Made by a program: the position numbers and the translations under genes | Assembly (NCBI GenBank): GCA_913062955.1 | Contig: CAJXZP010000010.1 | Coordinates: forward strand, 1 to 64,000 | DNA from: an uncultured Flavobacteriales bacterium | GTDB taxonomy: Bacteria; Bacteroidota; Bacteroidia; Flavobacteriales_G; Salibacteraceae | DNA: 64,000 nt | Reading direction: 5' to 3' | Shown: positions 1 through 64,000 of the stretch, piece by piece | Layout of the letters: the number at the start of each line of letters is the position of its first letter | Numbering within the stretch: position 1 is the first letter of the stretch | The notes under the pieces: generated by a model | What the model saw: the letters and a program-made list of their open reading frames with translations, nothing else | Told to the model about the DNA's origin: nothing | The model's database searches: none

Positions 1-453
1 ACCAATAATGGGGTAGAATTAACAGCTACCGCTGGTATAGGTTATACGTATCAATGGTTGGATTGCGATAACAATATGAATCCAATTACAGGAGCCAATT
101 CGGCTACTTTTATACCTGGAAAGAAAGGGAATTATGCGGTAGAAGTCTCCGCTGGAAATTGTATTGAAATTTCTGATTGTTATGAAACTTGGACCGTTGG
201 CATAAGTAATGGTATGCAAACGGAAGGAGTTTCCGTTTTTCCAAATCCAATGGAAGATAAATTGACAATTGTAACTCCAGGTAGAGAAGTGGTTCGTATC
301 CAAGTATTAGATAATACAGGTAAAATGGTGAAAACCCAAACAAGCAGCGAAACCCAAATCATAATTTCTGTAAAGGATTTGGCCTCTGGGGTATATCTAA
401 TAAAAATAGAGGGTGATACTACGCACTTTTCTCAGAAGCTGATTAAAAAATAA
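1..453 (+). CDS. T9SS type A sorting-domain protein (C-terminal fragment)
   Basis: The frame is open from base 1, so only the last 150 residues are present. The final ~80 residues form a typical T9SS type A C-terminal sorting domain: a 'VFPNP' turn, a 'VLDNTGKMV' strand, 'LASGVYLIKI' and a short lysine-rich end. In this family the domain directs export through the outer membrane by the type IX system and is then removed. The residues before it, with spaced cysteines (DCDNN, AGNC, SDCYETW), look like an Ig/PKD-like extracellular module. The enzymatic or adhesive part lies outside the window, so the function is unknown. A strong hairpin terminator follows the stop. Confidence 0.85.
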   Translation, partial: TNNGVELTATAGIGYTYQWLDCDNNMNPITGANSATFIPGKKGNYAVEVSAGNCIEISDCYETWTVGISNGMQTEGVSVFPNPMEDKLTIVTPGREVVRIQVLDNTGKMVKTQTSSETQIIISVKDLASGVYLIKIEGDTTHFSQKLIKK

Positions 454-471
454 ATCGTAATTAGATGTTTT

Positions 472-505
472 AAAAGTCCGATGGGTAAGCATCGGACTTT
501 TTTTT
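472..505 (+). terminator. Rho-independent terminator
   Basis: An 11-bp perfect stem (aaaagtccgat / atcggactttt) with an 8-base loop is followed by a T run. It lies 18 bases after the stop of the T9SS protein. Confidence 0.85.
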
Positions 506-559
506 GATAACATTCGATCTACACTTCCTGTTACTTACTTGCAGGATGGCATGATTTAT

Positions 560-573
560 CGAATCATGATTCG
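560..573. repeat. 14-bp perfect palindrome
   Basis: The sequence cgaatcatgattcg is its own reverse complement. It stands in the 286-base gap between the first terminator and the TPR gene, about 165 bases before that gene's start. It could be an operator, but nothing identifies the binding protein. The rest of the gap (506-712) shows no coding signal. Confidence 0.4.
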
Positions 574-712
574 TTTTTAACTTATTCGGATACGATGAAA
601 ATTAACATTCGGATTCCCTTTAGGGAAAGGAAAGTATCTGGAAACATTTAATAAAGCCTTTTTTGGGTTTTAATTTGAAAAAAATATTATTTATCTAACA
701 CTTTCTTTAGAT

Positions 713-720
713 TATTTTCG
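713..720 (+). promoter_or_regulatory. possible -7 promoter element (TAnnTTCG variant)
   Basis: tattttcg differs by one base from the Bacteroidota -7 consensus TAnnTTTG. It ends 19 bases before the ATG of the TPR gene, a spacing like that of the clear TAnnTTTG boxes in this window. Confidence 0.35.
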
Positions 721-739
721 TCCAATAAATAAATCAACT

Positions 740-2122
740 ATGAATAGGGTCTTATTAATTGTCTTAACAGTATTATTTACTTTCTCTGGTGTCGCCCAAG
801 ATTTAACAGGAAAGAAGTTATTAAAATCGGCTAATGCATTAATGAAGGTTGACAAAGATGCAGAGGCGTTAGATTTGTTAACAAAGAATTATTCATCAGA
901 AGATAAATTGGCTCCGGTTATTACCTTGGAAATTGGAAAGTTATATGCCGAAGCTAAAAAACTAGATTCAGCAAATTGGTACTTGAAGCTTTCAGAGGAA
1001 TCGGGAAATTCAAAAAATACCGAAGAAATAGAACGGGTACGAAATCAGGTTGAAAAGGCGAAAGAGCTATATCAATTGGAAATGTTAACGGGCTGGAGAG
1101 CTTTTGATAAAAAAGATTTTGTTGCTGCGAATTTAAATTTTGATGCCGCTTTAATATGGGATATAGGTAATTATGAAGTCTATCAAGCCAAAGGCGAAAT
1201 ATTAGCTAAAGAAGGAGAAAATAGGAAGGCCATAAAGTGGTATACCCAGGCGTTGACTCATTATTTTCATGGAAATAAAGAAAAGGCACATGCTTACGAG
1301 CACTTAGCTGATGCTCAGTTATCTTTAGGTCAAGGGAGTCATACCATTAATTCTTGTGACTTAGGGTTGGAATTAACCCCAGAGAATAAAGAACTTTTTT
1401 TCTTGAAAGCAAGGGCTTATTCTATTCAAGGATTGAATTCAGAAGCAAATACCTATTTTATTAAAGTTATTCGTTTACAGCCAGATCATGTACGATCTTG
1501 GTTTTATTGTGGGGAATCGTATTTTAAAATGAAGGACTATCCAAAAGCAGTGAAGAGTTTGTCCACATGTTTAAGATACGATAGTACCTACTACGAAGCC
1601 TATGGGGTACGTGGCGAGGCGAATTTTGCGATGGAAAAGTACCAGGATGCCAAACGTGACTTTGAACTATTTTCGTTTAGGGTAGATAGTAATGACTATG
1701 CGATGAATGCTGCCGGGATTTGCGATTTTAAATCAGGGAATTACCAAGATGCTGTGAAAAGTTTTGAGCAGGCAGTGGACTTGAATCCATCCAAATCCTA
1801 TCGGTATAATTTGGTACGGGGATATATTGCTAATAATCAAAATAAAGAGGCTTTAGTGATTTGCGAAGCAATAGCCCAATCTAACCGCTCTGATATAAGA
1901 TACAATGTTGTTCATGTACAAAGTTTAATGAATCTTATGCGATATAAGGATGCTGAAAACTATTTGAATGAATCCATAGATTCGAATCCTTACGTTTTGG
2001 AATACCTAGAATTGGGTGTGGAGCTGTTTGAGTTAACCGGGAACAAAGCCGCTTCCAAAAATGCAGAAAGTATTTCTGGAAATTTGGAGGTAGATCGAAG
2101 AAATCATGATTTACGCTTTTAA
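740..2122 (+). CDS. exported tetratricopeptide-repeat protein
   Basis: A 460-residue protein with an N-terminal signal peptide (hydrophobic residues 3-17, cleavage near GVAQ). From about residue 25 it consists of TPR-like helix pairs. Recognisable repeat cores include 'AIKWYTQALTHY', 'SWFYCGESYFKMKDYPKAV', 'AYGVRGEANFAMEKYQDA' and 'NAAGICDFKSGNYQDAVKSFEQAVDLNPS'. TPR proteins of this type are protein-protein scaffolds in the periplasm or at the envelope. No catalytic domain is visible and the partner is unknown. It converges on mnmA with no gap at all (stops at 2122 and 2123), and no terminator is seen between them. Confidence 0.8.
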   Translation: MNRVLLIVLTVLFTFSGVAQDLTGKKLLKSANALMKVDKDAEALDLLTKNYSSEDKLAPVITLEIGKLYAEAKKLDSANWYLKLSEESGNSKNTEEIERVRNQVEKAKELYQLEMLTGWRAFDKKDFVAANLNFDAALIWDIGNYEVYQAKGEILAKEGENRKAIKWYTQALTHYFHGNKEKAHAYEHLADAQLSLGQGSHTINSCDLGLELTPENKELFFLKARAYSIQGLNSEANTYFIKVIRLQPDHVRSWFYCGESYFKMKDYPKAVKSLSTCLRYDSTYYEAYGVRGEANFAMEKYQDAKRDFELFSFRVDSNDYAMNAAGICDFKSGNYQDAVKSFEQAVDLNPSKSYRYNLVRGYIANNQNKEALVICEAIAQSNRSDIRYNVVHVQSLMNLMRYKDAENYLNESIDSNPYVLEYLELGVELFELTGNKAASKNAESISGNLEVDRRNHDLRF

Positions 2123-3316
2123 TTAGGCAATTACTCCTGAACCGATCAACTCTTCATTTTGGTACCACGCAGCAAACTGTCCTGCAGCAACACCACGTTC
2201 TGGTGAATCAAACAGGAGGTATAGACCTTCTTGTTGACGGTACAAAGTTGCCGCCACCAGAGGTTGACGGTAACGAATGCGAACTTGAAAACGTTGCTCT
2301 GTTCCAATGGCCATTTCTAGATTTTCTCGAATCCAATGAATTTCATCTGCCTCAATAAACAGTCCAGGTCTAATTAATCCAGGATGTTGATCTCCCTGTC
2401 CGGTATAAATATGGTTGGATTTAGTGTCGGTAGCAATCACATATAAGGCTTCTTTGGTACCTCCAACAGCCAATCCCTTTCGCTGCCCAATCGTGAAATA
2501 ATGTGCCCCATTGTGTTGTCCCACTACTTTACCGTCAGTTGGAGAGTACGTAATAGGTGTTGTTAAGGCCTTCAGTTTTTCTTCTAACGTATCAAATTCT
2601 GAGGGTGTTTTTCCATAACCATCAAAGGCTGTATCTAGTTCAATGATATCTCCCGATTTTGGTTTTAATTGTTGTTTTAAAAAGTCGGGTAACTTTACTT
2701 TACCAATAAAACAAAGGCCTTGAGAGTCTTTTTTATTTGCGGTAATTAAACCTTGTTCAGCCGCAATTTCTCGGACTTCACTTTTTTGTAAATGACCAAT
2801 GGGAAATAGCGATTTAGCTAACTGGTTTTGACTGAGTTGGCATAAAAAATAACTTTGGTCTTTATTTGTATCTGCTCCCGCAATTAACTGATAAATTGAA
2901 TTACCATTCGACTCGGTTTCCCCTTTTTGACAATAATGTCCAGTAGCCACATAATCGGCCCCTAATTTCATCGCAGCATTTAAGAAAATATCGAATTTTA
3001 TTTCTCTATTACATAAAATATCTGGATTGGGAGTACGTCCTTGTTCATACTCTTTAAACATGTAATCCACAATACGGTCTTTGTATTGTTCACTAAGATC
3101 AATAGTTTGATAGGGAATACCCAGTTTTTCAGCTACAAGTAAGGCATCATTACTGTCATCTATCCATGGACAGTCATCGCTTATGGTAACCGATGTATCA
3201 TGCCAGTTTTTCATGAACATAGCAATTACCTCATATCCTTGTTCAATGAGCAAATGTGCAGCCACACTTGAATCTACACCCCCCGATAAACCAACAACAA
3301 CTCTTCCCTTGCTCAT
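2123..3316 (-). CDS. mnmA: tRNA-specific 2-thiouridylase MnmA
   Basis: A 397-residue enzyme that thiolates U34 of tRNA-Lys, -Glu and -Gln using ATP and a persulfide sulfur donor. The PP-loop SGGVDSS is at residues 11-17. The two catalytic cysteines are C102 (in [10 protein letters not shown], after TPNPD) and C202 (in [10 protein letters not shown]). The GHYC and SYFLCQL tRNA-binding motifs are also present. A longer frame extends 17 codons upstream. It is rejected because a TAnnTTTG promoter element (3341-3348) lies inside that extension and [13 protein letters not shown] is the normal MnmA N-terminus. The gene is apparently monocistronic and runs divergently from the T9SS/gliding protein. 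Confidence 0.95.
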
Positions 3317-3340
3317 AACTTTTTCCCAAAAAATGAGTTG

Positions 3341-3348
3341 CAAATTTA
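3341..3348 (-). promoter_or_regulatory. -7 promoter element of mnmA
   Basis: On the minus strand this reads taaatttg, an exact TAnnTTTG. It ends 24 bases before the mnmA ATG at 3316 and supports that start. A TTG lies 23 bases upstream, as a possible -33 element. Confidence 0.6.
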
Positions 3349-3478
3349 CGGCTTTTATCGAGTTCATTTAGCAAATATTTTGTTTCAAAATAAAATGGCG
3401 GTATTTTAACAAAAAAATAGCACCTTCTCTATTATTTTACGTCTAATTAAAGAATGGCATTAACATAAATCCCTTTTG

Positions 3479-6004
3479 ATGAAATACATAACACTCATAC
3501 TATTTTTACTTGTAAATTTCCATACTGTTATTGCTCAATGTACCAATAACAGCTTGGATTTGGGAGCGGATACCACTATTTGCATTGGACAACCTTATTT
3601 GATAAATGCCGGATCGGGATTCCTTTCTTATAGTTGGTCAACAGGGGCTTCTTCTTCCTATATTTCCGTAACCTCCCCAGGCCAATATATCTGTACCGTA
3701 GGAATGAGCGGGACTAATAATTTGGTGGCAAATGGCGATTTTTCTTCAGGGAATACGGGGTTTACAAGTGCCTATGTGTATGGAACTGGAGGTTCATGGG
3801 GGCTCTTATCAAATCCCGGACAATTTGCGGTAAGTACAAATGCTAACTTAACCCATAATAATTTTCCTTCCTGTACAGATCATACCTCTGGGGCAGGTAA
3901 TTTTATGATCATGAATGGTTCTTCCATTGCAAATACCGATGTGTGGTGTCAGACCATAACGGTAACACCATCCACTCAATATGAATTTTCGGCATGGTTT
4001 ACTTCCGTGGTAGGAGGGAGTCCTGCCCAATTAAACTTTTCTGTGGGCGGAGGAACTCTTGGAAGTATTTTTACATTGAATTCTACGGTATGTAATTGGA
4101 CTCGGTATGCGCAAACTTGGACTTCTGGAGCTACTCAAACTAGCGCATCTATTTGTATTACCAGTCAAAGTACAGCGGGTGGAGGGAACGATTTTGCTAT
4201 AGATGATATTCAATTTTCAACGCTTTGTACCTCTACGGATACGATTCATATTAGCGTAGATACCTTACCCATTGTAAGTTTGGGTCCGGATACGGTTATT
4301 TGTTCGGGGGCAACATTTTATTTGGATGCTACAGATAACTCTCAATTTGGTTATTTATGGAGTGATGGTACTAATAGCGCCTTAAACACGATAACGGCTA
4401 CGGATAGTAATTTAATGGTTTCTGTCACCAATGGAGCTTGTGAAGTAACGGATGATTTAATCGTAACATTTTCCTCCCAACCCAATATAAGTTTGGGTAA
4501 CGATACGGTTTTATGTCCGGGCGATGTGTTGAGCAAAGACGTGTCTTGGCCGAATGCAAGTTATTTATGGAGTGATAACTCGACTACTAATAATTTGTCC
4601 ATTACCCAACCCGGTGTATATTGGGTGGATGTGACCGATAATTGTGGGACTTTTTCGGATACAGTCATTGTGTCCTATGTCCTTTTTCCACTGGTTGATT
4701 TAGGTCCAGATACCAGTTTATGTGATGGGCAACTATATGATCTAAATGCGGGATATCCATCTGCCTCTTATATATGGAATACGGGTACTATTGATTCTAT
4801 GATAACCGTTTCTCAATCGGGTACCTATCATGTATCTGTTCAGGCGGGTTCCTGCATAGACAGAGATACGGTACAGGTTACTTTTGACCCCATCCCTTTA
4901 GTGGAATTAGGTCCGGATACGACTATTTGTGTTGGGCAAAGTTATTTGCTTCAAGCCAATAATTTGAACGCGACTTATCTATGGAATGATAATGCAACGG
5001 GAGCTTTGAAAAGTGCCACCATCACGGGCTTGTATTGGGTGGAGGTAACCATTAATAATTGTGTTATTTCGGATACCGTGTTTATTACCGTTCTTGATTA
5101 TCCGGTGGCCAGTTTAGGAAATGATACTGTTTTATGTGGGGCAGAATCTATTGTATTTGATGTGACCCAGATCGGAGTAGATTATTTATGGAATGACAAT
5201 TCTGTTAACCCATCCTTATCGGTGAATCAGAGTAACCAAGTATGGGTGGAAGTAGCTAATTTTTGTGGGGTAGTATCTGATACGGTAAATGTATATGTAA
5301 ACCCTTACCCCTTGGTTGACATAGGAAATGATACCATTATTTGTGACGGGGAGTCCTTTACCAAGGATGTGTTTTCAACCGGTGCAAATTATTTATGGAG
5401 TGATGGTAGTTCTATTTCTTCCTACGAGTTTAGTTCGAGTGGGGTATACGGTGTCACCGTCACGGCTAAAGGTTGCTCCACCTCTGGAACGCTTGATTTA
5501 ACCGTTCAGCCAATGCCCGAAGTGGAACTAGGAGAAGACACTTTGATTTGTAATAACACGAGTTTCCTTCTGAGTATTCCGAACGATTATGATAGTGTTT
5601 TATGGGGGGATGGATCTACAAATATAGAGTACGTTGTTAGCTTGGTAGGTCGACAATGGGTAAGGGTTGTAACAGGCCAATGTACAGCCTCTGATACCAT
5701 GTGGGTGAGTATCGAGAATTGTGATACTTATGTGGAGATGCCGAATATTATTACGCCAAATGGAGACGGGATGAACGATGTTTTTATCCCCGTTTACTCG
5801 GTAGGAATTGTGTCTATTAAGACCGTTATTTTTAATCGTTGGGGAAAGGAGATTTTTGTATCTGTTGATCCGCAAGTGAATTGGAATGGACAGAACAAAA
5901 AGGGGAATGATGTACCTAATGGTGTCTATTATTGGATCAGTGAAATTCAAGGTGTGGATGGAGAACCCTACCAAATAAAGGGGGCGGTAACCGTGGCTAA
6001 ATAA
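3479..6004 (+). CDS. modular cell-surface protein with gliding-motility-associated C-terminal domain
   Basis: An 841-residue secreted protein with a signal peptide at 1-20 (cleavage after VIAQ). It carries eight ~70-80-residue modules, each opening with LGxDTxxC and a central Y(L/S)W(S/N)(D/T)xx turn, and ending in a strand such as 'SDTVxVxx'. The first module is followed by a ~165-residue insertion resembling a jelly-roll/carbohydrate-binding fold (from 'NLVANGDFSSG' to 'NDFAIDDIQF'). The last ~90 residues are the type B T9SS domain: 'NIITPNGDGMNDVF', 'VIFNRWGKEIF', 'WNGQNKKGNDVPNGVYYW'. Such proteins are exported by T9SS and serve as surface adhesins or filaments. ATG 3479 is chosen over a TTG one codon earlier. 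Followed by a strong terminator. Confidence 0.85.
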   Translation: MKYITLILFLLVNFHTVIAQCTNNSLDLGADTTICIGQPYLINAGSGFLSYSWSTGASSSYISVTSPGQYICTVGMSGTNNLVANGDFSSGNTGFTSAYVYGTGGSWGLLSNPGQFAVSTNANLTHNNFPSCTDHTSGAGNFMIMNGSSIANTDVWCQTITVTPSTQYEFSAWFTSVVGGSPAQLNFSVGGGTLGSIFTLNSTVCNWTRYAQTWTSGATQTSASICITSQSTAGGGNDFAIDDIQFSTLCTSTDTIHISVDTLPIVSLGPDTVICSGATFYLDATDNSQFGYLWSDGTNSALNTITATDSNLMVSVTNGACEVTDDLIVTFSSQPNISLGNDTVLCPGDVLSKDVSWPNASYLWSDNSTTNNLSITQPGVYWVDVTDNCGTFSDTVIVSYVLFPLVDLGPDTSLCDGQLYDLNAGYPSASYIWNTGTIDSMITVSQSGTYHVSVQAGSCIDRDTVQVTFDPIPLVELGPDTTICVGQSYLLQANNLNATYLWNDNATGALKSATITGLYWVEVTINNCVISDTVFITVLDYPVASLGNDTVLCGAESIVFDVTQIGVDYLWNDNSVNPSLSVNQSNQVWVEVANFCGVVSDTVNVYVNPYPLVDIGNDTIICDGESFTKDVFSTGANYLWSDGSSISSYEFSSSGVYGVTVTAKGCSTSGTLDLTVQPMPEVELGEDTLICNNTSFLLSIPNDYDSVLWGDGSTNIEYVVSLVGRQWVRVVTGQCTASDTMWVSIENCDTYVEMPNIITPNGDGMNDVFIPVYSVGIVSIKTVIFNRWGKEIFVSVDPQVNWNGQNKKGNDVPNGVYYWISEIQGVDGEPYQIKGAVTVAK

Positions 6005-6009
6005 AATAA

Positions 6010-6043
6010 AAAAGCCCGAACCAAGATTTTGGTTCGGGCTTTT
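6010..6043. terminator. bidirectional Rho-independent terminator
   Basis: A 14-bp perfect stem (aaaagcccgaacca / tggttcgggctttt) with a 6-base loop. A/T tracts on both sides let it serve the plus-strand gene ending at 6004 and the minus-strand gene ending at 6061. Confidence 0.85.
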
Positions 6044-6060
6044 GACATCTTTGATTGATT

Positions 6061-6723
6061 TTATTCGCAATCTTTCTTTAAAACAGTAGAAATTTCAACT
6101 TCCACTTCATTCCAAAGTTGACTTACCCCATCTTCACCCATGTGTAATATTTCACACGCTTTATTTAAAGAAGCTACCGCACTATTAGCCTCCCATTTTG
6201 AAAGATCCAAAGTAGCGGAAAGGACTAAACTCGTTCCTTCAAGTGTATACATTGCATTTTCTTCATGAGTGGCTCCATTCATAGTAATAGAAAGAATAGC
6301 TTCTCCTTTTCCGTTTTCAGGGGCACTCATTTTTACGAGGCTTCCAATAATGGAAGAACCATCTATCATGGTGTTAAAGAAATATTCGACCAACTTGGGA
6401 TCTCTAATGGTGTTTCCTGAATTTACCGAACCTGTATGGATTTCAAAAATTGCTTCGTTAAACACCGCAATTTCCGAAGTGGCAATTTGGGTATCCTCAA
6501 TTTTAAAATTGTCAAATGTTCCACCGACTCCAATTTTTGCAGAGGTTTTAAATGCAGTCCACGTAATTTTAGTTGAACTTGGATCGAATTGATACTGACA
6601 AACGGTCCCTTCAGACACCTCAATAGGGGCTGATTCGGTTTCATTTTTATTTTCCGTTCCAGTACCACATGAAGCCATAAATAAGGTGGCTATTGCAATT
6701 AATGAAATATTTGTTTTTTTCAT
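6061..6723 (-). CDS. YceI-like domain lipoprotein
   Basis: A 220-residue lipoprotein. The signal peptide ends in the lipobox FMASC (C19), so the mature protein is probably anchored to a membrane. After an acidic linker the body reads 'YQFDPSSTKITWTAFKTSAKIGVGGTFDNF', matching the start of the YceI fold, a lipocalin-like barrel that binds polyisoprenoids or other amphiphilic ligands. YceI-like strands continue to the end ('GNTIRDPKLVEYFF', 'GKGEAILSITMNGATHE', 'LSATLDLSKWEANSAVASLNKAC'). It lies 20 bases downstream of the oxygenase gene, probably in the same transcript. The ligand is unknown. Confidence 0.8.
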   Translation of the reverse strand: MKKTNISLIAIATLFMASCGTGTENKNETESAPIEVSEGTVCQYQFDPSSTKITWTAFKTSAKIGVGGTFDNFKIEDTQIATSEIAVFNEAIFEIHTGSVNSGNTIRDPKLVEYFFNTMIDGSSIIGSLVKMSAPENGKGEAILSITMNGATHEENAMYTLEGTSLVLSATLDLSKWEANSAVASLNKACEILHMGEDGVSQLWNEVEVEISTVLKKDCE

Positions 6724-6743
6724 GATTTACATTTTATTGATTT

Positions 6744-7697
6744 CTATTTTAATCCGATTTCTATTAGCCTTTCCGTTAAATAATCACCTGCACTAATATC
6801 ATCGTATTGTTTGGGATGATTTTCATCAATGGTTTCTGCTAAACAATTCAATGGCATTTCCGAAACCGGATGTAAGAAAAATGGAATAGAATATCTACTT
6901 GTTCCCATATTTTCGGCTGGTGGGTTAATTACTCGATGGGTGGTAGAGCGCAATTTATTATTCGTTAAACGTTGTAACATATCCCCAACGTTTACCACAA
7001 TATGGTCCTCAATTGCGGTGACGCTTTTCCACTCTCCTTGTTTATTTAATACTTGAAGTCCATCCGCAGAAGCACCAACCAGAAGAGTAATCAAATTGAT
7101 ATCTTCATGTTCACCCGCTCTTACGGCATCTGTTTTCAAGGTCTCTACAGGAGGGTAGTGAATAGGTCTAAGAATACTATTTCCATTGTGAACATATTTA
7201 TCAAAATAAAACTCGTCCAAACCCAAGTATAAGGCAATAGCTTGTAGCATTTTGGTACCCGTTGATTCCAGTGCTTGGTATGTTTTTTTACCTACGGATA
7301 GATACTCTGGTAGTTCTTCTACAGGTACATTATCTGGGTAGCTTGCTTTTCTTTGAGGATCATCGTCAACGAATTGACCAAAATGCCAAAATTCTTTCAA
7401 ATCACCTGCCGTTTTTCCTTTGGCGTGTTCTTTACCAAAAGAAGTGTATCCACGTTGTCCGGCTATTTCCGCAATTTCATATTTTTTCTTTATGTCCTTT
7501 GGTAAGGCAAAAAAACGTGCGTTATAGTCATATACCGTATCAATTAACTCCTTTGAAACCTGATGGTTTTTTAAAGCGACAAAACCAATTTCTTCGTATG
7601 CTTTACCTAGGTCCGCAATAAATTGTTTCTTTCTGTTTTCATCTCCCGATACAAAATCGGATAAGTCTACGGAAGGTATTCCTTGTGGTGTACTCAT
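6744..7697 (-). CDS. 2-oxoglutarate/Fe(II)-dependent oxygenase, isopenicillin N synthase family
   Basis: A 317-residue non-haem iron oxygenase. The metal triad is clear: H197 and D199 (GEHEDINLITLL) and H254 (STTHRVINPP). The 2-oxoglutarate-binding pair is R268/S270 (SRYSIPFFLHP). The N-terminal half carries the DIOX_N features 'IPSVDLSDF' and 'GFVALKNHQV'. Relatives hydroxylate or desaturate small molecules, but the substrate cannot be read from sequence. It sits between the M48 peptidase (11 bases upstream) and the YceI-like lipoprotein (20 bases downstream) in an apparent operon. Confidence 0.85.
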   Translation of the reverse strand: MSTPQGIPSVDLSDFVSGDENRKKQFIADLGKAYEEIGFVALKNHQVSKELIDTVYDYNARFFALPKDIKKKYEIAEIAGQRGYTSFGKEHAKGKTAGDLKEFWHFGQFVDDDPQRKASYPDNVPVEELPEYLSVGKKTYQALESTGTKMLQAIALYLGLDEFYFDKYVHNGNSILRPIHYPPVETLKTDAVRAGEHEDINLITLLVGASADGLQVLNKQGEWKSVTAIEDHIVVNVGDMLQRLTNNKLRSTTHRVINPPAENMGTSRYSIPFFLHPVSEMPLNCLAETIDENHPKQYDDISAGDYLTERLIEIGLK

Positions 7698-7708
7698 ATT
7701 TACGTGTA

Positions 7709-8512
7709 TTATGGTATGCTGTTTTGTAGAACGGTAAACTCTGGGTTTTCACCATATTCCGTTCGGTAACCAAATTTTTTGGCCCATTTTCGTATTCTAT
7801 ATATTCTATTTTCGGTATCTGGATGGGTACTAATGATCGGAGGTATACGAATATCTTTTCCACTTTTTGCTAATTCTTCAAAAAAGTCAGCCAAGGCTAG
7901 GGAAGAATAATAGTTCCCTGTTCCCATGTAAATAACTGATTTTTTATCCGCATGGGATTCTTGATCTCTTCCCATACCTAAACCTAAAATTTTGTTACCC
8001 ACTTCAACAGCAATAAAAACACCAAAAGAAGCTCCTGCAGCCGCAGCTCCTGCGATAATAATGGCTTGTCGACCCACACCACGCGTTAACTTCTTTACGG
8101 AATGTCGTAATTCTGCATGGGCTATTTCATGCCCAATAACGGCTGCCAACTGATCTTCATTTTTCGCCATTTTTATTAAACCCGTGTACACAAAAATGTA
8201 ACCTCCAGGGGTACAAAAAGCATTAATGATTTCATCGTCATGCACTATGGTTATGGAATCATAAGCAAATGTCCCTTTTTCCTTGATATCCGGTGATTCC
8301 AATATATTGTTAACTACCCGTTGTAATTGTGCATAAGCTATGGGGTGGTCCTTTTTACTCAGTAATGGATATTGTTTAGGGTTGGAGTGTATTTGATTAG
8401 AAGTAAGTGCTCCTAATTCCACATCCTTACTTTTAGGAATGGTTTTGTAACAGGAAGAAAAACTACAAGTAATTAAAAGACCTAAAATTGGAAGAAAACT
8501 TCGTAGACGCAT
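7709..8512 (-). CDS. M48 family metallopeptidase, lipoprotein
   Basis: A 267-residue envelope protease. The signal peptide ends in a lipobox (SFSSC, C21). The zinc site is H128-E-I-A-H132 in 'VIGHEIAHAELRH', and the third ligand is the Glu of 'GRDQESHADKKSV'. 'NAFCTPGGYIFVYTGLI' is the conserved M48 substrate-cleft strand. The family (BepA/LoiP-like) performs quality control of outer-membrane proteins. It heads a three-gene cluster (peptidase, oxygenase, YceI-like protein) separated by 11 and 20 bases. Confidence 0.9.
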   Translation of the reverse strand: MRLRSFLPILGLLITCSFSSCYKTIPKSKDVELGALTSNQIHSNPKQYPLLSKKDHPIAYAQLQRVVNNILESPDIKEKGTFAYDSITIVHDDEIINAFCTPGGYIFVYTGLIKMAKNEDQLAAVIGHEIAHAELRHSVKKLTRGVGRQAIIIAGAAAAGASFGVFIAVEVGNKILGLGMGRDQESHADKKSVIYMGTGNYYSSLALADFFEELAKSGKDIRIPPIISTHPDTENRIYRIRKWAKKFGYRTEYGENPEFTVLQNSIP

Positions 8513-8576
8513 GAATGGTTGTCAAATTTTATAAAGCTACAAATTAAACAAATTCTATGGTATTTACTGCGGTTAA

Positions 8577-8598
8577 ATACTTCTCGTATGAGAAGTAT
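8577..8598. repeat. inverted repeat upstream of the M48 gene
   Basis: 9-bp perfect arms (atacttctc / gagaagtat) surround a 4-base loop, 65 bases upstream of the M48 start. No T run follows, so an operator is more likely than a terminator. Confidence 0.4.
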
Positions 8599-8620
8599 AA
8601 TAGGAGAATTTGTTGCAGAA

Positions 8621-8649
8621 AAAAGGGCAACTATTACCGTTGCCCTTTT
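8621..8649 (-). terminator. Rho-independent terminator of ilvE
   Basis: An 11-bp perfect stem (aaaagggcaac / gttgccctttt) with a 7-base loop. Read on the minus strand it ends in T residues, 22 bases after the ilvE stop. Confidence 0.8.
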
Positions 8650-8670
8650 TGAATAAGTAAAACGTTTGGA

Positions 8671-9732
8671 TTATTTTATCTCAACGGTCCAATCAAATTT
8701 ATCTTCTATTTTTCCTTTACGTAGATCTTCTAAATACGTATTGATTTTAACTTGAAACATATCATCTGTAATGGCTGGTAAATCAAAATCAACACCGGCT
8801 AAACCAATGGTTTTGATTTGTGCTATTGTAGCTGCAGTTCCGACACCAAAGGCTTCCGTTACATCTCCATTTTTAATGGCTTCTGTAAGTTCCACAACGT
8901 CTACTTGTCTTTCATCTACTTCAATACCCCAATCCTTAGCAATGGCTAGAACAGATTTACGAGTAATTCCGTTAAGAATGGTATCTGAAACAGGTGAGGT
9001 CGTTAATTTCCCTTTGTACATAAACATTAAGTTCATGGTACCTGCTTCTTCTATGTATTTGTGTTCTTTAGAATCGGTCCAAATAATTTGTTGGTATCCT
9101 TGTTCCATGGCTAAACGAGTAGGGTACATTGCGCCTGCATAATTTCCTGCTGCTTTTGCATGACCCGTTCCTCCTGGAGCTGCACGTGAGAATTCTTGTT
9201 CTATTTTCACTCTAACAGGCTCAGCATAATACTTACCAGCTGGGGAACATAAAATCATAAATCTATAGGTGGTGGATGGTCTAACTCCTAAGAAAGAATC
9301 CCATGCCATCATAAAGGGACGGATGTATAAGGAAGAACCCGGTCTGTTTGGAATCCACTCTTTATCTAAACTCATTAGTTGGTGTAAACCTTCCATGAAA
9401 ACTTCATTTGGAATATCAGGCATACACATTCTTTCAGCCGAATGATTCAGTCTGTTTGCATTTTCTAAGGGACGGAATAAAAAAGCCTCTCCCTTATCGT
9501 TTTTGTAGGCTTTCATACCTTCAAAAATAGATTGACCATAATGCCACATTGCATTAGAAGGGTGTACACTCAATTCGCCAGTTGGAACAATTCTACAATC
9601 CGTCCATTTTTCACCATCAAAATCGGCAATGAACATGTGATCCGTAAAGTTTTTCCCAAATACAATTTCATCTTGGTTGTAATTGTCAATGTTTGGGTTT
9701 TCGTTACGCGTTATGGAAATATCTATACTCAT
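8671..9732 (-). CDS. ilvE: branched-chain amino-acid aminotransferase
   Basis: A 353-residue PLP enzyme that interconverts leucine, isoleucine and valine with their 2-oxo acids. Its length and motifs fit the group II (eukaryote-like) BCAT type: 'HYGQSIFEGMKAYK', 'YIRPFMMAWDSFLGV', the Schiff-base lysine in 'GHAKAAGNYAGAMYPT', and 'YIEEAGTMNLMF'. The phosphate-binding TxxT-type loop is 'FGVGTAATI'. The gene is flanked by a terminator downstream and a 133-base upstream gap. It is probably transcribed alone. Confidence 0.95.
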   Translation of the reverse strand: MSIDISITRNENPNIDNYNQDEIVFGKNFTDHMFIADFDGEKWTDCRIVPTGELSVHPSNAMWHYGQSIFEGMKAYKNDKGEAFLFRPLENANRLNHSAERMCMPDIPNEVFMEGLHQLMSLDKEWIPNRPGSSLYIRPFMMAWDSFLGVRPSTTYRFMILCSPAGKYYAEPVRVKIEQEFSRAAPGGTGHAKAAGNYAGAMYPTRLAMEQGYQQIIWTDSKEHKYIEEAGTMNLMFMYKGKLTTSPVSDTILNGITRKSVLAIAKDWGIEVDERQVDVVELTEAIKNGDVTEAFGVGTAATIAQIKTIGLAGVDFDLPAITDDMFQVKINTYLEDLRKGKIEDKFDWTVEIK

Positions 9733-9865
9733 AATGTTCAGTTTTTTGTATAATGCAATAATAACAAATTTTATGGATATTTTACACTAATTTGATTGCC
9801 AATTATTTTGCGTAATAACGTTTATACGAAAAAAAATTTCTCAAAAGGGTTAGTATAGATATGTT

Positions 9866-10969
9866 TTATTGGGGGAGCATAAACTGCGAACATACCGGAC
9901 GATGATCCGATAAGTTTTTTTGTCCGGTTTTATAGGAAATCGCTTTTAATTCTGGACTGTGTAGGATGTAATCTAAGCGTAATCCCGGTAGGGTCGAAAT
10001 TCCATCGAAAGTAGTACCCACACCAAATCCAAATTTTTGAAATGGATCTTCCAAATCGGTGGCAAAACGAGGATAGGCAAATGAATATGGGGGTTCATTA
10101 AAATCACCCAAAACAATTACGGGATAGGGGCATGCGGCTATATGCTTCGCTATTTCTTCTACCTCCGTTTGTCTTTTTCTCGCAGCTCGTATTACTTTGT
10201 TTAAAATATTTTTTGATTTCTCAATAGCTTCTGTCTCCGAATTTTGGGTGATGTTCTCTACAAATTGATAATCTTCAGAAATAAACCCAAGTGAATTTAA
10301 ATGGGTATTGTAAACCCGTACAATTTGAGATTGGATTTCAATATCCGTGTAGTAGGATCGTGCTTTTGATTTGTCAGCAAAACGATAAGCTAATCCCGAT
10401 TTTTTTATTTTGAATTTTGAAAAAGTTTGCAATCCAAAGAAATTCAATTTGCTTTTCTTGCGTTGATTGGGCTCACGTTGGGTATATTTATATCCAAGGC
10501 TCTTCATGCGTTTTACGTAGTTTAGGTCTAATACCTTTGAATCTACAAATTCTTGGAATGCAATAATATCTGGATTTTCACTTTCTATGTATTCAAATAT
10601 TTGATTATCTATATTCTCTTCATTTAAAGAATGGTATTGATTTAACAATCGAACATTAAAGGTCATGATTTTAAAGTCGGCTGTAGTAGCAATATTATCT
10701 TTCCAATTAAAAGCCACCAATTTCGATACATTAGAATATCCAAAAAGAATAAGAATAAGGGAAAATAGAAAGTGAATCTTTTTTTGATACATCCAATGCA
10801 AAACAAACCCAATATTGAGGACTAAAAAGATCGGGTAGGTTAAGCTAAATAAATAACCATAGGGATTAGACACGGGTTCGAATTTGGATGAGAAATTGGT
10901 AATTACCAATGCCGTACCCACGAGGATATTAAGGAAAAAAAATATTTTTGAGATCCAACTTAAACGCAT
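9866..10969 (-). CDS. endonuclease/exonuclease/phosphatase family membrane protein
   Basis: A 367-residue protein. The first ~90 residues hold three hydrophobic segments ('IFFFLNILVGTALVI', 'YLFSLTYPIFLVLNIGFVLHW', 'IHFLFSLILILFGY'). The rest is an EEP catalytic domain with all core motifs: 'IMTFNVRLLN', 'DIIAFQEF', 'VYNTHLNS', 'VILGDFNEPPYS' and 'LSDHRPVCSQF'. Family members hydrolyse phosphodiesters in nucleic acids, phosphoinositides or sphingomyelin. The membrane anchor suggests an envelope location, and the substrate is open. Its ATG overlaps the upstream rhomboid stop (TAATG), so it is the last gene of the mutL operon. Confidence 0.85.
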   Translation of the reverse strand: MRLSWISKIFFFLNILVGTALVITNFSSKFEPVSNPYGYLFSLTYPIFLVLNIGFVLHWMYQKKIHFLFSLILILFGYSNVSKLVAFNWKDNIATTADFKIMTFNVRLLNQYHSLNEENIDNQIFEYIESENPDIIAFQEFVDSKVLDLNYVKRMKSLGYKYTQREPNQRKKSKLNFFGLQTFSKFKIKKSGLAYRFADKSKARSYYTDIEIQSQIVRVYNTHLNSLGFISEDYQFVENITQNSETEAIEKSKNILNKVIRAARKRQTEVEEIAKHIAACPYPVIVLGDFNEPPYSFAYPRFATDLEDPFQKFGFGVGTTFDGISTLPGLRLDYILHSPELKAISYKTGQKNLSDHRPVCSQFMLPQ

Positions 10970-11826
10970 TATTTCTTGCTAAATTTAAAAAGAAAATCCT
11001 TTTCTTGTTTGGACAGGTTATCATACCCGTATTTGGAGATTTTATCTAATATTTTATCGACTTCGGCCTGCGATTTTTTAGTGGGTTCTTTTTTGGTGAA
11101 TGTATCATTTTTATGAACCACCTTGATTTTTGACTTTGGCTTGAAAACCTTCCCTATTCGACTAAAAAACCGGGTGATTTTTGTATTGATATCGAGTCCC
11201 TTTGGCAGGTAATAGGCAAAAATATACCCGTAAAATGCGCCTCCATAATGAGCTACCTTCCCACCTGTGTTTTGGTCAATGTATAAAACACTGGATAAAA
11301 TGAAAGCAACCAAAACAATGTATTTTAGAGATATTCGGTAGGTAAATATCTGCATTTGGTAATTGGGTTGGAGAAATCCAGTAGCTACAATTACAGACAT
11401 AACCCCGCCCGAGGCGCCAATGAGATAACTGGAAGTGGAAACATTTGGTAAAATTAGGGCTGAAATCAAATACAAAAGCCCCCCCATTACGCCTCCATAA
11501 ATAAATGTTTCCAAAATTCTTTTGGATCCGTATAAATCCGAAAAAATCCTTCCAATGAAGTATAACAGAAACATATTAAAAAACACATGGTTTAATCCCA
11601 TGTGAGTAAACATATAGGTTACCAAAGTCCAAATATGCCAATAGTTGTTTTCAATGTCAGCCGATAGGCCAAAAAACCGAACAATGGAATCGTAAGAATC
11701 GGATGGAGCTATGGCGGTTACTAAAATGAGTAGAATAAAAACTACGGCATTCACAATAATGATTTGATAGAGATAGTTTTTACTCTTGAAAACCTCCATT
11801 AGGTCCTTAAAGATGGAATTGTTCAT
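10969..11826 (-). CDS. rhomboid family intramembrane serine protease (1)
   Basis: A 285-residue polytopic protein. The catalytic dyad is visible: S139 in 'LIGASGGVMS' and H193 in 'VAHYGGAFYGY'. The L1-loop/TM2 signature 'HMGLNHVFFNMFLLY' is also present. A charged cytoplasmic tail of ~75 residues (from 'KGLDINTKITRFF') follows the last helix. Rhomboids cleave substrates within or next to transmembrane helices. It lies 2 bases after a second, differently built rhomboid, and its stop overlaps the EEP gene. Tandem rhomboids after mutL are a common arrangement in this phylum. Confidence 0.9.
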   Translation of the reverse strand: MNNSIFKDLMEVFKSKNYLYQIIIVNAVVFILLILVTAIAPSDSYDSIVRFFGLSADIENNYWHIWTLVTYMFTHMGLNHVFFNMFLLYFIGRIFSDLYGSKRILETFIYGGVMGGLLYLISALILPNVSTSSYLIGASGGVMSVIVATGFLQPNYQMQIFTYRISLKYIVLVAFILSSVLYIDQNTGGKVAHYGGAFYGYIFAYYLPKGLDINTKITRFFSRIGKVFKPKSKIKVVHKNDTFTKKEPTKKSQAEVDKILDKISKYGYDNLSKQEKDFLFKFSKK

Positions 11827-11828
11827 TC

Positions 11829-12689
11829 TTAAAGCAACTTAAAAGTGGAATCGTATTTTTGCCAAATACGAATTAAAATATACCCTGTAATTAATCCACC
11901 TAGGTGGGCAAAATGTGCAACTCCATCGTTCGAACCTGCAATACCTGAATAGAGTTCGAAGGCGCCATACCCAGCTACAAAATACTTTGCTTTAATGGGA
12001 ATGGGAATAAACATCATGTATAACTCCGCATTAGGAAACATCATCCCAAATGCTAATAATATTCCAAACAGGGATCCGGAGGCTCCAACTACGTTCATGG
12101 AACTTAAAAAATACTGTTTGTAATTGGACATAAATTCATACGATAACTCGATATCGTTTGGATTTATACTACCGTTAAAAAGATTGGTAAGGTAAGGTGT
12201 AGCTTCCTTGTATGAGGAGCTTAAACCAGAGCCTGGGTAGATTTGAAAAGGAAATTCCCTATTAAAGGTAGCAAAAGTTTCGGTGGATGGATTGGCCAAA
12301 AAGGCATCCATTAATAGATTGAAGTCCTGGATGGTATCAAAATAAACAATGCCATAATGCATGGCCGCAGCTCCGAGTCCAGTGATTAAATAAAAGGTTA
12401 AGAATCGTTTGGACCCCCATACATTTTCGATGGCATTTCCAAACATCCATACCGCAAACATATTAAATAGAATATGTTGGAAATTACCATGCATAAACAT
12501 GTAGGTGATGGGTTGGTACCAGCGAAATGCTTCGGAACCCATCCAATGCAATCCTAAAATATTATTCAAGCTAATACCACTTATATTGAGCAAAACTTGG
12601 GTAGCCAAAAACAATAATATGTTAATGATTAACAAGTTTTTTACTACGGTAGGTAGCATTTGAAATCCGCCTGTTCTAAATTGACTCAT
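11829..12689 (-). CDS. rhomboid family intramembrane serine protease (2)
   Basis: A 286-residue rhomboid with the catalytic serine S204 in 'VVGASGSLFGILLAFG' and the histidine H262 in 'HFAHLGGLITGY'. 'MHGNFQHILFNMFAVWMFG' is the usual L1/TM2 signature. It differs from its neighbour in carrying an ~80-residue soluble insertion (about residues 118-195, 'FDTIQDFNLL' to 'SNYKQYFLSS') between the early and late helices, and in lacking the charged C-terminal tail. The stop of mutL lies 2 bases upstream of its start, so the genes are co-transcribed. Confidence 0.9.
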   Translation of the reverse strand: MSQFRTGGFQMLPTVVKNLLIINILLFLATQVLLNISGISLNNILGLHWMGSEAFRWYQPITYMFMHGNFQHILFNMFAVWMFGNAIENVWGSKRFLTFYLITGLGAAAMHYGIVYFDTIQDFNLLMDAFLANPSTETFATFNREFPFQIYPGSGLSSSYKEATPYLTNLFNGSINPNDIELSYEFMSNYKQYFLSSMNVVGASGSLFGILLAFGMMFPNAELYMMFIPIPIKAKYFVAGYGAFELYSGIAGSNDGVAHFAHLGGLITGYILIRIWQKYDSTFKLL

Positions 12690-12691
12690 AA

Positions 12692-14512
12692 TTAATTAAA
12701 TAATTTTTCAATATCATCTAAGGTAAATTGATGAAATATTTTTCGACCATCACTTAATGACATGGGGTTTGGACAAGCAAACAACTCATCAATTAACTCC
12801 ATGATTTCTTCTGGTTTTAGTGATTTCCCCGTTTTTATGGCTGATTTAAATGCCAATGCTCCAATCAATGCTTCATTTTGCATGGTCCCCGCATTTTCCA
12901 TATGACTTTCGTACCCGTATAAGGTGCCTTCAATGAGTTGTTTGGGTTCTTGAGAGCTGGAAATTGTGGGTAAACCTCTAACAATAAAAGTGTTTGCTCC
13001 AAAGGGTTCCAAATCAAATCCTAATAACTTCATGGTGGGCAACAACTCTTTGAGTAGCTGAGTTTGCTGACTAGTAAAAGTAACGTTTTCTGGAAATAAA
13101 AGTTGTTGAGAACTACCGCCATTATTCTCCAACTGATCTAAAAGTCGGTCATATAAAACTCTTTGGTGAGCTCTGGTTTGGTTAATAATTATGGCTCCTG
13201 ATTTTATAGAGGTCAGGATGTATTTGTTTTTTACTTGAAAAGCGGCTACCGATTTAATGGTTTCTAGCGTTTCTGGAATAGAGGCGGAGGTTTGGGGATC
13301 CATACCAAAATCGGAAGATTGCGACACCACATCTAGTTCCTCATACATCTTTTGCAAATTTTGAATTTGATTAGATGTTGTTTTTTGTCTAAAGTCGTTA
13401 GCTACGTTAAAGGGGTTGAAGTTCTGGTTTACCGATATTTTCGGTTCCATGATAATTCTGTTCTTTGGGGCTGAGGAGGTGGTGAAACTATTTTCTGGAT
13501 GGAAATCAATGGTAGGGGATACATTGTACATCCCTATGGATTGCTTCACCGCGGATCGCATAAGCATTCCAACGGAACGTTCATCTTCAAATTTAATTTC
13601 CGTTTTTGTGGGGTGAATATTTATATCAATAAAGGAAGGCTCCACTTCTAAGAAAATGAAATAACCAGGATGAAACCCTTTCGGTAATAACTCCTCGTAT
13701 GCTTGTAAAACCATTAAGTGGAGGTAGGGTGATTTTATAAATCTATTATTGACAAAAAAGAATTGTTCTCCTCTAGTTTTTTTTGCTGCTTCTGGTTTTA
13801 ACACAAAACCAGAGATGTTTACCAAGGGAGTGTCCTGTTCTACAGGAACTAATTTCTCGTTATATTTCCTCCCAAAAACCCCAATTAATCGTTGACGCAT
13901 ATTTCCTTCGGGCAGAATAAATACATCGTTTGAATTGTGAGTTAAAGTAAACTTAATTTGTGGATGTGCGATGGCGACTCTTTCAAATTGGTCTATGATA
14001 TGACGCATTTCCACATTATCTGATTTCAAGAATTTTCTTCGGGCTGGAACATTATAAAACAGATTTTTGACCGAAACCTGTGTTCCTTGAGGACACGGAT
14101 TAGGCTCTTGAGTTTCCATTTTTCCTCCATTGATTTCAATCAAAGTACCTAATTCAGATTCTTCCGATTTGGTTTTGATTGAAAGGTGTGCAATAGCCGA
14201 AATAGAAGCCATGGCTTCTCCTCTAAAGCCTTTGGTGGTTAAAGCAAAAAGGTCATCTGCCGATGCAATTTTTGAAGTGGCATGTCGTTCCAAGCTCATT
14301 CGGGCATCGGTCTCAGTCATTCCCTTTCCGTTATCGCTGACCATAATTAAGGTTTTACCCGAATCTTTTATATCCACAGCAATATGTGTAGCTCCCGCAT
14401 CTACAGAGTTTTCTACCAGTTCCTTTACTACAGACGCAGGTCTTTGAATAACTTCACCGGCTGCAATTTGATTGGCAATGGTGTCTGGCAAAAGCTTTAT
14501 TATATCGGCCAT
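12692..14512 (-). CDS. mutL: DNA mismatch repair protein MutL
   Basis: A 606-residue protein. The N-terminal GHKL ATPase is intact: 'KELVENSVDAG' (30-40), 'DNGKGM' (60-65), 'TTKGFRGEAMASI' (92-104), followed by the transducer domain. A ~90-residue linker leads to the C-terminal dimerisation domain. The nuclease motif usually written DQHAxxExxxxE reads N444-Q-T-R-A-H-Q-R-V-L-Y-D455, and the CPHGRP-type motif is replaced near 584-591 by a SLSDGR-type sequence. The metal-dependent nicking activity may therefore be absent. It heads the operon continuing through two rhomboids and an EEP protein. Confidence 0.95.
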   Translation of the reverse strand: MADIIKLLPDTIANQIAAGEVIQRPASVVKELVENSVDAGATHIAVDIKDSGKTLIMVSDNGKGMTETDARMSLERHATSKIASADDLFALTTKGFRGEAMASISAIAHLSIKTKSEESELGTLIEINGGKMETQEPNPCPQGTQVSVKNLFYNVPARRKFLKSDNVEMRHIIDQFERVAIAHPQIKFTLTHNSNDVFILPEGNMRQRLIGVFGRKYNEKLVPVEQDTPLVNISGFVLKPEAAKKTRGEQFFFVNNRFIKSPYLHLMVLQAYEELLPKGFHPGYFIFLEVEPSFIDINIHPTKTEIKFEDERSVGMLMRSAVKQSIGMYNVSPTIDFHPENSFTTSSAPKNRIIMEPKISVNQNFNPFNVANDFRQKTTSNQIQNLQKMYEELDVVSQSSDFGMDPQTSASIPETLETIKSVAAFQVKNKYILTSIKSGAIIINQTRAHQRVLYDRLLDQLENNGGSSQQLLFPENVTFTSQQTQLLKELLPTMKLLGFDLEPFGANTFIVRGLPTISSSQEPKQLIEGTLYGYESHMENAGTMQNEALIGALAFKSAIKTGKSLKPEEIMELIDELFACPNPMSLSDGRKIFHQFTLDDIEKLFN

Positions 14513-14521
14513 TTAAAGGTA

Positions 14522-14815
14522 TTATGAGAAAAAATTGGTGAAAAAATAGGCATAGAAAAATCCAAAAAGTAAAATGGCAATTATTCCAATCCTGATGGTA
14601 GACGTTTTATTTGCAGATTTACGTGTTTCTGGAGTATTCCATGCAGCTCGCAATCTAGATCGAGTAAGGTCAGAGTTTCCCGTTTGGGTTTCTCGGTCTA
14701 AATTTGATTTTATGACATTAACACGGCTGTTTAAATCTTCCATAACCGGATCATAATGCCTAGGGGCATAAGAAAATCTTTTTGGTTTCTTTAATTTGAA
14801 TAGCGTAACTTTCAT
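14522..14815 (-). CDS. small membrane protein, conserved-hypothetical type
   Basis: A 97-residue protein. It begins MKVTLFKLKKPKRFSYAPRHYDP, a basic 'KPKxFxYxPRxYDP' N-terminus that I associate with small Bacteroidota proteins of unknown function. A predicted helix ('EDLNSRVNVIKSNLDRE') follows, and the protein ends with a single transmembrane segment (about 77-93, 'IGIIAILLFGFFYAYFF'). A longer frame reaches 14902, but a TAnnTTTG element at 14833-14840 falls inside the extension, so the start is at 14815 or 14821. It lies 9 bases upstream of mutL and is probably the first gene of that operon. Confidence 0.65.
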   Translation of the reverse strand: MKVTLFKLKKPKRFSYAPRHYDPVMEDLNSRVNVIKSNLDRETQTGNSDLTRSRLRAAWNTPETRKSANKTSTIRIGIIAILLFGFFYAYFFTNFFS

Positions 14816-14832
14816 ATACATTAATGTTGTGA

Positions 14833-14840
14833 CAAATTTA
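14833..14840 (-). promoter_or_regulatory. -7 promoter element of the mutL operon
   Basis: The minus strand reads taaatttg, an exact TAnnTTTG, ending 17 bases before the ATG at 14815. Confidence 0.5.
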
Positions 14841-15052
14841 CGATTTGCCAAGTTAGTAAAAAAGGAAGTGTATGGCTTTATCCCTTTCAATAATGGAACC
14901 AAAACACATTTATGACATAGCCAGTTACTTAGATAACGTTACTTTAAGTAAGTCGTATTCATTTTTTAGGGTAATAGGCCAAAATTTGTGAAAAAAAAAT
15001 AGGTGTGTACTTCCAGTTTACCCCTTATATTAGCACGATAATTATCAAAGTT

Positions 15053-17878
15053 ATGAGAAAAGGTTTTACCCCATTTTTTTGTGGGATTTTAGGTGTGTTG
15101 TTATCTGTTTCGGCAATGGGACAGGTGCATTACAAACAAATGATGAATGATCCATCGTACAATTTTTATGAAGTGTGCGAGGCTGCCGATATTTACTTTC
15201 AATCCCACGACAAAGGAAAGGGTACAGGTTGGAAACCTTATCAACGTTGGAAAGCAGAGAATGAGAGTAAATACTATCCCAGTGGGGACCGAGAGAATAC
15301 GGATTCACGTTTTGCGGCTAAATGTTATACCTCTATTCAAGTTGAATTAAACAAATCATCCCGTTCTCAAAACCCCAGCTGGAGAGATTTAGGGCCATAC
15401 ACGGCCAATAATATTACTGAAGGATATAATCCGGGTATCGGTAGAGTGGAGTCTTTTTGGGTGAATCCAAATAATTCACAACATCTGTTTTTAGGATCAC
15501 GGAGTGGTGGTTTTTGGAGGTCGTTGAATGGCGGCTCTTCCTGGCAAAATACCACGGATACTTTAATCGCTTCTGGGGTGAATACCATTGGAGTTAATCC
15601 ATTTAATAACGATACCGTTTTAATTAATGTAAGAAATGCTTCAAATGGTACCTCGCATGGGATTTACAGAAGTGAAGATGGCGGATTAAATTGGACGCAA
15701 TCTAACTTTAACCCGGATATCTTAGGTTGGGGAGGATTAGGTTCAAACGGACGGATTTATAAAATAGCGTACCACCCTAGAGTTCGAAACTTGGTTTTTA
15801 TAGGAACGAGCAACGGTATATTTAGATCGGATGATCATTTACAAACATGGACACAATTGGTAAGTACCGGTGACATTAGTGATATTGAGTTTCATCCAAC
15901 GGATAATAATACCGTTTACATTTATGACAATTATTATTGGAGTGCGACCAAGAATAATATACTTATTTCTACGGATCAAGGTTTGAGTTATTCTGCTTCG
16001 GCCACCATTCCGGGCAATGGTTCTCGTAAAGGATTTATAGCCGTATCTCCGGTAGCTCCAAATTATGTGTATTTCGCCAGTGATAGTGGCGTTTGGAAAT
16101 CATCAGATATGGGACAAAATTTCATATATATTTCCAACCCTAGCGAAAGATGTGATGGTTTTTCGGTTTCGGATGTCGATACTTCCAATATGGTATATGG
16201 ATATCTTAATTTGATGGGAAGTACGGATGGAGGTCAAACATTTGATGAAATAGCGGGTTGGTATAATATGAGTCCAGTAAATGATTATACCCATGCGGAT
16301 TTAAGAACTACAGAATGTGTAAATGGTGTTTTTTATGTGGGTACCGATGGTTATTTGTCCAAGACGGATGATAATGGAGTAACATGGGCTCGTTTAAATG
16401 ATGGTACTGGAATTCGTGAGTTTTATGCCGCAGGAGTAAGTCAAGGGAAACACAATGTATTTATTGCGGGGTCGCAAGATAATGGGACCAGTATTTTGGA
16501 TGCCAATGGTTGGATTGAATGGAATGGTGGCGATGGAATGGAAGCTATCGTACAAACATTAAACCCCGAGTGGATGATGGGTAGTTGGCAATATGGTACC
16601 CGTCAATATACACGTGATGGTGGGGGTACCAGAAATGGATCGAATAACCCGGAAGCTGGGCAAGGTGGATGGCAAGCTCCCATGTTTTTTGACCCGATCC
16701 ATCAAATGAGAGTGTATTCGTTTGCCGATAGTATTTGGAAAAGTGAAGACTTTGGTGAAAGTTGGACATTAGCAGGTACTCCCCGTTTTGGTAGTATTGA
16801 CCGGGCCAGTATCGCAGAAAATAACTCCCAAATAATGGCCGTCTCTTCCGGTTATCTATTGAAAATTACGGAAGACGGGGCAAGTACTTTTCGTTATGCA
16901 GATATTGGGTTACCTAACAAATCGATTACAGATATTGCGTTTGATCCTAATTTTGATTCTACCATTGTAGTTACCTATAACAACTATAATGCGGACAATA
17001 ACAAAGTGTTTATCACAAATGATCTAGGTTTAACATGGAATAATATTTCCAATAACCTAAATAGTATGCCTATACTTAGTGTGGTAATTGACCATAGCCC
17101 AGAACGAAATATATACTTAGGGGCAGAAATTGGGGTGTATGTAAAACCAATGAACGGCCAAACTTGGACTTTGTATTCCCAAGGATTACCCAACGTATCT
17201 GTAAAAGATTTAGAAATTCAATACGGATCTAATACCTTAAAAGCAGCCACTTGGGGTAGAGGTTTATGGGAAGTACCCTTGGTAAATAGGGCTTCTTATC
17301 CTACCATTTTAGAAACTAAAATTAGCAATGCACCCACTACTACTCGACCACGGTCGGGATATGATGAAGATGTAACGGTAGTAATTTCTCACGATGTCCC
17401 CTTAAAATCCGTTTTTGTTAAATGGGCTAATGATTCTATTCATTTACATAAGACTTTAAGTATGTCAAATGTTTCGGATAGTACTTGGAAAACGGATATA
17501 CCCTTTCATTTATATCCCGAAGGCACAGAAATGTATTTTAAAGTATTTGCGGTAGGTCAGAACAACGATACCACAGAAACGTATCGTTTTCATTATACTA
17601 TTCGCCAAGGTTTACCGGTAAACTCGGTGATTGAAAATTCCTTTACAAACAATATACGTTTATTCCCCAATCCAAATTCAGGGGAGTTTAAGGTAGATTT
17701 AGGTAGGGCATATTCGGATGTTAAGATCGAAATATTTGATGTGTTGGGTAAACGGGTATATTCGAAAATGCAATCGGGAAATAATATCCCAGTATCTATT
17801 AATGTTCCCAAGGGAGCGTATTTTTTGAAAGTAAATACCGAAAACCATTCTGCGAAGATTAAGTTTGTTGTGGATTAA
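15053..17878 (+). CDS. secreted BNR/VPS10-like beta-propeller protein with T9SS type A domain
   Basis: A 941-residue secreted protein with a signal peptide ending near AMGQ. It contains many Asp-box (BNR) repeats of the S-x-D-x-G-x-(S/T)-W type: 'SLNGGSSW', 'SEDGGLNW', 'STDQGLSY', 'SSDMGQNF', 'STDGGQTF', 'TDDNGVTW', 'SEDFGESW', 'TNDLGLTW'. These indicate one or two large propellers of the sortilin/xyloglucanase-like class. A ~100-residue Ig-like region follows, then a type A sorting domain ('IRLFPNPNSGEF', 'IEIFDVLGKRV', 'PKGAYFLKV'). Asp boxes are structural, so glycosidase activity cannot be assumed. ATG 15053 is chosen because the signal peptide begins there. It abuts the next gene. Confidence 0.85.
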   Translation: MRKGFTPFFCGILGVLLSVSAMGQVHYKQMMNDPSYNFYEVCEAADIYFQSHDKGKGTGWKPYQRWKAENESKYYPSGDRENTDSRFAAKCYTSIQVELNKSSRSQNPSWRDLGPYTANNITEGYNPGIGRVESFWVNPNNSQHLFLGSRSGGFWRSLNGGSSWQNTTDTLIASGVNTIGVNPFNNDTVLINVRNASNGTSHGIYRSEDGGLNWTQSNFNPDILGWGGLGSNGRIYKIAYHPRVRNLVFIGTSNGIFRSDDHLQTWTQLVSTGDISDIEFHPTDNNTVYIYDNYYWSATKNNILISTDQGLSYSASATIPGNGSRKGFIAVSPVAPNYVYFASDSGVWKSSDMGQNFIYISNPSERCDGFSVSDVDTSNMVYGYLNLMGSTDGGQTFDEIAGWYNMSPVNDYTHADLRTTECVNGVFYVGTDGYLSKTDDNGVTWARLNDGTGIREFYAAGVSQGKHNVFIAGSQDNGTSILDANGWIEWNGGDGMEAIVQTLNPEWMMGSWQYGTRQYTRDGGGTRNGSNNPEAGQGGWQAPMFFDPIHQMRVYSFADSIWKSEDFGESWTLAGTPRFGSIDRASIAENNSQIMAVSSGYLLKITEDGASTFRYADIGLPNKSITDIAFDPNFDSTIVVTYNNYNADNNKVFITNDLGLTWNNISNNLNSMPILSVVIDHSPERNIYLGAEIGVYVKPMNGQTWTLYSQGLPNVSVKDLEIQYGSNTLKAATWGRGLWEVPLVNRASYPTILETKISNAPTTTRPRSGYDEDVTVVISHDVPLKSVFVKWANDSIHLHKTLSMSNVSDSTWKTDIPFHLYPEGTEMYFKVFAVGQNNDTTETYRFHYTIRQGLPVNSVIENSFTNNIRLFPNPNSGEFKVDLGRAYSDVKIEIFDVLGKRVYSKMQSGNNIPVSINVPKGAYFLKVNTENHSAKIKFVVD

Positions 17879-18313
17879 ATGAATTCAATGATAAGGAAAG
17901 TAATAACGGCTTTGGGAGTCGTGATTTTTATAGCGAGTTGTTCCAGTACGAAAGGAAGTATTAAAAATGCCGCCAATCTTTCAGAAAAACAATGGGCTCA
18001 AATGAGGGTAGAAAATGTCACTATTCAAGAGTGGGTTTCCGGAATACAAGGAGGAACGAATTCTTTGGAGTTTTCAATGTTAATTCAATCCGGGAGCCTA
18101 AATCTCATTCCCGATAGCGCATTTATAAGTGGGTATCAATTTCCAATTTTCACAAAAAATAAAAGGAATTATTTGGGTAAAACGAATAAATCGAACACGC
18201 CATTACCCAATAGGAGTTATGGGGAATTAAAAATTACATTTAAAGAAAGCGATTTTGTTTTTGTAGTATCCAAGGACAGTATAAAAGTATTGGATCCTAT
18301 ATATATGCCATAA
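17879..18313 (+). CDS. small lipoprotein of unknown function
   Basis: A 144-residue protein with a lipoprotein signal (lipobox FIASC, mature Cys about residue 21). I do not recognise the mature domain. It is predominantly beta, with strands such as 'NSLEFSMLIQSG', 'AFISGYQFPIF' and 'SYGELKITFKESDFVFVVSKD'. The start codon immediately follows the stop of the propeller protein (TAAATG), so the two are translated from one message and may act together at the surface. M4 (17888) is an alternative start. A terminator follows. Confidence 0.65.
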   Translation: MNSMIRKVITALGVVIFIASCSSTKGSIKNAANLSEKQWAQMRVENVTIQEWVSGIQGGTNSLEFSMLIQSGSLNLIPDSAFISGYQFPIFTKNKRNYLGKTNKSNTPLPNRSYGELKITFKESDFVFVVSKDSIKVLDPIYMP

Positions 18314-18334
18314 AGGAATGGTCCGACCGTAATT

Positions 18335-18368
18335 AAAAGGGGCCAACGAAAGTTCGGCCCTTTTTTTT
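18335..18368 (+). terminator. Rho-independent terminator
   Basis: A GC-rich stem (ggggccaac / gttcggccc, one bulged base) with a GAAA loop is followed by eight or more T. It closes the two-gene unit ending at 18313. Confidence 0.8.
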
Positions 18369-18427
18369 GTTAAAAGGGGGAGATAATGAGTTCTGAATAA
18401 TTATTTACTTAGAACTTAAATAGAACT

Positions 18428-18435
18428 TACCTTTG
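18428..18435 (+). promoter_or_regulatory. -7 promoter element of the ABC exporter
   Basis: tacctttg is an exact TAnnTTTG. It ends 38 bases before the ATG at 18474. Confidence 0.6.
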
Positions 18436-18473
18436 CGTGCGCAAAAAAATATTTGCCTTCAATCAAATTATAT

Positions 18474-20210
18474 ATGAGCAAATCTAAAACCTCCATTACC
18501 AGTGTTTTTAAAACCATCCTATGGCCAAGAAGAAAGCTTCTTTTTGTGGGCTTGTTTTTAATTGTCATTAGCCGATTGGCCAGTTTAATTCTCCCTTGGG
18601 CCTCCAAGTATTTAATGGATGATGTGGTCGTAAATAAGGATGTAAACGGATTGTATACCGTATTGATGTGGGTAGTTGCAGCCATTGTGGTTCAAGCCAT
18701 CACTTCATTTTTATTGACTAAACTATTAAGCGTGGAAGCGCAAAAATTAATTGCGGAGTTACGTGTTAAAGTTCAAAAGAAAGTACTGGGTTTACCCATA
18801 AACTTCTTTGATAATGCCAAGTCAGGTGAATTGGTTGCACGTATTATGTCCGATGTGGAAGGGGTTCGTAATTTGGTAGGTACGGGTTTGGTTCAATTGG
18901 TAGGTGGAACTTTAACGGCAATAGTATCTCTGGTGTTATTAATCCGTATTAGCCCGTCTATGACGGCATATGTTTTAATTCCAGTTACCATTTTCGCAGT
19001 AGTTGCTATGAAGGCTTTTGGGTTTATTCGTCCTATTTTTAGAGAACGAGGAAAAATAAATGCCGAAGTAACCGGAAGACTGACCGAAACACTTAATGGA
19101 ATTAGAGTTATTAAAGGATTTAATGCCGAGGAACAAGAAATTGCAACCTTTCGAAAAGGAGTGGAAAAACTTTTTTTAAATGTGAAAAAGAGTTTGACTT
19201 CCACCGCATTGGTAACGAGTTCGGCTACTTTATTATTAGGTTTAGCCTCTGCCGGAATTATGGGAATGGGTGGGTATAAAATTATTGATGAATCCATGAC
19301 TTTTGGCGATTTCTTGGCGTTCACCCTTTATTTAGGATTTATGATTACTCCATTGGTCCAGATGAGTAATATTGGAAGCCAATTAACGGAAGGGTTTGCG
19401 GGATTAGATCGAACCGAGGAATTAATGAATTTAACCGATGAAAATCAGTTGAACGATAGAACGGTAACCCTGAAAAATATCAAAGGAGATATTAAATTTG
19501 AAAATGTTTCATTCTCGTATGAGGATAAAAAGGAAGTATTACATGGAATTAATATTGATGCTCCATCTGGTTCTGTAACTGCGCTAGTGGGTTCTTCCGG
19601 TTCTGGGAAAACGACCATTGCAGGTTTGGTTTCTTCGTTTATGAATCCCAATAAGGGAATCGTGAGTATTGATGGCCAAGACATAAGTAAGGTTACTCTG
19701 AGTAGTTACCGTGCCAATCTAGGGGTGGTGTTACAAGATGATTTTTTGTTTGAAGGAACCATTCGTGAAAATATTTTGTTTCCGAGACCCAATGCTACGG
19801 AGGCTCAGGTTCAAGCGGCTGTAAAAGCGGCATATGTGAGTGAATTTACCGACCGATTTGACGATGGATTAGAAACCGTAATTGGAGAAAGAGGGGTGAA
19901 ACTTTCTGGGGGGCAACGTCAGCGTATTGCTATTGCTAGAGCAGTACTAGCCGATCCTAAGATTTTAATTTTAGATGAAGCCACTTCTAATTTGGATACC
20001 GAAAGTGAAACCATGATTCAACGAAGTTTATCGGAGCTGATGAAGGGGAGAACCACTTTTGTTATTGCGCACAGATTGAGTACAATTCGACAAGCAGATC
20101 AAATTTTGGTGGTAGAAAACGGAAGCATTCATGAGCGAGGTACCCATGATGATTTGATTAAACTAGAAGGTCGTTACCATCAATTGTTTACGTACCAGGC
20201 TAGGATTTAA
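18474..20210 (+). CDS. MsbA-type ABC exporter (permease-ATPase fusion)
   Basis: A 578-residue half-transporter. The N-terminal ~320 residues form the six-helix type 1 exporter domain, with 'LGLPINFFDNAKSGELVARIMSDVEGVRNLV' typical of the family. The C-terminal ATPase has Walker A 'GSSGSGKTT', the Q-loop in 'GVVLQDDFLFEGTIREN', signature 'LSGGQRQRIAIARA', Walker B 'ILILDEATSNLD' and the H-loop 'IAHRLSTI'. Homodimers of this type flip lipids or export hydrophobic compounds, and the substrate cannot be assigned. Starting at the TTG upstream would add seven residues; ATG 18474 is preferred. Its stop overlaps by a few bases the convergent helicase stop. Confidence 0.9.
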   Translation: MSKSKTSITSVFKTILWPRRKLLFVGLFLIVISRLASLILPWASKYLMDDVVVNKDVNGLYTVLMWVVAAIVVQAITSFLLTKLLSVEAQKLIAELRVKVQKKVLGLPINFFDNAKSGELVARIMSDVEGVRNLVGTGLVQLVGGTLTAIVSLVLLIRISPSMTAYVLIPVTIFAVVAMKAFGFIRPIFRERGKINAEVTGRLTETLNGIRVIKGFNAEEQEIATFRKGVEKLFLNVKKSLTSTALVTSSATLLLGLASAGIMGMGGYKIIDESMTFGDFLAFTLYLGFMITPLVQMSNIGSQLTEGFAGLDRTEELMNLTDENQLNDRTVTLKNIKGDIKFENVSFSYEDKKEVLHGINIDAPSGSVTALVGSSGSGKTTIAGLVSSFMNPNKGIVSIDGQDISKVTLSSYRANLGVVLQDDFLFEGTIRENILFPRPNATEAQVQAAVKAAYVSEFTDRFDDGLETVIGERGVKLSGGQRQRIAIARAVLADPKILILDEATSNLDTESETMIQRSLSELMKGRTTFVIAHRLSTIRQADQILVVENGSIHERGTHDDLIKLEGRYHQLFTYQARI

Positions 20211-21889
20211 ATAAACAGCATCGCCAATTTGATATCCGAATACTCGTATTCGTTTTTAAGCATATTTCTAATCACCCCTAGTTTTACCGGTTCATCTTCG
20301 GGTTTTACTTTTTGATACTTGGTATGCGCAGCTTTTATTTTTAGTAAATCGGCTGTGTTGGGTTTAAACTTGTCGATATCCAACTTAGGGTATTCGGCTT
20401 TTAGCTTGATGAGGTGGGAAATGATGGAACTAACTCCAAGTCCACGCTCTTCAGCAATTTCAATAATATTTAACCCTTTTAGTACCAAATCTTTAGTTTG
20501 CTCGTACGTGGATTTTTTAAATCCCTTTGCTTTTTCCTTTTTGGCGTGTTTTTCAATTTCTTTGGGGTCGGTTAGTCCGTCACACCATTCAATAAACTCT
20601 TTGGCCTCTTTGGCCAGGTCTTTTTCGTTAATAAAACGAATTTCATTCTCGGATGAAAGTTGTTGAAATCGTTTATCCGCTTTTAATGCTAAACTATCTA
20701 CCGCAATTGCGGTGGCATTAAAACCTAAAAGTTTGAGGTTGTCGATGTCCTTTAAACGAGAAAGAGCTACGTATCCTTGACCTTTTTCAAAGGTTTTACT
20801 CAAGTCAATTTCAGCCGCATCTAAGGTCATTCCCTGACTTTTGTGAACGGTGATGGCCCAGGCTAGTCGAAGAGGTACCTGATCATATTTCGCTAACGAT
20901 TTTCCGGCATCATCTTCAATACTCCAAGAATCTAAAGCAGCCGTGATTTTCTTTCCGTTTAATAAACGAACAATTGGAAATCCAATATCCTCTGAAAAAC
21001 CAATGACCTCACCCAAAGAACCATTAATATAACCCATATCTGGATTGTTTTTGACAAACATCACTTTAGAACCCAGTTTTAAATCAATGATCTCTGCTGC
21101 TTGCACCGACTTTTTAAAGGATTCAATAATTTTCGGATTCCCTTTGGTTTGTGCTTTGAATATTTTTGTTTTCCCACTTAGTTTCAATAACTCGGCCTTG
21201 TTAATGCGGTCCACATCCACGTTGTGAGTGTAAAGTTTGGTAGGTTCCCAATTGTCTTTAAGGATGGTGTTGGCTGCTGCCTCTAATCGTAAAATAGAGC
21301 TATTAGAAACTTCTCCCGTACGGATTTCGTTTAAAATATGGTTTAATGAATTATTACTTTGACGGAACTGTTCTGTTAAGTAACATATCTTTAAATCGGC
21401 TTCTACCCATGCGTTGGACATAAACGCAAAGCGTTCACGAATGGGAGAGTCGCCAATTGGCGGGAGCTGGAAGAAATCTCCTGCAAAAATTACTTGGATA
21501 TCACCAAACGCACCTTTTTGATTCTTAAAGTGTTTCAATACTTGATTTATCATTTCCATCTGGTTTCTATGCAGCATCGAGATTTCATCAATAATTAAAA
21601 CCTTTACTTTTTCCAGATTTTTCTTTAGGTATTGTCGGGTATTCATAGATCGTAAATCGCTTAATGAAAGACGATCCTTAATACCAATTCCACTCCAGGA
21701 GTGAATGGTTGAACCTCCCATATGCGTTGCAGCAATTCCGGTCGAGGCAGTGACGGCCACACGAATTTTACGAGCCTTCAAATAATCAATATACTGGTTC
21801 AATACGTAGGTTTTACCCGCTCCGGCAGAACCGGTTAAGAATACGTTTTCTCCAGATTTCAGAATATCTAAGGCTTGTGATTGCTTCAT
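20207..21889 (-). CDS. PIF1-like helicase with C-terminal helix-turn-helix domain
   Basis: A 560-residue superfamily 1 helicase: Walker A 'LTGSAGAGKTYVLNQ', motif Ia 'VTASTGIAATHMGGSTIHSW', Walker B 'VLIIDEISMLH', motif III 'VIFAGDFFQLPPIG', and the UvrD_C_2-type motif 'LAWAITVHKSQGMTLDAAEIDLS' with 'QGYVALSRLKD'. The last ~110 residues contain 'STYEQTKDLVLKGLNIIEIAEERGLGVSSIISHLIKL', a helix-turn-helix of the kind found at the C-terminus of several bacterial helicases. It probably acts in DNA repair or replication. The inner ATG (21889) is used because a TAnnTTTG box lies in the longer frame. Confidence 0.9.
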   Translation of the reverse strand: MKQSQALDILKSGENVFLTGSAGAGKTYVLNQYIDYLKARKIRVAVTASTGIAATHMGGSTIHSWSGIGIKDRLSLSDLRSMNTRQYLKKNLEKVKVLIIDEISMLHRNQMEMINQVLKHFKNQKGAFGDIQVIFAGDFFQLPPIGDSPIRERFAFMSNAWVEADLKICYLTEQFRQSNNSLNHILNEIRTGEVSNSSILRLEAAANTILKDNWEPTKLYTHNVDVDRINKAELLKLSGKTKIFKAQTKGNPKIIESFKKSVQAAEIIDLKLGSKVMFVKNNPDMGYINGSLGEVIGFSEDIGFPIVRLLNGKKITAALDSWSIEDDAGKSLAKYDQVPLRLAWAITVHKSQGMTLDAAEIDLSKTFEKGQGYVALSRLKDIDNLKLLGFNATAIAVDSLALKADKRFQQLSSENEIRFINEKDLAKEAKEFIEWCDGLTDPKEIEKHAKKEKAKGFKKSTYEQTKDLVLKGLNIIEIAEERGLGVSSIISHLIKLKAEYPKLDIDKFKPNTADLLKIKAAHTKYQKVKPEDEPVKLGVIRNMLKNEYEYSDIKLAMLFI

Positions 21890-21912
21890 TCGTGGTGTGT
21901 TTAATTGGTGGC

Positions 21913-21920
21913 CAAAATTA
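21913..21920 (-). promoter_or_regulatory. -7 promoter element of the PIF1-like helicase
   Basis: The minus strand reads taattttg, an exact TAnnTTTG, ending 23 bases before the ATG at 21889. Confidence 0.55.
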
Positions 21921-22010
21921 GAGTTTTGGATGGTTAAATGTAAGCCCTGATCCAAGGATTTTGGTCAGTTGTAAACAAAAAAAGAGATTACTTGGAGTCT
22001 CATTTTTTGT

Positions 22011-23171
22011 TTAGTTTCTTAATTCCGTAGGCACTTCACCCGTTAAGGTTTCCATAAACAAAACAATACGCTCTATTTCCTCTGGAGTAAGTTCTTTATC
22101 TACTTGTACTTTAGCCATAATAGCAACGGATTCATGAATACTTTCCACACTACCATCATGAAAGTAAGGAGCCGTTTTTGAAATATTCCTTAATGAGGGT
22201 ACTTTAAATACATATTTATCTACTTCTTTACCCGTTACGTCAAAACGACCCAGGTCTATTTTTTTACTTTTGGTGTATTCCCAATAGTCGGCATGTAAAC
22301 CAAATTTTTGATACATACTACCTCCCAATAATGGTCCCATATGACAAGTGGTACATCCGGCTTCTATAAAGGTGTTTAAGCCTTCTTTTTCGGCTTCGTT
22401 TAAGGCTTGATTATTCCCATTCATATACGCATCAAACTTAGAGGGAGTGATTAATTTTCGTTCAAACGCAGCAATGGCTTTTTGCATGTTAGCAAAGGAA
22501 ATAGGGGTTTGATCTAGTGGGAATGCATCCTCAAATAAATCAATATATAAATCACTGTTTTCTAATCGATCTATCACATCCTCTTCGCTTGCCATGGCCA
22601 TTTCGTCTGGGTTTAATACCGGGACTCCCACTTGGGCTTCCACATCGGGTTCGCGACCATCCCAAAATTGGCTTAAATGAAGTGCTGCATTTAATGTTGT
22701 AGGGGTGTTACGTTCTCCAAATCTACCATCGTTACCCTCTGAAAAGGATTTATTATCTACGCCATAGGTGTTTAGGTTATGACATGTATTACAACTTTGA
22801 GTTTGGTTTTTAGACAGGATGTTATCAAAGTATAAGGTCTTTCCTAATATCACTTTCTCATCCGTAATTGGATTGTTCGAGTTTGCAGCTAATTGGGGTA
22901 AGGAACCAAAAAATACGCGTGCTTGTGCATCTAGTTCGGAGAAATCCTTTGGCGGGTTTTCCGAGTTTTGTATGGATGTATCGGTAATGGTAACCGTGGG
23001 TTTTAAAGGTTCAGTCACTATTGGTTCAGTCACTATTGGTTCAGTCACTATTGGTTCAGTCACTATTGGTTCAGTCACTATTGGTTCAGTGACTGTAGGT
23101 TTGGTTTTTTCACCGGTATCACAACTTGCTATGGCAAGGATAATCATGCTAAAAAAAAGTGCCTTTTTCAT
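22011..23171 (-). CDS. di-heme cytochrome c peroxidase family lipoprotein
   Basis: A 386-residue protein with a lipobox signal (AIASC, C17), then a proline/threonine-rich tether built from six (T)EPIV-type pentapeptides. The peroxidase body has two haem-binding CxxCH motifs, 'SCNTCHNLNTYGVDNKSFS' and 'GCTTCHMGPLLGGSMY', about 145 residues apart, and the family motifs 'LGKTLYFDNILSKNQTQSC' and 'KVPSLRNISKTAPYFHDGSV'. It probably reduces hydrogen peroxide, or performs MauG-like oxidations, at the cell envelope using electrons from small cytochromes. It appears monocistronic. Confidence 0.9.
   Translation of the reverse strand: MKKALFFSMIILAIASCDTGEKTKPTVTEPIVTEPIVTEPIVTEPIVTEPIVTEPLKPTVTITDTSIQNSENPPKDFSELDAQARVFFGSLPQLAANSNNPITDEKVILGKTLYFDNILSKNQTQSCNTCHNLNTYGVDNKSFSEGNDGRFGERNTPTTLNAALHLSQFWDGREPDVEAQVGVPVLNPDEMAMASEEDVIDRLENSDLYIDLFEDAFPLDQTPISFANMQKAIAAFERKLITPSKFDAYMNGNNQALNEAEKEGLNTFIEAGCTTCHMGPLLGGSMYQKFGLHADYWEYTKSKKIDLGRFDVTGKEVDKYVFKVPSLRNISKTAPYFHDGSVESIHESVAIMAKVQVDKELTPEEIERIVLFMETLTGEVPTELRN
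23008..23097. repeat. six 15-bp tandem repeats inside the peroxidase gene
   Basis: The unit ggttcagtcactatt is repeated head to tail, five near-identical copies and one diverged copy (ggttcagtgactgta). Being a multiple of three, gain or loss of units would keep the frame and change only the length of the linker between lipid anchor and haem domain. Confidence 0.9.
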
Positions 23172-23306
23172 CCCTTTAAAGATTATGTGGTTAGCTAATT
23201 ATTTATTTCAGTATCGTATTAATTTTGATTACCTATAAAGTTAGTGTTGATCATTGGAATATTGGGTGTCGTTTGTCACAGAAAAGTATTCGAATAAGGT
23301 ATGTGT

Positions 23307-23325
23307 CTATAAGTAAAACTTATAG
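23307..23325. repeat. short inverted repeat between peroxidase and OstA-like genes
   Basis: Perfect 8-bp arms (ctataagt / acttatag) around an AAA loop, 43 bases after the OstA-like stop (minus strand) and 136 bases before the peroxidase start. No T run. It could be an operator or a weak transcript end. Confidence 0.35.
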
Positions 23326-23367
23326 ATATCTAATTCGAGTAATTCAAAAGTGAAAAGGAAGAGAGGG

Positions 23368-24936
23368 TTATCTACTTTGTCTTCTTAGAAGAATATAACT
23401 TGGAACCGGAGTCCAATTAAAAATGTCATCTTCCGTTTTCGGGCGTTCACTTTCTCTCCAATAGAAGTAACGTAATAGCTTCATCTCGGAAGATACCTTA
23501 GCCATTGGAAGAAATATACCATCTGGTTTTTGATAAAATTTGATGTTGTTGATACCCTCTGAATCAATGAAAATACTCATGTTACTACAATCCAAACGAT
23601 TCATGCCCATTAATTCTTTATCCTCATCACGTACATAATAAATGGTTTGTCCAGATCGGTTTACATTAATCTTATAAATTTCATTATTACGGAAAAAGGC
23701 ATGTAATGATTTTCCTCTAATTTGATTGTATAACGCAGAATCTTCTTCCGAAGCAATGAAGGCCTCGTCAAAAATATCCATCCCTCTAATATCTCCATCT
23801 ACCTGTTTAATGATGATTTCCTTACCCGTAAGTTGGTTGCTATCAATCCATACAACGGGAGAATAAAACATACGGATAGTAGAATCTAATTCGGAAAAAG
23901 TAAGAGAGTCACATTTTCCTTGCATGTCTGGTTTAAAAAATTTCACATGATGGAATGCGTTAAGCAATCTATGTTTTCCCGTTGGATCCATATACGTAAG
24001 TAGGGTATCGGAATGCAATTGTAAGGTATCATCCGTAAAAGCCATGACTAATCGGAGAGATCCTGTAACTAAAGATGTTTTTTCAATATTATTGTAGCGC
24101 GCATAATCGCCATAAACCTCCGTACGATTAGCTGTGTCCAGGATAATTACATGACCAAAACTTTGACCCGATTTTGTGTTTTCATAGTAAACCACACTAT
24201 CTGCAAATAAGGTTTGTTCTGTGGATACCATTTTTACGTGTCCCGAAAAATTGGAAAAGGCCTTGACTTGATCAAAAAAACCTTTTTCACAATAAATAGT
24301 ATTGGAATCGCTGATAATATCCGTGGGTCCGTGGAAAGTGACAATTTCTAGTTCCGTATTGTATTCCATCGTATCCGATAATATGGTATAATCATCGGTT
24401 ACATATTCCACATTATCTTTAAAAAAGAAGATCTTAGTTTCCGTATTGTAATACCCTTTTTCACTTTTTAATACCGAATTATCTTCGGTACTCGTAATGA
24501 CTCCTCCACCATAAAATTTGGTGGATTTTGTACGGGTATCAAAATCAAGTCTACGAGTTTTTAAAATTTGGGTTTCACTGGTTAGTGTTATTGTTCCCCT
24601 TAACTGCCCTAAATGTTTCCCCCCGTCAAATACCAAGGAATCGCCTGTCATGGTTGTTTTTTGAGCCTTATCCACAATTTTAACATGCCCATAGGATTTA
24701 ATTAATTTGGAATCCGTGTAGGAAATTGCACTATCGCAATACATGAGAGTTTTACCTTGTTTAAAACGGACATTCCCTACTAAAATTCGGGTGCCATTTT
24801 TCACATCAATTTTGGCATCTTTTGCGCCTAAAATTTTTAATTTACTGGATTGTTGTCCCTGTAACTTACTTGGAGTAACTATAAAACATAGTACCAGTAC
24901 TAAAAGAGATGGTATGGATAGAAAATTGGACTTCAT
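23368..24936 (-). CDS. OstA-like lipopolysaccharide-transport family protein
   Basis: A 522-residue exported protein with a signal peptide ending near LQGQ. Residues ~30-330 consist of repeating short beta strands of the OstA/LptA jelly-roll type: 'ILVGNVRFKQGKTLMYCDSAISY', 'SYGHVKIVDKAQKTTMTGDSLVF', 'ETKIFFFKDNVEYVTDDYTILSD', 'FSGHVKMVSTEQTLFADSVVYY', 'GQSFGHVIILDTANRTEVYGDYARY'. In the Lpt pathway such domains form the periplasmic bridge carrying lipopolysaccharide to the outer membrane. Its exact step here is inferred. The purA terminator lies just upstream (24953-24990), so it may depend on readthrough or its own promoter. Confidence 0.8.
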   Translation of the reverse strand: MKSNFLSIPSLLVLVLCFIVTPSKLQGQQSSKLKILGAKDAKIDVKNGTRILVGNVRFKQGKTLMYCDSAISYTDSKLIKSYGHVKIVDKAQKTTMTGDSLVFDGGKHLGQLRGTITLTSETQILKTRRLDFDTRTKSTKFYGGGVITSTEDNSVLKSEKGYYNTETKIFFFKDNVEYVTDDYTILSDTMEYNTELEIVTFHGPTDIISDSNTIYCEKGFFDQVKAFSNFSGHVKMVSTEQTLFADSVVYYENTKSGQSFGHVIILDTANRTEVYGDYARYNNIEKTSLVTGSLRLVMAFTDDTLQLHSDTLLTYMDPTGKHRLLNAFHHVKFFKPDMQGKCDSLTFSELDSTIRMFYSPVVWIDSNQLTGKEIIIKQVDGDIRGMDIFDEAFIASEEDSALYNQIRGKSLHAFFRNNEIYKINVNRSGQTIYYVRDEDKELMGMNRLDCSNMSIFIDSEGINNIKFYQKPDGIFLPMAKVSSEMKLLRYFYWRESERPKTEDDIFNWTPVPSYILLRRQSR

Positions 24937-24952
24937 CTTTAATTATGGGTAC

Positions 24953-24990
24953 AAAAAAAGTGATTAAATTTCCATCTAATCACTTTTTTA
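24953..24990 (-). terminator. Rho-independent terminator of purA
   Basis: A 12-14-bp stem (aaaaagtgatta / taatcacttttt) with a 10-base loop and a minus-strand T run, 17 bases after the purA stop. Confidence 0.8.
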
Positions 24991-25006
24991 TCGTTTTTTA
25001 TATTCT

Positions 25007-26293
25007 TTATGTTAAGATCGTCTGATCTCTTACTAAAGTCTTCTCTCTATCCGGCCCTACGGAAACAATAGAAATGGGAACGTTTAGCTCTTTTTCTAGG
25101 TATTCAATATAGGTAACCAACTGAGCTGGGAAATCAGCTTCACTTGAAAGGTTTTGTAAATCATCTTCCCAACCATCAAAGGTTTTGTATACCGGTTTTA
25201 CTTCGTTAGAAACAATATCGTACGGGAAATAATCAATTTGCTCTCCTAGGTAGTGGTAATGCGTACATATTTTGATGTGTTTAAAACCACTTAATACATC
25301 CGCTTTAGTCATAATCAATTTAGTCACACCGTTGATCATGATAGCATATTTTAATGCCGGCAAATCAACCCAACCACATCTTCTTGCTCTACCAGTAGTT
25401 GCACCAAATTCATGTCCTTTCTCACCTAACATTTGACCATCTTCATCAAATAATTCGGTAGGGAATGGACCAGAACCTACACGTGTACAATAGGCTTTAA
25501 AGATTCCAAATACCTCACCAATTTTATTGGGTGCCAAACCTAATCCAGTACAAGCACCAGCGGCAACGGTATTGGAAGAAGTAACGTACGGATAAGAACC
25601 GAAATCGATATCTAATAAAGAGCCTTGAGCACCTTCAGCCAAAACTCTTTGTCCGTTATTCAAGGCATTGTTTACTAAATGCTCTGAATCTACGAATGGG
25701 ATTTGCTTTAAACGCTCTACTCCAGCAAAGAATGCTTTTTCTAAATCTTCTAACGATGACAAGTCAAAATCGTATTGAGAAAGAATTTTTAAATGCTTTT
25801 CTTTAAGTGCATTGTATTTGTCTAAGAATTGGGCTCCTTCCGTATCTCCTACACGTAGTCCATTCCGTCCGGTTTTGTCCATGTAAGTTGGACCAATACC
25901 TTTTAAGGTAGAACCAATTTTGGTTTTTCCTTTAGCTTGCTCAGAAGCGGCATCCAATAATTTGTGAGTGGGAACAATTAAATGCGCTTTACGAGAAATT
26001 TGCAAAACGGCATTAATGTCTACGTTAAACGGCTCTAAAGCTTCAATTTCACCTTGTAAAATGGCTGGGTCAATAACCACACCGTTGCCAATTAGGTTGA
26101 TGGCATCTTCTCTAAAAATACCGGAAGGAATAGTATGCAATACATGCTTTTTTCCGTCCCATTCTAAAGTATGTCCTGCATTTGGACCTCCTTGAAAACG
26201 TGCGATGATATTGTATTTTGGAGTTAAAAAGTCAACAATTTTACCTTTTCCTTCATCTCCCCATTGAAGTCCTAATAATACGTCTGCTTGCAT
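25007..26293 (-). CDS. purA: adenylosuccinate synthetase
   Basis: A 428-residue enzyme that joins IMP and aspartate with GTP in the first committed step of AMP synthesis. The N-terminal GTP-binding signature 'GLQWGDEGKGKIVDFL' and 'QGGPNAGHT' are intact, as are 'GIGPTYMDKTGRNGLRVGD', 'EGAQGSLLDIDFGSYPYVTSS', and the aspartate/IMP loop 'GATTGRARRCGWVDL'. Length is normal. It follows fur by 28 bases, an arrangement often seen in this phylum, and is closed by a terminator. Confidence 0.97.
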   Translation of the reverse strand: MQADVLLGLQWGDEGKGKIVDFLTPKYNIIARFQGGPNAGHTLEWDGKKHVLHTIPSGIFREDAINLIGNGVVIDPAILQGEIEALEPFNVDINAVLQISRKAHLIVPTHKLLDAASEQAKGKTKIGSTLKGIGPTYMDKTGRNGLRVGDTEGAQFLDKYNALKEKHLKILSQYDFDLSSLEDLEKAFFAGVERLKQIPFVDSEHLVNNALNNGQRVLAEGAQGSLLDIDFGSYPYVTSSNTVAAGACTGLGLAPNKIGEVFGIFKAYCTRVGSGPFPTELFDEDGQMLGEKGHEFGATTGRARRCGWVDLPALKYAIMINGVTKLIMTKADVLSGFKHIKICTHYHYLGEQIDYFPYDIVSNEVKPVYKTFDGWEDDLQNLSSEADFPAQLVTYIEYLEKELNVPISIVSVGPDREKTLVRDQTILT

Positions 26294-26321
26294 TTTGATT
26301 TATTATCAAATGTTTGAATTC

Positions 26322-26771
26322 TTATTTCTTGTCTTTTGCTGAAAAATCAGCGTATATATTGAGCGAGTGGTAGAGAACATCTACTCCAAATTGCTCGGCA
26401 ATGCTATTTTTTATCATTTGAATCCGTGGATCACAAAACTCAATGACTTTACCGGTTTGCACATCAATTAAATGATCGTGTTGTTTATTGGCAAAGGCTT
26501 TTTCAAATTGTGCTTGGTTTTTCCCAAACTGATGCTTCCGTATTAAGCCAGAGGCAAGTAAAAGTTCAATGGTATTGTAAAGTGTAGCTCTACTCACCCG
26601 GTATTTTTTACTGGTCATTTGATTGTAAAGCGACTCGACATCAAAATGACCCTCCTGGCTGTAAATTTCATCGAGTATAGCAAAGCGTTCAGGCGTTTTA
26701 CGGTGACTGTTCTGCATCAAAAAATGTGCAAATAGTTGTTTAACTTGTTCTTTTCTATCTTCGCTTTCCAT
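26322..26771 (-). CDS. fur: Fur family transcriptional regulator
   Basis: A 149-residue repressor with the Fur winged helix ('[29 protein letters not shown]', '[19 protein letters not shown]'). The metal-binding half retains '[21 protein letters not shown]' and the 'H-SLNIYADF' end. The usual CxxC structural zinc site is missing: 'HDHLID' and 'VQTG' stand where 'HDHLIC' and 'DCG' occur in E. coli Fur. It likely senses iron, or peroxide as in PerR, and the sequence does not decide. It is the first gene of a fur-purA unit. Confidence 0.88.
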
Positions 26772-27371
26772 CCAAAAAAAATGACGTGCAAAAATATTGA
26801 ATTTTGGGAGTATAATAAAATCAATTCTGGTAAAATAAATAAGAAGTTTTGAATAACCTGTGAGGATCGACCTTTACGCATAATTACTTGTGAATTAATG
26901 GGATGAGTATGCGGGTGTGTTTTTTTTAGGATTGGGTGTTGAAAGTTTTATTTTGGAACACCTAGTATTTATTGATTATTAACCTTCATATATTCTGGAG
27001 CTCCTTTTTGACCCTTTTTTAACCTGTTCCGTATTTCCTTAGGTTATGCTCTCTGTAATTGCAGTCCCATTATTGCCTTTTTCTCTTTTAAGTGTTGTTT
27101 CTGGTAGGCTAGGTTAAAAAAAATTGTCGTATTTCAAGGCGATATTTGAGATTATTAGAAGGACTTATATAAAAACCATGACTGTTCATATTTGGTATTT
27201 ATATACCACCCAAAAAAGGATTCTCGGAAGGATATCTTTAAGAATGTCATTTTTTAATGATCGACTAAAGTAGGGGGATGGTTGCAAAAAATGGCCCGTT
27301 CTATCGGGTATTAATCTCGGTTTTGATACTGAGTCGGAAAGATTACTTTTATTGCGATTTAATAGGGACAT
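26772..27371. other. 600-base intergenic region between fur and the acyl-CoA ligase operon
   Basis: This divergent gap holds the fur promoter at one end and must hold the ligase promoter at the other. A small inverted repeat (tggtat-ttat-atacca, 27193-27208) lies ~165 bases before the ligase. All frames are short and none has a recognisable protein. No tRNA or other RNA gene was seen. Confidence 0.5.
26789..26796 (-). promoter_or_regulatory. -7 promoter element of fur
   Basis: The minus strand reads tatttttg, an exact TAnnTTTG, only 17 bases before the fur ATG. The untranslated leader would be about 10 bases. Confidence 0.55.
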
Positions 27372-29303
27372 ATGCTGGAATTAGAGAGAGGAAAAAGAAC
27401 CATTGTAAATTTATTGGATAAGGCGGCCCTATGCTATGAAAATGAGCGTTATGTAAGTCGTAAGACCGATCAAGGTTGGGTTTCTTATACGTACAAGGAG
27501 GTAAAAACTAATGTGGATTATTTGGCCGCTTCCTTATATGAATCGGGTATTCGACCGGATCAAAATTTTGCGATCCTGTCGGAAGGGAGCCCGATGTGGG
27601 TCATGAGCGAGTTTGCGGTTTTATCCCTTCGGTGTGTTTCTGTTCCGCTTTCGGTAAAGTTAATTCCAGAAGAAATTCCTTTTCGTTTAAATCATTCTAA
27701 TGCTGCCGGTATTTTCACGACCAAGAACCATTTGGTAAAAGTCCTTTCCATAGTAAAAGAAGTGGAGAACTTGGAGATGAAAATCATTTTTATGGATGAG
27801 GACTTTGAGTTTTTTGAAATTGAAATGAAAAAGGCAGGGATCTCTATGGATAGAGGAATCCATTTATGGGATGCGATTCGTAAGGGAAAGAGATGGCTTG
27901 AAAAACATCAAACAATACTCCATGAAATTCGAGCATCTATTCAAGAAAACGATACGGTTAATATTTCGTATACCTCTGGAACTACCGGAAACCCAAAAGG
28001 AATAATGTTGAGTCATGTCAATTATTATGTGAATGCCTGTGATGGAGTTACCATGTTTAAACTGAAAAAGAATTTTCGGACATTGATCATTCTACCGGTA
28101 GATCATTCGTTTGCACATACGGTAGCTTTATATGGCGCTTTGTTTAAAGCATTGGATTTATTTTTCTTAGATACTCGTGGAGGAGTGACCAATGCGATTA
28201 AAAATATTCCCATAAATCTAAAAGAAGTCAAACCGCAATTTTTATTAACGGTTCCTGCTTTGTCGGGTAATTTCATTCACAAAATGAAAGAAGGGGTAGC
28301 TGCCAAAGGGGCTTTCATCAACGGTATTTTTGAACGTGGATTGAAGGCAGGAGTTACAAGAAATGGGGATGGTTTTACAATCCCTAGTAAATCCACCCAA
28401 ATCGCTACTTGGGCTAATTTTTCATTGGCCAATTCTTTGATTTTCGGAAAGTTGGGCGATGTTTTTGGTGGTGATTTAGAATTTATGGTGGGTGGAGGTG
28501 CCTTGCTTGATATCAAACAACAACAGTTTTATAAGTCGATTGGCACACCCGTTTTTCAAGGGTATGGTTTAACGGAGGCTGCACCCATTATTTGTTCCAA
28601 TACTCCGTTCCGACATAAATTGGGTACTTCGGGTAATATAATGCCGAGTATCACCTGTAAGATTATGCGGAATGAGAAGACGGAGGCGAGTGTAAATGAA
28701 ATTGGTGAAATTGTTATTCAGGGCGAGAATGTGATGAAGGGCTACTATAAAAATAAAGAAGCCTCTGCTTTAGCTTTACGTGAGGGGTGGCTGTGGACTG
28801 GCGACTTGGGCTATTTTGATAGCGATGATTTCTTAGTGGTTACCGGAAGAAATAAAGCCTTGTTGATTTCGGAAGATGGCGAGAAATACTCTCCTGAAGG
28901 TATTGAAGAAGCCATTGTGAATTGCAGCCGTATTTTTACTCATGTCATGTTATACAATGACCATAATAAGGTGACTACTGCCGTGGTGAGTATTGATCCG
29001 ACTAAAAAAGCGTTAATAAATCAAGGGTCTGCGGAGAAATCGTATGCCTTGGTGAAGGAACAATTCATGGCATTCATGAATGATCCAACCTACAAATCCG
29101 TTTTTCAACGTAAATGGATTCCAAAGCATTTTTTCATTGCACCTGAAACTTTTAGTGAGGCCAACTTAATGGTGAACTCTACTTTGAAAATGGTTCGTTA
29201 CAAAATTACGGAAGCCTATAAAGAAGAAATTGAAACCATGAATTCTGTAGGTGGTAGCAAGCAAATTGATGAACTAAATATGAAAACCCTATCCAAAAAA
29301 TAA
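27372..29303 (+). CDS. AMP-forming acyl-CoA synthetase (long-chain fatty acid-CoA ligase type)
   Basis: A 643-residue member of the adenylate-forming enzymes, activating a carboxylic acid with ATP and CoA. The P-loop motif is 'NISYTSGTTGNPKGIMLSH'. 'GYGLTEAAPII' and 'GWLWTGDLGYFDSDDFLVVTGRNKALL' are the A4/A5-A8 regions. The C-terminal catalytic lysine region ('NSTLKMVRYKI') matches the long-chain FACL type. It is probably membrane-associated and supplies acyl-CoA for oxidation or lipid synthesis. Its stop overlaps the NhaC start (TAATG), making a translationally coupled operon. Confidence 0.88.
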   Translation: MLELERGKRTIVNLLDKAALCYENERYVSRKTDQGWVSYTYKEVKTNVDYLAASLYESGIRPDQNFAILSEGSPMWVMSEFAVLSLRCVSVPLSVKLIPEEIPFRLNHSNAAGIFTTKNHLVKVLSIVKEVENLEMKIIFMDEDFEFFEIEMKKAGISMDRGIHLWDAIRKGKRWLEKHQTILHEIRASIQENDTVNISYTSGTTGNPKGIMLSHVNYYVNACDGVTMFKLKKNFRTLIILPVDHSFAHTVALYGALFKALDLFFLDTRGGVTNAIKNIPINLKEVKPQFLLTVPALSGNFIHKMKEGVAAKGAFINGIFERGLKAGVTRNGDGFTIPSKSTQIATWANFSLANSLIFGKLGDVFGGDLEFMVGGGALLDIKQQQFYKSIGTPVFQGYGLTEAAPIICSNTPFRHKLGTSGNIMPSITCKIMRNEKTEASVNEIGEIVIQGENVMKGYYKNKEASALALREGWLWTGDLGYFDSDDFLVVTGRNKALLISEDGEKYSPEGIEEAIVNCSRIFTHVMLYNDHNKVTTAVVSIDPTKKALINQGSAEKSYALVKEQFMAFMNDPTYKSVFQRKWIPKHFFIAPETFSEANLMVNSTLKMVRYKITEAYKEEIETMNSVGGSKQIDELNMKTLSKK

Positions 29304-31201
29304 TGAATAAATTCATCCAAATCATTACGGTTCTATTCCTATCATTTTCGGCCTTTGCTCAAAATAATATTGAAATGGAAATCCCGGCATTTATGGTTAA
29401 GGAAGTTCAAACTTCCGTAACACTTGTTTTTCCTGATGGTCATGATCAGGAAATTCCAGCGCATTTTACTGTAAATGGAGTCAAGTATACCCACTCATCT
29501 AAGGAGGGGAATAAGATGACGTTCAATTATATTCCAGGTGAGGAGCGACAATTGGTGGTGCAAATCAATACGGAAACAATATCCAAAGAAATCCATCCGA
29601 TACCGCTTTGGTTATCCGTATTACCGCCACTTATTGCTATTGTTCTGGCTTTGGTATTGAAAGAAGTTATTTCATCTCTGTTCTTGGGGATTTTATCTGG
29701 AACCTTAATCATGTCCGTATATGGGAGTGGACCCGCAGGATTGTTGAAGGGTTTTTTAAGTACCATAGATACCTATATTATGAATGCCTTAAATGATTGG
29801 TCACACGTTGCAGTCATTGTATTTTCATTATCTATAGGGGGAGTGGTAAGCATTATTTCCAAAAACGGAGGAATGTTGGGTGTCGTGAATCGTTTAGAGC
29901 CTTATGCCAAGAACCCACGTAGTGGACAATTTGTAATTTGGGTTATGGGAGTTTTGATATTCTTTGATGATTATGCCAATACTTTGGTGGTTGGAAATAC
30001 AATGCGACCCGTTGCCGATCGATTGTATATTTCCAGAGAGAAATTGGCGTATTTGGTGGATTCTACAGCTGCTCCGGTAGCGGCAATTGCCTTTATTACT
30101 ACTTGGATTGGAGCGGAGTTAGGGTATATTGAATCGGGTTTGAATCATTTACCTGAACTGAATGTGTCGCCTTATGGCGTATTTCTCCATTCTTTACAAT
30201 ATGCATTCTATCCTATTTTCACTTTGTCTTTCATGTTAATGTTGATTTACAAAAAGAGTGATTTTGGTCCGATGCTTACCGCAGAGTTAAAAGCGCGTAA
30301 AAGAGCGAAACTGGGCCAAGAATCGGAGGAGGAACTGCAAGAAGTAAATGATGAATTTTCTGCTAAGGAGGGAGTAATCCCAAAATCATTTAATGCCGTT
30401 ATTCCTATTTTGATTGTGATTTTAGGTGCTATTTGGGGGATGTGGGAAACAGGTACTTCCTCTACCGATATGGAAGCCATCGCTAATGAACCCTTCTTGA
30501 GAATGATATCTACTGTGATTGGTAATTCGGATTCGTTTACTGCTCTTTTATGGTCTTCTTTGGCGGGGTTAATTGCAGCGGTCATTCTGACGGTTTCTCA
30601 AAAAATTATGAAACTAGAAGAAACCATTGAGTCTGGTTTGGGAGGCTTTAAAACAATGATGCCAGCTATGATAATTCTGATATTAGCCTGGGCATTGGCT
30701 GGAATAACGGAGGATATGCATACTGCTCAGTTCTTACAAGGGTTATGGAGTGAATCCATGTCGCCTGTTTTTATTCCTGCAGTCGTTTTTATTCTGGCTG
30801 GATTGGTTGCCTTTTCTACCGGATCCTCTTGGGGGACCATGGCTATTTTATATCCATTGTTGTTACCTGCTTCTTATCATATTGCCATTACCAATGGAAT
30901 GGAGCATGCCGATGCCATGGTTATTTTCTATAATGTGGTTTCCGTCATTTTAGCGGGAGCTGTATTTGGCGATCATTGTTCGCCAATTTCGGATACCACT
31001 ATTTTAAGTTCCTTAGCGACCTCTTGTAATCACTTGGATCATGTAAAAACACAAATGCCTTACGCAGTTACGGTGGGTGCTGTGGCCATTTTTATGGGAT
31101 CAATACCGGCATCTATGGGAGTGTCTTCGTTCATTACCTTCCCTTTAGGATTGGTCGTTTTATATGCCATTGTTCATTTTTTAGGGAAAAAGACGGATTA
31201 A
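29303..31201 (+). CDS. NhaC family Na+/H+ antiporter with exported N-terminal domain
   Basis: A 632-residue protein. Residues 1-20 look like a signal peptide (cleavage after AFAQ). About 75 soluble residues with beta character follow ('PAFMVKEVQTSVTLVFPDG', 'IPAHFTVNGVKYTHSSKEGNKMTF'), then a polytopic transporter of about a dozen helices with NhaC-type motifs: 'SIGGVVSIISKNGGMLGVVNRL', 'FDDYANTLVVGNTMRPVADR', 'STAAPVAAIAFITTWIGAELGY', 'FSTGSSWGTMAILYPLLLP', 'GAVFGDHCSPISDTTILSS'. It exchanges sodium or organic substrates for protons. The exported N-terminal domain is unusual for NhaC. Confidence 0.88.
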   Translation: MNKFIQIITVLFLSFSAFAQNNIEMEIPAFMVKEVQTSVTLVFPDGHDQEIPAHFTVNGVKYTHSSKEGNKMTFNYIPGEERQLVVQINTETISKEIHPIPLWLSVLPPLIAIVLALVLKEVISSLFLGILSGTLIMSVYGSGPAGLLKGFLSTIDTYIMNALNDWSHVAVIVFSLSIGGVVSIISKNGGMLGVVNRLEPYAKNPRSGQFVIWVMGVLIFFDDYANTLVVGNTMRPVADRLYISREKLAYLVDSTAAPVAAIAFITTWIGAELGYIESGLNHLPELNVSPYGVFLHSLQYAFYPIFTLSFMLMLIYKKSDFGPMLTAELKARKRAKLGQESEEELQEVNDEFSAKEGVIPKSFNAVIPILIVILGAIWGMWETGTSSTDMEAIANEPFLRMISTVIGNSDSFTALLWSSLAGLIAAVILTVSQKIMKLEETIESGLGGFKTMMPAMIILILAWALAGITEDMHTAQFLQGLWSESMSPVFIPAVVFILAGLVAFSTGSSWGTMAILYPLLLPASYHIAITNGMEHADAMVIFYNVVSVILAGAVFGDHCSPISDTTILSSLATSCNHLDHVKTQMPYAVTVGAVAIFMGSIPASMGVSSFITFPLGLVVLYAIVHFLGKKTD

Positions 31202-31204
31202 AAA

Positions 31205-31678
31205 ATGGAGGCTTTAACGATTGATATTGTTCGTACGGATGCTACCCATCCTGATTTTCAGGAATTGGTAAAATTTCTCGATGCCGATTTAGCCATCCGT
31301 GATGGAGAGGACCATGATTTTTACCATCAGTTTAATAGTATTGAAAGTCTGAAAAATGTAGTGGTCATATTTCATAATAAAGTAGCGGTAGCTTGTGGGG
31401 CTTTCAAACCTTACGATTCCACTACCATAGAAATAAAACGAATGTACACTCAAGTGCAGAGTAGAGGTTCTGGTTTTGCGCAAATGGCTTTGGGTGAAGT
31501 AGAGAAATGGGCGGCTGAACTGGGCTATTTAAGTGCCCTATTGGAAACAGGAATCAAACAACCCGAAGCCATAGCACTATATAGGAAATTGGGTTACCAT
31601 TTAAGGGCCAATTACGGACCTTATGCAGGATTAAAAACAAGTTTGTGCTTTGAAAAAAAGTGGAATCATGACCGATAA
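31205..31678 (+). CDS. GNAT family N-acetyltransferase
   Basis: A 157-residue acetyltransferase. 'IEIKRMYTQVQSRGSGFAQMALGEVEKWAAELGY' is the acetyl-CoA-binding motif A (the R/Q-x-x-G-x-G/A region), and 'ALYRKLGYHL' is the usual C-terminal motif. The N-terminus 'FQELVKFLDADLAIRDGEDHDFYHQFN' resembles GNATs with small-molecule substrates. The substrate is unknown. It is 3 bases after the NhaC stop and its end overlaps the next start by 11 bases, so it is part of the operon. Confidence 0.85.
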   Translation: MEALTIDIVRTDATHPDFQELVKFLDADLAIRDGEDHDFYHQFNSIESLKNVVVIFHNKVAVACGAFKPYDSTTIEIKRMYTQVQSRGSGFAQMALGEVEKWAAELGYLSALLETGIKQPEAIALYRKLGYHLRANYGPYAGLKTSLCFEKKWNHDR

Positions 31679-32207
31679 AGAACTTTACAAATTACGATTT
31701 CCCACAGGGGAATTTACGACTCCAGAAATCTATACCCAAGAAATTTTGGATCAATGGATCTCTGAAATTGTCAATTTTCCGGAAAACATGAATGATCTAA
31801 TATCCGGATTAAATAAGGTGCAATTGCAATTAACCTACCGTCCCGGTGGTTGGAACATACAGCAAGTGCTGCATCATTGTGCGGATAGTCATATGAATAG
31901 TATTATCCGTTTCAAACTCACACTTACGGAAGTAAACCCTATCATAAAACCCTATGAAGAGTCAAAGTGGGCTATACTTGCCGATGGAAATACGTCCAAT
32001 TTAAAAGACTCCTTAGCCATAATAAAAGGAGTTCATGGTAGATGGGGAGTCCTATTAAATAATCTTTCTAATTCTGATCTACATCGGTCTTTTATTCACC
32101 CAGAGACAGGGAATCAGGTAACTATAAAGGAGAATATTGGGATTTATGCATGGCATTGTCGCCATCATTTAGGCCATATTAAATTGGCTTTAAAGGGTTC
32201 GTTTTAA
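31668..32207 (+). CDS. YfiT/DinB family putative metal-dependent (bacillithiol-type) transferase
   Basis: A 179-residue four-helix-bundle protein. The DinB-superfamily metal ligands are visible: 'VLHHCADSHMNS' and 'YAWHCRHHLGHI'. 'RPGGWNIQQVLHH' and 'LRFPTGEFTTPEI' match the YfiT subgroup. Members include thiol S-transferases and hydrolases, and bacillithiol dependence is known for some and only inferred here. ATG 31668 is chosen over a start 18 bases upstream because MTDKELYKLRFP is the usual beginning. The gene overlaps the GNAT stop by 11 bases and is the last of its operon. Confidence 0.85.
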   Translation: MTDKELYKLRFPTGEFTTPEIYTQEILDQWISEIVNFPENMNDLISGLNKVQLQLTYRPGGWNIQQVLHHCADSHMNSIIRFKLTLTEVNPIIKPYEESKWAILADGNTSNLKDSLAIIKGVHGRWGVLLNNLSNSDLHRSFIHPETGNQVTIKENIGIYAWHCRHHLGHIKLALKGSF

Positions 32208-32234
32208 TCGAGATAACGGATCTATATAAAGGTT

Positions 32235-32242
32235 TATATTTG
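32235..32242 (+). promoter_or_regulatory. -7 promoter element of the T9SS protein at 32275
   Basis: tatatttg is an exact TAnnTTTG, ending 32 bases before the ATG. Confidence 0.55.
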
Positions 32243-32274
32243 AGGCAATTATTAACTTTTTTAAATCCTTTCAC

Positions 32275-33267
32275 ATGAAAAGAATTTACCTTTTTTGCAT
32301 GGGCATAATGTCCGTGGGTGCTGTACATGCTCAAATTACACTTAACAGTAATGATCATTATCCAAATATTGGAGATAATTATGGGTTTATTTATACCCAG
32401 AACCCCATCCTTAATGTCACAAATAATGGAGCCAATCAAACTTGGGACTTATCCGGATTAAACTCGGGTAATCCAGAACCATTTTCATATGCCAATACTA
32501 ATTCTGGAGTGGATGCAGCTAATTATCCAACGGCTACCTTATTGGAAAATGTGAGTGGTGCGGAAAATTATTATAAAAAGAATGCAAATGAAGTGACTTT
32601 TGTAGGTACGTATTTACATGGTACAGCTCGCCTTACGTATTCGGATGATAGAGAATTGTTGAAATTCCCTCTTACCTTTAATTCACAGTTTAACGAAACT
32701 TTTTCAGGGACCGTATATGGAATGAGTGTCGGGCAATCTCTTTTACGTGAAGGAACCATCTCTATTCTAGGTTCTGGTTATGGAGACCTGACTTTACCAT
32801 ATGCTACCGTAAATAATGTACTAAAGGTGACTATCATTACTAATTATTCAGATGTTTATTTGGGAATCACAATTGCCAACTACTCGGATACAATGAGCCT
32901 TTGGTTTAGTGCAACCCACAATACTTATATTGCAACCGTTAGTGTGGCTACACAAGATGGATCTTTAACGGACTACAGAGCTTCTTATTTACAAGAGTCT
33001 GATTTTATTTTATCGACCCATTCTGTACAGGCGAACTCATCCGAATTGTCATTTTACCCAAATCCAGCACATACTCAAATCACTCTTACTAATATTAAAA
33101 ATGTGGATCAGATTACTATTTTGGATATGAAAGGGGTAGCGGTGAAAAAGGAAAGTGTGGTTTCGGAAAATCAAACAGTCGATATTTCAAATCTACCTAA
33201 AGGATTGTACTTTATTCAGTACCATTCAGGTTCTCAGGTAATTACTGAAAAGATGGTTGTAAACTAA
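32275..33267 (+). CDS. secreted T9SS type A protein of unknown function
   Basis: A 330-residue protein with a signal peptide (cleavage near VHAQ). The central part is all-beta, starting 'DNYGFIYTQNPILNVTNNGANQTWDLSGL', with no catalytic signature. The last ~75 residues are a type A sorting domain ('LSFYPNPAHTQITL', 'ITILDMKGVAV', 'LPKGLYFIQY', 'EKMVVN'). I do not recognise the central domain. It has its own TAnnTTTG promoter and a strong terminator, so it is a single-gene unit between the ligase operon and recQ. Confidence 0.8.
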   Translation: MKRIYLFCMGIMSVGAVHAQITLNSNDHYPNIGDNYGFIYTQNPILNVTNNGANQTWDLSGLNSGNPEPFSYANTNSGVDAANYPTATLLENVSGAENYYKKNANEVTFVGTYLHGTARLTYSDDRELLKFPLTFNSQFNETFSGTVYGMSVGQSLLREGTISILGSGYGDLTLPYATVNNVLKVTIITNYSDVYLGITIANYSDTMSLWFSATHNTYIATVSVATQDGSLTDYRASYLQESDFILSTHSVQANSSELSFYPNPAHTQITLTNIKNVDQITILDMKGVAVKKESVVSENQTVDISNLPKGLYFIQYHSGSQVITEKMVVN

Positions 33268-33289
33268 TAAAATTATTTTTTTTAACTTG

Positions 33290-33320
33290 AAAGGAGCTCC
33301 ATAAAGGGGCTCCTTTTTTT
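33290..33320 (+). terminator. Rho-independent terminator
   Basis: An 11-bp stem (aaaggagctcc / ggggctccttt, one U-G pair) with the loop ataaa and a run of seven T. Confidence 0.85.
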
Positions 33321-33341
33321 GTGATAAAATGAGTAACACGA

Positions 33342-35222
33342 CTACTGATTATCCAAGATTCCTTCATCTACCAAAAAGGAAATTAAATCCGTAATTACTG
33401 TTTGTTTATTGGTGGGATATTTTTCTATTACCGACTGGAGATTCAATCCTGATTCGAATAAAGTTTGAATTTCTTTTATGAGCTCTTGGTATTGGTTCTC
33501 GGAGAATTTCTTTTTCCTGTTTTTTATACAGATATCGCAAATTCCACAATCTTCAGGGGGGTGTACTCCAAAGTAGTTTAAAAGAAAGGTATTTCGGCAT
33601 TGGTTTTTTAGTTCGATTAATTGAATAAAGGCATGCAATCTTTCTTTGGATAAAATTTTTAGGTGATGGTAGTTTTCGGGACTAATGCGAAGGTTTTGCT
33701 GATAAACCACATCCTCTGTGAAAGTAATCCACGGGGTTTCGGTTTGTTCTCTATAGGTTAGCATTTCCATTTTGTTTAACTGTCGGAAATGAGTGACAAG
33801 GATGTGTCGGTCCACACCAATACGTTGGGCTAATTTCGCTTCATTAATGGTTTGAAAATCGTCAAATAGTCCGGTATAGCTACGGAGTAACACCTCAATA
33901 CTATTTCCAATTACTTTGTTTTTTATTCCGTAACTATATAAAGACCGTTGCGAAACATTTATAAAGATTCGGGAAGGCGTTCGTGCCGAGTCCGATAAGG
34001 AAATGTAGCCCTCTTTTTCCAAAAAATTCATGCTGCTAAATACTTGAAAGGGCTTTAAGTTATAGCGTTTGCAAATTTCTTCAATCCTAAATGGAAAGGA
34101 TTTGCCTGCTCCAGTACCGGGACTGATTAAGAAAAAATTAACCAACACTTTATACATGTGCTTAATAACATCTAATTCCGGAAATGTAAGTTCTAAACGT
34201 TTATGAAGGTTCTGGATATCACTTTTGTTATATAATAAAACAGCCCAGGCTTTTTGGCCATCTCTACCTGCTCTACCTGCTTCTTGGTAATAGGCCTCAA
34301 TAGAAAGAGGCAACCCTTGATGCATAACCAATCTAACATCGGGTTTGTCTATTCCCATCCCAAAGGCATTGGTCGCACACATGATTTTTTTATGATTGGC
34401 CATCCAACCCAAGCGGGCTTTTTCACGATCAACATGGGTCATCCCTCCGTGGTAATAATCGGCCGATATCCCTTCGGATTGTAACCAATTAGCGAACTCT
34501 CTTGAATCTTTTCGAGTATAGGTATAAATGATCCCTGAATGATCTTGACGTTTGAGCATTTTTAGAATCTGGTTCGCCTTGTTATCCGTTTCCATGAAAT
34601 AATAGGATAGGTTTGGACGTAAGAAATTTCCAGAGATGAAATTTTCATTTTTTAGTGTCAGATGAGTTTTTATATCCTCGACTACTCGTGGGGGGGCGCT
34701 CGCTGTTAATGCTAATATAGGGCAATCGGGTTTGATTTCTCTAAGCATGGATAACTTCATGTAGGAAGGTCGGAAATCGAATCCCCATTGCGAAATACAA
34801 TGCGCCTCATCTACGGCAAAAAAAGACACCTTCATATCGTGCAGTTTTTGCTGAAATAAATCCCCCATCACCCGTTCAGGAGAAACATAAAGGAATTTGT
34901 ATTTATCGTAAACGGCATTGTCTAGGGCTATTTCTACCTCTTTGTAATTCATGCTAGAGGTTAGGGCAATGGCCGGAATATTTCTATCCTTCAAACCTTG
35001 AACTTGGTCGTTCATTAAAGCAATAAGAGGCGAAATGACCACAACCATTCCATCCAATACTAAACCCGGTGCTTGATAGCAAATGGATTTACCCCCCCCT
35101 GTGGGTAATAAAGCGAGGGTGTCTTTTTTTGATAAAATACTGGCTACCACGGTTTTTTGGTCGGGTCGGAAATCAGGGTAACCCCAGTATTTCTGTAGTA
35201 TGGCGGTAGCCTTTGCAATCAT
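33342..35222 (-). CDS. recQ: RecQ family ATP-dependent DNA helicase
   Basis: A 626-residue 3'-5' helicase. 'FRPDQKTVVASIL' is motif 0, 'LLPTGGGKSICYQ' is Walker A, 'AVDEAHCISQWGFDFRPSY' is the DEAH box plus aromatic-rich loop, and 'QEAGRAGRDGQKA' is motif VI. The zinc-binding region is present ('CRNTFLLNYFGVHPPEDCGICDIC'), preceded by a winged-helix region. No clear HRDC domain is seen; the last ~40 residues form a short helical region instead. It acts in recombination and fork repair. An upstream extension of 23 codons was rejected because MIAKATAILQKYWGY is the natural RecQ start. Confidence 0.93.
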   Translation of the reverse strand: MIAKATAILQKYWGYPDFRPDQKTVVASILSKKDTLALLPTGGGKSICYQAPGLVLDGMVVVISPLIALMNDQVQGLKDRNIPAIALTSSMNYKEVEIALDNAVYDKYKFLYVSPERVMGDLFQQKLHDMKVSFFAVDEAHCISQWGFDFRPSYMKLSMLREIKPDCPILALTASAPPRVVEDIKTHLTLKNENFISGNFLRPNLSYYFMETDNKANQILKMLKRQDHSGIIYTYTRKDSREFANWLQSEGISADYYHGGMTHVDREKARLGWMANHKKIMCATNAFGMGIDKPDVRLVMHQGLPLSIEAYYQEAGRAGRDGQKAWAVLLYNKSDIQNLHKRLELTFPELDVIKHMYKVLVNFFLISPGTGAGKSFPFRIEEICKRYNLKPFQVFSSMNFLEKEGYISLSDSARTPSRIFINVSQRSLYSYGIKNKVIGNSIEVLLRSYTGLFDDFQTINEAKLAQRIGVDRHILVTHFRQLNKMEMLTYREQTETPWITFTEDVVYQQNLRISPENYHHLKILSKERLHAFIQLIELKNQCRNTFLLNYFGVHPPEDCGICDICIKNRKKKFSENQYQELIKEIQTLFESGLNLQSVIEKYPTNKQTVITDLISFLVDEGILDNQ

Positions 35223-35270
35223 GCGATAAAGGTACAATGTTCCAAAGGGATTTGGAACGAAGATGTCGGG

Positions 35271-35308
35271 TAAAAAAAAGCCAAGATTCAAGGAATTGAA
35301 TCTTGGCT
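35271..35308 (-). terminator. Rho-independent terminator
   Basis: A 13-bp perfect stem (agccaagattcaa / ttgaatcttggct) with a GGAA loop and a minus-strand T run. It ends the T9SS gene at 35328 and isolates recQ from it. Confidence 0.9.
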
Positions 35309-35327
35309 ACACTTTTAATTGGATGTT

Positions 35328-37658
35328 TTACTCTAGAATTATTTTTGAAGAAATACTGTTTTCATCGTTTTCAACCGTTAACACATAAATTCCTCTTGAA
35401 AACGAACTTAGGTCAAAAACCTGCGTCACTTTATTCGGGTTGGGTGCCATTTTTACGTGTATCACTTCCTTACCCGTAACATCTCTTAACGAGTAAATGA
35501 TTCCATTTTCAGCCATTTTCGAACTTACGGTGACCCGTAAATTTCCTTGGGTTGGATTTGGGTAAACAACGAGCCCCTGGACGTCCAGTAACTCATTTAC
35601 GGAAAGAGAACTTATATGCACGTCTTCACTGTATTTACACTGATTAAAATCCTGGGTATACAGGGTATAAGTCCCACTGAAAATTCCGGTAAACAAACTA
35701 TCACTTTGGTAATTGGTATCTACATCTATACTGTACGTAAATGGAGGAGTTCCTCCTGTTGGTGACACAAGGATTGATCCGTTTCCAGAAGAACTCGAAG
35801 AGGGGTGTGTAATAGAATACGTACTGGATACGGCTGCCGGGGAGATGATTTTTATCGAGTCCACTAATACCGAACAACTCCCATCCGATACAAAAATGGG
35901 ATAGTTACCAGAGCTAAGATTATTAAATACAGAATGGGTAACAAAATTGGAACCGTCAATGCTATAAGAATAATTTGTGGATGAGCCATTAACTCCTTGG
36001 ATTTCAATTTTACCAAGCGGAGTACCATCACAATTACTGGAATCAAAAGGAGTGATTAAAGCACTTAAACCAAAGCAAGAGTCACTTATGGAAATATGTG
36101 CGATCCGAGTTCCCCAAGAACTACTTGGGTTATATTCACCCGTGAACCAAAAAGTAGAGTCGTTACTTGGATCAATAGTCATTGCGGCATAATCGCCATA
36201 TCGATTGGCATAATTGGCTGCAGACCCTTCCACCAAACTTTGTTCTGGAATGGTCATTATTCCTAATGGATCGTTGATATTTCGTCCCGTATATCGTAGA
36301 GAGGGAAACATGGTATTACTAGAGACAGAATAAGCCATACATATGGAGCCATTCGCATTTATTTCAATGGCTCCCATCCAACGGCTATCCGATGTGGGGG
36401 AGAACGTACCTTCTTGAAAAAGGTGCCAATCGGTAGTATTCGTTTTTCTAAACTCATACCAACGCATTCCCGCTCTATCTGTCCCATCTACATCAGTAAC
36501 GTGACAAGCAACCATGGCTTCGTATGCTCCAAAGTTTCGATATGCCATTCGATTCATGAATACCTCTCGTAAAGGATCCAGTCGGATACTTGTGTTTTTT
36601 TGTTGAATAGCGGAAAATGCGAAATAGCCATTCAGGTCGGAATCAAACTCTGTTACGGGGATTTGAAAAGGACCCGTAAAGACAGAATTAGTGAGGGAAT
36701 CAAAGTTGGGCTCTAATTGCCAATACTCTACATAGTCATTAAAAGGGTTTGCAATACTTGGGTAATGGGCCTCATCATCTACATGGCGCCAGAAACTAGC
36801 TGTGGTTGGAGTATTTGGAATATTCGTCCCTTCAAAATTTACAGGGGTTAAGGTTTGAAATCCAAATCTGGGTAGTCCACTCACGGATTGACGGATCAAA
36901 CGGGCTGGCGCACCAACTAACATGGAGTCGCGTTCAAAAGCATAGATGGACGGCAGGTTTTCGTTAGCCGTACAATAATAGGCATTGGGCCACACAGCGT
37001 ATTTTGGATAATCAGGAAAATTATCAGCCGCAAAAACATAGGTATGAAAATTTCCGGTAGGGTCGTTGGTTAACGAAATAGCAACCAATAACAAATTTCC
37101 ACTATAAGAAAACTCACTTAATAACCAACGATCGGCCAGTTGATCGTAAATAACAATGGGATCGCCTAAACCAGAATAGCCAGCAAATAGATTATCAAAG
37201 TTGACATTTCCCGTTAATGCATTCCCGTTTTTATCATATATTTTATACAAGGCTCCACCACCACCATTTACCATTTGGATAACATGGTTTGGGCCCGCAG
37301 CTACACAAGGGTCGGGTGGGTTAACGTTTGTATTACCAATACCGTTATAGTTTTCAATAAGGGTACTCGTTGGTGCTTTAAATGCTCTTTTACTAAATCC
37401 TGTTTGTTGCCAAATTGGATCTACCTGGGGATACAGGTTTCGCTCCACCGGACTGGTACGATGACGATCCTGAAAGTTGTTAATTTCATAATATTCATCC
37501 GCAATACCATTTTCATCTTGGTGAACTTCGGTTCCTTGCAAATGGGAAATCCCTAAATAGGTTCCTTGAATGATACTTTGGGTTTCTGATTGGGTTTGTG
37601 AATTCCCAGAAATAACAGAAATGGAGAGCAAAGTACCTCCAATGATTTTTCGTAGCAT
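35328..37658 (-). CDS. large secreted T9SS type A protein with SprB-like repeats
   Basis: A 776-residue protein with a signal peptide (cleavage near SGNSQ). Residues ~100-510 form a propeller-like domain with the landmarks 'NPPDPCVAAGPNHVIQMVNGGGGALYKIYDKNGN', 'DRWLLSEFSY', 'MAYRNFGAYEAMVACHV' and 'SRWMGAIEINANGSICMAYSVSS'. Two SprB-type repeats follow ('SPTGGTPPFTYSID' is the clearest core), then a type A sorting domain ('LVVYPNPTQGNLRV', 'YSLRDVTGKEVI', 'FSRGIYVLTV'). The enzymatic activity is unknown. It is probably released or surface-attached. Confidence 0.85.
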   Translation of the reverse strand: MLRKIIGGTLLSISVISGNSQTQSETQSIIQGTYLGISHLQGTEVHQDENGIADEYYEINNFQDRHRTSPVERNLYPQVDPIWQQTGFSKRAFKAPTSTLIENYNGIGNTNVNPPDPCVAAGPNHVIQMVNGGGGALYKIYDKNGNALTGNVNFDNLFAGYSGLGDPIVIYDQLADRWLLSEFSYSGNLLLVAISLTNDPTGNFHTYVFAADNFPDYPKYAVWPNAYYCTANENLPSIYAFERDSMLVGAPARLIRQSVSGLPRFGFQTLTPVNFEGTNIPNTPTTASFWRHVDDEAHYPSIANPFNDYVEYWQLEPNFDSLTNSVFTGPFQIPVTEFDSDLNGYFAFSAIQQKNTSIRLDPLREVFMNRMAYRNFGAYEAMVACHVTDVDGTDRAGMRWYEFRKTNTTDWHLFQEGTFSPTSDSRWMGAIEINANGSICMAYSVSSNTMFPSLRYTGRNINDPLGIMTIPEQSLVEGSAANYANRYGDYAAMTIDPSNDSTFWFTGEYNPSSSWGTRIAHISISDSCFGLSALITPFDSSNCDGTPLGKIEIQGVNGSSTNYSYSIDGSNFVTHSVFNNLSSGNYPIFVSDGSCSVLVDSIKIISPAAVSSTYSITHPSSSSSGNGSILVSPTGGTPPFTYSIDVDTNYQSDSLFTGIFSGTYTLYTQDFNQCKYSEDVHISSLSVNELLDVQGLVVYPNPTQGNLRVTVSSKMAENGIIYSLRDVTGKEVIHVKMAPNPNKVTQVFDLSSFSRGIYVLTVENDENSISSKIILE

Positions 37659-38024
37659 AAATAAATTTTGGTGGTAAATATACCATGTAAACTAAGGGGG
37701 ATACCCTTTTTTGTTGACAAAATCAAAACGTAGGTATAAAAATGACAAATAGAAGGAAGTGTAAGTTTTAATTCTCCAAAGCTTCTATTTGAGTATCATC
37801 CCGTTTGTTCCTTGAAGAAAGACGAAGTTTTACGTTTTTGAGTTTTATTTCAGGTTCCTTCCGAAAAAAAAAGGATCAAAACTGGATGATTGTCTACCGA
37901 GCACCACCATTTTTTAATTCGGAAAGAAGTCAAGTTTCAATCGTTTTTATGCGCTTAGCTCATCTATAAATGGAAATTCAAAAGCGTTAAAATAACGTAG
38001 CATTCATTCTCAAATGGAGGGGCA
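37659..38024. other. intergenic region 5' of the T9SS gene
   Basis: Apart from the possible coding remnant at 37768-37928, nothing is recognised. There is no clear TAnnTTTG box for the gene starting at 37658. The A/T-rich ggtaaatatacc near 37674 is a short palindrome-like sequence. Confidence 0.4.
37768..37928 (-). pseudogene. possible C-terminal remnant of a decayed gene
   Basis: On the minus strand the frame ending at 37768 encodes ~30 charged residues ('KEPEIKLKNVKLRLSSRNK', then DDTQIEALEN and a stop). Upstream, beyond a nine-base homopolymer (A9 on the plus strand, 37864-37872), a second frame continues plausibly with 'KKWWCSVDNHPVLILFF'. A one- or two-base slip in the homopolymer would join them. 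The source protein is not recognised, and the stretch is short enough to be chance. Confidence 0.3.
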
Positions 38025-38065
38025 TGAAAAAAGCCCTTTATCACTTTTTGGTGATAAAGGGCTTT
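38025..38065 (-). terminator. Rho-independent terminator
   Basis: A 15-bp perfect stem (aaagccctttatcac / gtgataaagggcttt) with a 6-base loop and a minus-strand T run, 25 bases after the TlpA-like gene. Confidence 0.9.
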
Positions 38066-38089
38066 CCTTCTAATTCTATTAAATGTGGC

Positions 38090-39232
38090 TTATTGTATTT
38101 CAGATGCAAATAATTCGGCCAATTTGGCTTCTAATTCATCCCCAGACAATCCTCTAGCAATAATTTTTCCTTGTGGATCAATTAATACGGTGTGAGGGAT
38201 AGAACTTACCCCATATAACTTAGCCGCTGCGTTATTCCAGAATCCTAAATCAGAGACATGGTTCCACGTTAAATTGTCTTTTGCTATGGCGGCTAACCAC
38301 TTGTCTTTATCTCTATCCAAGGATACTCCCAAAACATCGTAACCTTTTGGGTGGTACTCGTTATATAATTCAACCATATGTGGGTTTTCCATTCTACATG
38401 GTCCACACCATGAAGCCCAAAAATCAATTAATAGGTAATTACCAAATTGAGATGAAAGCGTCACCGGATTTCCGTCCGTGTCGTTCATTGTGAATTCCGG
38501 GGCTATTTGACCTACGGCACTATTCTCAAGAATAGCTAATTTGTTACTCAGGGTAGCATACATCTGAGAGTTGTTAACCTCCGGTGCCATACCATCAAAC
38601 ATTTCACGCAATTCTTCCGTACTCAATTGGTAAGAAAGAGGATTAATCATATAAAACTGAGCGACATAACTTTTTGGGTTTGCTTGTACCCAACCCTTTA
38701 ACCATTTGTCTTTAAGTTTTTCATATAAATGATACTCTGATTCAATCGAACTCATAGCTGCAGTATCATCAGTACCCTCGGCTGCGTTGTATTTTTCAAT
38801 TAAGTTTTCCATGGTACTAGAAAATACAGTCATGCTATCTTGAATAGCTAAGTATTCGGAATGAGCAGGTGAGCCAGTAACGGTTTCCTCTCCGGGTTTT
38901 TCAAAATTTCCGGTAATTGTAATAGTGCTATTATCCGCCATTAATCGCACGGAATAATTTCGTTTTCGGTCACCAACGGCTAGGTAATTTGCCCCTTCAA
39001 TTTGTCCTTCAAAATGGAATTTTCCGCTATCCCCTTTTACAGAATCTTTCAATTCCCAGCCATCTTGAGCTAGCTCATACAAAAAGGCAGAGTCCATTGA
39101 AGTATTGGATATATGCATATCAATAACGTATCCAGGAGCTTCAGGAGTTTGGGGTGTACTGGAATCAGAACACGATGTCGCAAAAGTGCCTAATAGAATA
39201 GAGGCCGATATAGCCAATAACGAATTTCTCAT
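38090..39232 (-). CDS. TlpA-like thiol-disulfide oxidoreductase lipoprotein with DUF4369-like domain
   Basis: A 380-residue lipoprotein (lipobox FATSC, C21). The N-terminal ~120 mature residues resemble DUF4369 ('DSAFLYELAQDGWELKDSVKGDSGKFHFEG'), commonly fused to thioredoxins in this phylum. A helical spacer follows. The C-terminal AhpC-TSA/Redoxin domain begins at 'GQIAPEFTMNDTDGNPVTLSSQFG' and has the redox-active pair in 'FWASWCGPCRMENPHM' plus 'VSSIPHTVLIDPQG' with the cis-proline. It probably reduces disulfides in the periplasm or at the outer membrane, for example in cytochrome maturation. The partner is unknown. Confidence 0.88.
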   Translation of the reverse strand: MRNSLLAISASILLGTFATSCSDSSTPQTPEAPGYVIDMHISNTSMDSAFLYELAQDGWELKDSVKGDSGKFHFEGQIEGANYLAVGDRKRNYSVRLMADNSTITITGNFEKPGEETVTGSPAHSEYLAIQDSMTVFSSTMENLIEKYNAAEGTDDTAAMSSIESEYHLYEKLKDKWLKGWVQANPKSYVAQFYMINPLSYQLSTEELREMFDGMAPEVNNSQMYATLSNKLAILENSAVGQIAPEFTMNDTDGNPVTLSSQFGNYLLIDFWASWCGPCRMENPHMVELYNEYHPKGYDVLGVSLDRDKDKWLAAIAKDNLTWNHVSDLGFWNNAAAKLYGVSSIPHTVLIDPQGKIIARGLSGDELEAKLAELFASEIQ

Positions 39233-39317
39233 AAATATTAGTTTGGGGTAAAAATAAGAATTGAATCAAGAAGTGGAAGGGAAGAGATGAAAAATTAAAA
39301 AGGAAGGGGGGTAGAAA

Positions 39318-39542
39318 TTAAAATGACCAGTTAAAATAACTGGCCAATCCTAACCAAACAGCTATCCAGATAAGACCTTTAATTAAAAAGAATGCAAAGC
39401 CCATCCAACCGATACGTTGTAGCCACAAAATTATTTTTTGATTGGTTTCTTTCAATTTCTCAAGACTTTTGTCGTTGATGAATAAAAAACCAGAAGTGGA
39501 TAAGGAATCCACTCCTGCTTTCTGTTTTGTTAATCTACCCAT
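39318..39542 (-). CDS. small single-pass membrane protein
   Basis: A 74-residue protein. The N-terminal half is polar ('LEKLKETNQKIILWLQ'). One hydrophobic segment at about 48-69 ('WMGFAFFLIKGLIWIAVWLGL') would span the membrane. Its start overlaps the end of the PD40 lipoprotein gene by 13 bases, which supports real, coupled translation. I do not recognise the family. Confidence 0.6.
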   Translation of the reverse strand: MGRLTKQKAGVDSLSTSGFLFINDKSLEKLKETNQKIILWLQRIGWMGFAFFLIKGLIWIAVWLGLASYFNWSF

Positions 39543-40648
39543 TCAGCAATGAATAAGTTTGTTTCATGTGTTCCTCCGTTATTTCTATTGGAAGAGAAGG
39601 CAACAAATTTACCATTGTTTGAGAATACTGGAAATGAATCAAAAACGCCATCATGAGAAACTTTTTCTAATCCGGTACCATCTGTATTAATTAAATAAAG
39701 ATTGAAAGGAAACCCTTTTTCACTTTCGTAATTTGAACTAAATAAGATTTTCTTCCCGCTTGGATGAAAGAATGGAGCCCAATTAGCCCCGCCCAATTCG
39801 GTTAATTGTCTGAGGTTGCTTCCATCTGCATTACAGATATATAACTCCATGTCTGTTGGGGTTACCATACCTTGATTTAGCAATTCCATGTATTCATCTT
39901 TTTCTTTGGTTGTTTTTGGTCTAGATGATCTAAATATTAACTGGGAACCATCTGGCGAAAAGAATGCGCCACCATCGTAACCCAATTCGTGTGTTATTTG
40001 TTTGAGATCACTCCCATCAATATTCATGGTAAATAATTCCAAATCACCTGTTCTTAAGGAAGTGAAAACAATTTTATCCCCTTTTGGAGATACCGTTGCT
40101 TCTGCATCATATCCCTCAAAATCGGTTAACTGTTTTAGAATATTCCCATTTAAATCGGCTATAAAAATGTCAAACGAAGAATAGATAGGCCAAATATATT
40201 TTCCATCGGCTCTTTTTTCAGGAACAGGAGGACAATTTTCATTATTTAAATGAGTGGAGGCATATAGAATAGTTGAATCCCCAGGTAAAAAGTAAGAACA
40301 GGTAGTTCTTCCTAATCCTGTACTGACCATTTTGGGAGTATTATTTATTAAATCTTCCTGGTACCAATCGGCAACAAAAATTTGATCACATTCGGCTCCC
40401 CATTTGTCATATTTGGCTTGAAAAACCAATTTGGAATCGTCAAAACTCCAATATGCTTCCGCAATATCACCTCCAGCGGTTAATTGATGTATGTTTTTAA
40501 AGTGGGTTTCCTCTGGGTAGTGAACTTCACTTTTTTTAGTAGCTCCCGAATCTCCGTCCGTATGTTCGGCAGAGTCAGAATTTGCAGATTCACCGCAAGA
40601 AGAAAGTACCAAGGCGGGTACGATTAAAGAAAGAAAAAAATTTTTCAT
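39530..40648 (-). CDS. PD40/TolB-like beta-propeller lipoprotein
   Basis: A 372-residue lipoprotein (lipobox VLSSC, C18) with an acidic serine-rich linker. The body has WD40-like PD40 repeats, seen as 'SFDDSKLVFQA', 'VSPKGDKIVFTSLRTGDLELFTMNIDG', 'FFSPDGSQLIFRSSRP', 'FFHPSGKKILFSSNYE' and 'FSNNGKFVAFSSNRN'. This is a TolB-type six-bladed propeller used for protein or peptide binding at the envelope. It has its own TAnnTTTG promoter and is coupled to the small membrane protein downstream. The ligand is not known. Confidence 0.85.
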   Translation of the reverse strand: MKNFFLSLIVPALVLSSCGESANSDSAEHTDGDSGATKKSEVHYPEETHFKNIHQLTAGGDIAEAYWSFDDSKLVFQAKYDKWGAECDQIFVADWYQEDLINNTPKMVSTGLGRTTCSYFLPGDSTILYASTHLNNENCPPVPEKRADGKYIWPIYSSFDIFIADLNGNILKQLTDFEGYDAEATVSPKGDKIVFTSLRTGDLELFTMNIDGSDLKQITHELGYDGGAFFSPDGSQLIFRSSRPKTTKEKDEYMELLNQGMVTPTDMELYICNADGSNLRQLTELGGANWAPFFHPSGKKILFSSNYESEKGFPFNLYLINTDGTGLEKVSHDGVFDSFPVFSNNGKFVAFSSNRNNGGTHETNLFIAEWVD

Positions 40649-40670
40649 CCGATTGAATTTTTTGAGGCTG

Positions 40671-40678
40671 CAAAAATA
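40671..40678 (-). promoter_or_regulatory. -7 promoter element of the PD40 lipoprotein
   Basis: The minus strand reads tatttttg, an exact TAnnTTTG, 22 bases before the ATG. Confidence 0.55.
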
Positions 40679-40783
40679 ACATTTCCGAGGCGTACATAAA
40701 CATCCCTTAAGCTAGATTTATTTTCGTGACATTAATCTGACAAAAGACATGATTTAGCTTCTTTTCTTGGACGTGGTCTTGTT

Positions 40784-40791
40784 TAAATTCG
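40784..40791 (+). promoter_or_regulatory. possible -7 element (TAnnTTCG variant) of the M28 peptidase
   Basis: taaattcg differs in one position from TAnnTTTG and ends 23 bases before the ATG at 40815. Confidence 0.35.
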
Positions 40792-40814
40792 CAGCTTCAA
40801 ACTACAAATAATAC

Positions 40815-42053
40815 ATGAATAAAATGAAAAATTATTTAGCTTTATTGGGTTTCTTGGTAACCCTTACTGTGGGTTATGGCCAGGATCCTAAATCGGATAT
40901 GTCGGATGTAGTCAAATATTTGGCGAGTGATAAATTAGAAGGTCGTGAAACGGGTACTAAAGCCGAGAAAGCCGCGGCTAAATATTTGGTAAAACAATTT
41001 AAGAAAATAGGGTTAGCTCCCAAAGGTGAAAAAGGGTTTTACCAAGATTTTACCTATACTCCAAAAGCGAATCCACATGGTTCGGCCGAGGATCAAGCCA
41101 AAGTGATGGATCCAATTACGGGGAGAAATGTCATTGGATATATTGACAATGATGCGGATTACACGATTATTATTGGGGCCCATTACGATCATTTGGGGTA
41201 CGGACACGAGGGTTCTCGTCATACGGGGGAAAAGGAAATTCATAACGGAGCTGATGACAATGCAAGTGGGGTAGCCATGATTTTGGAATTGGCGAAATAC
41301 CTAAAAGAGAACAATCCCAAACATAACTATGTGATTTTAGCCTTTTCGGGTGAAGAGAAAGGACTATGGGGATCTAACTATTTTATGAAGAACCCAACAA
41401 TTGATACATCGAAAATTTCGTATATGATCAATTTTGATATGGTAGGAAGATTATCTGCTTCGTACAAATTGGCGATTTATGGTACCGGAACGTCTCCCGT
41501 ATTTGATGAGGTATTGAAGAAAGCCAATGATCCCGTTAAGTTTCATTTGGTTAAGAAGGAATCGGGTGTAGGTCCTTCAGATCATACTTCGTTTTACTTG
41601 AAAGGATATCCAGTCCTCCATTTTTTTACAGGGCAACATGAAGATTACCACAAGCCAACGGATGATTTTGAAAAAATCAATTTTGAGGGAATGGTATCTA
41701 TTTTGGAATTTGTAGAGAACGTTATGAATCAATTGGAAGGAAATGGGAAATTGGAATTCCGTAAAACCAAAGATGCAGATTCAAAAAAAGCACCTAAATA
41801 CTCCGTAACTTTAGGGGTTGTACCGGATTATTTGTACGATGGAGTAGGTATGCGTATTGACGGTACAAGTCCGGATAGACCGGCAGAAATTGCGGGAATT
41901 AAAACCGGTGATGTGGTGATCAAAATGGGCAATATTGAGGTGCCAGATATGATGGGGTACATGAAGGCCTTAGGACAGTTTGAAAAAGGGCAAGAAACAG
42001 ATGTAATCGTGGTTAGGGATGGAAAAAAACTAACACTTCAAGTGACTTTCTAG
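40815..42053 (+). CDS. exported M28 family aminopeptidase with C-terminal PDZ domain
   Basis: A 412-residue protein with a signal peptide (cleavage near VGYGQ; the second methionine, 40824, is an alternative start). The di-zinc site is complete: 'GAHYDHLG' (His), 'NGADDNASG' (bridging Asp), 'FSGEEKGLWGS' (catalytic and metal Glu), 'NFDMVGR' (Asp) and 'QHEDYHKPTDD' (His). The last ~90 residues form a PDZ domain ('GMRIDGTSPDRPAEIAGIKTGDVVIKMG'). It probably trims peptides in the periplasm or outside the cell. It is transcribed alone, with a terminator following. Confidence 0.92.
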   Translation: MNKMKNYLALLGFLVTLTVGYGQDPKSDMSDVVKYLASDKLEGRETGTKAEKAAAKYLVKQFKKIGLAPKGEKGFYQDFTYTPKANPHGSAEDQAKVMDPITGRNVIGYIDNDADYTIIIGAHYDHLGYGHEGSRHTGEKEIHNGADDNASGVAMILELAKYLKENNPKHNYVILAFSGEEKGLWGSNYFMKNPTIDTSKISYMINFDMVGRLSASYKLAIYGTGTSPVFDEVLKKANDPVKFHLVKKESGVGPSDHTSFYLKGYPVLHFFTGQHEDYHKPTDDFEKINFEGMVSILEFVENVMNQLEGNGKLEFRKTKDADSKKAPKYSVTLGVVPDYLYDGVGMRIDGTSPDRPAEIAGIKTGDVVIKMGNIEVPDMMGYMKALGQFEKGQETDVIVVRDGKKLTLQVTF

Positions 42054-42077
42054 AAAAAAAATATTCAGATAGTTGGC

Positions 42078-42110
42078 AGCCCTGTTCACGTGAGTTGGCA
42101 GGGCTTTTTT
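42078..42110 (+). terminator. Rho-independent terminator
   Basis: Stem agccctg / cagggct around a 14-base loop that itself contains the palindrome tcacgtga, followed by six T. Confidence 0.75.
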
Positions 42111-42262
42111 GTTTCATTTGCTACCTTTTTAACATCTCCAATACTACTTTTCGCGAATAGGAATTTAAAGAGATCATTAAACGATCCTATTCCTTCTTGG
42201 GGGCTAAAACGTTAAGGTAATGGTTTTTTAGCTCGTCCCAAATGGTCAGGGTACGGTTAGGA

Positions 42263-44275
42263 TTAGTTCATTTTTGTAATCTCCTTTTTGAAATTTGATG
42301 AAATGGATTGAACAATTTTTTCGAGTTCTAAAATGTAACCTTTTAGTAGCTTCGGTTGGGGCTGTTTTGATTTAAACTTTTCAATAGATAGACATAATTC
42401 TTCGCCTTTAGTTATTCCTAGAATTCCAAAACTTGGTTTGATTTTATGGGTTAACTCAAATAATGGCTTCCATTCTTTTTTCTGTAGATGGAATTTCATC
42501 CGTTCAATATCACTTGGCGTTTTATCATTGAATAATTCTAACATCTTGATGATTAACTCTGTATTTCCGTTGGTTATAGATTTTACCTGTTTTAGCGAAT
42601 AGCTTACTTTAACCTTTTGGATGGGTTGGTTTACTGAAATTAATTGTTCTAGATTTAAAATTTCACCAATTTTGGTGTGTAAATCAATGGGTTCGAAGGG
42701 CTTGGTTATATACCCATTCATACCCACCTTATAACAGTTATTAATGTCTTCTTGAACCGTATTGGCGGATAATCCAATAATTGGAGTTTTACTCTTAAGA
42801 TCAGTTCTAATTTCTTGGGTTGCATCGAGTCCGTTTAAAACAGGCATCTGCATATCCATTAAAATAATGTCAAAATTTTCACTTTGTACTTTTTCCACTG
42901 CCTCCCTTCCATTAACTGCAATACTAACGACCGCTTTTTTTTGAGTTAATATTGTTTCTGCATAAAACCGGTTAATGGCATTGTCTTCCACCAGTAATAT
43001 TTTTACGGCTTTAAAATTGTAATCTATTGATTTTGGATCCTTCTTTTTAGTTTCTACTTCATTTGATTTTTTAAGTTTCAATTCAAAATAAAAACGAGTT
43101 CCTTTTCCTTCTTCTGTTTCTACATTAATTTTAGAATTGTAATTAGATACAATTTCTTGCGCAATAGTTAATCCAAGACCCGTACCGCCAAATTCTCTAG
43201 TAATTCCTTCATCCTCCTGCGTATACCCTTGGAATATTCTTTCTAACTTATCCTTTTTAATTCCCTTTCCGGAATCTGTAACTGAAACCTCAATTTTTTG
43301 ATAATTGGAATCTTCAGATTTTAACGCCACCCGAATTTCTACCGTTCCGGTTTCGGTAAACTTAATGGCATTGTTTACCAAGTTAATTATGACCTGTGAA
43401 ATTCGAAGTGGATCGCCAATACAATTAAAAATGTCTTCAGATACGAAATAAGATAATTCAAGATTTTTGTCTCGGGCCTGATATTTAAAACTGTGATAAA
43501 TATCTTCAATTATTTTGCGAATACTAAAGCTGATTTTTTCGAGTGAAAACTGATCACTTTTCAATTTTGAAAAATCAAGAATGTCATTTATTATTTGCAG
43601 TAAGGAATTGGAAGAAAATGCAACTGCTCTTAAATATTTTCGCTGCTCCGTATTTAATTCGGTGCCCTGAAGTAATTCTCCCATACCAATAATGGCATTT
43701 AAGGGGGTTCTTAATTCATGACTCATTTTTGCAAAAAAGGATTGTTGGTTTTGCTTTGCTTGTTTTGTTTCGGCTAAGGAAATTTCTAATTGATCCTTAT
43801 ATACTCGTAGTTTTTCGGCAATTCTTTTGGAATCGTTGAGAGATGACAGCTGCATCTGTAGGGTAAACAGAAACTGACTAATATTATCAAAAACGGCAAA
43901 ATCTCCGAGGGTTAAATCATAGCATTTTAGTTCTTCAAATGAATTGATTAATGGGCTTCCCAAAAAACAGAGTAAATTATACTTTTCATCATGAAATATT
44001 TGACCTCTAAATTTGTGTTTATGGTTCTGGATCGAGGTAAGAATAAATAAGGCGTTTTTTTGCCTTATGATATCCTTAAAACTGAATAAGTTAAAAGGCC
44101 TTTCAATGGAAAGTACAGATAAAAAATCGTCTCCCTTTGAAATGATTTTTAATTTGACCTGTGACCTACCCAAATTAACCACTTTCATGTTCTTATCTAC
44201 TAGAACATAAAATGGAAAAAGATCATTCATAAATGAATGATTTTCCAAAGGAGATATACTTATGTTGTTATCCAA
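42263..44275 (-). CDS. HNOBA-type hybrid sensor histidine kinase (HisKA-HATPase-REC-HPt)
   Basis: A 670-residue soluble kinase with no transmembrane segment. Residues ~15-140 begin 'FMNDLFPFYVLVDKNMKVVNLGRS', the pattern of HNOBA (haem-NO-binding-associated) domains, followed by a coiled coil (~145-178). HisKA has H186 in 'FAKMSHELRTPLNAIIGMGELL'. HATPase_c has N-box 'NLVNNAIKF', 'DSGKGI' and 'GGTGLGL'. The receiver (~424-540) has D474 in 'IILMDMQMPVLNG' and the conserved Lys in 'ITKPFEP'. A C-terminal HPt helix has H610 in 'FELTHKIKPSFGILG'. The full phosphorelay His-Asp-His is thus present. It is 5 bases downstream of the H-NOX gene, its probable sensor subunit. No output regulator is adjacent. 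Confidence 0.92.
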   Translation of the reverse strand: MDNNISISPLENHSFMNDLFPFYVLVDKNMKVVNLGRSQVKLKIISKGDDFLSVLSIERPFNLFSFKDIIRQKNALFILTSIQNHKHKFRGQIFHDEKYNLLCFLGSPLINSFEELKCYDLTLGDFAVFDNISQFLFTLQMQLSSLNDSKRIAEKLRVYKDQLEISLAETKQAKQNQQSFFAKMSHELRTPLNAIIGMGELLQGTELNTEQRKYLRAVAFSSNSLLQIINDILDFSKLKSDQFSLEKISFSIRKIIEDIYHSFKYQARDKNLELSYFVSEDIFNCIGDPLRISQVIINLVNNAIKFTETGTVEIRVALKSEDSNYQKIEVSVTDSGKGIKKDKLERIFQGYTQEDEGITREFGGTGLGLTIAQEIVSNYNSKINVETEEGKGTRFYFELKLKKSNEVETKKKDPKSIDYNFKAVKILLVEDNAINRFYAETILTQKKAVVSIAVNGREAVEKVQSENFDIILMDMQMPVLNGLDATQEIRTDLKSKTPIIGLSANTVQEDINNCYKVGMNGYITKPFEPIDLHTKIGEILNLEQLISVNQPIQKVKVSYSLKQVKSITNGNTELIIKMLELFNDKTPSDIERMKFHLQKKEWKPLFELTHKIKPSFGILGITKGEELCLSIEKFKSKQPQPKLLKGYILELEKIVQSISSNFKKEITKMN

Positions 44276-44280
44276 ATATT

Positions 44281-44826
44281 CTAGCTATAAGTAACAAGGT
44301 ATTCGTGACTATTTTCCTTGTTTTCAATGTTTCCAATATAATTCACTTCAACTTCAATGTTAAAATGTTCTCCTAACCCAAAAAGTAATCCTTTAACAAA
44401 GGTGGCCAAACCGGGTCTATGGGAATGGTATTCAAACTTAAATGTTTTGGAATCAATTTCTTCACAGAAAAAGGAAGGTGGTTTCAATTCCGTATAAGAT
44501 TGCGCTACATGCGCGTGCATGTTATTCAAATTATTCAGAAATTCGGGGAAGGTACGTCCCGCTAAATCTAGTAATTTGGAGTATCCTTCAATCATCGTAA
44601 ATTTGATCCAGTACCTTCCAAAGGCTTCCAGTATGTCGTTGGCATCCATATGAAGATGTTCCGATGCTGCGCCCACAATATTGTAGGTAATGTCATCCGG
44701 ATAGGGTTGCATGCTGACAAAAGCTTCTTCCCCTACCCCTGCTTTTTTTTTAATGATTCTCCATGTTTCTTCCCCGTGCCCTTCTATCACAAAATCTTGA
44801 GCTGCTTTGTTAACTAATCCGTACAT
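44281..44826 (-). CDS. H-NOX haem protein (nitric oxide sensor)
   Basis: A 181-residue haem-NO/oxygen-binding (H-NOX) domain, full length with nothing fused. The N-terminus MYGLVNKAAQDFVIEGHG is typical. The proximal haem ligand is most probably H104 in 'LNNLNNMHAHV'. The propionate-binding YxSxR motif is Y133-H-S-H-R137. The position matching the distal tyrosine of oxygen-binding H-NOX proteins appears to be Thr142, so selectivity for NO over O2 is predicted. In characterised bacteria a stand-alone H-NOX controls a neighbouring kinase or cyclase, and here the HNOBA hybrid kinase follows at once. The genes form an operon. Confidence 0.92.
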   Translation of the reverse strand: MYGLVNKAAQDFVIEGHGEETWRIIKKKAGVGEEAFVSMQPYPDDITYNIVGAASEHLHMDANDILEAFGRYWIKFTMIEGYSKLLDLAGRTFPEFLNNLNNMHAHVAQSYTELKPPSFFCEEIDSKTFKFEYHSHRPGLATFVKGLLFGLGEHFNIEVEVNYIGNIENKENSHEYLVTYS

Positions 44827-45162
44827 ACTTTTCGTATTTTAGGTGTATTAATTTTTCTAAAGAATTCAATTAGGCTTTAATGAGTCTATGCTATGTTTTG
44901 TTCCAGGTTGTAGAGTCATTGCTGTTGCATAGACTCTCTCCCAAATCATGGCTTAATTGGATTTTCTATTTTGGTTTATTTCCTAAAGTTAAGATTAAGA
45001 GTTATATATAGCTAAAAAATCACAGAAAATTTATTCATTTGGATTTCGTATGGATAATATGGATACGGTGGATATGGAATGTATACCCATATGGGAGCTG
45101 CGGGCTAAGGCTTTTTGGGTATTGAAAAAATAGTTTTTTTTTAAATGTGCAAATGGTGTTTT
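44827..45162. other. H-NOX upstream region
   Basis: 336 bases between the H-NOX start and the decayed gene. It contains the long inverted repeat and A/T-rich sequence. A 27-codon frame (45050-45133, plus strand) lacks a ribosome-binding site or recognisable content and is not called. Confidence 0.4.
44882..44936. repeat. 10-bp inverted repeat upstream of the H-NOX operon
   Basis: Perfect arms gagtctatgc (44882-44891) and gcatagactc (44927-44936) are separated by 35 bases, 56-110 bases upstream of the H-NOX ATG. It could be a regulator site or an RNA stem in the leader. No exact TAnnTTTG box was found for this operon. Confidence 0.5.
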
Positions 45163-45515
45163 TTAATATTCCGTAAGGTTCTTCTCTTTATCCTTATTGA
45201 AATAGATATAAATGGAATACGTACTAATTCCAAATATTTTATGCCCATACCAGTATCGACTCTGTAAATTGAACTGGTTTACGTTTTGGATTGGAGAAAT
45301 ATTTGAATCTTCCAATACTTCGGTTTTAGTTTTTACTCCGAGCCACCTTCTGTTGTTTTTGTAGGATGAAATAGAGTTCCAACCGAGAATATTAAACTAA
45401 GTCAAAATCAACGGAAAATTGAAATAGTTTTTTGGAGAGCAATTCAAAATAGGGGGTATATAGGAGGTTTAAAATTTCCAATGGAACAAATTCCTTTTGG
45501 TTTATTCCGATATCC
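45163..45515 (-). pseudogene. decayed gene fragment, frameshifted
   Basis: Two overlapping minus-strand frames join into one plausible protein of ~115 residues. The upstream frame reads '...TKDIGINQKEFVPLEIL' and 'NLLYTPYFELLSKKLFQFSVDFDLV', then stops at 45392. The downstream frame picks up with 'FNILGWNSISSYKNN', 'RRWLGVKTKTEVLEDSN', 'NVNQFNLQSRYWYGHKIF' and 'GISTYSIYIYFNKDKEKN' and stops at 45163. The switch is near 45390-45400. No start codon fits and the 5' part runs into the GNAT gene's stop, so the fragment is truncated as well as frameshifted. The parent family is not recognised. Confidence 0.5.
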
Positions 45516-46253
45516 TTAGTTACTGGGGCGTTTTAAGGTGTAATTTTTAATGGTGAATTGTTCTTCGAATCCCAACTTTAGGTACAACGCTTTTCCCATA
45601 TTGGAAGCTTGTAGCGTTATTAGTTGGTTCTGGGTTTGGAGTGACTCATTAATGATAAGCTTCATTATTTGCTCGGCATATCCCTTCCGTCTTTGTTCAG
45701 GAATAATGCCCACCGAGTGAATACCCGAAGCACCAGTTGAGGTGTGTAAGATACCTGTTCCTACCGCTACTTTTCCATGAAATGCTAAATAGAAGGTCGT
45801 GTTTTTATGTGAATTGGATATTAAAATGGGATGAATTAAATAGCCAAAGGATTTACGAAAGAGATCCGACCAAAGTTGTGCTTGCTTTTGGGTGGTTACT
45901 TTTTTCAAATTTAAAGTTCCTGGTACTGGAAATACGTGTTTTCTATTTAACGACATTCCTATTTGTTCAAACTTTAATGTAAATCCATTTTTCGCTAAGA
46001 TTTCCAATGAATTATTTGGATATATATCCCAAATAGGAAGGGTTAAGTTTGTTAATGAGGAAGCCATTTTAGCCTTTATCATGGCAATATTTTGAGGCGA
46101 AATTCCTTGATTTAACCACAATCTATTGGGCCATTCCGATTTTTCAATAAGACTGTAACGATATTCCTTTTCCATAAAAAATGAATCGACAGGTTCGCTC
46201 ACCGTTTGCCAAAGGGAGGTTAAATTTTCTATGTTTAGCTTTATTTTTTTCAT
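45516..46253 (-). CDS. GNAT family N-acetyltransferase
   Basis: A 245-residue acetyltransferase. The C-terminal half is the GNAT fold: 'TTFYLAFHGKVAVGTGILHTS', 'GIHSVGIIPEQRRKGYAEQIMKLII' (acetyl-CoA motif A with R-R-K-G-Y-A) and 'NMGKALYLKLGFEEQFTIKNYTLKR'. The N-terminal half is a diverged second domain. The substrate is unknown. Its ATG overlaps the end of the YdcZ-type transporter by four bases (ATGA), so the two are translationally coupled and may act on related small molecules, for example acetylation plus export. Confidence 0.85.
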   Translation of the reverse strand: MKKIKLNIENLTSLWQTVSEPVDSFFMEKEYRYSLIEKSEWPNRLWLNQGISPQNIAMIKAKMASSLTNLTLPIWDIYPNNSLEILAKNGFTLKFEQIGMSLNRKHVFPVPGTLNLKKVTTQKQAQLWSDLFRKSFGYLIHPILISNSHKNTTFYLAFHGKVAVGTGILHTSTGASGIHSVGIIPEQRRKGYAEQIMKLIINESLQTQNQLITLQASNMGKALYLKLGFEEQFTIKNYTLKRPSN

Positions 46254-46699
46254 TTGATGTTTAGTAATATGATTCCCAGTATCATAGATGATATTCCTAT
46301 CGTTTTTTTAATCGTGATGGGTTCTACAGGTAAGTTGATCCAACCATAATTTCCGGCTATTACCGCAAAGATAAGTTGCCCACAAAGACCTATAGAGATC
46401 ATGGTAGAAATTCCGAGTTTCGGAATGGTGTAATAATATAAACTTATTCCGATCACACTAAAAAAACCACCTGTAAACCAGAGGTAAAATGGAATTCCTT
46501 TTACGTTTAAAAGAGTAGGGAACGATTTAAAATTAATTAATACAAAGAGCAACGCAAATAAGGTGCTACTAAAAAAGGCAATTAAACTGGCTAAAAATGG
46601 GTTCTTTAATAAAACCCCCAAATACGCATTTAATCCACCTTGTAGGGCTAGAAAAATACCGCCTATAAAAGCTAAACCTACTAATCCATAATTATTCAT
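46250..46699 (-). CDS. YdcZ/DUF606-type DMT family transporter
   Basis: A 149-residue membrane protein with about five hydrophobic helices, the size of a half-length DMT protein. 'GIFLALQGGLNAYLGVLLKNPFLASLIAFFSSTLFAL' and 'GQLIFAVIAGNYGWINLPVEPITIKKTIGISSMILGIILL' match the YdcZ (DUF606) subgroup. These proteins probably work as dimers of opposite topology, and the substrate is not known. It is the first gene of a two-gene unit with the GNAT enzyme, preceded by an unusually structured leader. Confidence 0.85.
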   Translation of the reverse strand: MNNYGLVGLAFIGGIFLALQGGLNAYLGVLLKNPFLASLIAFFSSTLFALLFVLINFKSFPTLLNVKGIPFYLWFTGGFFSVIGISLYYYTIPKLGISTMISIGLCGQLIFAVIAGNYGWINLPVEPITIKKTIGISSMILGIILLNIK

Positions 46700-46716
46700 A
46701 CGTTCTAAATTATGGG

Positions 46717-46826
46717 CCGTTTACTTTAGGGTTGAAACATTTTTTATAGTGGCGGATCTCCACCCTAAACCGTTTAATATTTTCATGCTTTTTCTTTGTT
46801 TGGTTGGATACCGCAAAATTAAACGG
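46717..46826 (-). ncRNA. candidate structured leader (riboswitch-like) of the YdcZ-GNAT operon
   Basis: In the transcript order the leader has CCGTTTAAT (46826-46818), its perfect 9-base complement ATTAAACGG (46778-46770), then an 8-bp stem TTTAGGGT / ACCCTAAA (46769-46762 with 46732-46725) enclosing a TGG/CCA hairpin, and then a second TAAACGG (46723-46717) 17 bases before the start codon. The first CCGTTTA can pair with either copy of TAAACGG, so two folds exclude each other. I do not recognise a known riboswitch class. Confidence 0.4.
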
Positions 46827-47032
46827 AGAAGCTATAGTGTGCCTTTACATATGTTGATTCTGGATTTATTCCGTGTTTTTTTTCTTGTTCTAGTCTATGG
46901 GGTAAGGGAATGTGTTGATTTGTAGCTAGGTATGCTTTGGTCAATATTGGGTTCTTAATTCAGTAGTACTGGCTTTTAAAGCCTAGGGACAGACTATTGG
47001 CTACTGAAGGGTTTTATAGGAATAGGATAGGG
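46827..47032. other. intergenic region with a further inverted repeat
   Basis: Between the structured leader and the M16 terminator. It contains an 8-bp inverted repeat (ttcagtag 46959-46966 / ctactgaa 47001-47008) that encloses the near-palindrome ggcttttaaagcc. No open frame or RNA family is recognised. Confidence 0.4.
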
Positions 47033-47068
47033 CATAAAAAAGGCCGGGAAGTAAACTACCCGGCCTTT
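47033..47068 (-). terminator. Rho-independent terminator
   Basis: A 10-bp perfect stem (aaaggccggg / cccggccttt) with a 10-base loop and a minus-strand T run, 17 bases after the M16-like gene. Confidence 0.9.
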
Positions 47069-47084
47069 CTATTACATGTATTTT

Positions 47085-49166
47085 TTATTTGAATAAAGAA
47101 TCAGAGATCTTTCCTCCAAACTTAATTTCTTCCACTTTTAGTTCCATAATTTGACCGGCATTGTTCTCAATGATCATAGACGGATACATGATTCCATCTT
47201 GAGATTTATACTCACTATAAGTGCTTGTACTCGTTGATGGCCCCTTTGGTGAATCTGTGGTTTTTATAGATGATACCTTTAATCCGGTTTTTACATCGTA
47301 ATAATTATACGATAGATTTCCTTCTTTATCGGTGATTTCCATTTTATAGGCTTTAGAACCATTTACCTCTTCAATCTGTATCAATTTGGTATTTGCTTCC
47401 GTGTAGGTTAATTCATCAAAAATGACCGCATCCATAAGGTAGGAAGCTATTTCTTCTTCCGTTAATTCTTTTTCGCCCATCATTCCCGAGGATTTCCCGG
47501 TGAAACCATTAATCTTAATGGTTTGAAGATTCATTTCGCCACTTTTAACAGTCATTAAAAGTTTGTCGCTTCCTTTATTTACCATGCGTATAGCTAAAGG
47601 CATTCCTTGCATAGAACTAGACATTGTAGCATCTTTTGTCGTAATAACTTTTAAGGCTTCGGTACCGCCCATTACGGTTAGATAGACCTCCAAAACGGTG
47701 GTGGAAGTTACTCCAGCTGGAATGGGTTCTGCATCTGAAACTGGATTTCCATAGGCGTCATAGTAATTTACTTTTCCCGCATTTGTAAATTTCTTAAGAG
47801 ATGAAGCTACTTCTTCTTTATTCCCTACAATGACGATATGTGCATTGTTTGGACGTAAATATTTCTTAGCCATTCTTAATACATCTTCTGAGGTTACGGC
47901 TTGAAGTTTTTCAAGGTAAGTCGCATAATAATCAGCAGGTAAATTGTATCGAGCGGTGTTTAATGCAAAACGAGCTACGGTTTGAGAACTTTCTAAGGAA
48001 CGAGCAAAACCTCCATTCATATAGTTTTTTACATTTTGTAATTCCTCTGCATCTACTAATTCGTTGGTTAAACGAGTCATTTCGAATAAGAATTCAGTTA
48101 CCGCACTATCGGTAACTTCATTTCTAACTTCTGCACCAGCGTAGAAATCGCCTACTAATTCATCCTTAGATAAACCGGAGTAGGCTCCATAGGTATACGC
48201 TTTGTCTTCACGAATGTTTTGAATCAATCTAGCCATGAAACCTGCACTACCTAAAATCGAATTCATTACACTTGCCGCAATTGCATCTTCCGATCCGGGT
48301 TGTAAATTAATCGGATAAACAATACTAATGGTCGACTGAACCGCTCCTGGCTTGTTTACAAAATCAACCTGAGTGGCTGATGGAGCAATTGGCATCTCAA
48401 ATTTGTGCGTAGGAACATCGCCTTTGGTCCAAGAACCAAAGGTTTTTTCCACGAGGGGTAAAGCTTCCTTTTTAGAAATATCTCCAACGATAATTAAATA
48501 AGAAACGTTTGGTTTGAAATATGTATTGTAAAATGATTTACACATTTCAGCCGTGATTCCTTCTACAGATCCTCCTGTTTCAACTTCACCGTAAGGATGT
48601 GATTGACCAAAAGTAACTACCGCACTTACGTTTTTTGACATAGCAGCTGGGTCAGATGCATTGGCCATTAACCCCGATAATGTTTGTTTTTTCATTTTAG
48701 CTAACTCTTCCTCTGAGAATGTCGGATGAAGAATAACATCACTTAATAAACTCAATGTGGTTTCTTTATGCTTTGTTAACGAAGATGCAAATCCACCATA
48801 AGAGGAAGTAGAAACATGCGCTCCAATAAAATCCACTTGTTCGTCAATTTGTGTTTTTGTACGGGTTGTTGTACCGGTCATTAAAGCACTACCCATTAAA
48901 CTTTGCATTCCTGCAAAATCTCCTTCAGAAACCACTCCACGATTGACGTACAATTGCCAAGATACTTTTGGTGTTTTGTGATTTTCTACTAAGAATACTT
49001 GCAGTCCGTTTGCTAAGGTAAAAGTTTCGTAATCTCCTAATTGAATTTTTGGAGCTGGTCCGGGAGCCGGAGCTTTGGTTCTGTCAATTTGCGCTACACC
49101 AACGGTGGTCAACAATAGCGAAAACATTATTAAAACTAAATTTTTCATGGTCATTGTCTTTTTCAT
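47085..49166 (-). CDS. M16 peptidase-like protein, non-catalytic subunit, with extra C-terminal domain
   Basis: A 693-residue exported protein (signal peptide ending near VGVAQ). Residues ~35-470 form the two M16 half-domains ('YETFTLANGLQVFLVENHKTPKVS', 'VSYLIIVGDISKKEALPLVEKTF', 'EDKAYTYGAYSG'). The zinc motif HxxEH is absent; that position reads 'GDFAGMQSLMGSALMTGT'. The missing site marks it as the partner of the active M16 peptidase encoded 16 bases upstream. About 220 extra residues at the C-terminus form a beta-rich domain resembling LolA/outer-membrane lipoprotein folds ('NGFTGKSSGMMGEKELTEEEIASYLMDA'), not usual in M16 proteins. Confidence 0.88.
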   Translation of the reverse strand: MKKTMTMKNLVLIMFSLLLTTVGVAQIDRTKAPAPGPAPKIQLGDYETFTLANGLQVFLVENHKTPKVSWQLYVNRGVVSEGDFAGMQSLMGSALMTGTTTRTKTQIDEQVDFIGAHVSTSSYGGFASSLTKHKETTLSLLSDVILHPTFSEEELAKMKKQTLSGLMANASDPAAMSKNVSAVVTFGQSHPYGEVETGGSVEGITAEMCKSFYNTYFKPNVSYLIIVGDISKKEALPLVEKTFGSWTKGDVPTHKFEMPIAPSATQVDFVNKPGAVQSTISIVYPINLQPGSEDAIAASVMNSILGSAGFMARLIQNIREDKAYTYGAYSGLSKDELVGDFYAGAEVRNEVTDSAVTEFLFEMTRLTNELVDAEELQNVKNYMNGGFARSLESSQTVARFALNTARYNLPADYYATYLEKLQAVTSEDVLRMAKKYLRPNNAHIVIVGNKEEVASSLKKFTNAGKVNYYDAYGNPVSDAEPIPAGVTSTTVLEVYLTVMGGTEALKVITTKDATMSSSMQGMPLAIRMVNKGSDKLLMTVKSGEMNLQTIKINGFTGKSSGMMGEKELTEEEIASYLMDAVIFDELTYTEANTKLIQIEEVNGSKAYKMEITDKEGNLSYNYYDVKTGLKVSSIKTTDSPKGPSTSTSTYSEYKSQDGIMYPSMIIENNAGQIMELKVEEIKFGGKISDSLFK

Positions 49167-49182
49167 CGTTCTAAATATTTAA

Positions 49183-50493
49183 CTATTGTTTTGGTAAATA
49201 ATAAAGAACTACACTGTTATTTACAGTTAAGTATTTTGTAGCTACAGCCATGATATCCTCACGAGTAACTGCTCTATATTTTTTGATTTCTGTATTGATT
49301 AATTTGGTACTCCCATAATACATATAGTATTGTGCCAAATTCTCCGCAATTCCAGCTTGAGAAGAATATCCTCCAACTACATCATTTTCAATTTGATTTT
49401 GAAGTTTTTGAAATTCGTTTTCGGTAATTAATTGGGTTTGAAGTTTTGCCACTTCATCCATAATTGAACTTTCTACTTCATTTGGTTGAACTCCTTGGTT
49501 CGCAATAGAAAGAGCAATGAAAATCCCTGGGTCCTCTAATGGAAAAGGAAATGCACCAACGTAAACCGCTTTTTGCTCTTCTTCCACAATACGTTTGTTC
49601 AATCTTGAACTCGATCCTTGAGATAAAATCATACTTAACATGTCCATTGCGTAGGCATCATCTGTACCCAAAGCAGGGGAGTGAAACGCCATCATTACCC
49701 CTGGTAATTGAATGTTGTCAAAAATAGTATCTCTTACTTGAGTGGTTTTTACTGGCTCCACAATACTTGGACGTACAATGTCCGCTCCTTTTGGAATCTC
49801 AGAAAAATAGGCTGAAATTAGTTTTTTTGTTGCTTTGATATCTAAATCACCTGCAATAGATAGACACGCGTTATTAGGGATGTAAAATTTCTTGTAAAAG
49901 TTAACGTAATCCGCTTCTTCAGCAGCATCCAAATCATCCATTGATCCTATTGGAGTCCATTGGTAAGGGTGAACAGTGTACGCTCTTTTCATAATTTCTG
50001 CTTGAAAAGAACCATAAGGTTGGTTATCCACACGTTGTCTTTTTTCTTCTTTTACCACCTCTCTTTGAGTGGCAATACCTATAGAATCAACTTTGGCATG
50101 CATCATTCTTTCAGATTCTAACCAAATCCCTAACTCCAATTGGTTGGAAGGTAATAAATCGTAATAAAAAGTCCGATCTTGAGACGTGTTGGCGTTAAGT
50201 GCTCCTCCGGCTTTTTCTACAAAATTGGAATACTCACCTCTTGGAATGTTAGCAGACCCTTCAAACATTAGGTGTTCGAAAAAGTGTGCAAATCCAGTAC
50301 GTGATGGATCTTCATTTTTTGATCCTACGTGGTACATTACCGAAACAGCTACAATTGGTGTAGAGTGGTCTTCATGTAAAATTACATGTAAACCATTCGG
50401 TAGGTCGTACTCTACGTACTTTATTTTTTGTTGAGCTTGGGAAACGCTCATTCCTGCAACCAGCAGGGTTAACCCGGTGAGTAATCCTTTCAT
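49183..50493 (-). CDS. M16 family zinc peptidase, catalytic subunit
   Basis: A 436-residue exported peptidase with a signal peptide (cleavage near VSQAQ). The inverted zinc motif is H70-F-F-E73-H74 in 'RTGFAHFFEHLMFEGS'. The distal Glu is in the following helix region ('EVVKEEKRQRVDNQPYG'). The second half has the 'LPGVMMAFHSPALGTDDAYAMDML' and 'GSSSRLNKRIVEEEQKAVYVG' motifs. It probably degrades peptides as a heterodimer with the downstream inactive homologue. A longer frame begins at a TTG; ATG 50493 is chosen because it starts the signal peptide and a TAnnTTTG box lies at 50518-50525. Confidence 0.92.
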   Translation of the reverse strand: MKGLLTGLTLLVAGMSVSQAQQKIKYVEYDLPNGLHVILHEDHSTPIVAVSVMYHVGSKNEDPSRTGFAHFFEHLMFEGSANIPRGEYSNFVEKAGGALNANTSQDRTFYYDLLPSNQLELGIWLESERMMHAKVDSIGIATQREVVKEEKRQRVDNQPYGSFQAEIMKRAYTVHPYQWTPIGSMDDLDAAEEADYVNFYKKFYIPNNACLSIAGDLDIKATKKLISAYFSEIPKGADIVRPSIVEPVKTTQVRDTIFDNIQLPGVMMAFHSPALGTDDAYAMDMLSMILSQGSSSRLNKRIVEEEQKAVYVGAFPFPLEDPGIFIALSIANQGVQPNEVESSIMDEVAKLQTQLITENEFQKLQNQIENDVVGGYSSQAGIAENLAQYYMYYGSTKLINTEIKKYRAVTREDIMAVATKYLTVNNSVVLYYLPKQ

Positions 50494-50517
50494 TATTACG
50501 TTGTTTATATTTTTGCC

Positions 50518-50525
50518 CAAATTTA
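50518..50525 (-). promoter_or_regulatory. -7 promoter element of the M16 operon
   Basis: The minus strand reads taaatttg, an exact TAnnTTTG, ending 24 bases before the ATG at 50493. Confidence 0.55.
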
Positions 50526-50617
50526 CTTTATTTTGGGGGTTAGTGCTTCTATTTTACATGAATGGTTGAAGGATTGATTGATGGTGATTATTCTGGTTAA
50601 ACGGACAGACGGATACA

Positions 50618-50650
50618 AAAAAAGCGTGTCTTCCTGATGGAAAACACGCT
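50618..50650 (-). terminator. Rho-independent terminator of the E1 gene
   Basis: Stem agcgtgt-ttcc / ggaa-acacgct with one mismatch and a TGAT loop, and a minus-strand T run, 22 bases after the E1 stop. Confidence 0.8.
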
Positions 50651-50672
50651 TGTACTTTTTTCGAATTTGATT

Positions 50673-53105
50673 TTAGACAAACAACTCTGGAAATTTTGCC
50701 GGGTCGCTTTCTCTCATTATTGAATATACACGCTCCACAATGTCTTCTAAAGATGGCTTTGAGAAATAATCTCCATCGGTCCCATAGGGAGGACGGTGTT
50801 CAAATGCAGCCAAAGTAGATGGTTTGGAATCTAAATGGTAATAGGCATTTTGTTCTTCCATTATTTTTTGAAGAATGTAAGCCGATCCACCACTAGGTAC
50901 ATCTTCATCTACAATTAATAAACGGTTTGTTTTTTCAACAGACTTCACAATGTCATGTTCCAAATCAAATGGTAACATGGTTTGTACATCAATTACTTCG
51001 ATAGATATTCCTAACTCCAACAATTGTTTTGCAGATTCCTCTACCATTCTAACCATAGAACCATAAGTCACTACGGTCATATCCGTACCTTCTTTTAAAA
51101 CTTCAATTTGTCCTAATGGCACTTTGAATGTTCCAATATTACTTGGTCTTTTTTCTTTTAGTCGGTATCCGTTTAAGGATTCAATAACAATGGCCGGATC
51201 ATCACCTGCTAATAATGTATTGTAGAACCCAGCTGCTTGGGTCATATTTCTTGGAACACAAACATGTACACCTCTAACCGAGTTTACAATGGTACCAAGT
51301 GGAGATCCAGAATGCCAAATACCTTCTAAACGATGTCCTCGAGTACGAATCAATAATGGCGCTTTTTGTTTTCCTCCCGAACGATAGTGTACAGTCGCTA
51401 GATCATCCGAAATGACTTGAATGGCATACATGATATAATCTAAATACTGGATTTCAGCAATCGGACGTAAACCACGCATGGCCATTCCAATTCCTTGACC
51501 CACAATAGTTGTTTCACGTATTCCTGTATCTGATACTCTTAGGTTTCCATATTTCTCCTGTAATCCCTCTAAGCCTTGATTTACGCCACCAATTTTCCCG
51601 GCATCTTCTCCAAAAATCATTGTTTCAGGAATGTGCTCAAATATGTAATCGAAGTTGTCACGTAGAATCTCTCTCCCATCTACCATTGGTGCATCAGATG
51701 CATATTCGGCAGGGACGGCAGTTACCTTGAGTGGTGATTTTTCGGACTCCGAGTAGGTGTAAGAATGGAATATCTTGTCCATCTTAACGGAATGGGTTTT
51801 GTACCAATTCAATAATTGCGTGCGAGCGTCAGAATTCTCCGTTACGGATAAACGAATGATTTTTCTAACCGCTTGGGTAATCTCTCGTTGTAAAGCTTCG
51901 TCTTCGTTTTCTAATTCGGTAATGATCTTGTCAATAAATACCTTTTTAGAGCTGGATTGAGCCACCCCTTTTAAAAGAATTAAAACCTGTGCTTTACTTT
52001 CTTTTAATGGATTGAAGAACTTAGACCATGCAGCCGTTTTTGCAATACGTACCGCTTTGGTCGCTTCTTTTTCAATGGCCGTTAATTCTTCTTCGGTAGC
52101 TATTTCTTTACTTAGAATCCACTCCTTGAATTTAACAATACCATCGTATTCTTTTTCCCATTGAAGTCTATCCTTGGACTTATATCTTTCGTGTGATCCA
52201 GAAGTGGAATGACCTTGGGGTTGGGTCACTTCTTCTACATGTACTAAAACAGGAATATGATTTTTTCGTGCAACCTCAGCTGCTTTTTCGTAGGTCAAAC
52301 ATAGATGCGCATAATCCCAACCTTTCGTTCTGAAAATTTCTAACCCATTGGTACCTGCTTCCTTTTGAAATCCTTTTAAGGCTTCCGAAATACTTGCCTT
52401 GGTGGTTTGGTATTTCTTTTCCACCGAAATTCCATATCCATCATCCCAAACCGACATAACCACTGGAACTTCCAATACAGAAATGGCATTCATGGTTTCC
52501 CAAAATGGCCCTTCTGAAGTAGAGGCATCTCCAATAGATCCGTAAGCTACCTCGTTTCCTTGATCCGAAAATTGAGTGAATTTCCCTTTTTGAAGATCGG
52601 GTAAATTTCTATAAAATTTGGAGGCTAATCCTAAACCTAACAATCTAGGCATTTGTCCTGCGGTAGGGGATATATCCGAAGATGAATTTTTTTGGTCCAT
52701 TAAGTTTTTCCACTCCCCGTTTTCCTCTAAACTATGGGTGGAAAAGTGACAATTCATTTGTCGACCCGATGAATTGGGTTCCGCAGCTGGATCTGGATTC
52801 GCATATAATTGGGAGAAAAACTCTTCCAGAGAAAGGGTTCCTGCTGCCATCATCCATGTTTGATCACGGTAATATCCAGAACGAAAATCACCGTTTTGAA
52901 ACTGTTTCGCTAAAGCAATTTGAGGAATTTCTTTTCCATCGCCAAATATTCCAAATTTCGCTTTTCCTGTTAATACTTCCCTACGTCCTAATAAACTGGC
53001 TTGACGACTTTCATTTGCGATTTTAAAATCCGTTAAGATTTCATTTTTTAAATCTTGTTGAGTCATCACATCTACCCCCATTGGAGTGTCTTTTTCCTTT
53101 GACAT
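50673..53105 (-). CDS. 2-oxoacid (branched-chain type) dehydrogenase E1, alpha-beta fusion
   Basis: An 810-residue thiamine-diphosphate enzyme joining both E1 subunits in one chain. The alpha part (about 1-400) has the ThDP motif in 'GSIGDASTSEGPFWETMNAISVLEVPVVMSVWDDGYG' and 'TQPQGHSTSGSHERYK'. The beta part (about 460-810) has 'ETMIFGEDAGKIGGVNQGLEGLQEKYG', 'DTGIRETTIVGQGIGMAMRGLRPIAEIQYLDY' and 'GGSAYILQKIMEEQ'. It catalyses oxidative decarboxylation of a 2-oxoacid, probably branched-chain, passing the acyl group to a separate E2. E2/E3 are not nearby. The start is set at MSKEKDTPMG because a TAnnTTTG box overlaps the longer frame. Confidence 0.9.
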   Translation of the reverse strand: MSKEKDTPMGVDVMTQQDLKNEILTDFKIANESRQASLLGRREVLTGKAKFGIFGDGKEIPQIALAKQFQNGDFRSGYYRDQTWMMAAGTLSLEEFFSQLYANPDPAAEPNSSGRQMNCHFSTHSLEENGEWKNLMDQKNSSSDISPTAGQMPRLLGLGLASKFYRNLPDLQKGKFTQFSDQGNEVAYGSIGDASTSEGPFWETMNAISVLEVPVVMSVWDDGYGISVEKKYQTTKASISEALKGFQKEAGTNGLEIFRTKGWDYAHLCLTYEKAAEVARKNHIPVLVHVEEVTQPQGHSTSGSHERYKSKDRLQWEKEYDGIVKFKEWILSKEIATEEELTAIEKEATKAVRIAKTAAWSKFFNPLKESKAQVLILLKGVAQSSSKKVFIDKIITELENEDEALQREITQAVRKIIRLSVTENSDARTQLLNWYKTHSVKMDKIFHSYTYSESEKSPLKVTAVPAEYASDAPMVDGREILRDNFDYIFEHIPETMIFGEDAGKIGGVNQGLEGLQEKYGNLRVSDTGIRETTIVGQGIGMAMRGLRPIAEIQYLDYIMYAIQVISDDLATVHYRSGGKQKAPLLIRTRGHRLEGIWHSGSPLGTIVNSVRGVHVCVPRNMTQAAGFYNTLLAGDDPAIVIESLNGYRLKEKRPSNIGTFKVPLGQIEVLKEGTDMTVVTYGSMVRMVEESAKQLLELGISIEVIDVQTMLPFDLEHDIVKSVEKTNRLLIVDEDVPSGGSAYILQKIMEEQNAYYHLDSKPSTLAAFEHRPPYGTDGDYFSKPSLEDIVERVYSIMRESDPAKFPELFV

Positions 53106-53135
53106 ATACGCGAAAATTTTAGGTTTTACGGATTG

Positions 53136-53143
53136 CAAAAGTA
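53136..53143 (-). promoter_or_regulatory. -7 promoter element of the E1 gene
   Basis: The minus strand reads tacttttg, an exact TAnnTTTG, ending 30 bases before the ATG at 53105. Confidence 0.6.
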
Positions 53144-53257
53144 ATGCATTTTTAATAAATTTTAGTTGGCTGAAAATGACCTTGTTGTTAATTTTTTACG
53201 CATGGTTAATAATCCTATTAACGGGGTTTTTAGTCGCTTATAAATGCATACGTATCC

Positions 53258-53290
53258 CAAAAAAAAAGGAAGTCTTTTTGACTTCCCTTT
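53258..53290 (-). terminator. terminator of the PspC operon
   Basis: A 7-bp stem (ggaagtc / gacttcc) with a 5-base loop, flanked by long A and T tracts. On the minus strand it ends in nine T, so it closes the PadR-PspC unit. Confidence 0.75.
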
Positions 53291-53333
53291 TTTTGATGGT
53301 TTATTAGGTAATTATTGCTCGTTAATAGGTATG

Positions 53334-55043
53334 TTATTGGATAATTATGGAATGTTCTTCGTCATCCGTAGTGATATTAATTTCGAATTTCTCAAAATCG
53401 TTGGCATCTTGATCCATTCTCTTTTTTTCTCTTTTCATGATTTTTGGAGAAACTAAGCCCGAATCGGTCATGGACCAGAACATATTAACCATGTTTTTGT
53501 CATAGGTATCATGATAGTTTTTAATATCATATATGATATGCTTATAGGATTTCGGAAGGAATACCGTTTTACCTGTGGGCAAATATAAATTGACTTGAAC
53601 ACTTTGGTTTCTCCATTTATCATCAGATGATACGGTAAAGAATGGGGAGATATAAATGGTGTTGGAGTCAATTTGTGTACTAAACTGAATGTTTTCGGCT
53701 CTTTGATCCGCCTCTGAATAGTTTTTACCTCTGGATTGCTTTATGATTTCCAATTGTGGATATTTTGAATTGGTTTCCAATACATTTACTTCCACATCCT
53801 CAATGGTTAATTGGCCATCTTTAATACGGAATGGTTCTCTATTACCGTGGGAGTACTTGTAACTAGAATTGATTTGTTTTTCATTCAAAATATCCAAGTA
53901 TATCGTATCAGAAGGAAGTTCATTCAATGTAGTGACTTCGGATATGGAGGAATCTTTTGAAAACTCTACGGAAGTTCTCAGACCCCCAATGGCGGTTAAA
54001 ATGATTCCTAGAATCCAAACCCCAGCTAAAGCAATTCCCGTATACTTCGGTGGCTTTGCGCCAAAAAGCATCGTTGTACCTGCAAATATCAAGGCAATAA
54101 GAGGAACTGCGATTAACATAATAAAACCGGTAATAGTTAACCAAAAGTCCATTCCAGATGGGAAGAAAAGATTTGAAAGCTCGATCAAACTATATCCCCA
54201 TTGATCACTTCCAGATTCAAAAAATATTTGATCTACCGGGGTGAAAATCCCAACAATTAACGCAAATAATATAAGGCCACCAAAAATCAAAAATAAGAAT
54301 CCGAGAATTTTTCCTATAGCTTGAAAAGCAAACTTGAAAATACTAACTAGGAAAGATCCTACCTGGTTCAAACCTGATTTTACATTGTGGGCCGTATTGT
54401 TTACCGCCTCATTGTCAAAGTTGCTAAACTTTTTTTTTACATTTTTCATTTCCTCTTCTACGGTTTTGCCAATGTTTTCGAAGGTAACTGGCTCCCCACG
54501 CATCGATAGTTTTTCAGCCGAAGTTCGAGCTTCAGGCATTATGATCCATAAGATGATGTATAGAAATATTCCCGTACCTAGAAATAAAACGGAAAGTACA
54601 AATGCCATTCTAAACCAAATTGGATCTACCCCAAAATAATGTCCTATTCCAGCGCAAACACCACCTACATTACCCGATTCGGTATCTCTAAATAGGCGCC
54701 TGCTTGTGGTTTGGTTTGCATGTGTATAAGTGTGTTGGGAAGATTGCGTATATTGGGTTCTGGGTTGTTCATCCATGTCATCAGAAATATAATCTTCTGG
54801 TTGGCCCATGATTTTAATAATCGCAGAGATATCGTTGGAATTGATGACCTCTTTTCCTCCATTCATTTTCTCGGTTAGCATTTCTGCAATACGAGATTCT
54901 ATATCGGTCATGATTTCATCACGACCCTCAGAGTTGTCAAAATAACCCTTGATTGTATCTAAATAGTTTTTTAAAACTACAAAGGCATCATCGTCTATGT
55001 TGAAAACAATTCCACCTAAATTAATTGTTAATGTCTTTTTCAT
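53334..55043 (-). CDS. PspC domain membrane protein
   Basis: A 569-residue protein. The N-terminal ~95 residues are a cytoplasmic region ('ITDIESRIAEMLTEK'-like, 'ISAIIKIMGQPEDYI') common before PspC in this phylum. The PspC domain (~115-175) reads 'RRLFRDTESGNVGGVCAGIGHYFGVDPIWFRMAFVLSVLFLGTGIFLYIILWIIMPE'. A linker leads to several further hydrophobic helices (~235-350), then a C-terminal beta-rich region. PspC proteins sense or respond to membrane stress, and the C-terminal part probably faces the periplasm. It lies 18 bases after padR, and the pair is a common PadR-controlled unit. Confidence 0.88.
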   Translation of the reverse strand: MKKTLTINLGGIVFNIDDDAFVVLKNYLDTIKGYFDNSEGRDEIMTDIESRIAEMLTEKMNGGKEVINSNDISAIIKIMGQPEDYISDDMDEQPRTQYTQSSQHTYTHANQTTSRRLFRDTESGNVGGVCAGIGHYFGVDPIWFRMAFVLSVLFLGTGIFLYIILWIIMPEARTSAEKLSMRGEPVTFENIGKTVEEEMKNVKKKFSNFDNEAVNNTAHNVKSGLNQVGSFLVSIFKFAFQAIGKILGFLFLIFGGLILFALIVGIFTPVDQIFFESGSDQWGYSLIELSNLFFPSGMDFWLTITGFIMLIAVPLIALIFAGTTMLFGAKPPKYTGIALAGVWILGIILTAIGGLRTSVEFSKDSSISEVTTLNELPSDTIYLDILNEKQINSSYKYSHGNREPFRIKDGQLTIEDVEVNVLETNSKYPQLEIIKQSRGKNYSEADQRAENIQFSTQIDSNTIYISPFFTVSSDDKWRNQSVQVNLYLPTGKTVFLPKSYKHIIYDIKNYHDTYDKNMVNMFWSMTDSGLVSPKIMKREKKRMDQDANDFEKFEINITTDDEEHSIIIQ

Positions 55044-55061
55044 CGTATAAAAAATTGCAGG

Positions 55062-55394
55062 TTATTTACTTTGTTTTTGAGCGAAGGTCACGGCCTCTTC
55101 GAGGGCTTTCCATGTACCGGATAATTCATTAGTGAAAGTTTCTCCAATAGGAGTCAAACAGTAATACTTGCGGGGTGGGCCCGAGGTAGATTCCTCCCAG
55201 CGATAGGTCAGAATACCTGCGTTCTTTAATCGTGTTAATAAAGGATACAAGGTTCCTTCCACCACCATTAATTTTGATTCTTTCAATTTAGAAATAATTT
55301 CGGATGGATACATTTCATTATCTTTAATGAATAACAAGATGCAGTATTCTAAAACCCCTTTTCGCATTTGCGCTTTTGTGTTTTCTATCTTCAT
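55062..55394 (-). CDS. PadR family transcriptional regulator
   Basis: A 110-residue winged-helix protein of the short PadR class: 'MRKGVLEYCILLFIKDNEMYPSEIISKLKESKLMVVEGTLYPLLTRLKNAGILTYRWEESTSGPPRKYYCLTPIGE' covers the DNA-binding wing and the start of the dimerisation helix. PadR proteins usually repress their own operon. The A/T-rich inverted repeats at 55805-55882 are possible operators for the small exported gene and padR-pspC. Confidence 0.92.
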   Translation of the reverse strand: MKIENTKAQMRKGVLEYCILLFIKDNEMYPSEIISKLKESKLMVVEGTLYPLLTRLKNAGILTYRWEESTSGPPRKYYCLTPIGETFTNELSGTWKALEEAVTFAQKQSK

Positions 55395-55436
55395 GCGATT
55401 GGTATTATATTATTAATATTCATTTTAATAAGAAGG

Positions 55437-55778
55437 TTAAATAAAGTTGAAAATGAGTTTTACAAATTCTGGTGATTCTGTTTTGGGTTCAATAACATAC
55501 GTTTTGTGCCCATTTTTGTCCACCTTGATAATTTCCTTCATTCGAGCTTTTAGATTGGAACTGAACTGAGAGTCATTGACTGTCCTTACGTAAATTACCT
55601 TTTCTACGTTATGGGTCTCCACTATCTGAAACCCATCTTCTATTAAGGACTGAATGTCTTTAATGGATATGGAATCGTTGAACTCACAGATAAAATACTC
55701 GGAGAAACCTTTTGCTTGTAAAGGATGTGAAGAAGCGAGGAGAGCTATTGTTGTAAATATGGTAATGAGTGTTTTCAT
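55437..55778 (-). CDS. small exported protein, paralogue A
   Basis: A 113-residue protein with a signal peptide (cleavage near LQAKG). The mature part is ~90 residues: 'SEYFICEFNDSISIKDIQSLIEDGFQI', 'FSSNLKARMKEIIKVDKNGHKT' and the terminal 'SPEFVKLIFNFI'. The same framework is found in the protein at 56067-56414. No known domain is recognised; the alternating strand-helix-strand layout suggests a small alpha/beta fold. It lies 42 bases upstream of padR and may share its transcript. Confidence 0.65.
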   Translation of the reverse strand: MKTLITIFTTIALLASSHPLQAKGFSEYFICEFNDSISIKDIQSLIEDGFQIVETHNVEKVIYVRTVNDSQFSSNLKARMKEIIKVDKNGHKTYVIEPKTESPEFVKLIFNFI

Positions 55779-55804
55779 GTCTTCGTTGTTTCGTGATATA
55801 AATT

Positions 55805-55820
55805 ACATATAGTAATATGT
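55805..55820. promoter_or_regulatory. A/T-rich inverted repeat (possible PadR operator 1)
   Basis: Perfect 6-bp arms (acatat / atatgt) with a 4-base spacer, 26 bases upstream of the start of paralogue A. The ACAT...ATGT form resembles PadR sites. Confidence 0.35.
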
Positions 55821-55863
55821 TATGTCTATTAGTTGGTTATGCAAATATACTAGTAAAAGAAGG

Positions 55864-55882
55864 TACTATGCAAAACATAGTA
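55864..55882. promoter_or_regulatory. inverted repeat (possible PadR operator 2)
   Basis: Perfect 7-bp arms (tactatg / catagta) with a 5-base spacer, 85 bases upstream of paralogue A. Confidence 0.35.
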
Positions 55883-56013
55883 GTATATATTTTCAGGAAT
55901 TGGACTAGCGGTCAATATAACGGGGTGAACGGTTTAAGGGAAGGAGCTTCGATTTATGTGTCTATATAGTTGGTTTTAATAGGGTTATGTGGTAGCTGGT
56001 TTGCTTATTGGAC

Positions 56014-56039
56014 ATAAAAAAAGCGGCTTAAGCCGCTTT
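56014..56039 (-). terminator. Rho-independent terminator of paralogue B
   Basis: An 8-bp perfect stem (aaagcggc / gccgcttt) with a TTAA loop and a minus-strand T run, 27 bases after the stop of paralogue B. Confidence 0.8.
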
Positions 56040-56066
56040 AAATTATTTTATGTTTTGTCCAGCATC

Positions 56067-56414
56067 TTATATAAAACTGAAAAGTAGTTTTAAGAATTCG
56101 GGTGAGCTTTGGGTACAATGGGTGGTTAAGTTGGTTTTGTTTCCAAATTCATCTACTTTGATTAATCGTTCCATCTTGTTTTTTAGTTCAGTAGAAAAAG
56201 CTGGAGTTATTAAATTCGAAATAACCATTACCGTAGTACTACTGTCCTTTAGAATTACTTGAAAGCCTTGTTGATGTAGCTCCGTTATTTCTGAAGACGT
56301 CACTTCCTCATTAAAGGTACAAATGAAATATTCATTATTGGATGAGGGGTCGTTTGCAGCAGCATGGAATCCAACCGCTAGAAAAGCTAAAAGGAGTGAA
56401 AATGAGACTTTCAT
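56067..56414 (-). CDS. small exported protein, paralogue B
   Basis: A 115-residue protein with a signal peptide (cleavage near HAAAN). It shares with paralogue A the patterns 'EYFIC.FN', 'I..L...GFQ', 'FS..LK..M...IKVD..G.KT' and the ending 'SPEF.KL.F.FI'. This is clear evidence of an ancient duplication. It has its own terminator and is not in the padR transcript. Function unknown. Confidence 0.65.
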   Translation of the reverse strand: MKVSFSLLLAFLAVGFHAAANDPSSNNEYFICTFNEEVTSSEITELHQQGFQVILKDSSTTVMVISNLITPAFSTELKNKMERLIKVDEFGNKTNLTTHCTQSSPEFLKLLFSFI

Positions 56415-56558
56415 AGTTCAGAAGTTTGCGTTCGTTTTAGGAAATGTGAAATTACTGTTTTTTTTGATAGTAGTAAAAATAATTAGGTCTGTTAACAATA
56501 TTTAAAGAATTGACCATAATATTTATTGGAAGCCAATGTTTTTTATTCTTTTGCACCA

Positions 56559-57119
56559 ATGCGAGTTTTATTAATAGACAATTACGATTCATTTACATTT
56601 AACTTGGTTCATGCTCTTGAACCAATGGTAAATGAATTGATTGTTTGGCGTAATGACGAGTTTGAATTAAGTGATGTTGCATCCTTCGATAAAATTATTT
56701 TTTCTCCTGGGCCTTCTTTACCCAACGAAGCAGGTTTGATGATGCAGGTTATTGAAAAATACCACCGTAAAATCCCCATGTTTGGTGTGTGTTTGGGGTT
56801 TCAGGCTATTGTGGAGTTTTTTAATGGGGAATTAATAAATATTGAACCCGTACGTCATGGCATCCAAAGAGAGATCCATGTAAAGTCAGAATCCTTGTTT
56901 AGGGGTTTGAAACCGATCCAAAAAGTAGGTTTGTATCACTCCTGGGCCGTAAAAACGGATCAGCTTCCGAAGGTATTAAGCCTGTTGAGTTGGGATTCGA
57001 ATAACGTAGTCATGGCTTTTGAACATGAAATGTTAAATATGGTGGGGGTACAATTTCACCCTGAATCTATAATGACCCCAAATGGAAAAGAAATGTTGGC
57101 CAAGTGGATAAGCCAATAA
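56559..57119 (+). CDS. anthranilate/aminodeoxychorismate synthase component II (glutamine amidotransferase)
   Basis: A 186-residue class I glutamine amidotransferase that supplies ammonia to chorismate-using synthases. The nucleophile is C78 in 'FGVCLGFQAIVEFF', and the His/Glu pair is in 'VGVQFHPESIMTPNG'. 'MRVLLIDNYDSFTFNLVHAL' is the typical start of PabA/TrpG. The longer frame beginning 11 codons upstream is rejected. No component I gene (trpE/pabB) is adjacent, so whether it serves tryptophan or folate cannot be told; a dual role is possible. Confidence 0.88.
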   Translation: MRVLLIDNYDSFTFNLVHALEPMVNELIVWRNDEFELSDVASFDKIIFSPGPSLPNEAGLMMQVIEKYHRKIPMFGVCLGFQAIVEFFNGELINIEPVRHGIQREIHVKSESLFRGLKPIQKVGLYHSWAVKTDQLPKVLSLLSWDSNNVVMAFEHEMLNMVGVQFHPESIMTPNGKEMLAKWISQ

Positions 57120-57163
57120 GCACCTAAATTAATTCAGGTACATCAAGGTTTTCAACGTAACAA

Positions 57164-57943
57164 TTAATTGGATGCTGCCGGTAAAATAGTATACTCAAAA
57201 GTCACTTTGTCATCATAACCTAAAGGATAAGCATGATGTTTTTGTTTTCCCTTTATTCCAATATGGAAGGAAATATCTTTCCCTAAATCACTATTTTTTA
57301 TCTCGTATTGAATCACATTTCCGGTTTGCCATTTTTGTCTAAACAGTCGGTATTCTAATTCTTCATCTGCTGGGTGACTTGCCAATACAATAAATTCCAA
57401 GGTATCGCCTACGGATAATGATAATTGGGTACGTAGTTTTTTTGGGGAGCCCATGGTCCAAAGATTGGCAAAATTATCTTGGACAGAATCCATGATAGGA
57501 TATCCATCTTTACCCACCTCTTTCCATGTTCTATACACCGCAATATTATTTCGAATGGTTCCGGTTACACCAAGAATGAAATGTTTTTCAAAACTTAATA
57601 ACGGTCTGTTAAAGCGGTCTGGGTTTTGAAATTTTTGAAGCGTTTTTAAATAGGCGCTTAAACTTTCAAATTCGCCAAAGGCCACCTCAAATTGGTTATT
57701 CCAATGATTGCTAATGATGGTTACTAGGTCTAAAAAATTACAATAGTTCAATAGCCTCCCTTCGGTAGTTAAGGGATTAAATTCATGTTCATATTGTAAA
57801 CGTTCCTGATTTAACTCTTTTAATCGTTCGGGGCTTAAACCACTCTCAGCCATCCAGTTTTTACCCCAATTTTCAGAAATGATCATGGATATAAAATCCT
57901 TCATGATCATTTCGGTGTCTAAAAGTGTTTGTCTAATATCCAT
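57164..57943 (-). CDS. HEPN-like (Swt1-type) protein of unknown function
   Basis: A 259-residue soluble protein. The N-terminal ~150 residues are helical: 'EMIMKDFISMIISENWGKNWMAESGL', 'YCNFLDLVTIISNHWNNQFEVAFGEF', 'KHFILGVTGTIRNNIAVYRTW'. The 'TIRNNIAV' segment sits where HEPN ribonucleases have RNxxxH, but the histidine is missing. The C-terminal ~100 residues look beta-rich ('SLSVGDTLEFIVLASH', 'IGIKGKQKHHAYPLGYDDKVTFEYTIL'). Assignment to the HEPN superfamily rests on pattern only. It is divergent from the MORN gene, 68 bases apart. Confidence 0.5.
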   Translation of the reverse strand: MDIRQTLLDTEMIMKDFISMIISENWGKNWMAESGLSPERLKELNQERLQYEHEFNPLTTEGRLLNYCNFLDLVTIISNHWNNQFEVAFGEFESLSAYLKTLQKFQNPDRFNRPLLSFEKHFILGVTGTIRNNIAVYRTWKEVGKDGYPIMDSVQDNFANLWTMGSPKKLRTQLSLSVGDTLEFIVLASHPADEELEYRLFRQKWQTGNVIQYEIKNSDLGKDISFHIGIKGKQKHHAYPLGYDDKVTFEYTILPAASN

Positions 57944-57982
57944 ATCCGTTAGTTTAGCTTACTTATATTACAAACATAATTT

Positions 57983-57990
57983 TAATTTCG
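57983..57990 (+). promoter_or_regulatory. possible -7 element (TAnnTTCG variant) of the MORN gene
   Basis: taatttcg differs in one position from TAnnTTTG and ends 21 bases before the ATG at 58012. Confidence 0.35.
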
Positions 57991-58011
57991 TAGGTAGATT
58001 TACAAAATTAC

Positions 58012-58908
58012 ATGAACAAATACATATGGCTATTATTCGGAATTTTTTATACCGCCTTGGGTGTGGGTCAATGCTTGGAGGGTGATTGCGTAAATGGGTT
58101 TGGAAAGTTTGCGTGTGATTGTGGATATGTTTACGAAGGAAATTTTGTGAATGGAAGTAGAACCACGGGTATTTTAACCAAAAGCGACCTCGTTTATGAA
58201 GGTGAATTTTCAAATGATTTAGCGCATGGTCTTGGGGTTATCCGTTACATAGATGGCTCTTGGTACGAAGGTACATTTGTTGAAAATTATCCAGATGGAT
58301 ATGGAGGGTACCATTTCTCGAATGGGTCAAAATATTTGGGCGAAATTCAACAAGGGAATTTTAGCGGATTAGGAATAGAATGGTGGGTAGGTAAGGATTC
58401 ATCGGAAATAGACACTCGAATAGGTCATTTTGAAGAGGATCAATTAAATGGCCTCGGGTGTAGCCTTGGTTTTGACGGGGAAATACATTTTGGAAAATAT
58501 GTTAAAGGAGCGTATGTTGGTTTTGGCTTTTTAATAAATTTAAATCTGGAGGTCGTAAAAGCAGGAAATTTCAAAAAGAAGAAGCACTTAGAAAATGAGA
58601 TTAAGTTCGATTATCCGGAAAAAGGAAAAGTGGGCTTAAACGGATTTTCTACGGGTTCTTTTTCGTACGATCTTATTTCGGATATGGATGGGGGTTTTAT
58701 GCATTTAGTGGAAAGTAAAAAGGGGATACCCTACCAAGTCATGATCTATGATAAGCGGAATCAATTATTTTACTTATCTAGTGAAGGAACTCCTAAATAT
58801 GGCTATGCGATAAAATTTACGGGAGAAATTTATTTTGCAAACTTAGAAACGGAATATTCGAATAAAATTATTCTGGGTGAATTACGGTATGCAAAAAACG
58901 AATACTAA
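58012..58908 (+). CDS. exported MORN-repeat protein
   Basis: A 298-residue protein with a signal peptide (cleavage near GVGQC). MORN repeats of the YxGxxxxGxxxG type run from about residue 38 to 180: 'YVYEGNFVNGSRTTG', 'YEGEFSNDLAHGLGV', 'YEGTFVENYPDGYGGYHF', 'YLGEIQQGNFSGLGI', 'HFGKYVKGAYVGFGF'. MORN arrays form elongated beta sheets used for protein or lipid contact. The last ~100 residues are not recognised. A decayed small gene follows in the same orientation. Confidence 0.85.
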   Translation: MNKYIWLLFGIFYTALGVGQCLEGDCVNGFGKFACDCGYVYEGNFVNGSRTTGILTKSDLVYEGEFSNDLAHGLGVIRYIDGSWYEGTFVENYPDGYGGYHFSNGSKYLGEIQQGNFSGLGIEWWVGKDSSEIDTRIGHFEEDQLNGLGCSLGFDGEIHFGKYVKGAYVGFGFLINLNLEVVKAGNFKKKKHLENEIKFDYPEKGKVGLNGFSTGSFSYDLISDMDGGFMHLVESKKGIPYQVMIYDKRNQLFYLSSEGTPKYGYAIKFTGEIYFANLETEYSNKIILGELRYAKNEY

Positions 58909-58913
58909 CAAAA

Positions 58914-59189
58914 ATGAAAGGTGGTTTTGAGGATGGCCATTCCTATTGCTTATTTCGATTCCTTCCTGTAAGGTGATTATCTAAAAAAACATTGAAAATT
59001 CCACGCAATTAGTTGTGAAAACCATCGATTCTGTTTCCGTATAGTAGGATATGGAATGGAGAAAGGAATGTGATTTCCGTTCCTTCGACTCTCCAAAGAA
59101 GTACGTTTTTCGATGATTGGAAATCTATGGATGAGATCATCATGTTTAGTTATGTGGTTGATAATGAATGGGTGGTAATTAAAATTTAG
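58914..59189 (+). pseudogene. decayed small lipoprotein gene
   Basis: Directly after the MORN gene, a plus-strand frame reads a lipoprotein-like signal 'GWPFLLLISIPSCK', continues 'KNIENSTQLVVKTIDSVSV', meets in-frame stops at about 59042-59047, and goes on 'DMEWRKECDFRSFDSPKKYVF'. At the T5 run 59106-59110 it must change frame to complete '...DDWKSMDEIIMFSYVVDNE' and 'WVVIKI', ending with a stop at 59187-59189. Stops, the frameshift and the disturbed N-terminus mark a gene in decay. It overlaps the convergent PagL-like gene's stop by 11 bases. Confidence 0.5.
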
Positions 59190-60360
59190 CCTTGTATCCC
59201 ACTGTAAACTCCACCCAATCGGCTTGACCGAAATTTACAGCCCGCAAAGACGCTCCTGCATATATTCCTTTGTAAATATCATATCGAGTCCCAATTCGTT
59301 GGTAAAAAAATGGCGTAGGATCGTGGGTAGTTCTATGAAAATAAAATGCAGGCTGACATATAAGCGCTAGTTTTCCAATGGCTAATTCATAGGAAAGAAC
59401 GATTGCGAATTTTACTTTTTCGGCAAAATCGGGAGGGTATTCAGAGGAAAGATCACCCGTAACTAAGCCATCGGCATTATCGGAAGGGTCCATGGTGAAA
59501 TCCAATCCAATACCTACTTTAGATAACCGGGATACCTGTCGTTGATACATTAAAATAATACTATATAATTGGAAGTTTGTACTTTTAAACTCCTGTTTAA
59601 GGGAGTCATTATCCGAACCCGTTACATCAATTTGTTTCGTCCCTAGCGCATAGGTTAGGGAGATTTCATTATTGGGTATAAATGGGGGTAACTTTCTTGG
59701 TTTTGGTAATTGTTGTACCGACTTAAGGTGGTAGGTAAGAGCCAGTCTAGGATACAAAATATTGATGCCATAATTAGGCATTTTCAAAGCCCCATTGCTA
59801 CTGTGGGTAAATCCAATACTTGCATCGGCCCCAAAACGCTTGTTAAATTGATAATGATAAACCACCGAAAAGTTTGCGAAAAAGGATCCTGTTGAACCCA
59901 ATAATACGTTGTAAGGGTTCGTAAGTGAATCATAGGCATTCCAGCCCAAGCCAATACCAAAATCGAAAACCCAATTCAAATCTGATTTTTTCCATTTTTG
60001 AATAGGAGATTCCAGAAAGGAATACAGCCCAATAGGTGAACCGAGTTCATTCGTTTGGGGAAACCATAAATGGGTTATACCAAAACCGAATTTGGGGAAA
60101 TTGTACAACTGGTGCCAGTATTTTCTGCCGGTGGTTTGAAAAATAATTTCGGCAGAAATGGCATGGCCTTGAGTGATTGGGCTTCCGTTTTTATTTTCCG
60201 TACGTAAAAAATCGTTGGTAGCGATCACTCTCGAAGGACTATATCCTACCCGAATCGAAGTGTTACTTTTTAAAGTGGAGTCAATAGAGTATTGGTTTTG
60301 ACCTCGACTCCAGAAGGAAAAGGAAATTAACGCAATAAATAAAATAAGTGGTTTAAACAT
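59179..60360 (-). CDS. PagL-like lipid A deacylase / acyloxyacyl hydrolase family protein
   Basis: A 393-residue outer-membrane beta-barrel with a signal peptide (cleavage near WSRGQ). The catalytic His-Ser signature of PagL is visible in 'SIGFTHSSNGALKMPNYGIN', with conserved aromatic strands before it ('FGADASIGF'). PagL removes the 3-O acyl chain of lipid A. The protein is longer than classical PagL (about 170 residues), as in other Bacteroidota members, and includes additional strands. Lipid A is the inferred substrate. It carries its own TAnnTTTG promoter. Confidence 0.8.
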   Translation of the reverse strand: MFKPLILFIALISFSFWSRGQNQYSIDSTLKSNTSIRVGYSPSRVIATNDFLRTENKNGSPITQGHAISAEIIFQTTGRKYWHQLYNFPKFGFGITHLWFPQTNELGSPIGLYSFLESPIQKWKKSDLNWVFDFGIGLGWNAYDSLTNPYNVLLGSTGSFFANFSVVYHYQFNKRFGADASIGFTHSSNGALKMPNYGINILYPRLALTYHLKSVQQLPKPRKLPPFIPNNEISLTYALGTKQIDVTGSDNDSLKQEFKSTNFQLYSIILMYQRQVSRLSKVGIGLDFTMDPSDNADGLVTGDLSSEYPPDFAEKVKFAIVLSYELAIGKLALICQPAFYFHRTTHDPTPFFYQRIGTRYDIYKGIYAGASLRAVNFGQADWVEFTVGYKAKF

Positions 60361-60376
60361 GAATTGGAATAGGCCC

Positions 60377-60384
60377 CAAAAATA
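60377..60384 (-). promoter_or_regulatory. -7 promoter element of the PagL-like gene
   Basis: The minus strand reads tatttttg, an exact TAnnTTTG, ending 16 bases before the ATG. Confidence 0.5.
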
Positions 60385-60483
60385 TACGTATCGGTAAATA
60401 AAAAAAATATTTTAAAATAGAATTCAAATCAAATTCAAGAAGTTTTAACACCTATAATAGGTCCGGTAATCTTTGGGTTTGAA

Positions 60484-60491
60484 TATATTTG
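60484..60491 (+). promoter_or_regulatory. -7 promoter element of the DUF4199-glycosyltransferase operon
   Basis: tatatttg is an exact TAnnTTTG, ending 32 bases before the ATG at 60524. Confidence 0.6.
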
Positions 60492-60523
60492 CTATCCTAA
60501 AATTCACGACTAAAATTTAAACG

Positions 60524-61078
60524 ATGTTAGATAAACAATTTTACCTGAAAAATGGTCTTATTTACGGAGGTATAAATGCTGTATATTTATTGATTACCTA
60601 TGTCATGGGAGTAGATACTATGATGAGCTATTACAATATGGGTTTTTCCTTATTGTTAGGTTTAGGTTTAATGATTTTTATGGGAACGCAAGTTCGAAAG
60701 GCTCTGGGTGGTTTTATGACCTTAGGGGAAGGGTTTAAAAATATAATGATTATTTATGCATTTGCTTCTTTTATCTATTTGGTAGTAAACCATGTTCTTG
60801 GAACGGTTATTGATCCTGAATTGCCGTTAAAAATGGCCGAAGCAACGATTGAGAAATCTATGGCATTAATGGAAGGGTTTATGCCCGAGGAAGCCTTAGA
60901 TGAGGTATATGAAAACATGGGTGAGGTTCGAGAGGATGTTCTGGCGATGTATACTTTAACTGGTTTTATTAAAACGTATGTACAAACATTAGCTGTAGGA
61001 GCTATTGGAGTTGTTATTGGTGCCGCAATTACCAAAAAAGTAAATCCTAATCCGTTTCCAGAAGATCTTCATGAGTAA
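60524..61078 (+). CDS. DUF4199 membrane protein
   Basis: A 184-residue protein with four hydrophobic segments ('GLIYGGINAVYLLITYVMG', 'SLLLGLGLMIFMGTQV', 'IMIIYAFASFIYLVVNHVLG', 'YVQTLAVGAIGVVIGAAIT'). 'GGFMTLGEGFKNIMIIYAF' is the conserved DUF4199 region. The role is unknown, but in many Bacteroidota it precedes a DPM-type glycosyltransferase, as here. Its stop overlaps the next start by 8 bases, so the two are translated together. Confidence 0.88.
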   Translation: MLDKQFYLKNGLIYGGINAVYLLITYVMGVDTMMSYYNMGFSLLLGLGLMIFMGTQVRKALGGFMTLGEGFKNIMIIYAFASFIYLVVNHVLGTVIDPELPLKMAEATIEKSMALMEGFMPEEALDEVYENMGEVREDVLAMYTLTGFIKTYVQTLAVGAIGVVIGAAITKKVNPNPFPEDLHE

Positions 61079-62045
61079 AATTAATTCTTTAGATATATCG
61101 GTAGTCATTCCTCTTTTTAATGAGGAGGAATCTTTACCAGAATTGGCCGATTGGATTGCGCGTGTTATGCAGGCCAACAATTACACCTATGAGGTGTTAT
61201 TTATTGACGATGGAAGTACAGACTCTTCCTGGAGTATTGTGGAAAAACTTTCGGAGGCAAATCCATGTATAAAAGGGTTCAAGTTCCGTAGAAATTATGG
61301 GAAATCAGGCGCGTTACAGGTAGGCTTTCAAGCCACTTTAGGAAAAGTAGTGGTCACTATGGATGCCGATTTACAAGATAGCCCAGATGAAATTCCGGAG
61401 TTATACGATTTAATTGTAACGGATGGATTCGACCTTATTTCCGGTTGGAAAAAGGAACGGTTTGATCCGATTACCAAAACGGTACCCACCAAATTGTTTA
61501 ATTGGGCTACACGTAAATTATCAGGTATTGAGTTAAATGACTTCAATTGTGGATTAAAAGCCTATAGAGGTACCGTAGTTCGTGCTATTGAGGTTTATGG
61601 CGAGATGCATCGTTACATTCCGGTGATAGCCAAACGTAGTGGGTTTACAAAAATTGGTGAAAAGGTAGTGAAACATTACCCACGTAAATATGGCGTAACC
61701 AAGTTTGGATTGGAACGATTTATTAATGGATTTTTAGATTTATTATCCATTACCTTCGTCACTAAGTATGGTAAGAAACCGATGCATTTCTTTGGTTTAT
61801 TCGGAACATTGATGTTTTTCATTGGTTTTTTGATTACGTTTTTCTTAGGTGCGGAAAAGCTTTATTATGTAATTAGTAATGAGTCTTTACGGTTAGTTAC
61901 CGATAGTCCAATATTCTATATTGCTTTAGTTATGATGATTTTAGGTACTCAAATGTTCTTAGCTGGATTTATTGGTGAAATGATATCGAGATCTTCGGCA
62001 GATAGAAATAGTTATCAAATAGAGGCTGAAAAAAATATCGGTTAA
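61071..62045 (+). CDS. family 2 glycosyltransferase, DPM/GtrB type
   Basis: A 324-residue enzyme. The GT-A fold has 'SVVIPLFNEEESLPELADWI', 'FIDDGSTDSSW' and the metal-binding 'VTMDADLQDSPDEIPEL'. 'DFNCGLKAYRG' and 'MHRYIPVIAKRSGF' are typical of the polyprenyl-phosphate glycosyltransferases (GtrB/ArnC-like). Two transmembrane segments end the protein ('FGLFGTLMFFIGFLITFFLG', 'SPIFYIALVMMILGTQMFLAGFIGE'). It probably transfers a sugar to undecaprenyl phosphate on the cytoplasmic face. The sugar is unknown. Confidence 0.9.
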   Translation: MSKINSLDISVVIPLFNEEESLPELADWIARVMQANNYTYEVLFIDDGSTDSSWSIVEKLSEANPCIKGFKFRRNYGKSGALQVGFQATLGKVVVTMDADLQDSPDEIPELYDLIVTDGFDLISGWKKERFDPITKTVPTKLFNWATRKLSGIELNDFNCGLKAYRGTVVRAIEVYGEMHRYIPVIAKRSGFTKIGEKVVKHYPRKYGVTKFGLERFINGFLDLLSITFVTKYGKKPMHFFGLFGTLMFFIGFLITFFLGAEKLYYVISNESLRLVTDSPIFYIALVMMILGTQMFLAGFIGEMISRSSADRNSYQIEAEKNIG

Positions 62046-62050
62046 ACATT

Positions 62051-63019
62051 ATGGGTAGATTTTTTTCTGCAATTATTCCCCTCTATAATCGTCCAGATGA
62101 AATAGCGGAATTATTAGAATCTCTTACCAAACAGAGCTATACCAATTTTGAGGTAGTCATCATTGAGGATGGCTCAAAATTGGATGCAAAAAAGATTGTA
62201 GACCAGTTTTCGAATAGGTTAAAAATTCAATATCACTTTAAAGAAAATGGGGGGCAAGGTTTTGCCCGAAATGTGGGATTTGAATTGGCAAAAGGAGAGT
62301 ATTTTGTCATTTTCGATTCGGATGCCATAATTCCTAGTCATTATTTTCAAGCGGTTGAGGATTCCCTAAATACGTCTTACGTAGATGCTTTTGGTGGACC
62401 AGATGCAGCTCACGAATCATTTACACCCCTCCAAAAGGCCATTAGTTATTCTATGACTTCGTTATTTACTACCGGTGGAATCCGTGGTCGAGAAAAACAT
62501 GTGGGTCAGTTTCATCCACGAAGTTTCAATATGGGTTTGTCACGAGAGGTATATGAAAAAGTAGGAGGATTTGTAATTACCAGAATGGGGGAAGACATTG
62601 AATTCTCCATCCGAATACTAAATAGGGGCTTTGAAACCGCTTTGATTCCAGATGCTTTTATTTACCATAAACGAAGAACCAGTTTAGGACAATTCTATAA
62701 GCAACTTCATTTCTTTGGTAGAGCGAGAATCAATATTTGGCGCTTTTACGCTTCTGAGCTGAAACCTGTTCATATGTTACCCGCCTTTTTTGTGGTGTGT
62801 ATATGGTCTTGGATACTCAGTTATTTTGTTTTTAAAACGTTATTTATTCTTGGAGCTGTTTTATTGCTTGTATATTACATCGCTATCTTATTGGATTCAA
62901 GTATTCAAAATAAATCTCTGAAAATTGGGTTATTGAGTATCCCCACATCATTTATTCAGTTATATGCGTACGGCATAGGCTTCTTTACAGAGTTAAAAAC
63001 AAAAATATTGAAAGATTAA
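62051..63019 (+). CDS. family 2 glycosyltransferase, membrane-anchored
   Basis: A 322-residue GT2 enzyme: 'AIIPLYNRPDEIAELLESLTKQSYTNFEVVIIEDGS', 'NGGQGFARNVGFELAKGEYFVIFDSDAIIP' (the DxD-like site) and 'VGGFVITRMGEDIEFSIRIL' (acceptor ED motif). Two to three C-terminal hydrophobic segments ('AFFVVCIWSWILSYFVF', 'LFILGAVLLLVYYIAILL') anchor it. It starts 5 bases after the preceding glycosyltransferase, so the pair probably builds the same surface glycan or glycolipid. Confidence 0.9.
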   Translation: MGRFFSAIIPLYNRPDEIAELLESLTKQSYTNFEVVIIEDGSKLDAKKIVDQFSNRLKIQYHFKENGGQGFARNVGFELAKGEYFVIFDSDAIIPSHYFQAVEDSLNTSYVDAFGGPDAAHESFTPLQKAISYSMTSLFTTGGIRGREKHVGQFHPRSFNMGLSREVYEKVGGFVITRMGEDIEFSIRILNRGFETALIPDAFIYHKRRTSLGQFYKQLHFFGRARINIWRFYASELKPVHMLPAFFVVCIWSWILSYFVFKTLFILGAVLLLVYYIAILLDSSIQNKSLKIGLLSIPTSFIQLYAYGIGFFTELKTKILKD

Positions 63020-63026
63020 TTATTCT

Positions 63027-63719
63027 ATGAAATTATCCATCACCAGTCGCCTAATTTTTTTGACTACCGTTTTATGTATTTCTTTTGGGGAACCTGCTCT
63101 AGCTCAGGAATATAACCAAACCGATACAGATGGTTTGAAGCAAGGTCTTTGGAATAAGAAGTATAGTAATGGAAAAACCAAATATAAAGGCCAGTTTCGA
63201 AATGACGCCCCTTATGGTCTTTTCAAGTACTACAATATGGGAGGGGTAATCGTTACCATATTAGAGTACTCTTCTTCCGATACGGCTATTGCTACCCATT
63301 ACCACACCAACTCGGTGAAAGCGGCTTATGGGTATTATGTAAATCAACAAAAAGAAGGTGTTTGGCGGTTTTACGATAGAAAGGGAGTGATTTCGAGTAA
63401 GGAAGCGTATAAACATGGTGAAAAGCACGGGCAATACATTGTCTATAATTTGAATGGTTCTATTTCGCGTGAAACGGAATTCGTTAATGGGGTAGAAACA
63501 GGGTTTCGTAAAACATACAATAGAGAAGGAAAGGTATTGAGTGAAGGCGCTATTTTGGACGGTCAAATGGACGGGGTACAAAAAACGTATAGGCACGGAG
63601 TTATTAATGTTCAGGGCGCTTATAAACATGCCGTGAAAGATGGAGAATGGCTGTACTATGATGAGGATGGTAAAGTCTATAAAAAAGAATATTATGAGTT
63701 GGGAATTAAAAAGAATTAA
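63027..63719 (+). CDS. exported MORN_2 (YwqK-like) repeat protein
   Basis: A 230-residue protein with a signal peptide (cleavage near ALAQE). The body is a run of MORN_2 repeats of the GxxxGxWxxYxxxGxxxxxxxYxxG kind: 'DGLKQGLWNKKYSNGKTKYKGQFRN', 'QKEGVWRFYDRKGVISSKEAYKHG', 'EKHGQYIVYNLNGSISRETEFVNG', 'QMDGVQKTYRHGVINVQGAYKHA', 'VKDGEWLYYDEDGKVYKKEYYELG'. Though related proteins are labelled YwqK antitoxin in databases, export makes an antitoxin role unlikely. It follows the glycosyltransferase by 7 bases and overlaps the subtilase by 26. Confidence 0.85.
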   Translation: MKLSITSRLIFLTTVLCISFGEPALAQEYNQTDTDGLKQGLWNKKYSNGKTKYKGQFRNDAPYGLFKYYNMGGVIVTILEYSSSDTAIATHYHTNSVKAAYGYYVNQQKEGVWRFYDRKGVISSKEAYKHGEKHGQYIVYNLNGSISRETEFVNGVETGFRKTYNREGKVLSEGAILDGQMDGVQKTYRHGVINVQGAYKHAVKDGEWLYYDEDGKVYKKEYYELGIKKN

Positions 63720-64000
63720 TGTTTTAGGTGTCATCATTTTTATGACCCTAAGCCTCCATCTTGGAGCCCAAGTGGCTCCAGGAAAGTACTGGATACAATT
63801 TACCGATAAGAACAATAGTCCGTATTCTATTTCCAATCCTCAAGCCTATTTAAGCCAAAGAGCTATTGATCGAAGAAGTGCCCAAGGTATTCGTGTGACA
63901 TCCCAGGATTTTCCGGTCAACTCTTTCTATATTTTAGATGTTCAACAAACGGCTACCCTAACTGTATTGGCCTCCTCTAAATGGTTAAATGGGATATTAA
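63694..64000 (+). CDS. secreted S8 (subtilisin-like) serine peptidase, N-terminal part
   Basis: The first 102 residues of a gene that continues past the window. A signal peptide (to about LHLGAQ) is followed by 'GKYWIQFTDKNNSPYSISN' and 'PQAYLSQRAIDRRSAQGI', the inhibitor-like propeptide found before S8 peptidase domains of Bacteroidota secreted subtilases. The catalytic residues are beyond base 64000. The ATG lies inside the preceding gene (26-base overlap) and is supported because it gives a complete signal peptide. Confidence 0.75.
   Translation, partial: MSWELKRINVLGVIIFMTLSLHLGAQVAPGKYWIQFTDKNNSPYSISNPQAYLSQRAIDRRSAQGIRVTSQDFPVNSFYILDVQQTATLTVLASSKWLNGIL

Follow-up and report, generated by a model that had tools for sequence, protein, structure and literature searches.

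Does the H-NOX protein encoded next to a histidine kinase gene in a Bacteroidota genome control that kinase as the H-NOX domain controls soluble guanylate cyclase (sGC), and where would the signal go? The two genes lie in the window, which here means the whole stretch of 64,000 nucleotides analysed (positions 1 to 64,000 of contig CAJXZP010000010.1). The host genome (G000) is 3.9 Mb in size, consists of 131 contigs, and is 96% complete; Flavobacteriales are among its closest named relatives.

The locus and its surroundings

Both ORFs of the initial annotation were confirmed (Table 1). They lie on the same strand, with 5 bases between the stop codon of the H-NOX gene and the start of the kinase gene. 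The kinase ORF begins with TTG, and relatives L211 and L213 have a TTG at the equivalent position, counted from the HNOBA domain. Upstream of the H-NOX gene there is a perfect inverted repeat, which may be an operator or an RNA stem; it is absent from the locus of every other genome compared. A pattern search of the same upstream region for sigma-54 and Bacteroidota-type promoter motifs gave none.

Table 1. Features of the H-NOX/kinase locus (positions in the window)
Feature	Position	Strand	Details
H-NOX gene	44281..44826	-	181 aa; ORF confirmed
Proximal His104 of H-NOX	44515-44517 (codon)	-	
Kinase gene	42263..44275	-	670 aa; TTG start; ORF confirmed
HNOBA (H-NOXA, PAS-like) head	43826..44230	-	residues 16-150; PF07701, E 5.4e-21
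Continuous helix (predicted structure)	43670..43885	-	residues 131-202; block pLDDT 58-91
HisKA	43556..43747	-	75 bits; phospho-acceptor His186 (43718-43720) in HELRTPL
HATPase_c	43070..43417	-	PF02518, E 9e-29, 100.6 bits
Receiver domain (Response_reg)	42668..43000	-	PF00072, E 6e-28, 97.6 bits; Asp474 (42854-42856) in MDMQMP
HPt domain	42314..42544	-	PF01627, E 5.8e-7, 30.1 bits (cut-off 24.6); His610 (42446-42448) in LTHKIKPSF
Perfect 10-bp inverted repeat	44882..44936		GAGTCTATGC/GCATAGACTC; arms separated by 35 nt; within the gap of 689 bp preceding H-NOX

The M28 and M16 peptidase blocks that flank the locus (window 40815-50520) are conserved in two genomes of the same genus (G001 and G002), where they are separated by about 220 kb or fall on different contigs. 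Thus, a simple empty site in these sister species was ruled out. No H-NOX, kinase, GNAT, or DMT gene was found beside the blocks in G001 and G002. With the flanking blocks apart and the intervening genes missing, an insertion and a rearrangement are indistinguishable. The kinase gene is AT-richer than its surroundings (GC content 32.1% against 37.3% for the window), and no HNOBA-type H-NOX was found in the two same-genus genomes sampled. These two observations would fit a recent arrival but do not prove it. Elsewhere in the window, a cytochrome-c-peroxidase-like ORF (22011-23171) was seen by eye to carry a short tandem VTEPI repeat close to its N-terminus.

A stand-alone H-NOX with an NO-type pocket

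The first gene was initially read as a stand-alone H-NOX with a proximal H104 and a Y133-x-S-x-R137 motif, and this reading holds. The profile search found a full-length HNOB domain (PF07700, E 1.2e-51, 175.3 bits against a cut-off of 25.5, profile positions 1-162 of 163). H104, Y133, S135, and R137 are all in place; Y133, S135, and R137 make up the haem-propionate motif of H-NOX, and H104, Y133, and R137 are invariant across 26 aligned sequences. H104 aligns with His105 of the Nostoc H-NOX. The AlphaFold2 model (pLDDT 92) has the H-NOX fold: it matches the Nostoc H-NOX with a VIA-align Z of 27-28 over 180 residues, the values for 2o09 being Z 27.4 and rmsd 1.8. The Nostoc protein alr2278, about 47% identical, is the closest solved relative.

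The initial annotation took Thr142 to occupy the position of the distal tyrosine of O2-binding members and suggested NO-selectivity. That position is uncertain in the alignment to the Nostoc H-NOX, in which Thr142 stands opposite Pro143 and Phe143 opposite Met144; the absence of a tyrosine from the distal pocket stands. Since neither candidate residue is tyrosine, and since the protein has Ala9 and Ile74 where the O2-binding H-NOX has Trp9 and Asn74 (PMC7356049), the suggestion of NO-selectivity survives. The comparison thus supports an apolar, NO-type pocket without a distal tyrosine, as in the NO-selective subgroup. The protein would be expected to load haem and to respond to NO.

A hybrid kinase with an HNOBA head

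The N-terminus of the kinase had been described as an HNOBA domain, and the profile check bore this out with 75.5 bits against a cut-off of 23.4; the head searched alone matched PF07701 at E 1.5e-22. In a Foldseek search, the head (model of residues 1-262, mean pLDDT 82) matched 2P04/2P08 and the alpha and beta chains of sGC, and the sequence search agreed. In the predicted structure, one continuous helix runs from the HNOBA domain through a coiled coil into the first HisKA helix. The remaining domains named in the initial annotation all scored above their curated cut-offs, with H186, D474, and H610 in place. The protein is therefore a soluble kinase of the architecture HNOBA-coiled coil-HisKA-HATPase-REC-HPt with an intact His-Asp-His set, and phosphate could be passed along these three residues to a regulator. 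Single NCBIfam equivalogs (BarA, TorS, and others) scored far under their cut-offs and were rejected.

Co-inheritance of H-NOX and HNOBA

Is the pairing common? I analysed 396 genomes of the same class. H-NOX exceeded the cut-off in 80 of them, and a true N-terminal HNOBA match was found in a smaller set. In many genomes, HNOBA matches were restricted to profile positions of about 164-216; these were set aside as generic coiled coil. The loci around the H-NOX and HNOBA genes were annotated with profiles made for this analysis.

On the tree of the class-sample H-NOX sequences, there are two clades. An HNOBA protein adjoins the H-NOX gene in 34 of the 36 members of one clade and in none of the 46 members of the other, counts that are not a random sample because the loci were collected with H-NOX or HNOBA queries. 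The label of an HNOBA neighbour changes 3 times on this tree against 26.5 changes expected by shuffling. Both exceptions in the coupled clade are near contig ends; L114 has a partial next ORF with an apparent HNOBA start (by eye), and no HNOBA was seen in L110. In named genomes, an HNOBA protein lies next door in 76 of the nearest 80 H-NOX loci; most of these loci are cyanobacterial, and the others come from Bacteroidota or, one each, from further phyla. These results show that H-NOX and HNOBA are co-inherited, and they support the coupling of the two in the initial annotation. Its further suggestion of an undescribed circuit is not supported for the pair itself, since pairs of this kind are widespread and already known from Nostoc. 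H-NOX identity correlates with HNOBA identity at a Spearman coefficient of 0.44 and with kinase-core identity at 0.21, the 95% interval of the difference just including zero.

HNOBA does not require H-NOX. HNOBA kinases occur without any HNOBA-type H-NOX in 11 sampled genomes, and in 10 of these no H-NOX of any kind was found. The kinases of these 10 genomes (L155, L157-L166) include several in which the C-terminal half of HNOBA is gone.

Other arrangements were seen among the collected loci. In a Glaciecola metagenome bin (L278:6001-8440), the H-NOX adjoins an HNOBA protein that reads by eye as GGDEF-EAL, a c-di-GMP enzyme. Thus, the HNOBA head meets different effectors. In Robiginitalea aestuariiviva (L213:6557-9057), a single H-NOX is followed by a tandem pair of small HNOBA kinases. 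Two species of the same genus (L040, about 7433-7975; L041, about 7445-7985) carry an H-NOX gene decayed by in-frame stops and frameshifts between a sigma-54 regulator and a hybrid kinase whose reading frames are still open.

The kinase is a chimera

The two parts of the window kinase have different relatives. Its H-NOX partner is 57-81% identical to the H-NOX proteins of loci L211-L217. The kinases next to those proteins are small, eight non-hybrid proteins of 385-400 aa, and their heads share 36-52% identity with the HNOBA head of the window kinase. The HNOBA tree places the head in a clade with the small kinases (L211-L217 and L097; SH-aLRT 96.8). Beyond about residue 172, in contrast, the window kinase shares 40-46% identity with hybrid kinases but no more than 26-29% with the small ones. 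The kinase-core tree groups the window core with the hybrid kinases (support 100/100), and its placement with the small kinases was rejected (AU p 2.8e-9). Thus, the window kinase is a chimera whose head and core differ in ancestry. Most simply, these trees can be read as an exchange in which the original core gave way to a REC-HPt hybrid core and the head facing H-NOX was kept; the window kinase would then have arisen by fusion of such a core to the HNOBA head from a small, non-hybrid kinase of an H-NOX pair. The sensor pair is of a kind usual in its clade; what is unusual for a head of this type is the relay core, together with the probable output.

A candidate output regulator on another contig

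The initial annotation placed the output regulator elsewhere in the genome. Indeed, no response regulator adjoins the window pair, and the best candidate is a single-copy sigma-54 (NtrC-type) regulator on contig C14 (G000 C14:11712-13052). In six relatives (L029, L032, L102, L108, L115, and L124), a sigma-54 regulator lies directly, or one small gene, upstream of an H-NOX gene and an HNOBA hybrid kinase gene. The C14 protein is 54-60% identical to these six regulators, while its paralogues reach at most 45%; it is their single clear ortholog in the host. The Asp54 site and the GAFTGA motif are present, and sigma-54 is encoded in the genome. Across the collected loci, the kinase bears an HPt domain in 19 of 20 loci with such a regulator and in 23 of 78 without (p 7e-8, a value that overstates the association because the loci are related and not independent).

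The regulator is not universal. In a survey of 28 genomes, most of them picked for a kinase without an adjacent copy, 10, including the host, gave a match at the E<=1e-100 level, and in some of them the identity was no higher than 45-46%. Three relatives share the exact window architecture. Two of them (L106 and L123) have a LytTR regulator as a neighbour; none was seen in the third (L101), whose genome (G204) has no close match to the sigma-54 regulator. From the sequence comparison, it is plausible, at somewhat less than even odds, that the C14 regulator is the target of the window relay.

The C14 regulator has a setting of its own. It lies upstream of a second H-NOX gene, which belongs to a different clade from the window H-NOX. 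Downstream of this H-NOX gene are a PAS-PAS-HisKA-HATPase-REC-HPt kinase, a receiver protein, and, by profile, Poly_export and GNVR polysaccharide genes; several relatives, L029, L032, and L102 among them, have genes of matching size and order at this place. A third kinase, on contig C50 (L007:4886-11524), has 2212 aa and the architecture HNOBA-GAF-eight PAS-HisKA-HATPase-REC-HPt with a full HNOBA domain. No H-NOX was found in the surrounding 14 kb, and the window H-NOX possibly serves this kinase in trans. Only 4 HPt matches were found in the host genome, 3 of them in these H-NOX/HNOBA-type kinases (window, C14, and C50).

Proposed mechanism and alternatives

In H-NOX proteins and sGC, NO binds the ferrous haem, the bond to the proximal histidine breaks, and the two H-NOX subdomains shift. 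By analogy, the window H-NOX would sense NO as a soluble protein with ferrous haem and would dock in trans on the kinase, at its HNOBA (PAS) head and coiled coil. The pair would then be equivalent to an sGC beta chain split into two polypeptides, with a kinase in place of the cyclase. Binding of NO would break the Fe-His104 bond and alter the shape of the H-NOX; the HNOBA domain and the long coiled-coil/HisKA helix (residues 131-202) would receive this motion and switch the autophosphorylation of His186. The phosphate would move from His186 to Asp474, to His610 of the HPt domain, and on to a regulator encoded elsewhere, for which the C14 sigma-54 regulator is the likeliest candidate. With a second H-NOX system and genes for polysaccharide export beside this regulator, exopolysaccharide or attachment would be the readout. 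The docking surface is a predicted one, and the control by NO could be of either sign, activation or inhibition. Taken as a whole, an NO-sensing H-NOX docked on the HNOBA head and driving a relay to a regulator elsewhere appears to be the best explanation, with a probability of roughly 60%; its central part, the control of the kinase by H-NOX through HNOBA, is the more secure and may be called quite probable.

How firmly do the data point to this reading at each step? At the sensor, it is most improbable that the H-NOX detects O2 or the redox state instead of NO. Some H-NOX proteins do bind O2 (PMC8738867), but nothing direct favours this for the window protein, which lacks a tyrosine at either candidate distal position and the Trp9/Asn74 pair (PMC7356049, PMC8738867), and which is of the stand-alone Nostoc type without a chemoreceptor fusion. 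At the head, HNOBA might serve mainly for dimerisation or as a sensory PAS domain independent of H-NOX, with H-NOX being a weak modulator or serving several kinases, for example that on C50 too. Dimerisation of H-NOXA domains is known for sGC and for the Nostoc kinase (PMC2828450, PMC2904703), 11 sampled genomes have HNOBA kinases without an HNOBA-type H-NOX, and the C50 kinase keeps a full HNOBA domain with no H-NOX nearby. However, the H-NOX clades are split almost perfectly by HNOBA adjacency, the window head was retained with a different core, and the C-terminal half is missing from several orphan HNOBA domains, as if a constraint had been lifted. I therefore regard an H-NOX-independent head as improbable.

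At the output, the sensor and relay could remain as proposed while the phosphate goes to a LytTR-type response regulator, most likely that at G000 C3:31388-31657 (L181), rather than to the sigma-54 regulator. A REC-LytTR regulator lies directly downstream in the two relatives of exact window architecture named above and in L030, and L181 is the best match of these regulators among the host LytTR proteins. Yet its identity of 34-36% is low for an ortholog, the genome has 11 LytTR proteins, L181 overlaps the end of another gene (359 aa), and orthology is much clearer for the sigma-54 regulator. A LytTR output is thus unlikely, if less so than an H-NOX-independent head. The sigma-54 output remains the preferred one, and it invites a broader conjecture, which as a whole I consider doubtful: HNOBA might be an exchangeable H-NOX receiver that evolution has moved between effector cores, and two or three relay kinases (window, C14, and C50) might converge on one sigma-54 exopolysaccharide regulator in an NO-to-matrix circuit of Bacteroidota without c-di-GMP.

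Comparison with known systems

The nearest known system is that of Nostoc (alr2278 H-NOX, PDB 2O09; kinase HNOBA domain of N. punctiforme, PDB 2P04/2P08, structure described in PMC2828450 and PMC2904703). It shares with the window the order of H-NOX followed by an HNOBA kinase, an H-NOX similar over its whole length, and a head of the same PAS fold. The Nostoc kinases found here are mostly non-hybrid HNOBA-HATPase proteins of about 480 aa, whereas the window kinase is hybrid. A second Nostoc type, HNOBA-PAS-HisKA-HATPase-REC-HPt (L235, L250, L252, L279, and L288), carries REC-HPt as well, so that the window kinase is not alone in having REC-HPt built in. HNOB and HNOBA were reportedly named jointly by Iyer et al. 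in 2003 (cited in PMC2904703), from sGC and bacterial proteins. In animal sGC (H-NOX - H-NOXA/PAS - coiled coil - cyclase), the beta chain is 33-39% identical to the window H-NOX, and the window head and coiled coil match by sequence and fold; the window, by contrast, encodes the sensor and the effector as two proteins, the latter being a histidine kinase.

Kinases of the Shewanella HnoK and Vibrio HqsK type are not known to have an HNOBA domain, whereas the window kinase has both an HNOBA head and a built-in HPt domain. In these Proteobacterial systems, a stand-alone H-NOX likewise controls a soluble kinase and a phosphorelay; HqsK passes phosphate to the phosphotransfer protein LuxU, and the outputs are c-di-GMP enzymes or quorum sensing (PMC8846402, PMC8738867, PMC6759604). 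The H-NOX of Shewanella oneidensis shares only about 20% identity with the window protein, and the solved H-NOX of the flavobacterium Kordia algicida (PDB 6BDD) shares 20%. In a literature search that covered few subscription journals, no H-NOX/HNOBA relay of Bacteroidota and no sigma-54 output was found, which is weak evidence of absence. Beyond the known pair, the additions are the two-clade split of H-NOX, the chimeric kinase, and the candidate sigma-54 output.

According to a 2022 review (PMC8738867), no H-NOX had been solved at high resolution in complex with its signalling partner. The window pair is small and soluble and consists of two proteins, with an sGC-like head on a core of other origin, and is convenient for mapping the H-NOX/HNOBA interface. 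It also offers a system for asking how one sensor drives unrelated effectors. While the Proteobacterial outputs described to date are mostly c-di-GMP or quorum sensing, the locus provides a testable candidate for how Bacteroidota might convert NO into a change of surface polysaccharide.
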